Source of the DNA: Bacteroidales bacterium
GTDB taxonomy: Bacteria > Bacteroidota > Bacteroidia > Bacteroidales > VadinHA17
Assembly (NCBI GenBank): GCA_003141525.1
Contig: PLML01000055.1
Span: forward strand, 1 to 43,716
Direction: 5' to 3'
DNA length: 43,716 bases
Shown one piece after another: positions 1 through 43,716 of this stretch (positions are counted from its first letter, which is position 1; each line of letters begins with the position of its first letter). The notes beneath the pieces were generated by a model. That model was not told the origin of the DNA, did no database searches, and saw nothing but the letters and a program-made list of their open reading frames with translations. Both the position numbers and the translations under genes were made by a program.

Positions 1-427
1 CCCCTGCGGCAGAAACTCCGAAGGCAAAGCCGTTAGTCTGGTCATTGTATGTATCAAGGAATACTATGAAATTATCATTCTTCAGAAAGTTGAAATCGCG
101 GCGAAGTGATTCTACCGGACGCTTACCTGGTGTTGGATCGTAACAGACTATACCAACGTAAATATTCGATTTGTCGTAAATGACTCTCACCTCCGTCTGT
201 GCGATAGCAAATCCTGTATCAGTAGGCAACACTCTTTGGAAATGAGTCGCTTTATCTGCAGTTAACCATACCGGTTCATCAAGAATTCCGTCTATCGTTA
301 TGTTATCAGTTGTCTGTTTAGTATTTATCTTATATTTCTCGCGGTTAATTCCTTTCGACTGACCAAAAAGTATTGTATTAAAGCACAGGAGAATAGTAGT
401 GCAGAGTAAAAGAGAGAGTCTGAACAT
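1..427 (-). CDS. DUF5916 / CBM9-like secreted protein, 5' end only
   Basis: The gene starts at 427 and runs off the left edge, so only about 142 N-terminal residues are visible. They show a signal peptide (MFRLSLLLCTTILLCFNTIL, then FGQ) and a mature part containing ITIDGILDEPVW, the conserved opening of the CBM9-like domain. That domain precedes the DUF5916 beta-barrel in many Bacteroidota proteins. Further on are YDKSNIYVGIVCYD and NDNFIVFLDTYNDQTNGFAF, which also fit the family. Whole family members are usually 700-900 residues and are presumed surface or outer-membrane proteins of unknown or carbohydrate-linked function. The family call is firm for this fragment; the function is not known. 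It is divergent from the next gene. Confidence 0.8.
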   Translation of the reverse strand, partial: MFRLSLLLCTTILLCFNTILFGQSKGINREKYKINTKQTTDNITIDGILDEPVWLTADKATHFQRVLPTDTGFAIAQTEVRVIYDKSNIYVGIVCYDPTPGKRPVESLRRDFNFLKNDNFIVFLDTYNDQTNGFAFGVSAAG

Positions 428-575
428 TGAGGATTTTAAAGTTTTGTCACAAGGTAAAAAGAAATTAGGAATTACGAATTATCAATGATGAATAATGAAT
501 TAGCTGGAATAAAATTGTTCTTAGATAGAATTCGTAATTTTACTTTGATTAATTTTTTTATATTATTCTGGACAG

Positions 576-1745
576 ATGAAACAAGAGATAAAAAACCGTT
601 TTACAATAGAAGGAGTTCATTATGAAACCGGAAATCCGGTCAGCATAGATATATATGATGGGTTTATTGAAAAAATTAATGAAAAAGTAGTCTTAATAAA
701 TGAAGACCGGAATTTGATTATTGCTCCCGGACTCATAGATAATCAGATAAATGGTTATGCAAATGTCGATTTTTCAGGTAACAATCTTTCAGTTGATGAT
801 GTAATTAACGCTACACATGCCATTTGGAGCGAGGGTGTGACCTCTTTTCTTCCCACGCTGATAACTAATAGTCATGAAAAACTGATAAAAAACCTGATGA
901 TTCTTGAGGAAGCCGGAAGAGATGAGAGCCTCAGGGATTCTATTCCGGGGTTTCATCTGGAAGGTCCGTACATTTCACCTGAGGAAGGTTACAGAGGATG
1001 CCATCCGGTTCAGCATATACGCAAACCATCGCATGAAGAATTACTGGATTATCAAAAAGCTGCTGGTGGAAGGATAATGCAGATAACCCTTGCTCCTGAA
1101 ACTGGGGGTGCTATGGAATTCATAAGATTATGCATAAACGATGGTATTGTTGTTGCACTTGGACATACAAATGCATCTGCTGACCAGATCACTCAGGCTG
1201 TTGACAATGGTGCAAGTTTATCCACGCATCTTGGTAATGGCTGTGCAAATTTTATCCACCGCCATAATAATCCAATCTGGCCACAGCTTGCCAATGACCA
1301 ATTGATAGCTTCAGTTATTGCTGATGGACTTCATCTGTCGCAAGAGGAAATCAGAGTGTTTTATAAAGTTAAAGGTCCGGATAATATGATTCTTACTTCA
1401 GATGTAGTTTACCTGGCCGGAATGCCTCCGGGAAAGTATACGTTTTTAGAAAGTGAAGTCATCCTTACAGAAGAAGGGATGTTACTTAATCCGGAACTGA
1501 ATTGTCTTGCAGGAGCCTCATTCCCATTGAAAAAGGGCGTTGAAAACATAATGAATTTCACAGATTGCTCCATTAGCGATGCAATAAACATGGCTTCCGG
1601 GAATGTTGCGAGGTTATACGGATTAAATGACAGAGGCAAACTGGCTCCGGGCAGAAGAGCTGATATCATCATGTTTGAAAGAATGGGAAATCAGTTAAAA
1701 GTAAATAAGACCTTCCTGAAAGGGAAACTGGTTTATCAGGCATAG
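576..1745 (+). CDS. nagA: N-acetylglucosamine-6-phosphate deacetylase (NagA family)
   Basis: A 389-residue cytoplasmic amidohydrolase expected to remove acetate from N-acetylglucosamine-6-phosphate in amino-sugar catabolism and cell-wall recycling. The N-terminal metal site has Gln57 and Asn59 (PGLIDNQING) where many amidohydrolases have HxH. The Escherichia coli enzyme has the same Gln/Asn pair. Other expected ligands are Glu129 (GFHLEGPYISPEEGY), His197 (LGHTNAS) and His218 (STHLGNG), with the catalytic Asp probably Asp276 (LTSD). The C-terminus has SGNVARLYGLNDRGKLAPGRRADI, the usual family ending. Length is normal. The ATG at 576 is the only good start and has a weak ribosome site. No nagB lies next to it, so it may be a stand-alone gene. 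Substrate is inferred from family. Confidence 0.85.
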   Translation: MKQEIKNRFTIEGVHYETGNPVSIDIYDGFIEKINEKVVLINEDRNLIIAPGLIDNQINGYANVDFSGNNLSVDDVINATHAIWSEGVTSFLPTLITNSHEKLIKNLMILEEAGRDESLRDSIPGFHLEGPYISPEEGYRGCHPVQHIRKPSHEELLDYQKAAGGRIMQITLAPETGGAMEFIRLCINDGIVVALGHTNASADQITQAVDNGASLSTHLGNGCANFIHRHNNPIWPQLANDQLIASVIADGLHLSQEEIRVFYKVKGPDNMILTSDVVYLAGMPPGKYTFLESEVILTEEGMLLNPELNCLAGASFPLKKGVENIMNFTDCSISDAINMASGNVARLYGLNDRGKLAPGRRADIIMFERMGNQLKVNKTFLKGKLVYQA

Positions 1746-1824
1746 AATTGACAATTTGGTAAATTTTAAATATGGTAAAAGCACAAATTAATGGAACTAA
1801 TTAATTTTTGATTATTTTTTTCCC

Positions 1825-1856
1825 TTTGTTATTAATTAATTCTATTGATATCTTTG
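1825..1856 (+). promoter_or_regulatory. Bacteroidota-type promoter of tatA
   Basis: TTTG at 1825-1828 is followed after 20 bp by TATCTTTG at 1849-1856, a full match to the -33 TTTG / -7 TAnnTTTG promoter of Bacteroidota. Transcription would start near 1860, about 20 nt before the tatA ATG at 1881. Confidence 0.7.
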
Positions 1857-1880
1857 ACCTTTAATTAACAAATTAGAAAG

Positions 1881-2072
1881 ATGGGAAATTTAGGAGCTAC
1901 TGAGATTTTGCTTATTCTGCTTGTTATTGTACTTCTTTTTGGTGGCAGAAAGATTCCTGAACTGATGAAGGGTATCGGACAGGGGATGAAAGAATTTAAA
2001 AAAGCTTCCCGTGTAGAGGATGATAGCGACAAGATGAGCGCTGAACCAAAAAAAGACGAAGAAAAAAAATAA
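1881..2072 (+). CDS. tatA: Sec-independent translocase subunit TatA/TatE
   Basis: A 63-residue membrane protein of the twin-arginine translocation pore, which exports folded, often cofactor-loaded proteins. It has one N-terminal transmembrane helix (residues about 6-20), then FGGRKIPELMKGIGQGMKEF, the diagnostic hinge and amphipathic helix of TatA. A short charged tail ends in lysines. Length is typical of small TatA proteins. It has its own promoter and stands alone; tatC is not in the window. Three proteins encoded within 13 kb carry Tat signals (the molybdopterin subunit and two sugar enzymes), which fits a functional Tat system. Whether it works as TatA or TatE cannot be told from sequence. 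Confidence 0.93.
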   Translation: MGNLGATEILLILLVIVLLFGGRKIPELMKGIGQGMKEFKKASRVEDDSDKMSAEPKKDEEKK

Positions 2073-2103
2073 AAAGTTGCCTGAAGAGTACTCTATCAGA
2101 CAA
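2064..2103 (-). terminator. Terminator of the amidase gene
   Basis: The arms TTGCCTGA and TCAGACAA (7 of 8 paired) enclose the palindrome AGAGTACTCT at 2084-2093. On the minus strand the hairpin is followed by a long T run, the complement of the A-rich end of tatA. It lies 26 nt past the amidase stop and overlaps the last codons of convergent tatA. Confidence 0.6.
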
Positions 2104-2128
2104 TCCTCGTTGCATAACATATTGTTAA

Positions 2129-3724
2129 TCAATCTGAAACAATATATTTTGGAGTTTTTCTGTGTTTAGTTCCCTGTTCATAGCTGTATGCTATTTCCAG
2201 CAGTAATGGTTCACTCCATGCTCTGCCAAAGAATGTAACTCCTACCGGCAAATTATCAATGAATCCCATAGGAACGGTGATGGCAGGGTACCCGGATATT
2301 GCTGCCAGTGATGAACTTCCGCCAACAGAATGATCTCCCAGAATAAGATCAGTTTTACAGGCCGGTGAGCCGGTCGGTGCCATGATTGCATCGAGCTTAT
2401 ATAGATTCATCACTTTGTCTATTCCATCTTCCCTTGTAGCTTTTAACATTGTAGCCAGCGCCTTTTTGTACTCTGTTGAATTAAGGTCTCCCTTCTTTTC
2501 AGCCTGTTCAAAGATATTCTGATTAAAATATTTCAACTCTATAGTATCTGAGTTGTTGAATTCTATTAACTCCTTGAGATTCTTAACCGGTGAATCACTT
2601 CCGAGTCCGGCAAGGTATTTATTAAGTCCATCCTTAAATTCATAAAATAGCACCTTAGATTCTGCTTCTTCATAATTCTCTCCTTTTGGGAACTCAATCT
2701 CAATAATTTCTGTACCATTTGCTTTAAGATAGGCAACTGTCTTATTCATCAGGTTATCAACTTTATCAGAAAAACCCATAGCTTTTTTTAGCAGACCTAT
2801 CCTTTTACCCTTCAGGGCGTCTTTCTTCAGATACTTTGTATAATCGGTTTGATATTTTCCCTGTGAAGCAAGAGTTTTGGAATCAGATGAGTCGATACCG
2901 GTTAAAGCTCCCAGTGTTATTGCTACATCTTCGACAGTTCGTCCCATCGGACCAGGAGTATCCTGTGTGAATGATATAGGGATGATACCAGAACGGCTTA
3001 AAAGGCCGACCGTCGGTTTAATCCCGACTATTCCATTGTTATTAGACGGGCACACTATTGAACCATCTGTTTCAGTGCCTATTGCCACCATACAAAGATT
3101 GGCTGAAACTGCTACTCCAGAACCTGAGCTGGAGCCGCAAGGATTACGATCGAGCACATAAGGGTTCTTCGTTTGCCCGCCAACACCGCTCCATCCGCTT
3201 GACGACGGTGTTGCCCGGAAGTTTGCCCACTCGCTCAGGTTCGATTTTGCAATAATTATTGCTCCGGCCTCTCTTAACTTCTTTGCAACGAAACTGTCAC
3301 TTTTTGGGAAAGAGTTTCTCAATACAGTTGCTCCTGCCGTAGTAGGCATCTTGTCGTGAGTATCAATATTATCTTTAAGAATTACAGGGACTCCATATAA
3401 AGGTCCTTCAGGCTTGCCAGCGACAGCTTCATTTTCAAGGTTTTCAGCAATATTGAGAGCATCAGGATTAATCTCAATTACTGAGTTTAGCTGGGGACCA
3501 TTTTTATCGAGCTCGGTGATCCTGTCGAGGTAGACTTTAACCACATCTTTGACCGTATATTTTCCCTCTTTGTATCCTTTCTGAAGTTGTTCTATCGTTA
3601 ACTCTTCAATCCAGTTATTGTCGGCTTTTTTCTCAGCCTTATTGTTTACAGGAGTCTTGCAGGTGATCAGGCACAGAACTAAAGAGATGAACAACAATGG
3701 GAATTTGGTAAAATTTGGTTTCAT
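2129..3724 (-). CDS. Amidase-signature family hydrolase, probable lipoprotein
   Basis: A 531-residue enzyme of the amidase signature family (relatives are GatA and peptide amidases), which cleaves carboxamide bonds with a Ser-cisSer-Lys triad. Lys117 lies in VILKDNID, the cis-serine in the glycine/serine loop at 197-203 (GSSSGSG) and the nucleophile is Ser222 in GTETDGSIV. The N-terminus is a hydrophobic signal with a lipobox-like LITC, so Cys22 is probably lipidated and the enzyme sits in the periplasm or outer membrane. It is therefore not the tRNA amidotransferase subunit. The subclass with TDGSI instead of TGGSI is common among secreted members. The natural substrate is unknown. Its start is 26 bp from a palindromic repeat and divergent from xdhC. 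Confidence 0.85.
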   Translation of the reverse strand: MKPNFTKFPLLFISLVLCLITCKTPVNNKAEKKADNNWIEELTIEQLQKGYKEGKYTVKDVVKVYLDRITELDKNGPQLNSVIEINPDALNIAENLENEAVAGKPEGPLYGVPVILKDNIDTHDKMPTTAGATVLRNSFPKSDSFVAKKLREAGAIIIAKSNLSEWANFRATPSSSGWSGVGGQTKNPYVLDRNPCGSSSGSGVAVSANLCMVAIGTETDGSIVCPSNNNGIVGIKPTVGLLSRSGIIPISFTQDTPGPMGRTVEDVAITLGALTGIDSSDSKTLASQGKYQTDYTKYLKKDALKGKRIGLLKKAMGFSDKVDNLMNKTVAYLKANGTEIIEIEFPKGENYEEAESKVLFYEFKDGLNKYLAGLGSDSPVKNLKELIEFNNSDTIELKYFNQNIFEQAEKKGDLNSTEYKKALATMLKATREDGIDKVMNLYKLDAIMAPTGSPACKTDLILGDHSVGGSSSLAAISGYPAITVPMGFIDNLPVGVTFFGRAWSEPLLLEIAYSYEQGTKHRKTPKYIVSD

Positions 3725-3749
3725 AATTTAATGGTTTTATGTTTATTAT

Positions 3750-3912
3750 GTAGAGACGCCCAAGTTGGGCGTCTCTACCCGACCAGATGAATCATTTCAT
3801 ACACTATATCGTATATACCATAAAATTATGAATATTAAATCAATTTGAATAAATTTGTTGCTGCGAAATTTTATTGACGCCCGGTAGAGACGCCCAACTT
3901 GGGCGTCTCTAC
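3750..3912. repeat. Inverted pair of 29-bp palindromes (REP/MITE-like element)
   Basis: Positions 3750-3778 hold a palindrome with arms GTAGAGACGCCCAA and TTGGGCGTCTCTAC. Positions 3884-3912 hold its exact reverse complement. They enclose 105 bp of AT-rich DNA with no gene. Each copy alone would fold as a stable hairpin, and the two copies can also pair with each other. Similar GTAGAGACG...CGTCTCTAC palindromes are known as dispersed repeats in Cyanobacteria and Bacteroidota. The pair sits in the divergent gap between the amidase and xdhC genes, where it could affect both promoters. No target-site duplication is evident. Confidence 0.8.
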
Positions 3913-3947
3913 AATATAAATTTATATATTTAGGGTAAATAAGAAAT

Positions 3948-5012
3948 ATGAAAAACATCTATCTGCAATTTCTTGATCATCAATCCGATAAATCCCCTCT
4001 GGTTCTTGCCACTGTGAGCAGAACGCATGGCTCAGCTCCCCAGAAACCAGGCAGTTCGGCATTATTTGGTAAGAAGGGCCTCATTTGCGGAACTGTCGGC
4101 GGTGGCGTTGTGGAGGGGAGAGTTGAAAAACTCGCAAGGGAGGCTCTTTTGTCAAAAAAATCAGGACATTTCCTTTTTAACCTCGGCAATGATATCTCAA
4201 AAACAGAGGAGGCTATTTGTGGTGGACAGATCAGTGTTCTTATTGATGCCAATCTGATCAATCATTTATCTGTCTTTGAAAAGCTTAGAATTTCGATTGA
4301 AAACCGTGTTCCGGGTGTAATGATAACAATGGTAACCGGATTCAAGGAAGAGACGGTTCTTATTAATCGCTACTGGATGAGCAATACATTTAAACCTTCG
4401 ATAGCGGCCGCGTTTCTTGAAAAAATTGAACCTGTCGTAATTAATATGCTCTCTGAAGGAAATCCATCGGATTACAGGGAAATGGAACTGACAATAACTG
4501 ATGAAGAACCTTTCTCCCTGTTTTTTCTCGAAGCTGTTTTCCCTCCTGAACATCTGATAATTGCCGGAGCGGGTCATATAGGCAAAGCATTGGCACATCT
4601 GGCTGATATTCTTGATTTTGAAGTCACGGTAATCGATGATCGTCCTGAGTATGCAAATTCTGAGAATATTCCTGAAGCCAGCCATATTATAGCTAGAGAT
4701 ATAGGGGAGACATTGAAGGAACTGGAAAAAAATTATAACACTTATGTTGTGATCGTGACACGTGGCCATAAAGATGACGCTGCCGCTCTTAAACCATGCA
4801 TTGGATCTGAATTGGCTTATATCGGCATGATAGGAAGTAAAAGCAAAATTGCAGCAATGCGGTCAAGTTTCATTGAGAAAGGATGGGCAACAGCTAAACA
4901 GTGGGATGCTATTCATACTCCTATAGGGCTTGATATCAAATCGAGGACAGTTGAAGAGATAGCCATAAGCATAGCAGCTCAACTGGTGTTAGTCCGTAAT
5001 AGTAAAAAGTAA
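3948..5012 (+). CDS. xdhC: XdhC/CoxI family molybdenum-cofactor insertion protein
   Basis: A 354-residue maturation factor of the XdhC family, which binds molybdenum cofactor, helps add the terminal sulfido ligand and inserts it into xanthine-dehydrogenase-type enzymes. The N-terminal XdhC/CoxI domain (about 10-100) contains GTVGGGVVEGRVE and the conserved CGGQ around Cys91. The C-terminal half is a Rossmann domain beginning IIAGAGHIGKAL at 204 and ending in the conserved YIGMIGSKSK. Length and both domains are typical. It is the first gene of a five-gene operon with gaps of 2-15 bp, and it precedes the enzyme it should serve. The upstream palindromic repeat ends only 36 bp before the ATG. 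Confidence 0.9.
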   Translation: MKNIYLQFLDHQSDKSPLVLATVSRTHGSAPQKPGSSALFGKKGLICGTVGGGVVEGRVEKLAREALLSKKSGHFLFNLGNDISKTEEAICGGQISVLIDANLINHLSVFEKLRISIENRVPGVMITMVTGFKEETVLINRYWMSNTFKPSIAAAFLEKIEPVVINMLSEGNPSDYREMELTITDEEPFSLFFLEAVFPPEHLIIAGAGHIGKALAHLADILDFEVTVIDDRPEYANSENIPEASHIIARDIGETLKELEKNYNTYVVIVTRGHKDDAAALKPCIGSELAYIGMIGSKSKIAAMRSSFIEKGWATAKQWDAIHTPIGLDIKSRTVEEIAISIAAQLVLVRNSKK

Positions 5013-5027
5013 GTAGCAGGTAGTTTT

Positions 5028-5612
5028 ATGAGTGAATTATGGGCAATAATTCTTGCTGCAGGAGAATCAAAGAGGATGGGTTCTCCGAAAATGTTACTGA
5101 ACTTTAATGGCAGGTCAATGATAGAAAATGTTATTGTCAATGTTACTGAATCAAAAGTTGATAAAATAATGGTTGTGCTTGGGGCTTACCGGGAGGCGTT
5201 AGCTGATCAGATTGGGAAATTACCTGTTAGGTATTGTTATAATGATAATTATAAGGAAGGGATGTTGTCATCTGTTCAATGTGGATTCAGAAATCTGCCT
5301 TCAGATTTTAAAGCAGCTCTGGTTTTTCAGGGTGATCAGCCTTTGATCACTTCAAATGCAATTAATAAAGTAATAAATGCATATTTATCATCGGAGAAGG
5401 GTATAGTGATTCCGGTTTATAAGGATAAACGCGGGCATCCGCTTCTTATCAATATAAAATACAGGGACGAAATAGTAAAACTCAGTCCTGAAAAGGGCTT
5501 ACACTCATTGGCCTATAATTTTCCTGATGATGTTCTGGAAGTTGAAACAACTGAATCAGGCATCCTCAGGGATTTTGATACATATGAGGAATACAAGGAA
5601 GGAGTAAATTAA
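5028..5612 (+). CDS. mocA: MocA-like molybdenum cofactor nucleotidyltransferase
   Basis: A 194-residue nucleotidyltransferase of the MobA/MocA type. The N-terminal nucleotide-binding signature is LAAGESKRMGSPKML (residues 9-23), with the metal-binding GDQP at 102-105 and RGHPLL further on. In this family MocA makes molybdopterin cytosine dinucleotide and MobA makes the guanine form. The immediate neighbours are a molybdenum hydroxylase and XdhC, enzymes that normally use the cytosine form, so MocA is the better call. The sequence motif alone does not prove nucleotide choice. It starts 15 bp after xdhC and ends 11 bp before the iron-sulfur subunit gene, so co-transcription is very likely. Confidence 0.82.
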   Translation: MSELWAIILAAGESKRMGSPKMLLNFNGRSMIENVIVNVTESKVDKIMVVLGAYREALADQIGKLPVRYCYNDNYKEGMLSSVQCGFRNLPSDFKAALVFQGDQPLITSNAINKVINAYLSSEKGIVIPVYKDKRGHPLLINIKYRDEIVKLSPEKGLHSLAYNFPDDVLEVETTESGILRDFDTYEEYKEGVN

Positions 5613-5623
5613 ATACAATAATT

Positions 5624-6100
5624 ATGGAAGAAACAATTAAATTTCGGTTAAACGGGAAAAATACCGAAGCAATGATTGATCCCACTCAGACTCTGTTATG
5701 GGTATTAAGGAATCATTTCGGGCTTACCGGAACAAAATTTGGTTGCGGTATGGGATTCTGCGGAGCCTGCACTGTTCTTATGGATAATGAACCTGTAAGG
5801 TCCTGTCAGTTGTCCGTGAGTGAAGCGGCCGGCAAAAATGTGGTTACTATTGAAGGGCTGGCAACAAACGGTAAACTGCATCCTGTTCAAAAAGCATTTG
5901 TTGAGCATGATGCATTGCAATGCGGTTTCTGTACACCGGGGATGATAATGAATGCAACAGGTATATTATTAAAAAATCCGGCACCATCAACTCAGCAGAT
6001 AAAGGATGGTATGGAAAACAACCTCTGCCGTTGCGGAGCACATTTAAGAATTGTTGAAGCTGTTCGTACTGCTTCTGAAGAAATGAAAGGAGGAAAGTAA
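5624..6100 (+). CDS. [2Fe-2S] subunit of a molybdenum hydroxylase
   Basis: A 158-residue electron-transfer subunit of the xanthine dehydrogenase superfamily, like IorA of isoquinoline 1-oxidoreductase. The N-terminal plant-ferredoxin domain binds one cluster through Cys41, Cys46, Cys49 and Cys61 (CGMGFCGACT). The C-terminal helical domain binds a second through Cys100, Cys103, Cys135 and Cys137 (QCGFCTPGM and LCRCGAH). All eight cysteines are present and length is normal. It has no signal peptide of its own. The partner large subunit carries a Tat signal, so this subunit is inferred to be exported with it as a folded complex. No FAD-binding subunit gene is nearby. Confidence 0.93.
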   Translation: MEETIKFRLNGKNTEAMIDPTQTLLWVLRNHFGLTGTKFGCGMGFCGACTVLMDNEPVRSCQLSVSEAAGKNVVTIEGLATNGKLHPVQKAFVEHDALQCGFCTPGMIMNATGILLKNPAPSTQQIKDGMENNLCRCGAHLRIVEAVRTASEEMKGGK

Positions 6101-6102
6101 TC

Positions 6103-8256
6103 ATGAAAGAAGAACAAATAGAAAAGCAGAATTATTTAGTGGGCGACAAACCTCATGGAATAGTTAGAAGAGACTTCTTTAAAATCCTTGGAGGCGGTAT
6201 TTTTATTTTTTTCCGCCCCTGGGCCGCTTTTGACCTTTTTGGATTACCGGCTGAACAGAGAAGAGGTCTGCCAAAAGACTATAACGCCTTTCTCCGTATA
6301 GCTGAAGATGGAACTGTAACCTGCTTTACCGGCAAGATTGAAATGGGTCAGGGCATTATAACATCGCTGCCCCAGATGATGGCTGATGAACTTAATGTAC
6401 AGGTTGAAAAAGTAAAGATGGTTATGGGCGACACCGATCTTTGTCCTTACGACCAGGGGACCTGGGGATCAATGAGTACAAGATTTTTTGGTCCTAATAT
6501 GAGAGCTGCAGCTGCTGAAGGAAAAGCTGTACTTCTTGAACTGGCATCAACACAGCTGGGAGTGCCGGTCTCACAACTGGAAGTCCGCGACGGGATAATC
6601 ACCGATGCAAAAAATCCAAAAAGTTCGGTAAGCTATGGTCAGCTTGCAAAGGGTAAAAAAATTGAAAAATTTCTCGATGTCAAACCTGCCGTGGAAGATT
6701 ACACCAAATTTACTTATGTTGGAAAGTCATACAACCATAGTGATGCAAACATTAAAGTAACCGGTGAAGCAAAATATGCAGGCGACATGAAATTGCCGGG
6801 AATGGTTTTCGCGAGAATATTACGGCCGCCCTCACATGGAGCTAAGCTGACTTCAGTTGATTATTCAGGGGCTGAGAAGATTGCAGGTACAAAAGTTGTC
6901 CGTGATGGTGACCTCATTGCAGTAATTAATGAAAATCGCGAAAGAGCTGATGAGGCAATCGTTAAAATCAAAGCTGAATATTCATTTGATGAGATGCCAG
7001 TTAATGATAAGACGATCTTTGAATATATGCTGAAGGCTGATTCAAATATAAATGTATTAAGGTCAAGCGGAGATATCGAAGCCGGACGCCAGGCTTCTGA
7101 CAAAGTTTTTGAATCGGAATTTCATGATCCTTATCTTGCACATGCTGCTATAGAAACACATACTGCCCTGGCACAGCTTGAAGGAGATAAAATGACAGTC
7201 TGGGCTTCCACACAATCACCATTCGGTCTCAGGGATGGGATAATGCATGAACTTGGTCTTCCGGAGGAAAAGGTTAGGGTTATAGCGCCATTTGTTGGCG
7301 GAGGATTTGGAGGCAAAGGTGAATATCAGCAGGGTATTGAAGCGGCAAAACTTGCAAAACTGACAGGAAAACCGGTTATGCTGATCTGGACTCGCGATGA
7401 AGAATTTTTCTATGATACATTCCACCCGGCCGGTGTTATCAAAATAAAATCAGGGATTGACAAATCAGGTTTTATTAAGTTTTGGGATTATAATTTGTAT
7501 TATTCAGGAGCCAGGGGATCAGACACACTATACGATGTTCCGAATTCTAAAACAACACATTACGAACAGAAAAGAGGAGGATCTCCTGTCCATCCGTTTG
7601 GAACAGGCGCATGGCGTGCACCGAATAACAATGCGAATACTTTTGCAAGGGAGGTACAGATAGACATCATGGCCACGTCTGCAGGGATGGATCCGCTTGA
7701 ATTCCGCCTGAAGAATTTGAAGGATGAGAATCTGAGAGCCTGCCTGAAAGCTGTTGCCGATAAATTCGGATATGTTGCAGGCAAGACGCCAGGTGGCAGA
7801 GGAATCGGTATAGCCATTGGTACGGATGCCGGTTCATGGGTGGCACACATGGCTGAAGTGAAAGTTGACAAGACTACAGGAAAGGTTCAGGTGATCCGTA
7901 TTGCCTGCGCCCAGGATATGGGATTGTGTGTCAATCCTGAAGGTGCAACTATCCAGATGGAAGGTTGTATAATGATGGGTCTTGGTTATACATTTACCGA
8001 AGAGGTTTTATTTGAGGGAGGAAATATTCAAAACAGGGGCTTTGATTCCTACACAATCCCACGCTTTTCATGGCTTCCAAAAATCGATACGGTTATTCTC
8101 GAAAGAAAAAATGAACCACCTCAGGGAGGAGGTGAACCTGCTATAATTGGTATTGGAGCTGTGATTGCCAATGCAATATTTGACGCAACCGGAGCCAGGT
8201 TATACAGGATGCCTATGACACCGGCAAGAGTACTGGAAGCGCTGAAGAAAGTATAA
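6103..8256 (+). CDS. Tat-exported molybdopterin-binding large subunit, xanthine dehydrogenase/IorB family
   Basis: A 717-residue catalytic subunit. Residues 22-30 (RRDFFKILG) followed by a hydrophobic stretch form a twin-arginine signal, so the enzyme acts in the periplasm. The aldehyde-oxidase/xanthine-dehydrogenase domains follow, with FVGGGFGGKGE, GTGAWRAPNNN and the C-terminal GGGEP holding the probable catalytic Glu678. The fold uses a molybdenum cofactor to hydroxylate aldehydes or N-heterocycles with water-derived oxygen. Two-subunit, FAD-free enzymes of this kind pass electrons to an external acceptor such as a cytochrome. No cytochrome domain is fused here. A clear GGAGG at 6089-6093 precedes the ATG and the gap to the small-subunit gene is 2 bp. 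The substrate cannot be named. Confidence 0.9.
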   Translation: MKEEQIEKQNYLVGDKPHGIVRRDFFKILGGGIFIFFRPWAAFDLFGLPAEQRRGLPKDYNAFLRIAEDGTVTCFTGKIEMGQGIITSLPQMMADELNVQVEKVKMVMGDTDLCPYDQGTWGSMSTRFFGPNMRAAAAEGKAVLLELASTQLGVPVSQLEVRDGIITDAKNPKSSVSYGQLAKGKKIEKFLDVKPAVEDYTKFTYVGKSYNHSDANIKVTGEAKYAGDMKLPGMVFARILRPPSHGAKLTSVDYSGAEKIAGTKVVRDGDLIAVINENRERADEAIVKIKAEYSFDEMPVNDKTIFEYMLKADSNINVLRSSGDIEAGRQASDKVFESEFHDPYLAHAAIETHTALAQLEGDKMTVWASTQSPFGLRDGIMHELGLPEEKVRVIAPFVGGGFGGKGEYQQGIEAAKLAKLTGKPVMLIWTRDEEFFYDTFHPAGVIKIKSGIDKSGFIKFWDYNLYYSGARGSDTLYDVPNSKTTHYEQKRGGSPVHPFGTGAWRAPNNNANTFAREVQIDIMATSAGMDPLEFRLKNLKDENLRACLKAVADKFGYVAGKTPGGRGIGIAIGTDAGSWVAHMAEVKVDKTTGKVQVIRIACAQDMGLCVNPEGATIQMEGCIMMGLGYTFTEEVLFEGGNIQNRGFDSYTIPRFSWLPKIDTVILERKNEPPQGGGEPAIIGIGAVIANAIFDATGARLYRMPMTPARVLEALKKV

Positions 8257-8265
8257 AATAAGCTT

Positions 8266-9378
8266 ATGGAAATATGTTCTGTCACCACGAAAACAGACCT
8301 GAATAGATTTATTCAATTTCCTTATAAGCTTTATAAAAATGATACCGTGTGGGTAGCCCCATTACGAGTTGAACAATATGGTCAGTTTGACTCCAGACGA
8401 AATCCTACGCTTGATCATTGCGAGTATTCCTTGTTCCTTCTTATTGATAACCAAGATGTTATTGGTCGTGTTGCCTCATTTATCGATACACTTGCACTCG
8501 AAACATGGAAAGAACCAGTGGGATTATTTGGCTATTATGAGTGCATCGATGACAAAAAGGCATCGGAAATGCTTATGGAATGTGCTGCTACATGGTTAAG
8601 AAACAAAGGCATGAAGCTTATGCGAGGTCCATGGAGTTTCGTTTCGCAGGAGTGGGGACTGGTGATTGAAGGATTCGTACCTTCACCAGTGATAATGGCA
8701 CCATATAACCCACCTTATTATGAACAGCACATGGAGTCATTTAATCTGCATAAAATAAAGGATCTCCTGATATATTATATGTCTGTAAAAGAGGGTTATA
8801 GTATCCCCGATAGAATTATGACCATGACCGATGATGTTGCTCAACGGTACCATATACATGTCCGGCATGTAGATATGAAGAACTATGATAAAGATGTTCA
8901 GAATGTTATCGATCTGTCAAATAAAAGTCTTATCAATAACTGGGGATACACACCGGTGACAAAAGCAGAAGCTGAAGCAGTTGCACGTGACCTGAAGCCA
9001 ATTCTTCAGTCAAAGGGAGTTATATTTGCCGAAGATCCTGAAAATAAACCAGTTGGTTTTGCTATTGCCCTTCCTGATGTTAACCGGTTACTTAAAGGTC
9101 TGAACGGTCGTCTGTTTCCTTTCGGATGGCTTAAGCTTATGCTTGGATTGCCAGGACTACGTAATTATCGTCTTTTTGCCCTCGGTGTTGTACCTGAATA
9201 TCACGGAAAGGGTATTGATAGTCTCCTGTATCGGGCTCTTTGTGAGTCGCTTTACACTTCAGATACCTGTATGGAGATCAATTATGTTCTTGAGGACAAC
9301 GCTCCTATGAATAACGCTATCAATAAACTGAATGCTAAGCCGTTAAGAAGGTACCGGATCTATCAGAAAGAGATCTAG
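8266..9378 (+). CDS. GNAT-fold N-acetyltransferase-like protein
   Basis: A 370-residue protein of a long family of GNAT-like proteins common in environmental bacteria. The conserved middle has GYYECIDD, MRGPWSF and IMAPYNPPYYEQHM. The C-terminus has VVPEYHGKGIDSLLYRAL, whose HGKG (313-316) is the acetyl-CoA pyrophosphate loop of GNAT motif A. The N-terminal half resembles a degenerate second GNAT domain. The substrate is unknown. It follows the molybdopterin subunit by 9 bp and is the last gene of that operon, so a link to the hydroxylase reaction product is possible but not shown. Confidence 0.75.
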   Translation: MEICSVTTKTDLNRFIQFPYKLYKNDTVWVAPLRVEQYGQFDSRRNPTLDHCEYSLFLLIDNQDVIGRVASFIDTLALETWKEPVGLFGYYECIDDKKASEMLMECAATWLRNKGMKLMRGPWSFVSQEWGLVIEGFVPSPVIMAPYNPPYYEQHMESFNLHKIKDLLIYYMSVKEGYSIPDRIMTMTDDVAQRYHIHVRHVDMKNYDKDVQNVIDLSNKSLINNWGYTPVTKAEAEAVARDLKPILQSKGVIFAEDPENKPVGFAIALPDVNRLLKGLNGRLFPFGWLKLMLGLPGLRNYRLFALGVVPEYHGKGIDSLLYRALCESLYTSDTCMEINYVLEDNAPMNNAINKLNAKPLRRYRIYQKEI

Positions 9379-9385
9379 AGACTGT

Positions 9386-9430
9386 AAAAAACATTACGCA
9401 TAAGGTGTTATAAATTCAGCAATGTTTTTT
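9386..9430 (+). terminator. Possible terminator of the molybdenum-hydroxylase operon
   Basis: AAAAAACATT at 9386-9395 and AATGTTTTTT at 9421-9430 can pair around a 25-nt loop, with T residues at the end. The stem is AT-rich and the loop long, so the call is weak. It lies just after the acetyltransferase stop. Confidence 0.35.
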
Positions 9431-9462
9431 TGAACAAATTCCCTGAAATTGTAAGATTGTCG

Positions 9463-9470
9463 TATTTTTG
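9463..9470 (+). promoter_or_regulatory. -7 promoter element of the two-component operon
   Basis: TATTTTTG matches TAnnTTTG and lies 17 bp before the GTG start of the response regulator. No good -33 element is seen at the usual spacing. Confidence 0.45.
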
Positions 9471-9487
9471 CAGTTTACTCTACTGAT

Positions 9488-10165
9488 GTGAAACTATTAA
9501 TTGTTGAAGATGACCGGTCGCTAAGCCGTTCCATTAATGATTACCTTAAAATGGAGGGTCATATTTGCGAAGTTGCACTGACTTTGAATGAAGCGATACA
9601 AAAGGCTGGTGTAAATAAGTACGATTGTGTTATTCTTGATATTGGTCTCCCTGATGGTAATGGACTGGATTTAATCCGGGAGATGAAGTCGAATAGATTA
9701 ACCGGCGGAATTCTTATACTTTCTGCAAAGAGCTCTCTGGATGATAAGCTTACAGGATTAAATATTGGAGCGGATGATTATCTCACAAAGCCGTTTCATT
9801 TTGCAGAACTCAGTGCACGAATCAATTCAATATACAGAAGGAACAATTTCCTGGGATTGAATGAAATAATTTTTAATGAGATTAGAATAAATACAGAGGA
9901 TAACCAGGTTTATGTACATGACAGACTATTAATTCTGACAAAAAAAGAGTACGATCTTTTACTGTTCTTTATTGCTAACAGGAACAGGATCATAACAAAA
10001 GAGTCAATAGTAGAACATCTATGGGGAGATAATGTAATACTTACCGATTCATTCGATTTTGTATATACTCATGTTAAAAACCTTCGTAAAAAGATTGTTG
10101 CTGCAGACGGAAGGAATTATATTAAATGTATCTACGGTTTTGGATATAAATTCATTGATAGTTGA
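9488..10165 (+). CDS. OmpR/PhoB-family response regulator
   Basis: A 225-residue DNA-binding response regulator. The receiver domain (1-115) has the acidic pair in VEDD, phospho-acceptor Asp51 in VILDIGLPDG and Lys101 in LTKPF. A winged-helix effector domain (about 128-225) has the family motifs LTKKEYDLL and VYTHVKNLRKKI and ends in YGFGYKF. The start is GTG at 9488; an ATG two bases upstream is out of frame. The stop overlaps the TTG start of the kinase gene, so the pair is translationally coupled. OmpR-type regulators bind direct repeats phased by one helical turn. Such a repeat lies before the PepSY-like gene downstream, its likely target. Confidence 0.93.
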   Translation: MKLLIVEDDRSLSRSINDYLKMEGHICEVALTLNEAIQKAGVNKYDCVILDIGLPDGNGLDLIREMKSNRLTGGILILSAKSSLDDKLTGLNIGADDYLTKPFHFAELSARINSIYRRNNFLGLNEIIFNEIRINTEDNQVYVHDRLLILTKKEYDLLLFFIANRNRIITKESIVEHLWGDNVILTDSFDFVYTHVKNLRKKIVAADGRNYIKCIYGFGYKFIDS

Positions 10166-11454
10166 AATTATTAACTAAAAGCACCTATTACTTTTTATTT
10201 TTATCCATTCTGGCAATGATTGCGGGTGGGGCCTTTTTATATTACACCATAAAGAGAGTTATTTACAGACAGATTGACGCCAGCCTGATAACTGAGAAAA
10301 CAATAATCCAAGATCAGATTAAACAAACTGATACAATACCTGATTTTGAAGCGACCTTTGGTCATCAGATAGAAGTTAAGTTGTTTAACTATTATATACG
10401 AAAATTCCAGTATATTAAAGACACTGATATTTATGACTCCCGATCAGATTCTTTTACATCCTTCAGATACCTCTTTTCTTCGGGTAATACTGTTGCAAGG
10501 AAAGGTTATACAATTACTATTATTCAGACCTTAAGTGAAGAGCAGGAATTACTCAAAGATATAAGTCTTTACAGGTACTTTTTATTATTTTCGCTGCTCT
10601 TGATTTCAATACTTTTCAACTATCTTATAGCCAGAAAACTATGGAGACCATTTTATATTTCTGTAAATAATGCCAGCAGGTACGATATACAATCTGATAA
10701 ACCTTTGGAATTACCTGAAACTGATATAAATGAATTTATACAGCTAAATGAGGTCTTTGAAAATATGACACGTAAAATGAGAGATGATTATCTTAACCTG
10801 AAAGAGTTCAGCGAAAATGCATCTCACGAGATACAAACTCCTCTTGCAGTAATACGGTCAAAAGCCGATCTGCTTATGCAACAAAAACACCTTAATAAGG
10901 ATAGCCTAAGCCTTATAAAATCTATCAATGAATCCACAACCAAATTATTTAAACTTAATCAGGGATTGCTTCTTATTTCCAAAATCGAGAATAAGGTTTT
11001 TCATGAAAGGAAGATAGTCTCCCTGAAACAAATTATTGTGAACGGACTGGATAGTTATAAAGAAATTATGCAGCTGAAAAAGATAACTGTCGAAATGGAT
11101 GCCAATGATGAAGCTTTGGTTGAAATGAATGACGTACTGGCAGAAATTATGGTTTCAAACCTGCTCAGTAATGCAGTAAGATTCAATATTGATGGTGGAT
11201 TCATTAAATGTCATATTGATAAAATGTTTCTGATATTGACAAATTCAGGATTGGCTTTAACCATTAAACCTGAAGATCTCTTTAAAAGATTTCATAAAAG
11301 CAGCAATAATCCTCAATCGGTGGGTCTGGGTTTATCTATCGTTAAAGAGATTACTGAAACTTATGGTATGCAAATAAACTATATCTTTCACGATAACATT
11401 CATGTTATAAAACTCCAATACCGCTCTAAAGGGAACTCACCACGTGCATTTTAA
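10162..11454 (+). CDS. Membrane sensor histidine kinase
   Basis: A 430-residue kinase paired with the regulator upstream. It has two transmembrane helices (about 9-29 and 138-157) flanking a periplasmic sensor of about 105 residues, then a linker, a HisKA domain with His222 in SENASHEIQTPLAV, and an ATPase domain with NLLSNAVRFN and GLGLSIVKEI. The usual DxGxG box is reduced to TNSGLAL, a form seen in a Bacteroidota subgroup, so activity is still likely. It starts with TTG at 10162, overlapping the upstream TGA by 4 bp. The signal it senses is unknown. The adjacent secreted PepSY-like product suggests an envelope cue. Confidence 0.9.
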   Translation: MKLLTKSTYYFLFLSILAMIAGGAFLYYTIKRVIYRQIDASLITEKTIIQDQIKQTDTIPDFEATFGHQIEVKLFNYYIRKFQYIKDTDIYDSRSDSFTSFRYLFSSGNTVARKGYTITIIQTLSEEQELLKDISLYRYFLLFSLLLISILFNYLIARKLWRPFYISVNNASRYDIQSDKPLELPETDINEFIQLNEVFENMTRKMRDDYLNLKEFSENASHEIQTPLAVIRSKADLLMQQKHLNKDSLSLIKSINESTTKLFKLNQGLLLISKIENKVFHERKIVSLKQIIVNGLDSYKEIMQLKKITVEMDANDEALVEMNDVLAEIMVSNLLSNAVRFNIDGGFIKCHIDKMFLILTNSGLALTIKPEDLFKRFHKSSNNPQSVGLGLSIVKEITETYGMQINYIFHDNIHVIKLQYRSKGNSPRAF

Positions 11455-11489
11455 TGAGATTTATTAATTTTTTGTTAAAAATTTCCAAC

Positions 11490-11523
11490 TTCAGTTCATC
11501 TTCAGAATTGCATAATAACTTCG
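11490..11523 (+). promoter_or_regulatory. Putative OmpR-type operator and -7 element of the PepSY-like gene
   Basis: TTCAG occurs at 11490-11494 and again at 11501-11505, start-to-start 11 bp, the spacing typical of OmpR/PhoB-family half sites. Ten bp downstream is TAACTTCG (11516-11523), a 7-of-8 match to TAnnTTTG. The repeat thus covers the -33 position, as expected of an activator site. The gene starts at 11552. Confidence 0.5.
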
Positions 11524-11551
11524 TCATATCAAACCAATTAAATTATTAGAT

Positions 11552-11872
11552 ATGAAAAAGTTGTTATTCGTTATGGTATTAGTTATGGGTGCTCTTGTTG
11601 TTAATGCCCAGAAGACCCCTGTAAAAGTTGCAGACCTTAAGAAGGCTATTACTGACAATATTGCTAAAGACTATGTCGGTTTTACTGTCAAGGAGGCAAC
11701 CAAAGTTGTTGAAAAAAGTGATACTACTTTTGCTGTGGTAGTAATAAAAGGGACAACCCAGGAAACCCTGTGCTATGATAATAATGGCAAATTCCTGAAA
11801 AAAATGGAAGCAAAGTCTGGTACACCTAAACCAGCACCAAAACCAGCTACTACCAAGCCTCCAACAAAGTAA
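11552..11872 (+). CDS. Secreted PepSY-like protein
   Basis: A 106-residue exported protein: signal peptide MKKLLFVMVLVMGALVVNAQ, then a single PepSY-like repeat of about 60 residues and a proline/lysine/threonine-rich tail (PKPAPKPATTKPPTK). The half-domain has alternating hydrophobic strands ending in ETLCYDNNGKFLKK, typical of the Bacteroidota PepSY-like family once annotated as beta-lactamase-inhibitor-like. Such genes often lie beside OmpR/kinase pairs and are thought to be their targets or accessory sensors. The low-complexity tail may interact with the wall. It is followed by a strong terminator. Biochemical function is not established. Confidence 0.75.
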   Translation: MKKLLFVMVLVMGALVVNAQKTPVKVADLKKAITDNIAKDYVGFTVKEATKVVEKSDTTFAVVVIKGTTQETLCYDNNGKFLKKMEAKSGTPKPAPKPATTKPPTK

Positions 11873-11897
11873 TAATAACAAAGGGCTGTTAATCATT

Positions 11898-11935
11898 AAA
11901 AAAGGCTGTCTTCTTGCAAAGACAGCCTTTTTTTT
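11898..11935. terminator. Strong bidirectional terminator
   Basis: A 15-bp stem, with GGCTGTCTT in one arm and AAGACAGCC in the other, around a 6-nt loop (CTTGCA), has A residues before and T residues after it, so it works in both directions. It separates the PepSY-like gene from the convergent oxidoreductase gene, whose stop codon at 11934-11936 overlaps it. Confidence 0.9.
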
Positions 11936-13442
11936 ATAACTCCCATCCTTTCCTGTATTCCCTTACCAGGAATTTATTTGCTTCAGGGACATTGGTAATC
12001 TTCATGTTCTCGGTATCGTATTCCACCCTTTTACCGGCGCGTAATGCCACTCCTCCAAGAAGAATAGTTTCTGTAACCGGTCCTGTATTTATAAAGCTAC
12101 CGGGTGATTGTGTGTTGTTTTTGAATGAGTTGATCCACACATTGTTGGCATCCTCACCGGATCTTTCGGGAGGAGTTCTTTTAGGAGTGATGTTGTTGTT
12201 CTCTACATATAGCTGAGGGTTTTCACCTCTGAATCCGGCTATTATCTTCCCTTTTTCACCAACAAACATCATACCTTCACGTTCCAGCGATTTGCCTGAA
12301 GTAATATATTCGTCAGGAGTGACAGGTTTCATGCCTCCATCGTACCAGAAAAGATCGAACGGAGATAGTTCTGCCTGTGCTTTGAACTTAAATCTGATTA
12401 TACATGAAAGAGGAAAGGCAACTTCATTCTTAACACCGACCGCCACATTACCCTGAAAAGCACATGTTGTCGTGGCATAGGCTTCAGCACTTATTGCCGG
12501 AGAATTTATTCCCAGCGTCAGGAAAAGAGGAAACAGACTGTAATGTCCCATATCTGCTATACTTCCTGCACCAAAATCGTACCAGCCTCTGAAAACGGCA
12601 TTCGTATAATATGGATGATACGGCCTGTCGGGTACAGGTCCCAGCCATAAATCCCAGTTAAAGTCCTTGGGTATAGGAGGAGTTTCTGTGGGATTTGACT
12701 GCCACTGAGGCCACATCGGTCTGTTAGACCAGTTATGTATCTCCTTTAGTTTACCAATTGAGCCATCACTTATCCATTTCTTAATTAAATCATAGTCAGG
12801 TCTCTTACTCCATGCAAGCAGATGCGTGCTCAATCCTGTCTTTTTAGCAGTTTCAATTGTAAGCCTTGCCTCATACATCCTGTTGGCAATTGGTTTATGC
12901 GTAACTACATGTTTCCCTTTTTTCATTGAAGCTATAGCTACAATTCCATGAAGATGATCAGGAGTCATGATTTTTATTGCATTAAGATCTTTCTCCTTTT
13001 CAAGCAATTCCCTGAAATCCTCATAAGCAGTACATCCTTTATAAGTACCTGAATCTTTGGATTTTCCATAATATTTCTGAACAAATTCCTGTCCGATATC
13101 CCTTCCTCCGGGTATTCCACTGATACTTTCTCCCCATGAATTATCACCTAATGCTCTCCGGATACTATCACGCACATCGTTTAATGACCAATCTATATAG
13201 TTTGTACTGAATTTATTAGGGTCGCAGACAGCCACTATCTGCAATGCAGGATTCGAAATTAAGGCAGTCATTTCTCTTAATCCCTGCGTTCCGCAACCGA
13301 TATACCCAAGCGTGATCTTATCGCTTGGAGCTATATAACCTGGTCCGCCCAGAACTTGTCTTGGTACTACTGTAAGTGCAACGGAAGCAGCAGCAGCTGA
13401 TCCGAGGAACTCGCGACGGTTAATTTTTTTTGAGATAGCCAT
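11934..13442 (-). CDS. Tat-exported Gfo/Idh/MocA family oxidoreductase
   Basis: A 502-residue NAD(P)-dependent oxidoreductase. It begins with a twin-arginine signal (NRREFLGSAAAAS, Arg9-Arg10), so it is exported folded, probably with bound cofactor. The Rossmann domain opens with ITLGYIGCGTQG and has the conserved TPDHLHGIVAIASMKKGKHV. The usual EKP is HKP here, keeping the lysine. The C-terminal domain continues with NWDLWLGP and ADMGHYS, as in secreted members of the family. Substrates are probably sugars or glycosides. It lies 71 bp after a Tat-exported TIM-barrel gene on the same strand. Such pairs are known in Bacteroidota for oxidising sugars to keto forms outside the cytoplasm. The exact reaction is inferred. 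Confidence 0.87.
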   Translation of the reverse strand: MAISKKINRREFLGSAAAASVALTVVPRQVLGGPGYIAPSDKITLGYIGCGTQGLREMTALISNPALQIVAVCDPNKFSTNYIDWSLNDVRDSIRRALGDNSWGESISGIPGGRDIGQEFVQKYYGKSKDSGTYKGCTAYEDFRELLEKEKDLNAIKIMTPDHLHGIVAIASMKKGKHVVTHKPIANRMYEARLTIETAKKTGLSTHLLAWSKRPDYDLIKKWISDGSIGKLKEIHNWSNRPMWPQWQSNPTETPPIPKDFNWDLWLGPVPDRPYHPYYTNAVFRGWYDFGAGSIADMGHYSLFPLFLTLGINSPAISAEAYATTTCAFQGNVAVGVKNEVAFPLSCIIRFKFKAQAELSPFDLFWYDGGMKPVTPDEYITSGKSLEREGMMFVGEKGKIIAGFRGENPQLYVENNNITPKRTPPERSGEDANNVWINSFKNNTQSPGSFINTGPVTETILLGGVALRAGKRVEYDTENMKITNVPEANKFLVREYRKGWEL

Positions 13443-13513
13443 TTTTTAAAATTTGTTTATTATTATCGTTAGTGATTTAATTGGCTTGAATTTATTTCCT
13501 TAGTTTACGATAT

Positions 13514-14392
13514 TCAAAGACTATGAATATAATCGGCACTCTCTTTAAATGTTTCTATTCCCATTTCCACAAAAAAATTCTTTACTCCGGCTGTTTTGAG
13601 TGTGGCGAAGAATTCCTTCCAGTCAACTATCCCTTTGCCAATTGGTACTTGCTTCTTTTCGGTAGCAGACCAATCTGCAAGGTGAGCAGAAATAAATCTT
13701 CCGGGGTATTTTTTAAAATAAGTTGAAGCTTTATAACCCTTGCTTATCACTGCTACCTGAAACTGCATTTTGACATATGCAGGATCGAGCTGACTCATCA
13801 AAGCATCATAGATAAGTGTATCGCCGATTTTTTCAAATTCCATATCGTGATTGTGGTATCCCATCTGGATACCTGATTTGCTGGCTTTCAGACCCATGGT
13901 ATTCAATTCATCAGCGGCTTTAAGCCAGTCGCTGATTGTCGCCTGTTTAGGCAGGTCGAAGCTGGACAGGATCATTTGAGCCTGGCCTGATTCCTTGGCA
14001 AATTCAACGCGATCGTCGATGTTCTGTCTGAGTTCGTCCATTCCATAATGTGTGCTCGGCCATGAAAGACCAGCGTCATTAATGATCTTCTTCAACTCTT
14101 TGGGTTTATATTTTTTCAGGGGACCGAATCCTAAACTTTCATAACCCACTGGCGAACACATTTCAACACTTTGATATCCCATATCCGCAACCATTTTTAA
14201 AGTACCCGGGAAATCATTACCAATCTTTTCCCTCACGATCCATGACTGGAATCCAACAGGCATTTTAACAGGTTCCGGACGAGAGCCGGCATCAAGATTC
14301 AGAGGAATCTGTGATGCAATAACAACTGATCCTAGTCCCAGGGCACTTTTCCCCAGGAATTGTCTTCTTGATAATTTATTCATAATGTGCAT
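13514..14392 (-). CDS. Tat-exported sugar phosphate isomerase/epimerase-like TIM-barrel protein
   Basis: A 292-residue protein with a Tat signal (SRRQFLGKSALGLGS). The mature part is a xylose-isomerase-like TIM barrel (AP endonuclease 2 superfamily), with SVEMCSPVGYE, MGYHNHDMEFE and a C-terminal VEMGIETFKESADYI. The His and Glu residues in GYHNHDMEF and FVEMG are expected metal ligands. Family members isomerise, epimerise or eliminate across keto-sugars; the phosphate in the family name is unlikely for an exported enzyme. An in-frame ATG three codons in (14383) is an equally good start. It is upstream of the Gfo/Idh oxidoreductase and probably shares its transcript. Confidence 0.85.
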   Translation of the reverse strand: MHIMNKLSRRQFLGKSALGLGSVVIASQIPLNLDAGSRPEPVKMPVGFQSWIVREKIGNDFPGTLKMVADMGYQSVEMCSPVGYESLGFGPLKKYKPKELKKIINDAGLSWPSTHYGMDELRQNIDDRVEFAKESGQAQMILSSFDLPKQATISDWLKAADELNTMGLKASKSGIQMGYHNHDMEFEKIGDTLIYDALMSQLDPAYVKMQFQVAVISKGYKASTYFKKYPGRFISAHLADWSATEKKQVPIGKGIVDWKEFFATLKTAGVKNFFVEMGIETFKESADYIHSL

Positions 14393-14447
14393 GTTTATAT
14401 TAATATGATAAGATATGATTTCCTGTAACCACAGGCTGGTAGCTGTA

Positions 14448-14455
14448 CAAATTTA
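14448..14455 (-). promoter_or_regulatory. -7 promoter element for the TIM-barrel/oxidoreductase operon
   Basis: On the minus strand TAAATTTG matches TAnnTTTG, 55 bp before the TIM-barrel start. No clear -33 element was found. Confidence 0.4.
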
Positions 14456-14544
14456 TTAAATTAACAGGATAAATAACTGAATCTCTTAATGTTTTTTAAT
14501 CCGGGTTATCAAACTAATTTAACCAATTAAATTATCTTTAGGAT

Positions 14545-15507
14545 ATGAAAAAGATTTATTATTTATTGTCCGTACTAACACTTATCACAATGCCATCTGC
14601 AAAATTTCCACAAACAGAGATCAGTAACGGATTAATCCGTGCTACAATCTACCTTCCCGATGCCACTAAAGGGTATTACCAGGGAACCCGTTTCGATTGG
14701 TCAGGAAATATGGCCAGTCTTGAGTATAGTGGTCATAATTATTTCGGCCAGTGGTTCACCAAATACAGCCCCGAAATGCATGATGTTATAATGGGACCTG
14801 TAGAAGAATTTGCTCCTTTGGACTATGCTGAAATAAAACCAGGTGGCAGCTTTATTAAAATAGGAGTAGGAGTAGTCTACAAGCAAGATGATGAGCCATA
14901 TACATTCAGCAGATTATACCAGTTATTAAACCATGGAAAGTGGTCAGTAAGAAAGAAATCAGATCAGGTTCTATTTATACATGATCTTGAAGATAAAACG
15001 TATTCATATCATTATGAAAAGACAGTCCGGCTGACTAAAGATAAACCTGAACTCATACTGAGCCATACCCTGAAGAATACAGGAGTACGTACAATAGAAA
15101 CCAGTGTATATGACCATAATTTCTTTGTAATTGACAAGCAGCCTATCGGTCCGGGAATGGTCGTGAAATTTCCTTTTAAGCTGAAGGGTAACGGAGTAGG
15201 ATTTGGAGAAATAGCTGAAATTCAGGACAACCAGATATCGTTTCTAAGAACCATCGGTAACGGGGAACATGCCGAGTGTTATTCTTTGGAAGGATTTGGA
15301 CCCAGTGCCGATGATTATGAGATCAGAATTGAAAATCGTATTACCGGCGCCGGAGTGCGAATTACCTGCGATCAGCCATTTCTTAAACTTGCATTCTGGG
15401 CCTGTCCGACAACTTTGTGTCCGGAACCTTATATAAAAATTATGGTAGAACCAGGGAAAGAAATTAGCTGGACGATTAAATATGAATTTTATACTCTGAC
15501 AAAATAA
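14545..15507 (+). CDS. Secreted galactose-mutarotase-fold protein
   Basis: A 320-residue protein with a short N-terminal hydrophobic segment that could be a signal peptide. The body resembles aldose-1-epimerase-like beta-sandwich proteins: it opens with EISNGLIRATIYLPD, then GYYQGTRFDWSG and HNYFGQWF, with a long central TLKNTGVRTIETSVYDHNFF. This fold binds and sometimes epimerises the anomeric centre of sugars. I see clear similarity to an uncharacterised family rather than to known GalM, so catalysis is uncertain. It is divergent from the Tat-exported sugar enzymes 150 bp away, which makes a carbohydrate role plausible. Its leader shares the string AACCAATTAAATTAT with the PepSY-like gene leader. 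Confidence 0.65.
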   Translation: MKKIYYLLSVLTLITMPSAKFPQTEISNGLIRATIYLPDATKGYYQGTRFDWSGNMASLEYSGHNYFGQWFTKYSPEMHDVIMGPVEEFAPLDYAEIKPGGSFIKIGVGVVYKQDDEPYTFSRLYQLLNHGKWSVRKKSDQVLFIHDLEDKTYSYHYEKTVRLTKDKPELILSHTLKNTGVRTIETSVYDHNFFVIDKQPIGPGMVVKFPFKLKGNGVGFGEIAEIQDNQISFLRTIGNGEHAECYSLEGFGPSADDYEIRIENRITGAGVRITCDQPFLKLAFWACPTTLCPEPYIKIMVEPGKEISWTIKYEFYTLTK

Positions 15508-15581
15508 CAGCCCAACACCATTCGGCCATTTACACAAGGCAAAAAGGAAATACCCAACTCTGAATTCTACACGTTATGCGC

Positions 15582-15616
15582 TAAACGCGGAACACTAAAC
15601 GCTTAATATTAAACGC
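15582..15616. repeat. Three TAAACGC heptamers at a 14-bp period
   Basis: TAAACGC starts at exactly 15582, 15596 and 15610. The intervening 7 bp differ. The repeats lie in the 146-bp gap between two convergent genes, so they are not in a promoter. Confidence 0.55.
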
Positions 15617-15653
15617 TGGACAATCAGTTATAAACTAATGTTCCTGTATTATT

Positions 15654-16625
15654 TTATTTAACCTCAGTTCTGGCTCCTGTTTTGACTACAAGATTCTTCC
15701 TCCATTCGTATTTAGCACCATTTCCAAAAGTGAGAAGAACATCATATGCTCCCGGTGGACAGGCATTAGTTAAAGTAAGGTTGTCATAACTGCCTAACTC
15801 AAGATTTTTAACAGGAGCAGGGGTTCCTGTCTGCTTTGCAGATGTGCCTGCAGGATATAGACGCATATTTTTTACTTCCTTATTTCCACCTGTGTAGATG
15901 ATAATACCTCCATTGAGATTGGTCACAATCATATAATTGACATCAGGTTTCAATGTAAAATTTTCAAGCCAGACTTTCTGGGCTTGTCCAGATATTCCGA
16001 TTGAGACAAGCACATCATAAGTTCCCGGCTTTATTTTACCTGATGTATTGTTAGTGGATTCATCAGGATGAATAGCTTTATCATGTTTGCCTTTAGCATA
16101 AAATGACAGAATACCCATGTTGCTGCTTTGTTCTGTATTCCCTTTGAATTTGTTGATTTTTAAATCATAAAATGACAAACCCTTAAGGGTTCCGGGAGAC
16201 TCTGCAATAGATATCTGGTAGTTGTAAATAGTTATTGTAACGGATGTTTTTGTCTGAGGTTTTATTAATACATTACCAATTACAAAGCTAAGTATACCTG
16301 GTTTCCCGGAAAGCTTGAAAGTTAGTTTCAGGTCATAAGTTCCTGGTGCAGCACCCAGCATCTTTATTTCTTTCCCTGCACGTAGAAGTTTAAAAGATGA
16401 ACCTGACGTAAGATCACCAAGTGTTCTGGTTATTACGGCTAAAGGAGTCTTGTCGCCGGTTTTTAATGCGGCATAATCCTGTTGTACCCATACCTGGTTC
16501 CAGCAGTGTTCATTTCTGACGGTTATACCGTTATCAAGTTTATAGCTGTAATCCGAAACGGGCTGGGCATGAAGGGAGAGAATTAAGATTGCCTGCAAAG
16601 CCAAAAAGGTAAGTAGTTTTTTCAT
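15654..16625 (-). CDS. Secreted protein with three PEGA-like internal repeats
   Basis: A 323-residue exported protein of unknown function. The signal peptide is MKKLLTFLALQAILILSLHA, followed by QPVSDYSY. The mature chain has three diverged units, each with a P-G-(T/A)-Y-D-hydrophobic core: APGTYDLKLTF, KPGTYDVLVSI and PPGAYDVLLTF. Each is followed by strands such as VWLENFTLKPDVN and WRKNLVVKTGARTEVK. This resembles PEGA-type or other small Ig-like beta-sandwich repeats used in surface binding. No catalytic motif is visible. It is convergent with the mutarotase-like gene and has no obvious operon partner. The family is not recognised beyond the fold guess. Confidence 0.6.
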   Translation of the reverse strand: MKKLLTFLALQAILILSLHAQPVSDYSYKLDNGITVRNEHCWNQVWVQQDYAALKTGDKTPLAVITRTLGDLTSGSSFKLLRAGKEIKMLGAAPGTYDLKLTFKLSGKPGILSFVIGNVLIKPQTKTSVTITIYNYQISIAESPGTLKGLSFYDLKINKFKGNTEQSSNMGILSFYAKGKHDKAIHPDESTNNTSGKIKPGTYDVLVSIGISGQAQKVWLENFTLKPDVNYMIVTNLNGGIIIYTGGNKEVKNMRLYPAGTSAKQTGTPAPVKNLELGSYDNLTLTNACPPGAYDVLLTFGNGAKYEWRKNLVVKTGARTEVK

Positions 16626-16837
16626 CAGAGTGTATTTTAATCGTTGGGAAAGACCCTATCAAATTTACACTTTTTAAATAACAGATAAAATTTTTTTTAT
16701 TCCTGTCAGAAAGTCGTAATTGTAATGTAAAATATATATGATGTAATTCCAGTCCAAGATTTTTTTTGATATCCTGAGGAATATTTGCGCCTGGATTGTT
16801 GTCTATTAAAGATCAACTCACTTAAAAATAAAAGAAT

Positions 16838-17392
16838 ATGAAAAGAAAAATTGAGAAACTTCAGGTTAACAGCGCTACTTTAATACGGTCAGCATCATTA
16901 ATACTTATACTGGCACTTATTACGCCGTGTTTTACAAATGCACAGGCCGGTAAAACGAATTTTGCAGGTGACTGGACATTAAATGCAGAAAAGAGCACCA
17001 TGCCACAGGGTGGCCAGGGTGGTGGCGGTGGTATGAGAATGGGTGGCGGCAATTTCGTTGCTACACAGGAAGCCAATCTTCTGACGGTTGTCAGAACGAG
17101 GACCGGTCAGGATGGTCAACCTACTATAATCACTATGAAATATACCCTCGACGGTAAGGAGAGTGTCAATACATCACCCAGAGGCGACAGCAAATCCATA
17201 GCAAAATGGTCGGCTGACGGGAAATCTCTTACCATTGAAACTTCCAGGACCATGGATATGAACGGAGAGTCAACGACAATGAAATCAACAGAAGTATGGG
17301 TGCTGACCGATGCAAAAACACTTACTGTTAAAGCTACAAGACAAGGCCCGAATGGTGATGTGAAAAGCAATATGGTTTATGAAAAGAAATAA
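16838..17392 (+). CDS. Secreted lipocalin-like protein with glycine-rich segment
   Basis: A 184-residue exported protein. A longer-than-usual N-region precedes a hydrophobic signal segment ending in FTNAQ. The mature part opens with FAGDWTLNAEKSTM, a motif common in small Bacteroidota proteins with a lipocalin-like barrel, followed by a Gly/Met/Gln-rich linker (GGQGGGGGMRMGGG) and then alternating strands ending in MVYEKK. It has no catalytic motif. A terminator with a GCGA loop follows, so it is probably monocistronic. Function unknown; ligand binding is a guess from the fold. Confidence 0.65.
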   Translation: MKRKIEKLQVNSATLIRSASLILILALITPCFTNAQAGKTNFAGDWTLNAEKSTMPQGGQGGGGGMRMGGGNFVATQEANLLTVVRTRTGQDGQPTIITMKYTLDGKESVNTSPRGDSKSIAKWSADGKSLTIETSRTMDMNGESTTMKSTEVWVLTDAKTLTVKATRQGPNGDVKSNMVYEKK

Positions 17393-17418
17393 CTTTTAAA
17401 TATAATTAACGTTTTCTG

Positions 17419-17440
17419 GGCTCCGCGAGGGGCCTTTTTT
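17419..17440 (+). terminator. Terminator with GNRA tetraloop
   Basis: GGCTCC and GGGGCC pair (one G-T wobble) around GCGA, followed by six T residues. It lies 27 nt after the preceding stop codon. Confidence 0.8.
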
Positions 17441-17551
17441 ATTGAATTTGAGAATAAATTAATCTATTTGGATGTCTAATAGTAAAAGAAATTATCCTGA
17501 ATTTTAAACAGGAATGAGTTTTAAAAAAACATAGATTAATTAATTATTATC

Positions 17552-18061
17552 ATGAAAAGAAATCTTACAATCATCGGATTATTGCTTGTGCTTTTGATAG
17601 CAGGCAATGCATGCCACAATGGGAGGCATGACAGGAGAGACATTAGAGATTCGGCAAAGATGATCTGGATGAAAATGGGTCAGAATTTCAGACATAAAAG
17701 AGGAATGCCGGTAATGTGGGGAATGATGCATCATGGTATGAGAAATGGAATGATGAGAGGCATGGGCCCCGGAATGGGATTTGGAATGATGAGAGGCATG
17801 GGTCGGATGCCGATGGATAGCCTTGGATGGATGCCGATGGCACCAGGGAGAAGGATGCTGGAAAGTATTCCAAACGTCACAGATAATCAAAAGAAGCAAA
17901 TAGCAGATCTGAATAAAAAACAGATTGATGAGATGAAAAAGGTAAGGGAAGAGATGTTTTCTAAAATGCAGGGTATCATGGATTCGAACAGGAAAGACAT
18001 TCTCAACATTCTTACTGATGAACAGAAGAAGTTTCTTACTTTAAGCCGGGTGCATTCATAA
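17552..18061 (+). CDS. Met/His-rich Spy/CpxP-like lipoprotein
   Basis: A 169-residue probable lipoprotein (signal segment ending LIAGNAC, Cys21). Residues about 40-105 are extraordinarily rich in methionine, with 17 Met in about 50 residues in patterns such as GMM, GMRN and GMG, plus a His pair. The C-terminal third (about 108-169) is a charged helical segment with LTxxQ-like motifs (VTDNQ and LTDEQ), as in Spy/CpxP periplasmic chaperones and metal-response proteins. Met-rich motifs of this kind bind Cu(I) in copper-handling proteins, so a role in periplasmic copper or stress tolerance is inferred. No copper pump gene is in the window. Its last 26 bp overlap the convergent deacetylase gene. 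Confidence 0.7.
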   Translation: MKRNLTIIGLLLVLLIAGNACHNGRHDRRDIRDSAKMIWMKMGQNFRHKRGMPVMWGMMHHGMRNGMMRGMGPGMGFGMMRGMGRMPMDSLGWMPMAPGRRMLESIPNVTDNQKKQIADLNKKQIDEMKKVREEMFSKMQGIMDSNRKDILNILTDEQKKFLTLSRVHS

Positions 18062-18977
18062 GATCCCTGATTTGTCCCCAGCCAATAAGAATTATATGAT
18101 TTGTCTTTAAGAGATCTTTAAATTCATTGCTCAGCACTAAATCGAGATCATGCTGGCGCCAGGCAGAGCCATAATCATCGTGCCCCTTACTTATTGCCTG
18201 CATTTCGTCGTTATCAACTGCCAGATGAACAATCATCTCGTTTAAACCGGGTTTCATTTCTTCAATAGCTTTTTTATAAGCATCAATCCATTTGCCTGTA
18301 ATCATTTTTGGATCGAGCATGAATAAATTATCAAGCAGGAATATTTTTGATTCCAGTGTTTTAGCCACATCGGGTGGAAACCAACTCAAATATGAACGTG
18401 GGAACAAAATCGGCAAATGATATATTTCGGAAAGGTTCAGATATATTTTTATCAGTTCCGGATTAGCAAGAACACTAGCCATATGCGTATCAAGGTGAGT
18501 AGGCTGAACACCTGAAGCTATTGCTTTGTCAATCTGGGCTCTGAGTTCTTTTTCAGCTTCCGCTCCTTTTGCTACCTTACCAAGTTCTTCCACTGACGCA
18601 TAAAAATAATTATTCTTATCAAGCAGGCTGGGGATCTGGTCTGAAGAAGTTATGCCACCCCATTTATACTGATCCCATTCTGCTGTCATTGTAAGATGAA
18701 TTCCAACATCCAGTCCGGGATGGTCTTTTACATAAGACGCAATTTCAGGGGCCCATGGGCATGGTACCATAATGCTTCCTGAAGTAATACCTTTATTATC
18801 GAAAGCTCTTATACATGCCGTGTTAACTGAATGAGCCAGACCCATATCATCAGCATGGATTATAAGCAGTTTAGAATCCCTCGGATAACCAAGCAATTCA
18901 GCCAGATTTTGATTTCCCTGTGAACTTACGCTGAGAGTGATTAATAAACAGATAACAGCAAGTAACAACTTTTTCAT
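18036..18977 (-). CDS. ChbG/YdjC/HpnK-family carbohydrate deacetylase, secreted
   Basis: A protein of about 313 residues with a signal peptide (MKKLLLAVICLLITLSVSSQ). The YdjC-like fold is shown by HADDMGLAHSVN, DVGIHLTMTAEWD and THLDTHMASV, which supply the Asp/His/His metal site and catalytic base. Relatives remove acetyl groups from chito-oligosaccharides or related amino-sugars. An exported copy suggests action on oligosaccharides outside the cytoplasm. An in-frame ATG seven codons upstream (18998) would put MNLINLK before the signal; I prefer 18977 because MKK directly precedes the hydrophobic core. The 3' end overlaps the Met-rich lipoprotein gene by 26 bp tail to tail. Confidence 0.82.
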   Translation of the reverse strand: MKKLLLAVICLLITLSVSSQGNQNLAELLGYPRDSKLLIIHADDMGLAHSVNTACIRAFDNKGITSGSIMVPCPWAPEIASYVKDHPGLDVGIHLTMTAEWDQYKWGGITSSDQIPSLLDKNNYFYASVEELGKVAKGAEAEKELRAQIDKAIASGVQPTHLDTHMASVLANPELIKIYLNLSEIYHLPILFPRSYLSWFPPDVAKTLESKIFLLDNLFMLDPKMITGKWIDAYKKAIEEMKPGLNEMIVHLAVDNDEMQAISKGHDDYGSAWRQHDLDLVLSNEFKDLLKTNHIILIGWGQIRDLMNAPGLK

Positions 18978-19118
18978 TTTGAGATTAATTAAATTCATTA
19001 ATGATGGAGTTTATCAAAATATCGGTCCTAAATTCATAAAGGATTAGTTTTTTACGAAATTATAAATAATTCTGACTCAACGGTAAGTACCGCACTGGAT
19101 CTTAACACATCTTCTTAT

Positions 19119-19158
19119 AAAAAAAAGACCCCACAGGTTTTAGATCCTGTGAGGTCTT
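19119..19158 (-). terminator. Terminator of the coiled-coil protein gene
   Basis: A 13-bp stem with one mismatch (arms AAGACCCCACAGG and CCTGTGAGGTCTT) around TTTTAGAT. On the minus strand it ends in eight T residues. It lies about 55 nt past the stop of the gene at 19213-20193. Confidence 0.85.
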
Positions 19159-19212
19159 ATACTTTGCCTTTCACAACATATGCCTGCAGATCAGAGCATA
19201 ATCCTTCTATTA

Positions 19213-20193
19213 TTATTTTACTTCAACAACAGCATACTTTGAGATTTTCCAGAACTGGTCGGGATCTTTTATATCTATGCTGGCTATTTTGTTGTCTTTA
19301 TCGCGAACAAGCTCGTAGGAACTGCTTGGGTGACTGGTAATAAGCTTTGCCTCTTTTGAATTCACCGGAATACTTTTCAGATCCTTAATGTTGACCTGGG
19401 TAAACAGATTGTCAGCAAAATCGCGGTGTAAGGATTCTTTTTTCCCTAATCCGAGGAAACCGCCTTCTTTAGAAACAAGTCCCTTTGCTTTCAGAGATTT
19501 ATAGGTTCCGGAAGTAAAATAACCTTTATTCAATTCTGAAGTTTGATTAGTTATTTTCTCATCCTTTTGTGCGATAGCTACCTGCTGGTCGCTCATACGG
19601 GTATTAAGCTGTCCTATCTCAAAATCCTTTTTAGTAAGAGTAGTTTTCAGATCAGCTATTTCTGTCTCGCGCTGTTTCATTGAAGCTTCCAGTTCAGCAA
19701 CCCTAACCTGAAGACCTTTTATTGTTCCCCCTGAAGCGTTCAACTGGGCTGTTAATGATGCTATTTTCTTTTTATTCTGATCAAGCAGTGTATTAACATA
19801 CTCAATATCCTTCAGGATCTGTTGTTTTTTGTCTTTGGAAAATTCTTTATCCGATGATTTCATCGTGATTATATTTTCCTTCTCTTTTACAGTGCTCAGG
19901 TCCTTTTCTATCTCATCAAATGTCAACATCCATTCGTTGATCACTGAATCACGTGAGGTTAATAATTGTGTAAATGAGTGTTTCTGGTTTTCAACGATAG
20001 CAACATGTTTTTTCTGCTCATTTTTATACGTTGAATTAACCACTAAACCGGCTGCCAGAAGAAGAACAAAACAAATTATGGCGGTAGTGGTGACACCTTT
20101 TTTAATTCCTTCTTTCTTTGCTTTTTTTTCATTATTACGTGAAGCTGCATTATCATTAACCACATTACGGTTACTGTTTACTTCATTTGTCAT
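19213..20193 (-). CDS. Membrane-anchored coiled-coil protein, unknown function
   Basis: A 326-residue protein with a charged, Asn/Lys-rich cytoplasmic head (1-35), one transmembrane helix (about 36-53) and a long coiled coil (about 60-235) with heptads such as LQVRVAELEASMKQRETEIADLKTTL. A compact C-terminal domain (about 236-326) contains GGFLGLGKKESLH and ends QFWKISKYAVVEVK. No enzyme motif is visible and I do not recognise a characterised family. It has a strong Shine-Dalgarno (GGAGGA, 7 nt before ATG), rare in this phylum. It lies downstream of an NtrC-type activator gene, with an enhancer-like inverted repeat 240 bp upstream. It is the most likely output of the adjacent phosphorelay. 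A structural or envelope-stress role is a guess. Confidence 0.75.
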   Translation of the reverse strand: MTNEVNSNRNVVNDNAASRNNEKKAKKEGIKKGVTTTAIICFVLLLAAGLVVNSTYKNEQKKHVAIVENQKHSFTQLLTSRDSVINEWMLTFDEIEKDLSTVKEKENIITMKSSDKEFSKDKKQQILKDIEYVNTLLDQNKKKIASLTAQLNASGGTIKGLQVRVAELEASMKQRETEIADLKTTLTKKDFEIGQLNTRMSDQQVAIAQKDEKITNQTSELNKGYFTSGTYKSLKAKGLVSKEGGFLGLGKKESLHRDFADNLFTQVNIKDLKSIPVNSKEAKLITSHPSSSYELVRDKDNKIASIDIKDPDQFWKISKYAVVEVK

Positions 20194-20200
20194 TTTTAAT

Positions 20201-20210
20201 TCCTCCTTTA
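20201..20210 (-). promoter_or_regulatory. Strong Shine-Dalgarno of the coiled-coil protein gene
   Basis: The minus strand reads TAAAGGAGGA, then 7 nt, then ATG at 20193. Most genes in this window lack such a site. It fixes the start and suggests high translation on induction. Confidence 0.7.
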
Positions 20211-20317
20211 ATTTAATTTATTTAATTGTTATAGTTTTTATCTTATAATTATGTGTATCCCTGACTTATTGATCTGCTAATTCTGAGTAATTTATAATCC
20301 TCCTTAACAGGAATACT

Positions 20318-20350
20318 GCATACCTTTATTTCAAAAGGCATGCCTTTAAT
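20318..20350 (-). promoter_or_regulatory. Sigma-54-like promoter overlapping a palindrome and direct repeat
   Basis: On the minus strand AGGCAT-N5-TTGAA is an 8-of-11 match to the sigma-54 consensus TGGCAC-N5-TTGCW, with the GG kept but GA where GC is expected. It overlaps a perfect 14-bp palindrome, AAAGGCATGCCTTT (20334-20347). A second feature is a 20-bp-spaced direct repeat, GCATACCTTTA at 20318 and GCATGCCTTTA at 20338. The candidate would serve the coiled-coil gene with an mRNA leader of about 125 nt. Confidence 0.4.
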
Positions 20351-20411
20351 CGGTACGTGCTCTAACATATTTAAAATGAGTATATTGTATATATATGATT
20401 TGATAAAGAAC

Positions 20412-20446
20412 TGTTCATTTTGAGAAAACAATTCTCATATTGAGAA
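20412..20446. promoter_or_regulatory. Candidate enhancer: tandem TTCTCA-N3-TGAGAA sites
   Basis: A perfect inverted repeat TTCTCA-TAT-TGAGAA lies at 20432-20446. A degenerate one, TGTTCA-TTT-TGAGAA, lies at 20412-20426, centre to centre 20 bp away, two helical turns. The same perfect motif occurs at 24905-24919 before the first gene of the phosphorelay cluster. Position, symmetry and tandem arrangement fit binding by the NtrC-family regulator encoded at 20489-21838. Confidence 0.6.
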
Positions 20447-20488
20447 ATAAGGATGTGAGATTGAGAGTTTAACCGGAGGATTTAGTAA

Positions 20489-21838
20489 TCACTCCTTTTC
20501 TTCCTTTAATATACGGTAGATAGTCGAAATTCCAATATCGAGCTTTTCGGCTGCAAGTCTGATATCATTGTTGTTTTTCTTCAGAGTGGCTTTAATAATT
20601 TTCACCTGGTATTCCCGTAAGGTCAGATTGTCATTGGCAACATCTGACAAAGGATCGCCTCTGTCAACCACAAGGTCTGCTGGTTCGACCTCATCACTTG
20701 CTGAAAGTGTGACTGCAAGTTCAATTACAGATTTTAATTCGCGAACATTTCCCGGAAATGAATAGCTCATTAGTTTTTTTTGTGATTGTACCGTTAACTT
20801 TTTTAACAGAATGTTATTTTCATCGCAAAATTTCCCGATAAAATACCTGGCAAGTATCAATATATCATTTCCCCTTTCACGTAATGGCGGTAATTCTATG
20901 GGCAAGCCTAATAGCCTGTAATACAAATCTTCTCTGAACTTTCCTTTTTTAACCTCCTCTTTCAGGTTTTTATTGGTTGCTACAACAATGCGGCAGTCGG
21001 TTTTGACAGGTTTGTTACCGCCAATACGTATAATTTCTTTTTCCTGCAGAACACGCAATAATTTTGCCTGCAAATTCATTTCCATTTCTCCTATTTCGTC
21101 AAGGAAGAGTGTACCTTCGTCGGCTTCTTCAAATCTGCCAATCCGGCGAAAGGCTGCTCCTGTAAAAGAACCTTTTTCATGACCAAACAATTCACTCTCG
21201 ATCAGCTCACGAGGGATTGCAGCAACATTTACTGTGACAAATGATTTGTCTTTACGCTTCGAGTTGTAATGAATAGCTTTTGCCACAAGCTCTTTTCCGG
21301 TTCCTGTCTCACCCGATACAATTACGGTAATGTTCGTACTCAGAGCTTTGTCAATAAGATCGTAAACAGTTTTAATTGCGGGACTCTCGCCAAGTATGCT
21401 TTCACGAAAGCTGTATTTTTTTTGAACTTCCCTTCGCAGAGTTGTTATCTCTCTTTTGAGGCCGATGCCGTTCCTTATATTCTTCACCGTGTTAAGCAGA
21501 CGGTCTTTAATATCTTCTGACTTGCTGATATAGTCATAGGCCCCCATCTTTAGCAGGCTTACCACTGTGTCAATATCTTCCTGTTCCGAAATTAGTATAA
21601 CCTGAACATCTGAGTTTTCCTCCTTGATTCTTTTCAGGACATCAAGTCCCGTAAAATCCGGAAGCCGGTAATCAAGGGTTACAATATCAGGCAATTCATA
21701 AAGACAATTCAGAAAATCTTTTCCGTTGAAAAAACTCTTTATCTCATAGTCAGGATTTAAAGAAAGAGTGTGTACTAAAAGCCTGTTATACCATTCGCTG
21801 TCTTCTACAACAAATATTTTAAAAGGCTTTTCTGACAT
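20489..21838 (-). CDS. NtrC-family sigma-54-dependent response regulator
   Basis: A 449-residue activator. The receiver domain (1-125) has VVEDSEWYN, phospho-acceptor Asp56 in TLDYRLPD and a lysine in YISKSED. The AAA+ domain (about 145-385) has Walker A GETGTGKE (176-183), the sigma-54 contact loop as GSFTGA (223-228, Ser for the usual Ala) and Walker B TLFLDE. The C-terminal Fis-type helix-turn-helix (about 405-449) contains VKIIKATLKKNNNDIRLAAE. It opens promoters bound by sigma-54 after phosphorylation. It follows the hybrid kinase gene by 76 bp. Its probable binding sites are the TTCTCA-N3-TGAGAA repeats at both ends of this cluster. Its receiver resembles that of the small regulator at 24342-24761. 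Confidence 0.94.
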   Translation of the reverse strand: MSEKPFKIFVVEDSEWYNRLLVHTLSLNPDYEIKSFFNGKDFLNCLYELPDIVTLDYRLPDFTGLDVLKRIKEENSDVQVILISEQEDIDTVVSLLKMGAYDYISKSEDIKDRLLNTVKNIRNGIGLKREITTLRREVQKKYSFRESILGESPAIKTVYDLIDKALSTNITVIVSGETGTGKELVAKAIHYNSKRKDKSFVTVNVAAIPRELIESELFGHEKGSFTGAAFRRIGRFEEADEGTLFLDEIGEMEMNLQAKLLRVLQEKEIIRIGGNKPVKTDCRIVVATNKNLKEEVKKGKFREDLYYRLLGLPIELPPLRERGNDILILARYFIGKFCDENNILLKKLTVQSQKKLMSYSFPGNVRELKSVIELAVTLSASDEVEPADLVVDRGDPLSDVANDNLTLREYQVKIIKATLKKNNNDIRLAAEKLDIGISTIYRILKEEKE

Positions 21839-21914
21839 ATCCTGTTGAATTCTGGTTCATAGTTTATTACGGCTCTTACAAAGTAAAGCAAAAATGGCCG
21901 TATTTGCCAGAGTT

Positions 21915-24311
21915 TTAACTGATTTTCGCGATATGTTCTTTAATAAGTCCGCTAACGGCTTCAAATTCAAGTAAGGATTCTCCAGCAAGCGTTTCCAGAT
22001 TATTTGGCTCGACCTTCTTCTGAATATTTTCCTCGATCTTTCTAAGGAGATTGCAGAGATCCAGTGCGCCAATATGCCGGCAAGGCGATGACATTTTATG
22101 AGCAAGGTCGGCTACTGAGTCAATCCGTCCCGATTTTACAATCTCCTGCATTTCGTCAAGCCCTTTTTTTGTGGAATCAATGAAAGAAAACAGCATCTGC
22201 TTTACAAACTTTTCATCACCACCTGAGATATGATAGAGATTTTGCAAATTAATTTTACCAGGACCGGCAGAGTCAATATTTTCTTCAATTGACTGATCAG
22301 CTTCTGAGACCGGTGCGTAATCTTTTATTACAGAAAGAATTGTCGTAAGTAACATCTCTTCGGTAAATGGTTTTGGAAGAAAAGCGTTCATCCCTGCCTT
22401 CTGGTATTTTTTCCAGTCTTCATTTATTATGGCAGCCGAAATACAGATGACCGGCATTTCCGATTTCGTGATTTTCATCTCCTCCCGGATAAACTGTGTT
22501 GCCTTTAACCCGTCTATTCCCGGCATCCTTTCATCCATAAACAGCATATCATACCGTTCGGTTTTTAAAATTTCCAATGCCTCTATTCCATTTACAGCTT
22601 CATGGTACCTGACTTTCCATCGTTCCAGTATAGTTTTGAAAAGCAGACGGTTATATTCCTCATCATCGACGATCAGAATATTCATATTTCTGATTTCTTC
22701 AGGAATATAAAGGGGAGGTTCGACTTCTTTTCTGACCTGTTTTTCATCACCGGTCAGGTATGGGATATGGCAGGCAATTCTGGTTCCCTGGTTTTTCCTG
22801 CTGACACATTCAATAGTCCCACTGTGCAATTCAATGAGCTTTTTGACTATTGATAAGCCTAATCCTGTTCCGCCATATTTACGGGTGGTGCTCATCTCCT
22901 CCTGGGTAAAATCTTCAAAAATGAAATTTATTTTGTTCTCCTCTATTCCGATACCCGTATCGGTTACCTCTATAACAAGCTCAATTTCTTTCGTTTCCCT
23001 CTTAATACAATTTACACTGAAATCTACAACACCATTCCTAGTAAATTTGACTGAATTACTGACCAGATTTATAAGAATTTGTTTTAGACGATACGGATCA
23101 CCCAGCAGAAAATGAGGAGTATCCGGACTTATTGTATAGGTCAATCTGGTATTATTTCTGAGGGCCTGTTTCTCAAACAATGTATAAACATCCTCGAAAA
23201 TTTGCACGATTGTGAAATGTACTTTTTCAAGCGCCAGTCTGCCGTTCTGCAATTTCGAAAAATCCAGGATATCGTTAATAATATTCGCGAGGTGGTCGGA
23301 AGATGATTTGATAATTTTCAGCGAACGGGTTGTACTTTCATCCAGAGGTTCATGCAGGAGCTGTTCTGTAAATCCTGAAATGGCTGTTACAGGTGTACGG
23401 ATCTCATGACTCATATTTGCCATAAAGAGTTCTTTTGTACGGGCCAGTTTTTCAACTTCATCCTTAGAATTCTGGAGAGCAATCTGATAAGCATGGGTTT
23501 TTCTTACGTAACGTACAATTATAAACATTACTAATATTGCAAGGAGAGTGCCTGATACCGAAAACATAGCCAGCCAGATGTAAGTTTTTGCTGCTAATTG
23601 ATCTGCGGCTAAGGCTTTTGTTTTAACGAGCCCGTAAATCTCATTTTCTATTTTGTTAATCAGATCATAAAACTGTTCTTTGATTTCGCTGCTGGTGACT
23701 GCTAATTTCGACTCTCTTATCGTCAGTTTTACCTTCGTTATGCTATCTTGATGTTCTATTTCTTTGAGATCGCTTAAAATTTCCTTTTCATTCAACCTGT
23801 TTTTATTGGCACGACTGAAAACACGTTTAAGAATGCTTTTTTCAGTTTTACTGTCTTCAACCGAGTTACTATCCAGCCGTACAGATAAATGTTTGAGATT
23901 TTCAACTACAGTGTAGTTATGATGAAGATATAACAACTGGTTCCAGATATCAATGTTTTTTTCAATTAACTTACTAATGGTATCAGTCTGTTGCATTAGT
24001 AATGAATCAGTTATACACTCGGAACGTAAATTGCTTACTTTTTCATCAATGTTGGAGATTATAGTGTAATAGGGTCGAAGATCCAGTGTATCATGTGTAT
24101 TTGTATAAATACGGATACTGTTTTGTGCTTTTTCCAGATCCATTGAAATGTTCCGTATATATGAAAGTCTTAGGTCGGGTTTTAAGTTCATCTGAATTGA
24201 AGCAACAATTGAAGAAAGATTCCGATAGGATAAGTATCCAGTTGCTGAGAGTAGTACTACTGCCAGTATCATTAAGAATCCAATCTTTATCTGAATTGAA
24301 ATTTTCTTCAA
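21915..24311 (-). CDS. Hybrid histidine kinase with receiver and Hpt domains
   Basis: A 798-residue membrane kinase. A first transmembrane helix (10-28), a mostly helical periplasmic sensor of about 220 residues and a second helix (about 243-266) precede HisKA (His302 in MANMSHEIRTP). The ATPase domain has NLVSNSVKFT, DTGIGI and GGTGLGLSIVKK, the receiver has Asp593 in FMDERMPGID, and the C-terminal Hpt domain has His738 in LAHKMSSPCRHIG. All the steps of a His-Asp-His-Asp relay are present, the last Asp being on the NtrC-type regulator or the receiver-only protein. It starts 30 bp after the receiver-only gene, so they are co-transcribed. The helical sensor resembles four-helix-bundle types but no ligand can be named. 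Confidence 0.94.
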   Translation of the reverse strand: MKKISIQIKIGFLMILAVVLLSATGYLSYRNLSSIVASIQMNLKPDLRLSYIRNISMDLEKAQNSIRIYTNTHDTLDLRPYYTIISNIDEKVSNLRSECITDSLLMQQTDTISKLIEKNIDIWNQLLYLHHNYTVVENLKHLSVRLDSNSVEDSKTEKSILKRVFSRANKNRLNEKEILSDLKEIEHQDSITKVKLTIRESKLAVTSSEIKEQFYDLINKIENEIYGLVKTKALAADQLAAKTYIWLAMFSVSGTLLAILVMFIIVRYVRKTHAYQIALQNSKDEVEKLARTKELFMANMSHEIRTPVTAISGFTEQLLHEPLDESTTRSLKIIKSSSDHLANIINDILDFSKLQNGRLALEKVHFTIVQIFEDVYTLFEKQALRNNTRLTYTISPDTPHFLLGDPYRLKQILINLVSNSVKFTRNGVVDFSVNCIKRETKEIELVIEVTDTGIGIEENKINFIFEDFTQEEMSTTRKYGGTGLGLSIVKKLIELHSGTIECVSRKNQGTRIACHIPYLTGDEKQVRKEVEPPLYIPEEIRNMNILIVDDEEYNRLLFKTILERWKVRYHEAVNGIEALEILKTERYDMLFMDERMPGIDGLKATQFIREEMKITKSEMPVICISAAIINEDWKKYQKAGMNAFLPKPFTEEMLLTTILSVIKDYAPVSEADQSIEENIDSAGPGKINLQNLYHISGGDEKFVKQMLFSFIDSTKKGLDEMQEIVKSGRIDSVADLAHKMSSPCRHIGALDLCNLLRKIEENIQKKVEPNNLETLAGESLLEFEAVSGLIKEHIAKIS

Positions 24312-24341
24312 GGCTTGTGGCAGGATTAATAATCCCCAAAG

Positions 24342-24761
24342 CTATGAAAATTTATTTTCAATAAATTGATCAAGGTATAATCTGCAAAGCGCAGGGGCGA
24401 AGGTATCCTTAATAACGCAAAAATCGTAATTGTTCTGGGTGCTTCTTTCTTCAATGGCACGCGTTTGAGACAGCAGTATAGCAAGGGTATTACTGTTTTC
24501 TTTTTTCAGCTGCCTTATGATCTGGGCACCGCTAATCTCATTTCCCACATTATAATCAACGAATGCGACAACATCATTATCAATAAATTCACGAGATTCA
24601 ATTTTTCTCATGCAGTCAGATAAATCAACAAATGAATGCAGAACCAGCTGGTACTTCATTTTCTGCTGAACAAAATGAGTACTTTGTTGCAAGGCATTGA
24701 AAATCATATTATTGTAATATTCATTATCTTCAACGACGAGGACATTAATTTTTTGTTTCAT
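24342..24761 (-). CDS. Single-domain response regulator
   Basis: A 139-residue receiver with no output domain. It has VLVVEDNEYYN at the start, phospho-acceptor Asp69 in VAFVDYNVG, a serine in LLSQ and the conserved lysine in CVIKDT. The N-terminal VEDNEYYN is close to VEDSEWYN of the NtrC-type regulator in the same cluster, suggesting the two receivers are related and dock on the same kinase. As the first gene of the operon it may be a phosphate sink, a competitor, or a shuttle. A sigma-54-like promoter and a TTCTCA-N3-TGAGAA site lie upstream, so the cluster may regulate itself. Confidence 0.88.
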   Translation of the reverse strand: MKQKINVLVVEDNEYYNNMIFNALQQSTHFVQQKMKYQLVLHSFVDLSDCMRKIESREFIDNDVVAFVDYNVGNEISGAQIIRQLKKENSNTLAILLSQTRAIEERSTQNNYDFCVIKDTFAPALCRLYLDQFIENKFS

Positions 24762-24791
24762 TTCGCTGTTAGATTGGTTCTGCCCATATTA

Positions 24792-24807
24792 TTCCAAAAC
24801 TGTGCCA
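24792..24807 (-). promoter_or_regulatory. Sigma-54-like promoter of the phosphorelay operon
   Basis: On the minus strand TGGCAC-N5-TGGAA: the -24 box is a perfect TGGCAC, the -12 box matches 3 of 5 of TTGCW. It lies about 30 bp before the receiver gene start and about 100 bp from the upstream inverted repeat at 24905. Like the candidate at 20331-20346 it has GA where GC is usual. Confidence 0.45.
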
Positions 24808-24904
24808 GATTATCTCAAAATGGTAGCCGAACCTGTATCTGATTAACAGATAATAAATTAAAATATTAACAAGTTTATTATGTTATGCCCCGGGTAAGAA
24901 ATAA

Positions 24905-24919
24905 TTCTCAAAATGAGAA
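24905..24919. promoter_or_regulatory. Candidate enhancer site TTCTCA-N3-TGAGAA
   Basis: A perfect inverted repeat, TTCTCA-AAA-TGAGAA, about 145 bp upstream of the receiver gene start. It is the same motif as at 20432-20446. A TGAGAA half site follows at 24938-24943. Confidence 0.6.
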
Positions 24920-24996
24920 AAAGATGAGGAACAAAAGTGAGAAAGAGAGAAAGAGAGAAAGAAAGAAGGGTAAAGAGGAAATGAAGAGGAAAAAAA
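24914..24996 (+). repeat. Polypurine (GA-rich) tract of about 80 bp
   Basis: From 24914 the plus strand is almost all A and G, with GAGAGAAAGAGAGAAAG as its core. It lies between the enhancer-like repeat and the terminator of the Tyr/Trp-rich protein gene. Such tracts can bend or form triplex DNA. A spurious Lys/Arg-rich reading frame runs through it. Confidence 0.6.
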
Positions 24997-25022
24997 CGAA
25001 TTCCTGCTTTCACAGGAATTCG
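24990..25022 (-). terminator. Terminator of the Tyr/Trp-rich protein gene
   Basis: The perfect 10-bp stem CGAATTCCTG / CAGGAATTCG around CTTTCA is followed on the minus strand by seven T residues. It lies about 28 nt past the stop at 25051. Confidence 0.88.
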
Positions 25023-25050
25023 CTATATGCAATTTGGTTTAATTTAAGAG

Positions 25051-26328
25051 TTATTGCCTGTTGTGATCAGGTTCCTTTTTATCACCCTCTTTCGTATGAG
25101 TCTCTTTTTTCACTGTTGACACCGACTTTTTCTTATTTACAATCTTTCGGTTGGAAGAAGTTGCAGCAGGTTTTGTCTGGTCGTGTGAACGGTTTATTCC
25201 CGCATTTTTTCCTGAGGGATGATTTATCACCGACTTATCGGTAACTGTAGTAGTAGACCTCCTGTTTATGTCGGTGTTATTACCAGGATGTGGATTTGTG
25301 ACGGATTTGCTGGTTCCAGTGGTAGTTGACCTCCGGTTTGTTACGGTATTGTTACCAGGTTGTGGATTTGTGACTGATTTGTTTGTCATTGTGGTAGTTG
25401 CCCTCCGTGTTATATTGGAGTTATTCCCTGATGAGATCGCTTTCGATCTTCTGTATTGATCCGGATGGGTATTGGCGAACATAGATTCCCCATCTTTTCT
25501 CTGCTCGGGATGCGAATATGTATTTTTATAATAACCCATCTCTACTCTGTGATGAATATCCGGTGAATATGAACGTCTCCCATTGTAATAAAAGTCATTC
25601 CATCTTGAATAGCGATGATAGTTCCACTGGCGGTAATGTCCGTAATAATAACGGTTCCAGTTATACTGATACCCATAGTAGTAATTCCAGGAGTATGGAT
25701 GCCATGTATGCCAGTAACCCGGGTAATAGCCCCAGTACCATGGTGAGTGCCATACAATATAAGTGGGAAGGAAAAGAAATCTTATCAGGGGCCAGGCAGC
25801 AATTTGAACCGGTGTTGTATTAACATAAGTAACAGACTGTCCATCAACTATTCGTGTATTTCCTGCGTATCCCGGATTGGCTGTCCCTCCCGGATTTGCA
25901 TTATCATATATAGGTTCAATTATGTAATCCTTGCCATATAATTGTTCGTCGCCTGTAAGCTGGATCTGCACCTGTCCATTCTGAAACCTCTGCACGGTAA
26001 AAACGGCAACATCCTGATTTTCCCTAGGGCTTACTGCTACCTGCAGAACAATATTATGAACATCTCCGTCTACATTATCGATCACCTTTATATAGTCCAC
26101 CAGGTTATCGCCATTAAGGTCGAGATTATTTATATTGGATTTAGTATCATTAAGGTCTCTTTCAAAATCTTCAAGTGTTTTTGATTCCTGAAACAGTTTC
26201 ATTACTGCATAAAGATTAAGATTATCCCCTGGCAAACCCAGGTATTCAGGATGATTATCCTGTGCCTTAAGTATTGCGCCGGTGGTAAATAATGCCACCA
26301 GAATTGTAGTTACTATAAACTTTTTCAT
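25051..26328 (-). CDS. Secreted Tyr/Trp-rich protein with C-terminal 24-residue repeats
   Basis: A 425-residue exported protein (signal MKKFIVTTILVALFTTGAIL, then KAQ). The N-terminal domain (25-180) contains LDLNGDNLVDYIKV, a calcium-loop-like segment, and an SPRENQDVAVFTVQ core seen in related Bacteroidota proteins. Residues 190-250 are packed with Tyr, Trp and His (for example WYWGYYPGYWHTWH). The tail has three tandem 24-residue units (308-379) with RRSTTT and SVTNP cores, then a very basic end. The composition suggests a surface or matrix protein, possibly wall or polysaccharide binding through the basic tail. Function is unknown. It is well separated from the phosphorelay genes by its own terminator. 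Confidence 0.75.
   Translation of the reverse strand: MKKFIVTTILVALFTTGAILKAQDNHPEYLGLPGDNLNLYAVMKLFQESKTLEDFERDLNDTKSNINNLDLNGDNLVDYIKVIDNVDGDVHNIVLQVAVSPRENQDVAVFTVQRFQNGQVQIQLTGDEQLYGKDYIIEPIYDNANPGGTANPGYAGNTRIVDGQSVTYVNTTPVQIAAWPLIRFLFLPTYIVWHSPWYWGYYPGYWHTWHPYSWNYYYGYQYNWNRYYYGHYRQWNYHRYSRWNDFYYNGRRSYSPDIHHRVEMGYYKNTYSHPEQRKDGESMFANTHPDQYRRSKAISSGNNSNITRRATTTMTNKSVTNPQPGNNTVTNRRSTTTGTSKSVTNPHPGNNTDINRRSTTTVTDKSVINHPSGKNAGINRSHDQTKPAATSSNRKIVNKKKSVSTVKKETHTKEGDKKEPDHNRQ
25192..25407 (-). repeat. Three tandem 72-bp coding repeats
   Basis: The DNA for residues 308-379 of the Tyr/Trp-rich protein is three 72-bp units. The first two are the closest. Copy number could change by slippage or recombination. 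Confidence 0.8.
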
Positions 26329-26556
26329 AAGATAAATTTTTAAAAGAACAAGTTAGTACAATATAGTAATAACAAAACTTATACCAACTTTTTTTGATAA
26401 AGTTATAATCATGTATTCAGAAGTAATAAAAGCTCACAGGTCAACCCGGATAAAGTATTATCCATTTATTAGCAGTACTATTACACGATATTGTTTTTAT
26501 TAATAGATTTTCAACACAAAGGAGTTTAATTACTTACAAAAGGAAAGGAGCTTAAT

Positions 26557-26748
26557 ATGTGTTTCTCAGCCGGGGCAAGTTTTGCAGGAGGTGTCATCAT
26601 AACTGGTATCGGAGTAGCTACTTTTAGAGAACTTCATAAACCATCTCAACTGGTTTTTGCCAGTATACCTGTATTTTTTGGAGTTCAACAAATTGTCGAA
26701 GGTTTTCTGTGGTTAACTTTGCCTGATATAAATTACGTTTATAAGTGA
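26557..26748 (+). pseudogene. Truncated DUF6629-family gene
   Basis: A 63-residue product, MCFSAGASFAGGVII..., matching the opening of DUF6629 membrane proteins, which normally begin MCFSATASF and run to about 200 residues. Here the frame stops after EGFLWLTLP and a short unrelated end. It has a good Shine-Dalgarno (AAGGAG, 26545-26550), so it is still translated, and its TGA overlaps the GTG start of the next gene by 4 bp. It is either a decayed gene fused by deletion to its neighbour, or a small membrane peptide retained for translational coupling. The missing transmembrane helices argue against normal function. Confidence 0.65.
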
Positions 26749-27413
26749 AGATTTCAGGCAAAATATTTACTACAATATTCTTTTTTGCCATCATAAGCCT
26801 GAGCAATAAGCTGACAGTTGAAGATATTGATATTCACCAAATATGGCTGGAGTGCAAGCTGGAGGAAGAGATATCCTTCGAAATCTTTAATACTGCAATT
26901 ACAGGATACCAACATATAAATTATCTTAATAAGAAGGACATTATAAGTATAATTGATTTTTCAAAGCCGTCGACTGAAAAACGGTTTTATGTAATTGATC
27001 TGGAGAATAAACGACTTATATATAAGTGTTTTGTTGCGCACGGGAAAAACTCGGGAGATAATTATGCTAAAAGCTTCTCAAACCAGCCGGGATCTCTTAA
27101 AAGCTCACTGGGCTTTTTCATTACTGCCGAAACATATTATGGCGATCATGGCTACTCGCTGAGGATTGAAGGTCTCGAAAAGGGTATCAACGACAATGCA
27201 AGGATCAGGGAATTAGTCATTCATGGTGCTAAATATGTAAGTGAAGCATTTATTAATAAGAATGGCCGGCTTGGGCGAAGCTGGGGCTGTCTGGCTCTCC
27301 CGGTTGAAAATTCAAAAGAAATAATAGATAAAATTTCAGGGGGTAGTTGTCTCTTTATTTATGGCAATGATTATACCTATAAAGAGAATTCAGCTTTTCT
27401 TAAAAAGAATTAG
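26745..27413 (+). CDS. Murein L,D-transpeptidase catalytic domain protein (YkuD_2 type)
   Basis: A 222-residue exported protein starting with GTG. The N-terminal hydrophobic helix (5-20) is a signal or anchor. The catalytic motif is in HGAKYVSEAFINKNGR followed by GRSWGCLALP, giving His160 and nucleophile Cys182. The upstream strand AHGKNSGDNYAKSFS is also typical of the murein L,D-transpeptidase catalytic family common in Bacteroidota. These enzymes are predicted to cross-link or modify peptidoglycan stems by L,D-peptide exchange. Its start overlaps the truncated DUF6629 frame (GTGA), so it depends on upstream translation. It is convergent with a lipoprotein gene. Confidence 0.85.
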   Translation: MKISGKIFTTIFFFAIISLSNKLTVEDIDIHQIWLECKLEEEISFEIFNTAITGYQHINYLNKKDIISIIDFSKPSTEKRFYVIDLENKRLIYKCFVAHGKNSGDNYAKSFSNQPGSLKSSLGFFITAETYYGDHGYSLRIEGLEKGINDNARIRELVIHGAKYVSEAFINKNGRLGRSWGCLALPVENSKEIIDKISGGSCLFIYGNDYTYKENSAFLKKN

Positions 27414-27487
27414 AACTCACCCGAGCCCACCCATTACAACCCGGAAACAGCATATTCTTTACCGAAGACCACATTCTGCACTCATTA

Positions 27488-28342
27488 TCAGTCCCCAGCC
27501 TCTGAGGCCTCTTTCACTACCTCCAGATTATGCCTGGCTTTTTCTGCTATTACGGGATCGGGGTTTTTCACAAGCTGTTCCAGAAGTTCAATTGCTTTAT
27601 TCCAGTCTTTCACAAATATATACTGGTTGGATTCTTTAAAGATACTGCCCGTATAAAGTTGTTTTGTACCATGGATAATTTGAGGATAATACTTGGTTAC
27701 ATAATCCTGCCCGGCCTGAAATGACAGGTATCCGATCTCTTCTGTCGCTCTTGAGATGGATGGTACCCTGATAAACCCCGGCATTGCAGACCTGGGTACG
27801 AAGATAGATGATTGCTCCGCTTCACTCCGGTCTATCAGATTGCCATCATCAGTATACAGTGACAAAAAAAACATTGCAGTCAGTTTGAAATTTATTGTTC
27901 TGTACTTTATTCCATAATAAGAGTTGGCAACTGTATCCCGCTCAAAAAAGATCCTTGCAGAATCAAGAGTCAATAACAGGTTGGCATTAAATCTGTTACA
28001 AATATTGTTAATAGTATCAACAGGCAGCACAGTTGTAAGAAGTCCGGGTTCATCGCTTTTTTTAAGAGTATCACCAATGGAGAAATTAAAGGAACTATCA
28101 CTTGAAAATGATGATAATCCGTCAACTAAATTCATTACTCCTGCATGGTACACAGCCCTGTCCTTCTTATTTACATTTGCCGGTATCGTGTAATTAAACA
28201 GATTAACAAATACAATATTATGATGTTCTTTCTCAAGCTGGATTTCAGGGGCAATATTTTTGCTGATATATACTATTCTTGTGCAGGAAGACAATAACAT
28301 TATTATTGACATAGAAAGTACAAGCTTAATAAACACTTTCAT
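27488..28342 (-). CDS. DUF6340-like lipoprotein
   Basis: A 284-residue lipoprotein (lipobox LLSSC, Cys20). After the anchor comes APEIQLEKEHHNIVFVN, then a domain with VLPVDTINNICNRFNANLLLTLDSARI, which resembles the DUF6340 family of Bacteroidota lipoproteins. The C-terminus (about 240-284) is a single TPR-like helical pair (KDWNKAIELLEQLVKNPDPVIAEKARHNL). TPR segments mediate protein contacts. Role unknown, probably envelope assembly or maintenance. It is convergent with the L,D-transpeptidase gene. Confidence 0.65.
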   Translation of the reverse strand: MKVFIKLVLSMSIIMLLSSCTRIVYISKNIAPEIQLEKEHHNIVFVNLFNYTIPANVNKKDRAVYHAGVMNLVDGLSSFSSDSSFNFSIGDTLKKSDEPGLLTTVLPVDTINNICNRFNANLLLTLDSARIFFERDTVANSYYGIKYRTINFKLTAMFFLSLYTDDGNLIDRSEAEQSSIFVPRSAMPGFIRVPSISRATEEIGYLSFQAGQDYVTKYYPQIIHGTKQLYTGSIFKESNQYIFVKDWNKAIELLEQLVKNPDPVIAEKARHNLEVVKEASEAGD

Positions 28343-28689
28343 CTGTTCTTCTGGTTCAGTTCAGCAATGTTACATTATAACAAACAAAGTAATAAAAATT
28401 ATAACGCAAATATGAGATAATCATTGTCTTCCCTGCGATCAAATCTGACAGCAAAATACAATTTGCCATTCTTTTCACCCTCTCAATAGCCGAAAGACAA
28501 TTTCAGGTGGATGTGTCTGGAATTATCCCCCTAAAGTAAAGCATAACGTTTTGTTATAGCTAAATAATTGAAAAAACATATCAACTTTATAGTTCAGTAT
28601 TCTTCCTCTTTGTTTTTGCAATATGTTTCCTAATTACCAGATCAACTGGCGTTATGCTCTGACTAAAAAATAATCCGAAATACTTTTAA
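28343..28689. other. 347-bp intergenic stretch without a recognised gene
   Basis: AT-rich region between the lipoprotein gene start and the cupin gene end. It must hold the promoter of the lipoprotein gene, but no full TAnnTTTG match was found. No open frame of note, RNA motif or repeat was seen. Confidence 0.5.
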
Positions 28690-29049
28690 TTATACGGATT
28701 TTGCATAGTCTATCATCCCCTGGAAATCGACTACTACCGCCGGTTCATTTCCAACAACCCACGCATCATGACCCGAAGGTAGGAGAGAGACATCTCCAGG
28801 CCGACATATAAACTCAGTTCCATCATCCATATGTACTTTCAGCACTCCTGAGATATGATACTGAAAATGAGGTGCTTCACAACTCTTAGTCTTTGCAATT
28901 GGTTGGACTGATTCTGACCATTTCCAGCCTGGCTGAAAGATAGCCCTTCCGACTGTTGCACCACCGATTTTTATAAGTTCGAGCCGTCCTTTTGGGAACT
29001 CCCGAACTTCATACGGTTTGCCGAAACTTAAAACTTCTGTATTTTTCAT
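28690..29049 (-). CDS. Small cupin-domain protein
   Basis: A 119-residue single-domain cupin. The barrel motifs are APHFQYHISGVLKV (first histidine cluster) and RPGDVSLLPSGHDAWVVG (second). Small cupins of this kind bind a metal and serve as isomerases, dioxygenases or ligand sensors; none can be singled out here. It has the strongest Shine-Dalgarno in the window (GGAGGT, 5 nt before ATG). A hairpin lies 23 bp upstream of the start. The gene before it on the same strand (29189-29467) may be co-transcribed. Confidence 0.8.
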   Translation of the reverse strand: MKNTEVLSFGKPYEVREFPKGRLELIKIGGATVGRAIFQPGWKWSESVQPIAKTKSCEAPHFQYHISGVLKVHMDDGTEFICRPGDVSLLPSGHDAWVVGNEPAVVVDFQGMIDYAKSV

Positions 29050-29071
29050 TTTGTACCTCCTTTTTTTTAAA

Positions 29072-29091
29072 GCCGGTTTAGTAAAACCGGC
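29072..29091. other. GCCGGTTT/AAACCGGC hairpin upstream of the cupin gene
   Basis: A perfect 8-bp stem with a 4-nt loop. On the minus strand only three T residues follow, so it is a poor terminator for the upstream gene. It could be an operator or a 5'-leader structure of the cupin mRNA. Confidence 0.5.
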
Positions 29092-29188
29092 ATAAAATAA
29101 TTAGAATCATATGTGTACTTTGTAACTTTTAGCTTAATTATTTATAAAATATTTATACAAGTCTGGCTATAAAGAGTCTATAACCTTT

Positions 29189-29467
29189 TTAATCGCTGTG
29201 ATGTTTGAGTAATTCATTAACATCTTTCAGATTGAACTTGTTGAGCTGTGATATTTTCGTATCTTTTCTGTAAGCCGGTGGAACTACCATTAGAGCTTCA
29301 TCTTTATTGCTGGCATCCATGAAGAACCAGGCCTTATGTTCTCCATCCATGCAACCCCAATCTGCATTAGTAAGAAAATGTGAACCTGAACTAAGCAATA
29401 TTGCCACTGACCTCAGACATTCAATTTTCTCTGATCCATGAGGAATTTCTATTAGATATTTTGGCAT
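29189..29467 (-). CDS. Small conserved protein, possible ferredoxin-like fold
   Basis: A 92-residue cytoplasmic protein, MPKYLIEIPHGSE..., with SGSHFLTNADWGCMDGEHKAWFF and VVPPAYRKDT followed by LNKF. The layout of strands and the N-terminal KYLIE strand resemble small dimeric alpha-beta barrel proteins of the DUF4242/muconolactone-isomerase-like class. I recall similar short conserved proteins in Bacteroidota but no function. No membrane segment or signal is present. It precedes the cupin gene on the same strand by 139 bp, with a hairpin between. Confidence 0.65.
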   Translation of the reverse strand: MPKYLIEIPHGSEKIECLRSVAILLSSGSHFLTNADWGCMDGEHKAWFFMDASNKDEALMVVPPAYRKDTKISQLNKFNLKDVNELLKHHSD

Positions 29468-29681
29468 GATTAGTATTATTAAAGTTTAAATAAATCTATT
29501 TTCTCTCCCTGCTACTGGAAATTTTGACTAAAGATTATTTTGTTCATTTAAATAACTTCTCTTTAAACAATTTATGAATGCTAATGTTCATGGAAAATAG
29601 TGCTGCATTCCGACAGGCATGACAGAGCATTCTTATCTGTACTAAAGTGAATTCAAACTGTTTTTAGAATCATTAAATTCT

Positions 29682-29689
29682 TAAATTTG
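29682..29689 (+). promoter_or_regulatory. -7 element before the rubredoxin-like membrane protein gene
   Basis: TAAATTTG matches TAnnTTTG, 25 bp before the ATG at 29715. No convincing -33 box. Confidence 0.45.
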
Positions 29690-29714
29690 CTAAGTTTAAT
29701 CAATCATTACTAAT

Positions 29715-30314
29715 ATGAAGGAACTTTTACGGTGCCGCCCTTGCGGATTTGTAATAGAAGCAGATAAACTGGGAGAGGTATGTCCGGCTTGCGGATTACC
29801 AAGAAAAGTTTTTGAACCTTACAGGGAAAGGGTTTCCCGTAACAGGTTAGTCTTGCTCAATTTTGACCTTCATCCTATCGCCATTCATCTTTCTCAGGCT
29901 CTTGTCATTGCAATTCCCATCCTGATAATTGTGACAAATCTTTTTAAACAATTTCAGCCCGAAGTACTGAAAAATGTTTTAATTTTTTCAGTATTTGTTT
30001 TCCCATTCACACTTATCCTGGCAATTATCACCGGAGTTATTGACGGACTGACCAGATTCAAAACGCTTGCAACTCCTATATTAAGAGTAAAAATTATATT
30101 CAGTCTGATAATTCTTTCATTATCGGTTGCATTATTTTTTATAGCTCCTCAGGGAAATCTTTACCTTCTTTCAATAGCATTAAGTATATTATCTCTCGGG
30201 GCAGGTTTCCGGCTGGGTTTGTGGGGCAAAAAACTCATTAATGTGATCCTGCCAGGTTCATATCCTCAAAAGAAAGGAAGTAAAGTAACTCAGACTGAAG
30301 GGGAGAAAGTGTGA
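29715..30314 (+). CDS. Membrane protein with N-terminal rubredoxin-like zinc/iron knuckle
   Basis: A 199-residue protein. The first 30 residues contain RCRPCGFVIEADKLGEVCPACG, two CxxC pairs as in rubredoxin and the rubrerythrin C-terminal domain, binding one iron or zinc. The rest has four predicted transmembrane helices (about 56-78, 88-108, 125-145 and 148-170), resembling DUF2231-type membrane domains, with His54 and His58 before the first helix as possible haem or metal ligands. An electron-transfer role at the membrane is inferred. It is followed by another gene after 18 bp. Confidence 0.7.
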   Translation: MKELLRCRPCGFVIEADKLGEVCPACGLPRKVFEPYRERVSRNRLVLLNFDLHPIAIHLSQALVIAIPILIIVTNLFKQFQPEVLKNVLIFSVFVFPFTLILAIITGVIDGLTRFKTLATPILRVKIIFSLIILSLSVALFFIAPQGNLYLLSIALSILSLGAGFRLGLWGKKLINVILPGSYPQKKGSKVTQTEGEKV

Positions 30315-30332
30315 AAAGTTGCTACTCAGATT

Positions 30333-30836
30333 ATGTCGATGAAGGCTGTAACCATTAAAGATCTCAAAGAAGAATTAACTAATAATACTCCTAAAGAACT
30401 GCGGGATTTATGCTTGCGTCTTGCAAGATTCAAAAAGGAGAATAAAGAATTATTGACATACCTCCTTTTTGAATCGTCAGATGAAGCTTTTTATATAGAA
30501 GATGTAAAAAAGGAGGTTGATGAGCAATTTGAGATAATAAATAGAAAGAGCCATTACTTAATTAAGAAAAGCTTTCGGAAGATATTACGCACTATCAGGA
30601 AGTATGCCAGATATTCACAAAAGAAAGAAACGGAGGTAGAATTATTGCTGTATTTTTGTATTAAGCTTAAAAAATTTACTCCATCCATTCATAAGAATTC
30701 CGGACTTCAGAATTTCTATAAAAAACAAATAGAGGCGATCAGGAAAAAAGTGACACTCTTGCACGAAGATCTGCAATTTGACTATGAAATTGAACTTGAA
30801 AACCTAACCAATTCCAATGACGTTAGACTACATTGA
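30333..30836 (+). CDS. Conserved helical protein of unknown function
   Basis: A 167-residue, highly charged, all-helical cytoplasmic protein rich in Lys, Glu and Leu. The opening is VTIKDLKEELTNNTPKEL and the middle has SFRKILRTIRKYARYSQKKE. I do not recognise a characterised family. It is 18 bp after the rubredoxin-like gene and probably co-transcribed with it. An alternative start is the ATG two codons later (30339). The basic surface could bind nucleic acid, but nothing proves it. Confidence 0.65.
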   Translation: MSMKAVTIKDLKEELTNNTPKELRDLCLRLARFKKENKELLTYLLFESSDEAFYIEDVKKEVDEQFEIINRKSHYLIKKSFRKILRTIRKYARYSQKKETEVELLLYFCIKLKKFTPSIHKNSGLQNFYKKQIEAIRKKVTLLHEDLQFDYEIELENLTNSNDVRLH

Positions 30837-30983
30837 ATTATTCCTTTTCTTTTTGTTACAGTTACCAGTTTGTGATATTCTTGATTCCGAATATCCGACT
30901 GGTATAGAGATGAGGATCCGTATATGCCTTAAAAACAAGCTCACGAGGGGCGTTAAATTCCCTGTCGCAAGACAAAAAATCAT

Positions 30984-30991
30984 TAGATTTG
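30984..30991 (+). promoter_or_regulatory. -7 element of the alcohol dehydrogenase gene
   Basis: TAGATTTG matches TAnnTTTG, 23 bp before the ATG at 31015. Confidence 0.5.
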
Positions 30992-31014
30992 TTTAGTACT
31001 TATAAGATTATTCA

Positions 31015-32043
31015 ATGAAAGCAATGATACTGAATTCCATAACTGACCTTGAGCTTAATACTAAGCCATTGGAAATGGCTTATATACCAAAACCTATTCC
31101 TGCCGAATATGAAGTTCTCGTTAAAGTTCTGGCTTGCGGTGTCTGCCATACTGAAATTGATGAAATTGAAGGCAGGACTCCTCCTCCCGGATTTCCGATA
31201 GTTCCGGGTCATCAGGTGGTCGGAGTAGTGGAAAGTATCGGCAAGAAGGTGACAAAAATAAGACCGGGAGAGAGAGTTGGCATTGCGTGGATATTTTCCT
31301 CATGCGGGAAATGTACTTTTTGCCTGTCGGGACGAGAAAATCTATGCCGCGGATTTATTGCAACCGGCAGAGATGTGAATGGAGGATACTCTGAATATAT
31401 GACGGTTCCTGAATCATTTGCATATCATGTACCACAGGTTTTTACTAATTCACAGGCAGCTCCCCTGTTATGCGCCGGAGCAGTCGGTTACCGGTCGCTT
31501 ATGCTATCGGGTCTTAAAGACGGCAGCAATTTGGGGCTCACCGGGTTCGGAGCTTCGGCCCATCTTGTCCTTCAGATTGTCAGGTACAGGTTCCCTAAAA
31601 CTAAAATATTTGTCTTTGCAAGGAGCGAAAATGAAAGAACATTTGCAAGAGAACTTGGAGCATTCTGGGCCGGCGACACAACAGCTGATATTTCGGATCA
31701 AATGGACTGCATTATCGATACAACACCTGTCTGGAAACCCGTAGTTGATGCTTTGAATAAACTTAAACCGGGCGGCAGACTGATAATCAATGCAATAAGA
31801 AAAGAGGAAACCGATAAAAATCAATTATTAAACCTCGACTTTTCAAAACAGTTATGGATGGAGAAAGAAATCAAGAGTGTAGCAAATGTCACACGAAAAG
31901 ATGTTATTGAATTTCTTAATCTGGCTGCTGAAATTCCAATTCTTCCTGAAATTCAGGAATATAAACTTGATGAAGCTAATATTGCACTTACAGAGCTTAA
32001 GCAAAGAAAAATTCGCGGTGCTAAAGTGCTGGTTATGGACTGA
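31015..32043 (+). CDS. Zinc-dependent alcohol dehydrogenase family protein
   Basis: A 342-residue medium-chain dehydrogenase. The catalytic zinc site is Cys44 (GVCHTE), His66 (PGHQ, with Gln for the usual Glu) and Cys153 (LLCAGAVGYR). The structural zinc is held by Cys97, Cys100, Cys103 and Cys111 (SCGKCTFCLSGRENLC). The Rossmann motif is LTGFGASAHL (175-184), the form seen in a subgroup annotated as alcohol dehydrogenase family 2. It probably interconverts alcohols and aldehydes with NAD(P); substrate unknown. It is transcribed alone from its own promoter. The aldehyde product could in principle feed a molybdenum hydroxylase such as the one in this window, but they are 23 kb apart. Confidence 0.88.
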   Translation: MKAMILNSITDLELNTKPLEMAYIPKPIPAEYEVLVKVLACGVCHTEIDEIEGRTPPPGFPIVPGHQVVGVVESIGKKVTKIRPGERVGIAWIFSSCGKCTFCLSGRENLCRGFIATGRDVNGGYSEYMTVPESFAYHVPQVFTNSQAAPLLCAGAVGYRSLMLSGLKDGSNLGLTGFGASAHLVLQIVRYRFPKTKIFVFARSENERTFARELGAFWAGDTTADISDQMDCIIDTTPVWKPVVDALNKLKPGGRLIINAIRKEETDKNQLLNLDFSKQLWMEKEIKSVANVTRKDVIEFLNLAAEIPILPEIQEYKLDEANIALTELKQRKIRGAKVLVMD

Positions 32044-32100
32044 ATTGATATGCTGATCAGCTCCAGTCCATGTGGAAGTAAAATTAATGGAATTGATTCT

Positions 32101-32132
32101 TTTGTATTATCTCTGAAAAAGAGTTACTTTTG
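32101..32132 (+). promoter_or_regulatory. Bacteroidota-type promoter placed on the ATG of a small gene
   Basis: TTTG (32101-32104), 20 bp, then TACTTTTG (32125-32132): a perfect match to both boxes. The expected start of transcription is about 32136-32138, on the ATG at 32137. The mRNA would be leaderless for that frame. Confidence 0.65.
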
Positions 32133-32136
32133 ACAA

Positions 32137-32532
32137 ATGTTGAATACCCGGGAAAATATCAGAATTGTAAATTTTGATGCAATTATTGTAATATCAATTC
32201 TCTTTTTCGGACTATTGATTTACAGTAATTCTTTAAGAACCACTAATGAACTTACCAGGAAACCGGTTTCTTCTTATATGCCTGTGAGTCAGAATAGTGC
32301 GATATCTGGCCCGTGTGTCAGGTTACAGATATTTCAGAAAACATGGATTTCAAATAAAGATAATTTTAACATACTGGCTTTTAACCGGAATCCACTGTCT
32401 GAAAACAAGAGAACAAATCTGAAAATCTCATATCTTCAGACTATCAGCCAGGGCATAATCAAAATTCCTCAATTCATTCTCTTTTATCATCTGTTTTCCG
32501 GGGAAAAGGATGAACCACAACATTTAAGTTAA
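32137..32532 (+). CDS. Small membrane protein of unknown function
   Basis: A 131-residue frame with one transmembrane helix (about 14-31, FDAIIVISILFFGLLIYS) and a soluble remainder that I do not recognise. A well-formed promoter ends 4 bp before its ATG, so it is either expressed as a leaderless mRNA or is part of the leader of the SecD-like gene 64 bp downstream. Codon use looks ordinary for the window. No cysteine or catalytic motif stands out. Its status as a real gene is moderately supported. Confidence 0.5.
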   Translation: MLNTRENIRIVNFDAIIVISILFFGLLIYSNSLRTTNELTRKPVSSYMPVSQNSAISGPCVRLQIFQKTWISNKDNFNILAFNRNPLSENKRTNLKISYLQTISQGIIKIPQFILFYHLFSGEKDEPQHLS

Positions 32533-32595
32533 TTTCCTGTTCTGTATTGCTACAGATTGTGTTTCTCTTAATCTATCAACTTAATATTACGAATT

Positions 32596-33459
32596 ATGAA
32601 AAGCATTATATATTTAATTGTTTCAATTGTTATTGCAATAACATTAACTTCTGCAGTTCAGAAAACAACGGAAAGCGCTAAAAGTATCACACTTCAGGCA
32701 ACAGGTAATAATGTCGGGTCAGAATCATTAAACCGATCGGCAGATATTATTTCGGCCAGGTTAAAACTATATGGGCTAAGCTCATTTGAAGTAAAGGTTT
32801 CAGCAGATAAGGGACAGGTTATAATTAAATTTCAGGATAATACTGACATATCTGAAATTGAAGGAATCCTGACTTCAAAAGGTGACCTGGCTTTCTACGA
32901 AACATATACCCAAGATGAAATTGCAGAGTTATTGAAACCGGATAATCAGCTTTTAAAAATCCTGAACCACGATCAGGAACTGAAACCTTCGGATCCCAGG
33001 GTCGGATGTTCCAGCGCTGAAAGCCGGAAGAAAGCAGATGAATATATCCGGTCCTCTGTCCCTGTCAGGAATTGTAAATTAGTCTGGGGACTGGAATCAG
33101 AAAAATCTGGGTATTGTTTATTCACCTTAAAAACGGATGATGCCGGAAAACCTTTATTGGTTCGATCGGATGTAGAATCTGTTAAAATTGTAACAAGTAA
33201 AGATTCACAGAATTCAAAAATTCAAATCAAATTAAAACCTTCATCAATAATTATTTTTGCAGATGCAACAAAAAAGAATCTGAACAAAGCAATTGCAATT
33301 GTCATTGATGATAAGGTATACTCCTGGCCAATAGTGAAATCCGTCATTGAAGGAGGAGAAATTGAAGTTACCGGAAGCTTCACTGAAAAAGAAGCAAATT
33401 ATTTCCCGGTTCTCTTTAATTCTGAACCACTTCCGCTTAGTTTTAAATTACTCAGGTAA
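32596..33459 (+). CDS. Free-standing SecD periplasmic (P1 head) domain homologue
   Basis: A 287-residue exported protein: signal segment MKSIIYLIVSIVIAITLTSA, then two regions of the SecD periplasmic domain. The N-terminal part (about 40-100) has RSADIISARLKLYGLSSFEV and the ferredoxin-like strand IEGILTSKGDLAFYE. The C-terminal part (about 225-285) has AIAIVIDDKVYSWPIV, GGEIEVTGSFTEKEA and LPLSFKLL, matching the P1 head. The six-helix membrane part of SecD is absent, so it cannot be a translocation motor alone. It may be a paralogue acting as a periplasmic binding or regulatory protein. A terminator follows. I know of no described role for such a stand-alone head. Confidence 0.75.
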   Translation: MKSIIYLIVSIVIAITLTSAVQKTTESAKSITLQATGNNVGSESLNRSADIISARLKLYGLSSFEVKVSADKGQVIIKFQDNTDISEIEGILTSKGDLAFYETYTQDEIAELLKPDNQLLKILNHDQELKPSDPRVGCSSAESRKKADEYIRSSVPVRNCKLVWGLESEKSGYCLFTLKTDDAGKPLLVRSDVESVKIVTSKDSQNSKIQIKLKPSSIIIFADATKKNLNKAIAIVIDDKVYSWPIVKSVIEGGEIEVTGSFTEKEANYFPVLFNSEPLPLSFKLLR

Positions 33460-33469
33460 GTAAATGCAG

Positions 33470-33499
33470 AAGAGGTTGTAGATGATACAACCTCTTTTT
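33470..33499 (+). terminator. Terminator of the SecD-like gene
   Basis: A perfect AGAGGTTGT / ACAACCTCT stem around AGATGAT with five T residues. It starts 11 nt after the stop. Confidence 0.9.
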
Positions 33500-33553
33500 G
33501 TTATTTAATACATTCCTCAGGATCCCGCCAGGCCCCTAGAGGACTTTTGAAAT

Positions 33554-34264
33554 CTAGCTCCCAAATACTTTCTTAAGCAGTTCTGATGTCCTGGCCATAG
33601 GATCTTTGCGGATTTTTAATTCTTCTTTTGCAATCATAATAAAAAGACCATCAATTGCTTTTTGAGTAACATATAAAGTAAGATCCGGATTCATTTTTTT
33701 AACCAGTGGGATCTTATTGTAGGCCGTGATCAGGTCACTCCAGTATCTTGTAGCATCAACCTCATCAAGCGAAGTTTTAATTATGGGCTGAAATTTACTG
33801 ATAAGCTCAGGTGAGGTGGTATTTTTCAGGTATAGAGTGGCTGCATTATCCGTTCCTTTCACAATATTAACAGCATCTCTGACTGTCATGCCCTTAATAG
33901 CTGCAACAAAAATAGGTTTTGCTTCAGCTGCAGCTTTTTCTGCACCTCTGTTCATCGATTTGTTAAATTCATCCACTTTTTTCCCCATTCCGATTGCTCT
34001 TAGTTTTGACTCCATCTCCTTTGCTTCGGGCGGGAAGGGAATTTTAATTTCCGGATTGCCCCAATATCCATCAATAACCGAAACCAGTTTTACACTTTGT
34101 CCTGTACCATTTACAAGCGCTTCCTTTATTCCGTCGGCAGCATCTTTTTCAGTAAGTCCTTTATTATCGGAGTTAAGCAGTTTTTTTGCATTCTTTAAGA
34201 ACTGGGCATCGATGTGTTGCATACCAATAATTGCTATGATCAGAAGGAAATATATTTTTTTCAT
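33554..34264 (-). CDS. DUF4197 family secreted protein
   Basis: A 236-residue exported protein (signal MKKIYFLLIIAIIGMQHIDA, then QF). The conserved DUF4197 features are present: LTEKDAADGIKEALVNG, IKIPFPPEA, MNRGAEKAAAEAKPIF, LYLKNTTSPEL and the C-terminal IAKEELKIRKDPMARTS. The family is widespread in Bacteroidota and Proteobacteria, and its function is not established. It is mostly helical with no enzyme motif. It is convergent with the SecD-like gene. Confidence 0.9.
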   Translation of the reverse strand: MKKIYFLLIIAIIGMQHIDAQFLKNAKKLLNSDNKGLTEKDAADGIKEALVNGTGQSVKLVSVIDGYWGNPEIKIPFPPEAKEMESKLRAIGMGKKVDEFNKSMNRGAEKAAAEAKPIFVAAIKGMTVRDAVNIVKGTDNAATLYLKNTTSPELISKFQPIIKTSLDEVDATRYWSDLITAYNKIPLVKKMNPDLTLYVTQKAIDGLFIMIAKEELKIRKDPMARTSELLKKVFGS

Positions 34265-34329
34265 ATTATAGATTATCTAGAGTTTGGAATTGGCTGTGCA
34301 AATATCCTGCCAGAAATTTGTGCATAGCT

Positions 34330-35055
34330 TCACACACTGTTCATCCTGTTGAATGCTTTTTGCAAATCTTCCGGACCGGATTTTGTCATTGATTCTGTGA
34401 ATCCGGAAGTTATCTCAATCTTGCCTTGTTTCAACTGGGCAAAAACAGACTCGATAAAATCACTTACAGGAGGTGCACTAGTATGTAATCCTTTTCCACC
34501 CAGATCAGTGTTCAATGCCGGCGGGATCACTTCAATTACCTCAATATTATTTGATTTCATTAAATGCCTCAGAGAAAGTGTGAATGAATGCAAAAATGCT
34601 TTTGAAGCACAATATACCGACATTCTGGCGATTGGTACAAAAGACAGTCCTGAGGATATATTAATAATTGTATCTAAGGATTTCAGGCTGGTGAAAAGTG
34701 ATGAAAGATGAATCGGAGCCTCAATATTAATAGCAATTTCCTCTATTGCTTTTTGAAAAAAGTCATTGTCCGAAATTGAGCTCCTTTGCTGAATGCCGGC
34801 ATTGTTTATCAGCACATTTAAGTCATTATGATTTTCTGAGATCCAATCAAAAAGTTTTTCCCTTTCGCCGGCAACTGATAAATCACATTTCCTTGTAACA
34901 ACCGAGGGAATCCTTTTTGAGACTTCCTTCAGAACAGACTCTCGTCTCCCACATATAATCACAATGTTGTTCTCTTTGACAAATCTTTCGGTCAGTCCCA
35001 GCCCAATGCCTGAACCGCCCCCTGTGATTAAAATTTTATTATTTGTAATTTTCAT
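34330..35055 (-). CDS. Short-chain dehydrogenase/reductase (DltE-like)
   Basis: A 241-residue classical SDR. It has the nucleotide-binding TGGGSGIG near residue 11, NNAG in VLINNAGIQ, the catalytic serine in NISSG, and the Tyr-Lys pair in YCASKAFL. The RR after the second strand (CGRRE) suggests NADP(H). The C-terminus, with IPPALNTDLGG, is like the DltE group often found with lipoteichoic or cell-wall genes, but the substrate here is unknown. It stands 59 bp from the glycosyltransferase gene upstream on the same strand, so a shared transcript is possible. Confidence 0.88.
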   Translation of the reverse strand: MKITNNKILITGGGSGIGLGLTERFVKENNIVIICGRRESVLKEVSKRIPSVVTRKCDLSVAGEREKLFDWISENHNDLNVLINNAGIQQRSSISDNDFFQKAIEEIAINIEAPIHLSSLFTSLKSLDTIINISSGLSFVPIARMSVYCASKAFLHSFTLSLRHLMKSNNIEVIEVIPPALNTDLGGKGLHTSAPPVSDFIESVFAQLKQGKIEITSGFTESMTKSGPEDLQKAFNRMNSV

Positions 35056-35114
35056 TTGACATTTTAGTATTATTGACTGAATTTATAAATAGTTCCGCTC
35101 TCATACTTTAAATT

Positions 35115-35891
35115 TTATAAGATAAACACAAATCTTCTTCTATTGTTTATCCCTTTCTCTATTCTCCTCCATTCTTTAAATACATTTTTTTTAAAAATCT
35201 GTTGATAAGCCAGACTGTAAACGCCCTGAAGCAGTAATACTATATATCCGAAACGGCGATATCTTCTGGGAGACTCATAAACCACCAGGTTATTAAAAAA
35301 ATGAAGTCTTCCAAATTTACGAAGTCTCCTGAAAAAATCGGAGTCTTCTCCATGAACAATATTAGCGTTATACCCGTTGACTTCCCTGAATGAATTTGCT
35401 CTTACAATCTGACACTGTCCTCCACAGATAGGACCCTTTGTTCTAAAGCTGATGCGGACAATATTGTTAAAGAGATAATGAAAGACTTTATCTTGCAGAA
35501 TAGTCTCATCAGGGAAAATCCTTAAACCCGGAGCTCCACCGATAATCTGTGTATCTTGAAATACTGAAAATATTTCGGATAGGAACATATCCGGATCTTT
35601 AATCACGGTGTCAGCGTCGCAAAAAATAAAGATCTCGCCCGTAGCAATGCCTGCACCTGTATTTCTGCCATTTGCTATAGTTTTTGGAGCATCTTTGTTA
35701 TCGCTTATTACAATTGCTCCCTTCTTCTCTGCCAAATGGGCCGTTTGATCCGTACTGTGGCCATCCGCTACAATAATTTCATAATTGTATTTTTTGTCGA
35801 GTATTTTGATATTATCGATAAGCGCCTCTATTCTTTTCTCTTCGTTTAATGCAGGAATAATAAAAGATACTTTTGTTTTCATATAGTCCAT
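35115..35891 (-). CDS. Family 2 glycosyltransferase
   Basis: A 258-residue GT2 enzyme with a GT-A fold. It opens with VSFIIPALNEEKRIEALI, has ADGHSTDQT, and the metal-binding DxD-type CDADTVI, then GGQCQIVRAN and HGEDSDFFRRL with the acidic catalytic residue. Near the C-terminus a hydrophobic amphipathic stretch may attach it to the membrane. It transfers a sugar from a nucleotide donor to an unknown envelope acceptor. Its start overlaps the end of the preceding gene by 13 bp, so translation is coupled. Confidence 0.87.
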   Translation of the reverse strand: MDYMKTKVSFIIPALNEEKRIEALIDNIKILDKKYNYEIIVADGHSTDQTAHLAEKKGAIVISDNKDAPKTIANGRNTGAGIATGEIFIFCDADTVIKDPDMFLSEIFSVFQDTQIIGGAPGLRIFPDETILQDKVFHYLFNNIVRISFRTKGPICGGQCQIVRANSFREVNGYNANIVHGEDSDFFRRLRKFGRLHFFNNLVVYESPRRYRRFGYIVLLLQGVYSLAYQQIFKKNVFKEWRRIEKGINNRRRFVFIL

Positions 35892-36637
35892 AATAATCCC
35901 AGATAGGAAGTAAACGTGTTATCTTTTGTAAATGTATGGCCAAAAGAAAAAATGAAATGAAATTTCTCAGTAGGATTAATTGAACCTCCCAGATTAAATC
36001 CGGTTTCAGAACTGGTGATTTTAGTATCAGCAGTATGATAATAAAGTTCTCCGCCCAATGTTATAACCTCTGAAAAGTCGTACTGGATCTCCCAGCCTGA
36101 AAATATCCAGTTTTTATTATTTGAGCCTGGATTAATCCAGTAACCAGCTCCTCCATAAGTAGTCAGTTTTCCCCATGTTTTTTGCAACCATACCGGAAGA
36201 TAGATCTTCATTTTCCCGTCACTGAATTCGCTGTTTTTTATTGTGGGAATTTCCAGAATAGGGAACGTACCTATCTGAGGGCAGCTTTCTGTTTCCTGAA
36301 CAAAACGGTATTTTATTCCAAATTCTGTATTCGCGTATCCGTAATCAGAACCATGGGGTCTCGCATAATTATAATTCATTGGCAATAATAAATGGACCTG
36401 AACATTTGGAATCAACCCATAATTTAATTCAATATGAGGAGCTGTTCCGGACCATACTCCTGTCTGCAGGTTATTTATTGATGAAATGTAATACTCCCAA
36501 TGTTTAAATCTGACAGTTTCAGGGTCGTCAGTATCGAAAGGTGGCCCGGCATGGATCAATTGAGTATTGAAAACGACATATATGACTGAAAAAACTATAT
36601 ATTTTTTATCAATTTTTGACATATTATGTGATTTCAA
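35879..36637 (-). CDS. Outer-membrane transporter-like beta-barrel protein
   Basis: A 252-residue protein with a signal segment ending in LIHA, then GPPFDTDDPETV, a motif of a secreted beta-barrel family annotated as transporter or phenol-degradation MetA-like. Other conserved parts are HWEYYISS, HIELNYGLIPNVQVHLLLP, GIKYRFVQE and GGAGYWINPG, and the chain ends in a hydrophobic strand (YLGLLWTI) as outer-membrane barrels do. The ligand is unknown. An alternative start is the ATG five codons on. It overlaps the following glycosyltransferase gene by 13 bp. Confidence 0.7.
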   Translation of the reverse strand: MKSHNMSKIDKKYIVFSVIYVVFNTQLIHAGPPFDTDDPETVRFKHWEYYISSINNLQTGVWSGTAPHIELNYGLIPNVQVHLLLPMNYNYARPHGSDYGYANTEFGIKYRFVQETESCPQIGTFPILEIPTIKNSEFSDGKMKIYLPVWLQKTWGKLTTYGGAGYWINPGSNNKNWIFSGWEIQYDFSEVITLGGELYYHTADTKITSSETGFNLGGSINPTEKFHFIFSFGHTFTKDNTFTSYLGLLWTI

Positions 36638-36811
36638 TACTTCAAAGATTTTAAAATCAGATTATCAACATCATGCATTGTTTTAATTATTTATAACATT
36701 AAAACATGACTTTTGTTTAAACATTACGGTCATTTATCATGAAAGAAAAGCAAGATTATACTAAAGGTATTGCGTATAAGTGACTTGATAGTAATACCGG
36801 AAATAAAATCT

Positions 36812-36819
36812 TATCTTTG
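36812..36819 (+). promoter_or_regulatory. -7 element of the cold-shock protein gene
   Basis: TATCTTTG is a perfect TAnnTTTG, 48 bp before the ATG at 36868. A TTG at 36785-36787 is 24 bp upstream, a little far for a -33 box. Confidence 0.5.
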
Positions 36820-36867
36820 AGTAAATTCGTCCGGCTGGATAATTATTAACGAAACAAATCTCAATTT

Positions 36868-37320
36868 ATGGGCAGATCTCAGGAAACATCTAACAAAAAA
36901 GAAGTAAAAAATAAAAAGGATAAGAAAAGAAAAGAAAAAGAGAAAAAGAGGCTTATCAGGAAAGAAAGTGGAAAGAGCAGCTTTAACGATATGATTGCCT
37001 ATGTTGATGAGTATGGAAAGCTTTCTTCAACACCTCCCGATCCTAACAAAAAAATTGAGATTGAAGCAGAAAATATTGAGACCGGAGTCAGGAAAAATAT
37101 TCCGGCTGAGAAAGCCAGTTATATCAGAAAAGGAGTGGTGACCTTTTTTAATGATTCAAAAGGCTTTGGATTTATCCGTGATATGGAAAATAAACAAAGT
37201 GTTTTTGTTCATGCCAACAATCTGCAGGAATCTGTCAAAGAGAATAATATTGTTACTTTTGAAATAGGAAAAGGGCCAAAAGGTTCGACAGCTTTAAATG
37301 TAAGGTTGTTAAAGGAGTAG
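36868..37320 (+). CDS. Cold-shock domain protein with long basic N-terminus
   Basis: A 150-residue RNA-binding protein. Residues 1-38 are dominated by Lys, Arg and Glu (KKEVKNKKDKKRKEKEKKR), a linker follows, and the cold-shock domain is at 87-150 with RNP1 KGFGFI (98-103) and RNP2 VFVHA (112-116). Standard cold-shock proteins are about 70 residues; this extended form recurs in Bacteroidota. It probably acts as an RNA chaperone in the cytoplasm, the tail adding nonspecific RNA affinity. It is monocistronic, with a promoter element upstream and a leader of about 45 nt. Confidence 0.9.
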   Translation: MGRSQETSNKKEVKNKKDKKRKEKEKKRLIRKESGKSSFNDMIAYVDEYGKLSSTPPDPNKKIEIEAENIETGVRKNIPAEKASYIRKGVVTFFNDSKGFGFIRDMENKQSVFVHANNLQESVKENNIVTFEIGKGPKGSTALNVRLLKE

Positions 37321-37385
37321 CAATGTTCGCGCCATTTGACTTCGTCGGGCTCGTCGCGATAAATCGCTCCCCGGTTCTTTGTTTC
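37321..37385. repeat. GC-rich possible dispersed-repeat fragment
   Basis: The 60 bp after the cold-shock gene are much richer in G and C than the surroundings and contain CGTCGGGCTCGTCGCG followed by the near-palindrome GCGATAAATCGC. No coding function is seen. The shift in base composition suggests a REP-like or inserted short repeat. Confidence 0.35.
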
Positions 37386-37447
37386 AAAGCAAATAAAAAG
37401 GTCTTATAATATAAATTTTAAGATACAACAACGCATCTAAGCAATTA

Positions 37448-37471
37448 AATAAGCTTCCCGGTGGGCTTATT
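37448..37471 (-). terminator. Weak terminator of the gene at 37496
   Basis: AATAAGC and GCTTATT form a 7-bp stem around TTCCCGGTGG. The T run on the minus strand is poor. Confidence 0.4.
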
Positions 37472-37495
37472 ATCATAATGCTATAATTGGTTTTA

Positions 37496-38272
37496 CTATA
37501 ATTTAAATCCCAACCTTACACCTAAGTTAACAAAAGGATAAAAAGATACATCATTATTAGTGGTATTTGGATAAATAGTTGTACCGGGCAGTGGATATGG
37601 GCTATAAATTTCATGGATCATGACAGACATTGTCCGACACCTGAACCCTAAACCTCCATACCAGTCTGTAATTAAACTATGATTATATGATTGTATGCCA
37701 AACATTATGCCAATTCCTAGAACATGTGAATATTTAGATTCTGTCTGATAATGTGAAAACCCACTATAGTGTATGGCAAATGTCTGATCCTTATAAAAAC
37801 AGAATTTATATGTTGACTGTGGGGCATAATAGAAAGATTTTTTATGGTTTGTTGTTTGAGGTGAATTAATTTCTCTGGAATAGATCCTGAATTCCGTCTT
37901 CAGGTTTATTCCAAAATCATTATTAAAAGGGCTTCTCCTGTATGAAAAAAGTCCCTTATCGGTTGCCATACCTTCCTCTCCATTAGAAGTAAAAGCATTT
38001 TGATTCATCCAACTATTTCTTCTCGGGAAAATGAAGCCAACCTGGAACTGCAAACTTCTCCCTGGTGTTCTATAGATCTCAAATGAAACAGGGATCTCAC
38101 TAAAAATCGGTTGAAATGGATTGATCTTTAATGTCCCGAAGGCTCTCTTTTCAGGGATTGAATCTGCATTTGAACAGCCATATAATTCATTTAATAATAT
38201 GCTGCCATTGTTGATACCGAAGCATTCTAAATAAATACAGAGAAAAGCGATAATAAAAAGCGGAGTTTTCAT
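37496..38272 (-). CDS. Probable outer-membrane protein, unknown function
   Basis: A 258-residue exported protein with signal MKTPLFIIAFLCIYLECFG. The mature chain is rich in aromatic, alternating strands (VSFEIYRTPGRSLQFQVGFIFPRR, SYNHSLITDWYGGLGFRCR) and ends FVNLGVRLGFKL, as small outer-membrane barrels do. It resembles DUF3575-type barrels in layout but I could not confirm the family. No operon partner. The composition argues for the outer membrane rather than the periplasm. Confidence 0.6.
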   Translation of the reverse strand: MKTPLFIIAFLCIYLECFGINNGSILLNELYGCSNADSIPEKRAFGTLKINPFQPIFSEIPVSFEIYRTPGRSLQFQVGFIFPRRNSWMNQNAFTSNGEEGMATDKGLFSYRRSPFNNDFGINLKTEFRIYSREINSPQTTNHKKSFYYAPQSTYKFCFYKDQTFAIHYSGFSHYQTESKYSHVLGIGIMFGIQSYNHSLITDWYGGLGFRCRTMSVMIHEIYSPYPLPGTTIYPNTTNNDVSFYPFVNLGVRLGFKL

Positions 38273-38808
38273 GATTGACAGGTAAAAAGGCTAAAATCTA
38301 AATTTACGACATTATCAAGATAAAGTCAATTTTATATTAGCGTCGTATCAAAACATTTCTGAAATTTGATATCAGCGGTATTTCCTTCTTCAACTTGACT
38401 TCAAAGCAGCACAGCAGGAATGCAGCGAGACTTTCAATCAGTAGATGCCGCTTCTTTATTCTATAAAACCCACCAAGCGAGTACCCACTATCTTGATTTA
38501 ATTAATACAATAATTTAATAGCTTCAAGACAAAGAAAGTGACATGTTTTCAGTCAGGGTTCGGGGCAAGACTCCGATAAGAGAAAGCCAATCCCGGGAAG
38601 AGATATTAACATCAGTTGTGAACATCTTTTATAGATTAAATTAAACAATTCAACCATTCCATTGTTTTTGTTACTATGATTGAACTGTTATTGAATATGA
38701 AACTGATCTATAATTTCTCTCAGGAAAGAGAAATATCAAGCTCACATGTTGCAGTTAAGGCAACAACTGACAATAGTGCCTATTACTCACTTTTTTTATG
38801 ATTTTGCT
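38273..38808. other. 536-bp intergenic stretch
   Basis: Lies between divergent genes. It holds an 8-bp stem hairpin at 38713-38734 (ATTTCTCT / AGAGAAAT), about 75 bp before the transglycosylase start, without a T run. The segment around 38560-38600 is richer in GC. No RNA gene or convincing open frame was seen. Weak TAnnTTTA-like boxes near 38300 may drive the outer-membrane protein gene. Confidence 0.5.
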
Positions 38809-39228
38809 ATGAAATGTATTTTAAAAAAGATAGTCTCGATTACCTTTTTGCTGACATTGGCATTCAGGGTATTTGCTCCAGCCAGTGAATCTGTTATTGT
38901 AGTCAAACCTTTGCCGCTGGAACCGTATAAAAGTCTTATTCACGCAATAGGTATGGTCGAAACTCAATCTGATACACTAGCTTATAATCCTCTTGAAGGG
39001 GCTGTAGGTTACTTCCAGATCCGTCCAATACGTCTTATTGATTATAATAGCAAAACAGGAAGCATGTATTCAAGGAATGACTTGTTCAATTATAAAATTT
39101 CCGAGAAGATTTTTTTATACTATGCTATGGAGATAGGTCCGTACAATTTTGAACGAATTGCCAAGACCTGGAACGGTTCAGGGAAAAGTACTATTCTCTA
39201 CTGGGAACAGGTAAAGAGGTTCCTTTAG
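38809..39228 (+). CDS. Small lysozyme-like transglycosylase-fold protein
   Basis: A protein of about 139 residues. The frame is open from an ATG at 38746, but the true start is probably 38809, where MKCILKKIVSITFLLTLAFRVFA forms a signal peptide. The mature part has LIHAIGMVETQSDTLAYNP, GAVGYFQIRPI and FERIAKTWNGSG, the pattern of small lysozyme-superfamily proteins with catalytic Glu in GMVET. It may trim peptidoglycan to allow insertion of envelope complexes. It is shorter than full SLT enzymes. Its last 38 bp overlap the convergent GT39 gene. Confidence 0.7.
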   Translation: MKCILKKIVSITFLLTLAFRVFAPASESVIVVKPLPLEPYKSLIHAIGMVETQSDTLAYNPLEGAVGYFQIRPIRLIDYNSKTGSMYSRNDLFNYKISEKIFLYYAMEIGPYNFERIAKTWNGSGKSTILYWEQVKRFL

Positions 39229-40855
39229 GCAACCTGTAATAAAACAGGAATCCGCCTTCCTGTTTTATGAACGTGCAATCGGGATGCTTATCAAGCAATA
39301 TTTTTTTTGTGGATTGGGTAACTATATAGACAGGTTTATCAATTTCCCCATTTAACAGCCATTCTTTATTACTGCTTTCTATGTTGGCTCCAGGCATTTT
39401 CCGGAAATAAAAATATGGTGCGTAACTATAATATCCGATTGTAGTAACATAAACATCCTGACCAGAAATACTTTTATAGAAGTTAATCGCCGGAGCCTGC
39501 GAATATCCTTCAATTTTAGGAACGACAGCCCTCAGGTAGAAAAAAATGCAGAAAGCGGTCGCATAGAACAGGACAATTATTCCCCTGAAGAACTGTCTCC
39601 GGTTTATCATTACCACTGCAGCATAAAGGAATAAGAGATAAATGGCACCAATCAGGAACTCATAGCCATTCCATTTTACCGGGGTGTTCAGACAGGCAAT
39701 AGCAAAATCATCTTTTATATAAGGTATTATAAGATCTTTATACCTGGCTATCAGAGGAATGCCGATAAGTATAATTGAAAATATTGTCCCGGTTACCAGG
39801 AGGAACCATGTAAGATATTTTTTGAATGTATTCCTGCCATTAACCAGTTCATATACAAAGGAAGCGGCAAAATAGGAAAGCGGAAAATATGCGAGAGATG
39901 AGTAGTGTACAATTTTTGTTTTAACAATTGAAAATAATATCATTACAACCCAGAAAAGGATAATCATCCATCTGAGAACATATTTGCCTTCATCAGCAGA
40001 AACGGGTTCTTTCCTGAAAAGAACCGGCAGTGCAAGAATTGATATCGGGAAGCATCCCAGGAAAACGATCAGGAAATGATAATAAATGGGCCCTGAATGT
40101 CCGGCACCCGGTTTAAGAAACAGGTTTGTCTGGTATTTAATAAATTCTCTGATAAACCAGAAACCATTATTGATCATTTCAGGCACAAACCATAAAGAAG
40201 TAATTATTAAACAGGATATTGAGAAGATCAGAATGTTTTTCCAGCTTGAAATTTTTTTGAATTTCATAGTTGCCCAATAGATCAGCACAGAAATAGCTGC
40301 AATGAGCAATCCGACCGGACCTTTTGTGAGCGTCGCAAGACCGATCGAAATTCCTGCAAATAAAGAATACTTTAATTCCTTGCTTTCACCTTTTTCTCTG
40401 ATGCTTCCTGCAAGAAAGATAACAGACATGAAAATGAAATAATTAAAGAATGGATCAATAATCCCTGATTTAAAATACAAGTGAGGCAAAAATGATCCGA
40501 GATAAGCAAGGGCCCATATTAAACCGAATTTTTCGTCATATAACCTTTTTCCGGTAAAATATAATGTCATAAGCGTAATGATTCCAATTACCGCATTCGG
40601 GAAACGGGCAGCAAACTCATTAATTCCAAATAACTTCATACTCAAAGCCTGCATCCAGAAGAATAGTGGTGGCTTTTCCCAGAATGGATGAAAGTCAATT
40701 TGTACCCGGCTGAAATTGCCAGTGACTATCATCTCCCTCGCGGATTCTGCAAAATTGATCTCATCCCAGTCGAAAAGATGCACAGAGCCCAGGAAAGGGA
40801 TAAAAAATAGAATTGCTGAAATACCTATTATTATCGGATAGATTTTTTTATTCAT
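39191..40855 (-). CDS. GT39-family (ArnT/PMT-like) glycosyltransferase
   Basis: A 554-residue multi-pass membrane enzyme with about 11 predicted helices. The first loop has WDEINFAESAREM, the acidic DE pair typical of GT-C fold transferases, then HPFWEKPPLFFW, and a later YFKSGIIDPFFNYF. Such enzymes move a sugar from a polyprenyl-phosphate carrier to lipid A or protein on the periplasmic face. The GT2 gene 6 bp upstream probably makes the polyprenyl-phosphate sugar donor, a common pairing. The 3' end overlaps the convergent transglycosylase gene by 38 bp. Confidence 0.88.
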   Translation of the reverse strand: MNKKIYPIIIGISAILFFIPFLGSVHLFDWDEINFAESAREMIVTGNFSRVQIDFHPFWEKPPLFFWMQALSMKLFGINEFAARFPNAVIGIITLMTLYFTGKRLYDEKFGLIWALAYLGSFLPHLYFKSGIIDPFFNYFIFMSVIFLAGSIREKGESKELKYSLFAGISIGLATLTKGPVGLLIAAISVLIYWATMKFKKISSWKNILIFSISCLIITSLWFVPEMINNGFWFIREFIKYQTNLFLKPGAGHSGPIYYHFLIVFLGCFPISILALPVLFRKEPVSADEGKYVLRWMIILFWVVMILFSIVKTKIVHYSSLAYFPLSYFAASFVYELVNGRNTFKKYLTWFLLVTGTIFSIILIGIPLIARYKDLIIPYIKDDFAIACLNTPVKWNGYEFLIGAIYLLFLYAAVVMINRRQFFRGIIVLFYATAFCIFFYLRAVVPKIEGYSQAPAINFYKSISGQDVYVTTIGYYSYAPYFYFRKMPGANIESSNKEWLLNGEIDKPVYIVTQSTKKILLDKHPDCTFIKQEGGFLFYYRLPKGTSLPVPSRE

Positions 40856-40861
40856 AACTGA

Positions 40862-41605
40862 CTAATTAACCAGAAGCCTCCATTTGTAAATGCCCGTCTT
40901 GGTTAAAAAGTAAAGGAATGATACGCCCAGTACTCCAAAACCGTATCTGATGCTTCTTCTGAGATTAATGCTGGATGCTTCTTTAAAATATTTAGTGGGG
41001 CAGGTTATCTCGGCTATCCTGAATCCATTGTAAAACAACTGCGCAATCATTTCATTATCAAAGATGAAATCATCAGAGTTTAAATCAAAATTTATTTTTT
41101 TTAATACCCCGGCAGAATATGCCCGGTAACCGGTATGATATTCAGTCAGCTTCTGGTTCAGTAAAAGATTCTGGATAAAGGTCAGGAACCTGTTTGCGAA
41201 ATATTTATATTTTGGCATTCCACCGGTGATAGCGCTTTTACCTAATATCCTCGATCCAAATACAACCGGATATAAGCCGCTTGCTATAATACTGACCATT
41301 GCCGGGATTAAAAGTGGAGTGTACTGATAATCAGGATGCAACATAATTACAATATCAGCACCTAATTCAAGAGCTTTTCCGTAACATGTTTTTTGATTAC
41401 CGCCATACCCTTTGTTTTCTTCGTGGTGAATTATATGCTTTATTCCCAGCTTTTTAGCCAGATCAAGTGTATTGTCTTTGCTGTCATCATCTACAAGGAT
41501 TACTTCGTCGACAATATCAAAAGGAATTTCCTGATAGGTCTTTTCAAGTGTCAAACCTGCATTATAGGCAGGCAGAACAACCACTATTTTTTTGTTGCTG
41601 TACAT
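40862..41605 (-). CDS. GT2 polyprenyl-phosphate glycosyltransferase (DPM1-like)
   Basis: A GT2 enzyme of about 247 residues resembling dolichyl-phosphate mannosyltransferase. It has IVVVLPAYNAGLTLEK, VDEVILVDDDSKDNT, GYGGNQKTCYGKAL and HPDYQY, with TEYHTGYRAYS further on. The frame is open 40 codons further upstream (to 41725). I place the start at 41605 because MYSNKKIVVVLPAYN is the usual family beginning and a -7 promoter box lies inside the longer version. It charges a polyprenyl phosphate with sugar for the membrane transferase encoded 6 bp downstream. The sugar is unknown. Confidence 0.87.
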   Translation of the reverse strand: MYSNKKIVVVLPAYNAGLTLEKTYQEIPFDIVDEVILVDDDSKDNTLDLAKKLGIKHIIHHEENKGYGGNQKTCYGKALELGADIVIMLHPDYQYTPLLIPAMVSIIASGLYPVVFGSRILGKSAITGGMPKYKYFANRFLTFIQNLLLNQKLTEYHTGYRAYSAGVLKKINFDLNSDDFIFDNEMIAQLFYNGFRIAEITCPTKYFKEASSINLRRSIRYGFGVLGVSFLYFLTKTGIYKWRLLVN

Positions 41606-41637
41606 TTGTTTTTTGAAACCATTAGTATCATATTGTT

Positions 41638-41645
41638 CAAATTTA
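41638..41645 (-). promoter_or_regulatory. -7 element of the GT2-GT39 operon
   Basis: On the minus strand TAAATTTG matches TAnnTTTG, 32 bp before the proposed start at 41605. It lies within the longer reading frame, supporting the shorter start. Confidence 0.5.
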
Positions 41646-41759
41646 AACAGATATTCTGAATTCCTGATTCCAGTTAATAAAATGCTGAAATTTTGTAATG
41701 AGGTATTTGTGGTATGATTGAACAAGTATACTTAACTTCACGTTTGATAGAAATACATT

Positions 41760-43716
41760 ATGGAAGAAAGAAATACTATAGGCTGGCAAAATTTCCTGCC
41801 AGGATATCCCTGGTTCAGGTGCAAAGGATGTTACGGGATAACAGCTTATTCGGAATTTATGCCCCCGCCGCGCCTGGGCTATAAACCGTATGGCAAACCT
41901 GATAATCGTATTTTACAGGAAGATGATCCGTTTGGGTGGGAAATCTCAGAAATGGAAGAGGAATATGAACTTAAGCCGGGGATTGAACATATTGGCCATC
42001 AAATTATGAGTAATATTCTGAAACTTGGCAAGGGCCTTCCGGAACATTTTATAAGCGGACATGGTGGAGAGAACCTGTTGAATAACCCATACTGGCCATC
42101 TGAACTGGCTAATCATGCCGGATCATTATTACACGAAAGGTATGTGACATTACTGCCGCTTATGCTTTCCCGAACCCAGGATGATAAGGGAAGAGTTATC
42201 TGGACTTTCTTCGGAAACAGCATTCATAAACCTGAACAGGTTTTCTGGAAAAGTTTTTTTTCTGCACCGGGCAGAGAAATATCTGAAACTGAATCTACAT
42301 CTTTCTTTACCGGACTTTTATCTGAAGCATATGGAGAAAACATAAATGATGGTGAATCTCTTTATAATGCGGGATTCAGGATAATGACTTCCGACGGATC
42401 TTTGCTTCCGGCATGGACAAAGAGATTTATTATAAAAGACGATTCATTATTCAATAATGTAAGATATCTATTGACATTCAGACCTTTCAGCCAGATGTCT
42501 GAAACATTAAAAAATAAATACCTGTCAGGTAATTTATCGCTTATTCCATTTCCGGGGAGCCTTGTATTCTGGGGCATGCCTGGTTACCTCCGGCTGAAAA
42601 AAGAACTCCCGGTAACTGCACAGATCCCGTTATTGAACCTTGTTGCAAGGAACAGGGGGATTGGTGGTTTGAGGGTAACCCAATCGGGATGGCTTCATGA
42701 GCCTCATCCTGGCAGTAAAAACCTGATAATGAATGAAAATCTTATTCAGCATTCATATCATCGTACTAATCGCTGGCAGCGTATCCAACGATATCAGGAT
42801 GAACTAAATGAGGTAGGGCATAAGATGAGGTTGATAAAAGCCTTGTTCAGTACTGAACCCGATGCTATGGGTTTGTATGACAAGCCATTAGCATGTAACA
42901 GCCACCTATGGAACAATAAATTCGAACTTCTGTTAAACGGGCCCAAAGCAGGAAAGAGAAAAATAACGGAGGTTGAGAAGACCCTTCTAAAAGGAGGATT
43001 ATTTGGTTACAGGTTCTTTTATCCACCTATGCGTGTAGGGGAGCATGAAATATATCTTCACAGGCCTCTTGTAGCTTTTATACCTGCTAAATATGATAAG
43101 ATTGAGATAAGGACTGAATCTTTATATGGATATATCACTGGTTATCACGATAGTGACAGAGATATGTCAAATCCGGTTGAACTTTGGCCAAGGATGCAGA
43201 AACGTGACCTGTATCTTTCTGCCCTTCATGATTTCAATACGGTTAATGATCATTATGCTCATCAAACTTCTTTTAACATTATCTCATTGCTTGAGAGCTG
43301 GGAGATGCAGAAGCGAAAGCTCTTAAAAAGATCATTTGCACAAAACCTTTTAAACATAGCAAAACATAAAACGCTTGAACATTGGTTTGAAGAACTGGAT
43401 ACTCATCTTTGCTCTCCGGGAAAAGCGGGTCAGATACAGAAGGATCTTGGAAAAATTATAGAGGAGCAGTATGATTCTACTCTTCCTGAACCACTTACTT
43501 TCGCTGAGACCTCCACAAGAAAGTTTGAAGAGAGCTGGTGGAATGATATAAAATTCCTGGCGCAGGGCGAATTCATCTACAAGGATAATGCTGATATAAT
43601 GCTTGATGACGTCACTCTTTCGCTGGTACAGAAACAAAAGCGTGATCTTGAACAACTGGGTGAATATCTTCTTGGAAGATACCGTAAAGTGATATCTGAT
43701 ACCGGCATGGAAGGTC
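41760..43716 (+). CDS. Large uncharacterised protein, 3' end outside window
   Basis: An open frame of 652 codons from ATG 41760 runs to the right edge without a stop. It starts MEERNTIGWQNFLPGYPWFR, with CKGC at 21-24, then FMPPPRLGYKPYG. No signal peptide or transmembrane segment is visible in the translated part. The composition is rich in Trp, His, Tyr and Phe and the sequence has the codon use of its neighbours, so it is a real gene. I do not recognise a family. Segments such as VIWTFFGNSIHKPEQVFW and GLYDKPLACNSHLWNN look conserved in style. It is divergent from the GT2 gene. Any function would be a guess. Confidence 0.75.
   Translation, partial: MEERNTIGWQNFLPGYPWFRCKGCYGITAYSEFMPPPRLGYKPYGKPDNRILQEDDPFGWEISEMEEEYELKPGIEHIGHQIMSNILKLGKGLPEHFISGHGGENLLNNPYWPSELANHAGSLLHERYVTLLPLMLSRTQDDKGRVIWTFFGNSIHKPEQVFWKSFFSAPGREISETESTSFFTGLLSEAYGENINDGESLYNAGFRIMTSDGSLLPAWTKRFIIKDDSLFNNVRYLLTFRPFSQMSETLKNKYLSGNLSLIPFPGSLVFWGMPGYLRLKKELPVTAQIPLLNLVARNRGIGGLRVTQSGWLHEPHPGSKNLIMNENLIQHSYHRTNRWQRIQRYQDELNEVGHKMRLIKALFSTEPDAMGLYDKPLACNSHLWNNKFELLLNGPKAGKRKITEVEKTLLKGGLFGYRFFYPPMRVGEHEIYLHRPLVAFIPAKYDKIEIRTESLYGYITGYHDSDRDMSNPVELWPRMQKRDLYLSALHDFNTVNDHYAHQTSFNIISLLESWEMQKRKLLKRSFAQNLLNIAKHKTLEHWFEELDTHLCSPGKAGQIQKDLGKIIEEQYDSTLPEPLTFAETSTRKFEESWWNDIKFLAQGEFIYKDNADIMLDDVTLSLVQKQKRDLEQLGEYLLGRYRKVISDTGMEG

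Follow-up and report, generated by a model that had tools for sequence, protein, structure and literature searches.

A predicted autoregulated sigma-54 phosphorelay and its small regulon in a lineage of Bacteroidales

The locus described here very likely encodes a dedicated, positively autoregulated sigma-54 phosphorelay, which drives a gene of the Cbp1 family, its own operon and, in part of the genus, a CsbD-like gene. It very probably activates its own genes, the gene of a neighbouring envelope protein and a distant stress-type gene through matching sites, which many related genomes have kept. Read from the sequence, it is a tightly wired, small sigma-54 regulon, new although of a known kind. 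Among the matches listed in the literature on sigma-54/RpoN or CsbD in Bacteroidota and on Cbp1 (preprints and most subscription papers fell outside this scope), there was neither a description of this module nor any Bacteroidota activator of this kind with an operator assigned to it. The main text of a survey of the sigma-54 regulon (PMC12316311) mentions neither CsbD nor a phosphorelay.

Results

The locus and its predicted sites

The window, that is the whole stretch of 43,716 nucleotides that was analysed, is contig C19 of the 4.8-Mb genome of an uncultured Bacteroidales bacterium. Among named genomes, MAGs of Bacteroidales are the closest to it, and the isolate names of several contain 'fen'. 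The open reading frames place a receiver, a hybrid kinase, an NtrC-type activator and a coiled-coil gene in this order on the minus strand. The genes and predicted sites are the following:

24342..24761, minus strand: REC, a stand-alone receiver of 139 aa whose gene opens the operon (ORF listing and Pfam)
21915..24311, minus strand: hybrid histidine kinase, 798 aa, listed with a TTG start; weak CHASE3, then HisKA, HATPase, REC and Hpt
20489..21838, minus strand: NtrC-family sigma-54 activator, 449 aa; REC, AAA+ and Fis-type HTH, GSFTGA loop
19213..20193, minus strand: Cbp1-family coiled-coil protein, target gene, 326 aa (NCBIfam NF052320)
24905..24919, unstranded: predicted operator/enhancer TTCTCA-N3-TGAGAA of the receiver-kinase-activator operon, perfect copy
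20432..20446, unstranded: predicted operator/enhancer upstream of the Cbp1-family gene, perfect copy
20412..20426, unstranded: predicted degenerate tandem partner of the 20432 operator, 20 bp away, 2 mismatches
24792..24807, minus strand: sigma-54-like -24/-12 box TGGCACAGTTTTGGAA of the receiver promoter, 97 nt beyond the operator
20330..20345, minus strand: sigma-54-like -24/-12 box AGGCATGCCTTTTGAA, 86 nt beyond the operator and 101 nt from the operator start

The preliminary description of this DNA had proposed four proteins on one strand (a receiver, a kinase with receiver and Hpt, an NtrC activator and a membrane coiled coil), and the ORFs and Pfam matches agree with it. Its two perfect palindromes were recovered by our motif scan at the same positions, each with the sigma-54-like box that it had placed downstream. 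The second site 20 bp away that it had mentioned is found at the coiled-coil promoter only, the partner being absent from the receiver promoter. The box of the receiver promoter departs from the consensus at -12.

Taken alone, the box is not above chance in the window (21 matches with at most 2 mismatches, versus 17.2 expected), and the loose operator motif is only weakly so (8 matches versus 4.0 expected, a count of 8 being reached in 6 of 100 shuffles).

Genome-wide distribution of the motif

In the whole genome, the motif with at most one mismatch occurs 30 times, versus 10 for the reversed pattern. All 28 copies elsewhere fall within mechanically called ORFs of at least 80 aa, and the two window sites are the only ones of the 30 to lie outside such ORFs; the 24905 site is nevertheless covered by a 119-aa ORF of the unfiltered list, located on the plus strand at 24885-25244 and overlapping a 425-aa neighbour gene. 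When operator and box were searched together as a spaced pattern over the 4.8 Mb, exactly two matches were obtained, both of them the window promoters, and none with the reversed control. The preliminary description had named random scatter of the motif in the genome as evidence against it; there is no such scatter between genes, the other copies being in ORFs and the spaced pattern of operator and box matching only the window promoters.

The same spaced pattern, a half-relaxed operator followed at 81-111 nt by a box, gave 34 matches over 22 genomes, versus 2 in the reversed control; 6 of the 34 are non-palindromic by eye and look like chance. Another pattern scan returned the two sites of the locus and three other sites. 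We rejected as a target the third perfect copy of this genome (C8:7078), which is made of the FSK-stop codons at the end of an ORF and has no box within 200 nt. It recurs at the same place in relatives; we take the ORF to be GSCFA-like and its convergent neighbour to be a MerR-like gene.

Conservation and spacing in relatives

In orthologous clusters the intergenic DNA has diverged, yet operators and boxes stand out. The operator (at most one mismatch) lies upstream of REC in 21 of 21 non-redundant loci and of Cbp1 in 25 of 35, versus none of 113 control upstream regions (HK 26, NtrC 47, up425 13, YdjC 8, YkuD 12 and DUF6340 7, all zero), so that the motif is kept in front of orthologous clusters, as the preliminary description required. 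Part of the ten Cbp1 upstream regions lacking the motif at this threshold is explained by the A or G form of the operator used in distant families.

The distance between operator and box is nearly constant. From operator start to box start it is 111-115 nt in all 21 REC promoters (mean 112.9). Among the 22 Cbp1 promoters with both motif and box, it is 99-102 nt in 19 (mean 101.1) and 78-81 nt in three, where the inner site of the tandem is the better copy. The same geometry extends over 33 adjacent activator-Cbp1 loci, down to about 35% Cbp1 identity, wherever a box was found (none was in L222, L226 and L238). The box criterion was loose, at most 4 mismatches in the REC, Cbp1 and control count and only the GG and the G in the 33-locus survey, and the evidence therefore lies in how little the offset varies rather than in the box. 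With the CsbD-like promoters described below (mean 122.7 nt), the three mean offsets are each about one helical turn apart, a phasing that may matter.

The activator and the sigma-54 machinery

The activator matches Response_reg, Sigma54_activat (3.1e-71) and HTH_8 in Pfam, the last at 25.3 bits versus a cut-off of 22, which makes its HTH one of the Fis type. Its receiver keeps the acidic residues and the Asp in 55 of 56 orthologues (the remaining one is outside the alignment) and the Lys in 56 of 56. Both Walker motifs (A and B) and the GxFTGA loop are kept in 55 or 56 of the 56 at each position tested. The loop reads GSFTGA in the window protein; its second residue is A in 50 orthologues and S in 6, and its fifth is S in one. 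The target promoters carry -24/-12-like boxes and the genome has one rpoN match (5.3e-51), as expected for an NtrC-type sigma-54 response regulator. Against the nitrogen regulator NR(I) (TIGR01818) the activator scores 387.3 bits, under the equivalog cut-off of 558.6, and no NCBIfam match reaches its cut-off among the best 25 of 100 matches. Classified in this way, it belongs with the sigma-54 regulators of the NtrC type and is not NtrC itself. The genome has eight matches to it at E<=1e-60, itself included.

The kinase and the stand-alone receiver

HisKA, HATPase_c and Response_reg are matched in the kinase by Pfam; the Hpt match (24.2 bits) is just below its cut-off of 24.6, and that of CHASE3 is sub-threshold. 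In 25 of 25 near-full-length orthologues of at least 40% identity, the HisKA His, the N-box Asn, the receiver Asp residues and Lys and the Hpt His are invariant. The stand-alone receiver reaches 19.5 bits for Response_reg, under the 30.2 cut-off, and its orthologues have the phospho-Asp in 20 of 21 and the Lys in 21 of 21.

REC was found in 22 of the 26 genomes examined, the exceptions being G018, G043, G058 and G303. The kinases of G043 and G058 are about 88% identical to that of the window, and no operator is present in the 850 nt before them; likewise, none precedes the kinase at three loci with no receiver gene beside it (L227, L230 and L232). The receiver and the autoregulatory enhancer thus seem to travel together, as the operator is present in 20 of 20 loci where REC is recognisable and the operator family is of the C type, versus none of five REC-less loci. 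A strict rule is contradicted by the distant locus L233, whose receiver has diverged (26%) and is not preceded by such an operator. All five REC-less loci keep the operator of the Cbp1 promoter (at most one mismatch), and for this reason the kinase and the activator acting on Cbp1 look like the core of the circuit. The order kinase, activator, Cbp1, without REC, reaches as far as a Prolixibacteraceae MAG and Tangfeifania diversioriginum, the latter with an operator of the A type.

Operator and recognition helix

The third base of the operator tends to follow the recognition helix of the activator, which ties the sites to this protein. Where the helix reads G-x-S-T, 21 of 22 loci have C at this base, in 20 cases as part of a C/G pair, and none has A; where it reads G-x-A-T, 7 of 10 have A, the other three being two C/G and one mixed. 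For A at this base (7/10 versus 0/22), Fisher's test gives p 3.6e-5, a value not corrected for the relatedness of the loci. Two of two S-x-S-T loci have G, and a third (L231) reads TTGTCA/CTGTCA by eye. Rows giving no box-anchored operator, 23 of 57 and including all ten G-K-S rows, were left out of this test. Since the loci are related, the concerted change of helix and operator between families is suggestive. Activator and operator are kept together from 100% to about 59% identity of the NtrC protein. Control of its own operon and of the coiled-coil gene by the regulator, as proposed in the preliminary description, is supported by this co-variation between operator and HTH.

In remoter homologues (NtrC about 53-60%), the helix is mostly G-K-S and the kinase follows the activator in many; no box-anchored operator was found behind the activators in the ten G-K-S rows. 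In a post hoc count over 61 such loci, the 300 nt preceding the activator contain a like site with at most 2 mismatches in 12, the downstream regions in 2, and shuffled sequences predict 0.84; if at most one mismatch is allowed, the figures are 3, none and 0.04. At L241, L268 and L271 the motif precedes the activator itself, with no box, and at L291 a tandem pair 20 bp apart precedes a receiver gene. We did not count these homologues as the same module, to which they may nonetheless belong.

A CsbD-like third target

By following perfect operator copies at other places in the relatives we reached a protein of 60 aa, a target that does not figure in the preliminary description. It is matched 70 times in 13 of the 22 genomes examined, seven of these matches (one partial) being in the genome of the window. 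We viewed 300 nt of upstream DNA for 33 matches in 30 loci. In each of eight genomes (G042, G017, G020, G057, G043, G050, G060 and G019), one copy is preceded by an operator with 0-1 mismatch and a box at 121-126 nt. A copy in the genome of the window, on contig C177, has a box at 120 nt and an operator with 2 mismatches, which may for this reason be weak or dead; a G006 copy has 3 mismatches. The remaining copies viewed have no operator-box pair within 300 nt, and at the G005 gene the box lies 211 nt upstream, so that an operator would fall beyond the DNA viewed. A relaxed pattern, drawn up with the CsbD-like site of this genome already known, matched there only the CsbD-like and Cbp1 promoters (control 0), and gave 18 matches over 12 genomes versus 2 in the control. 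The preliminary description had called the module self-contained; with a gene of the same promoter architecture on another contig, it is not fully so.

The profile of the 60-aa protein matches 1ryk (E. coli YjbJ, E 0.003) and 1yww (PA4738, E 0.008), which we take to be CsbD-family proteins; two designed repeat proteins outrank them through many weak repeats. The same two structures are the top Foldseek matches, at weak E values of 0.73 and 1.7. With the CsbD family of Pfam (PF05532), the G042 homologue scores 13.2 bits, under the gathering score of 40; 2 of 15 members match at E<=1 (best 0.047), and the copy of this genome does not match. CsbD / YjbJ small stress proteins are controlled by a general-stress sigma factor. 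The third target resembles YjbJ and PA4738 by profile and fold rank, and differs from this group by its weak scores, below the Pfam cut-off, and by a sigma-54-like promoter in place of a general-stress sigma factor.

The Cbp1-family protein

The output, given as not described in the preliminary description, is not wholly nameless: the coiled-coil protein scores as a member of the Cbp1 family (NF052320, E 1.2e-59, 202.2 bits versus a cut-off of 90), and has no Pfam match above cut-off. It has, by eye, one N-terminal hydrophobic stretch. In the predicted model (mean pLDDT 76, pTM 0.41), one long helix is accompanied by two further ones and by a small beta domain; Foldseek returned helical bundles, none at E<=0.001, and no specific relative.

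Cbp1 of B. fragilis (BF0586) is described as a collagen-binding glycoprotein of the outer-membrane fraction, a predicted lipoprotein and collagen adhesin, in PMC3949742, which also gives the O-glycosylation motif D(S/T)(A/I/L/M/T/V). In the 21 Cbp1-family proteins aligned here, D-S-[V/L/T/M] is invariant, and this invariance of the O-glycosylation motif supports an extracytoplasmic coiled coil. The two groups share the NCBIfam subfamily, a membrane-associated coiled coil and the D-S-x motif. In contrast to the predicted lipoprotein of PMC3949742, the proteins described here mostly have one N-terminal hydrophobic stretch, by eye, and have a sigma-54-like promoter. None of this implies that they bind collagen, which seems an unlikely natural ligand in a free-living bacterium.

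Discussion

How would such a circuit work? A membrane hybrid kinase would sense an envelope or extracytoplasmic cue, and phosphate would pass from His to Asp to the Hpt His and on to the NtrC-type activator, the stand-alone receiver competing for this phosphate or buffering it. The phosphorylated activator would bind the TTCTCA-N3-TGAGAA enhancers and open sigma-54 promoters that lie downstream at hardly varying distances (101, 113 or about 122 nt). Its targets, turned on rather than repressed, would be the Cbp1-family envelope protein and the receiver-kinase-activator operon to which it belongs, joined in some members of the genus by a single small protein of the CsbD-like type. An envelope or stress response would be the physiological role.

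The palindromes could instead bind another regulator, either another sigma-54 activator or an unrelated dimeric repressor, the kinase-activator pair acting on other genes. We consider this very unlikely. The eight strong activator matches of the genome leave room for it; against it, the operator variants tend to track the recognition helix of this very activator, box-linked sites occur only at this locus and at a few targets, and activator and operator stay together over the whole range of NtrC identity given above. That the boxes are not sigma-54 promoters, a housekeeping Bacteroidota promoter being used and the activator repressing or having another role, is in our view very unlikely. The TTTG within the Cbp1 box is reminiscent of that housekeeping promoter, box matches alone do not exceed chance, and some remote homologues have a like site about 50-145 nt before the activator gene with no box in the three loci viewed. 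Yet the GG-N10-G spacing is near-fixed from the operator in the REC, Cbp1 and CsbD-like promoters, the activator orthologues keep the Walker motifs and the GxFTGA loop, and rpoN is present.

Short A+T-rich palindromes are common and one further perfect copy is merely the end of an ORF; the repeats might thus have arisen by chance, or act as terminators or RNA hairpins. This we find scarcely credible: the genome scan for operator and box and the empty control regions (0/113) already contradict it, as do the near-fixed offsets, the tandem 20-bp arrangement and the change of operator between families. The autoregulated sigma-54 phosphorelay is the reading that we retain.

A REC-AAA+-Fis activator, palindromic upstream enhancers, -24/-12 boxes and autoregulation are common to this module and to the regulons of the NtrC, AtoC, ZraR and FlgR type. 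Unlike these, it has a hybrid kinase with an Hpt together with a stand-alone receiver, a tiny regulon and the ~101/113/122-nt spacing. A fuller picture is possible rather than probable, and we offer it tentatively: the module could be a Bacteroidota-specific switch for envelope or surface stress, reading three outputs one helical turn apart (~101, 113 and 122 nt) from the same enhancer. Its stand-alone receiver, which would probably serve as a sink for phosphate or as a timer, would be gained and lost with the autoregulatory enhancer, and the operator alphabet and the recognition helix would evolve in step.

In conclusion, an activator, its operator, its promoters and three predicted targets could be read out by comparative genomics. 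The natural variants of operator and helix and the three spacings make specificity and looping directly testable, among others in Tangfeifania diversioriginum DSM 27063, a relative that is available as a strain. The Cbp1 glycoprotein family, for its part, gains a regulatory context.

Palindromes and putative operators at other genes and in remote genomes

In the module's own genome (G000), a third perfect copy of the palindrome TTCTCA-N3-TGAGAA lies at C8:7078-7092 (locus L059), where it makes up the final codons and the stop of an open reading frame, presumably GSCFA-like. Its position is shared with the relatives' loci L108, L110, L112, L116, L119, L125, L133 and L134, and no sigma-54-like box was found near the G000 copy.

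The palindrome also recurs far beyond the relatives of the module, at the following loci:

L291, 10460-10494 (MAG labelled Chitinophaga): tandem pair with 20 bp spacing, upstream of a receiver gene
L271, 8940; L241, 8931; L268, 8880: single palindromes, 55-112 nt upstream of a homologous activator

Near position 2574 of L126 (G041:C23), the operator separates divergent genes and is flanked by two sigma-54-like boxes, the left of which faces a 792-aa secreted-looking protein. A perfect A-type operator, TTATCA-N3-TGATAA, stands with a box near position 2155 of L364 (genome G324), upstream of a 169-aa ORF that itself precedes the kinase.

An upstream neighbour of the operon is conserved in several relatives:

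25051-26328: gene for a 425-aa protein

This protein has no match in Pfam, and none of 13 regions upstream of its gene contains an operator.

The Cbp1-family gene and its promoter

Among the relatives, a gene for a small secreted-looking protein is found between the activator and Cbp1, behind an operator:

L128, about 1128-1643
L235, 10541-11101

At L129 (G006:C23, 161-460), reading by eye indicates a duplicated Cbp1 promoter with both operator and box, which leads only into the initial codons of a Cbp1-like gene with an early stop, followed by an unrelated 99-aa ORF.

In the Cbp1-family proteins themselves (window gene 19213-20193), D82-S83-[V/L/T/M] is kept in all 21 aligned sequences, and agrees with the Bacteroides O-glycosylation motif as given in PMC3949742.
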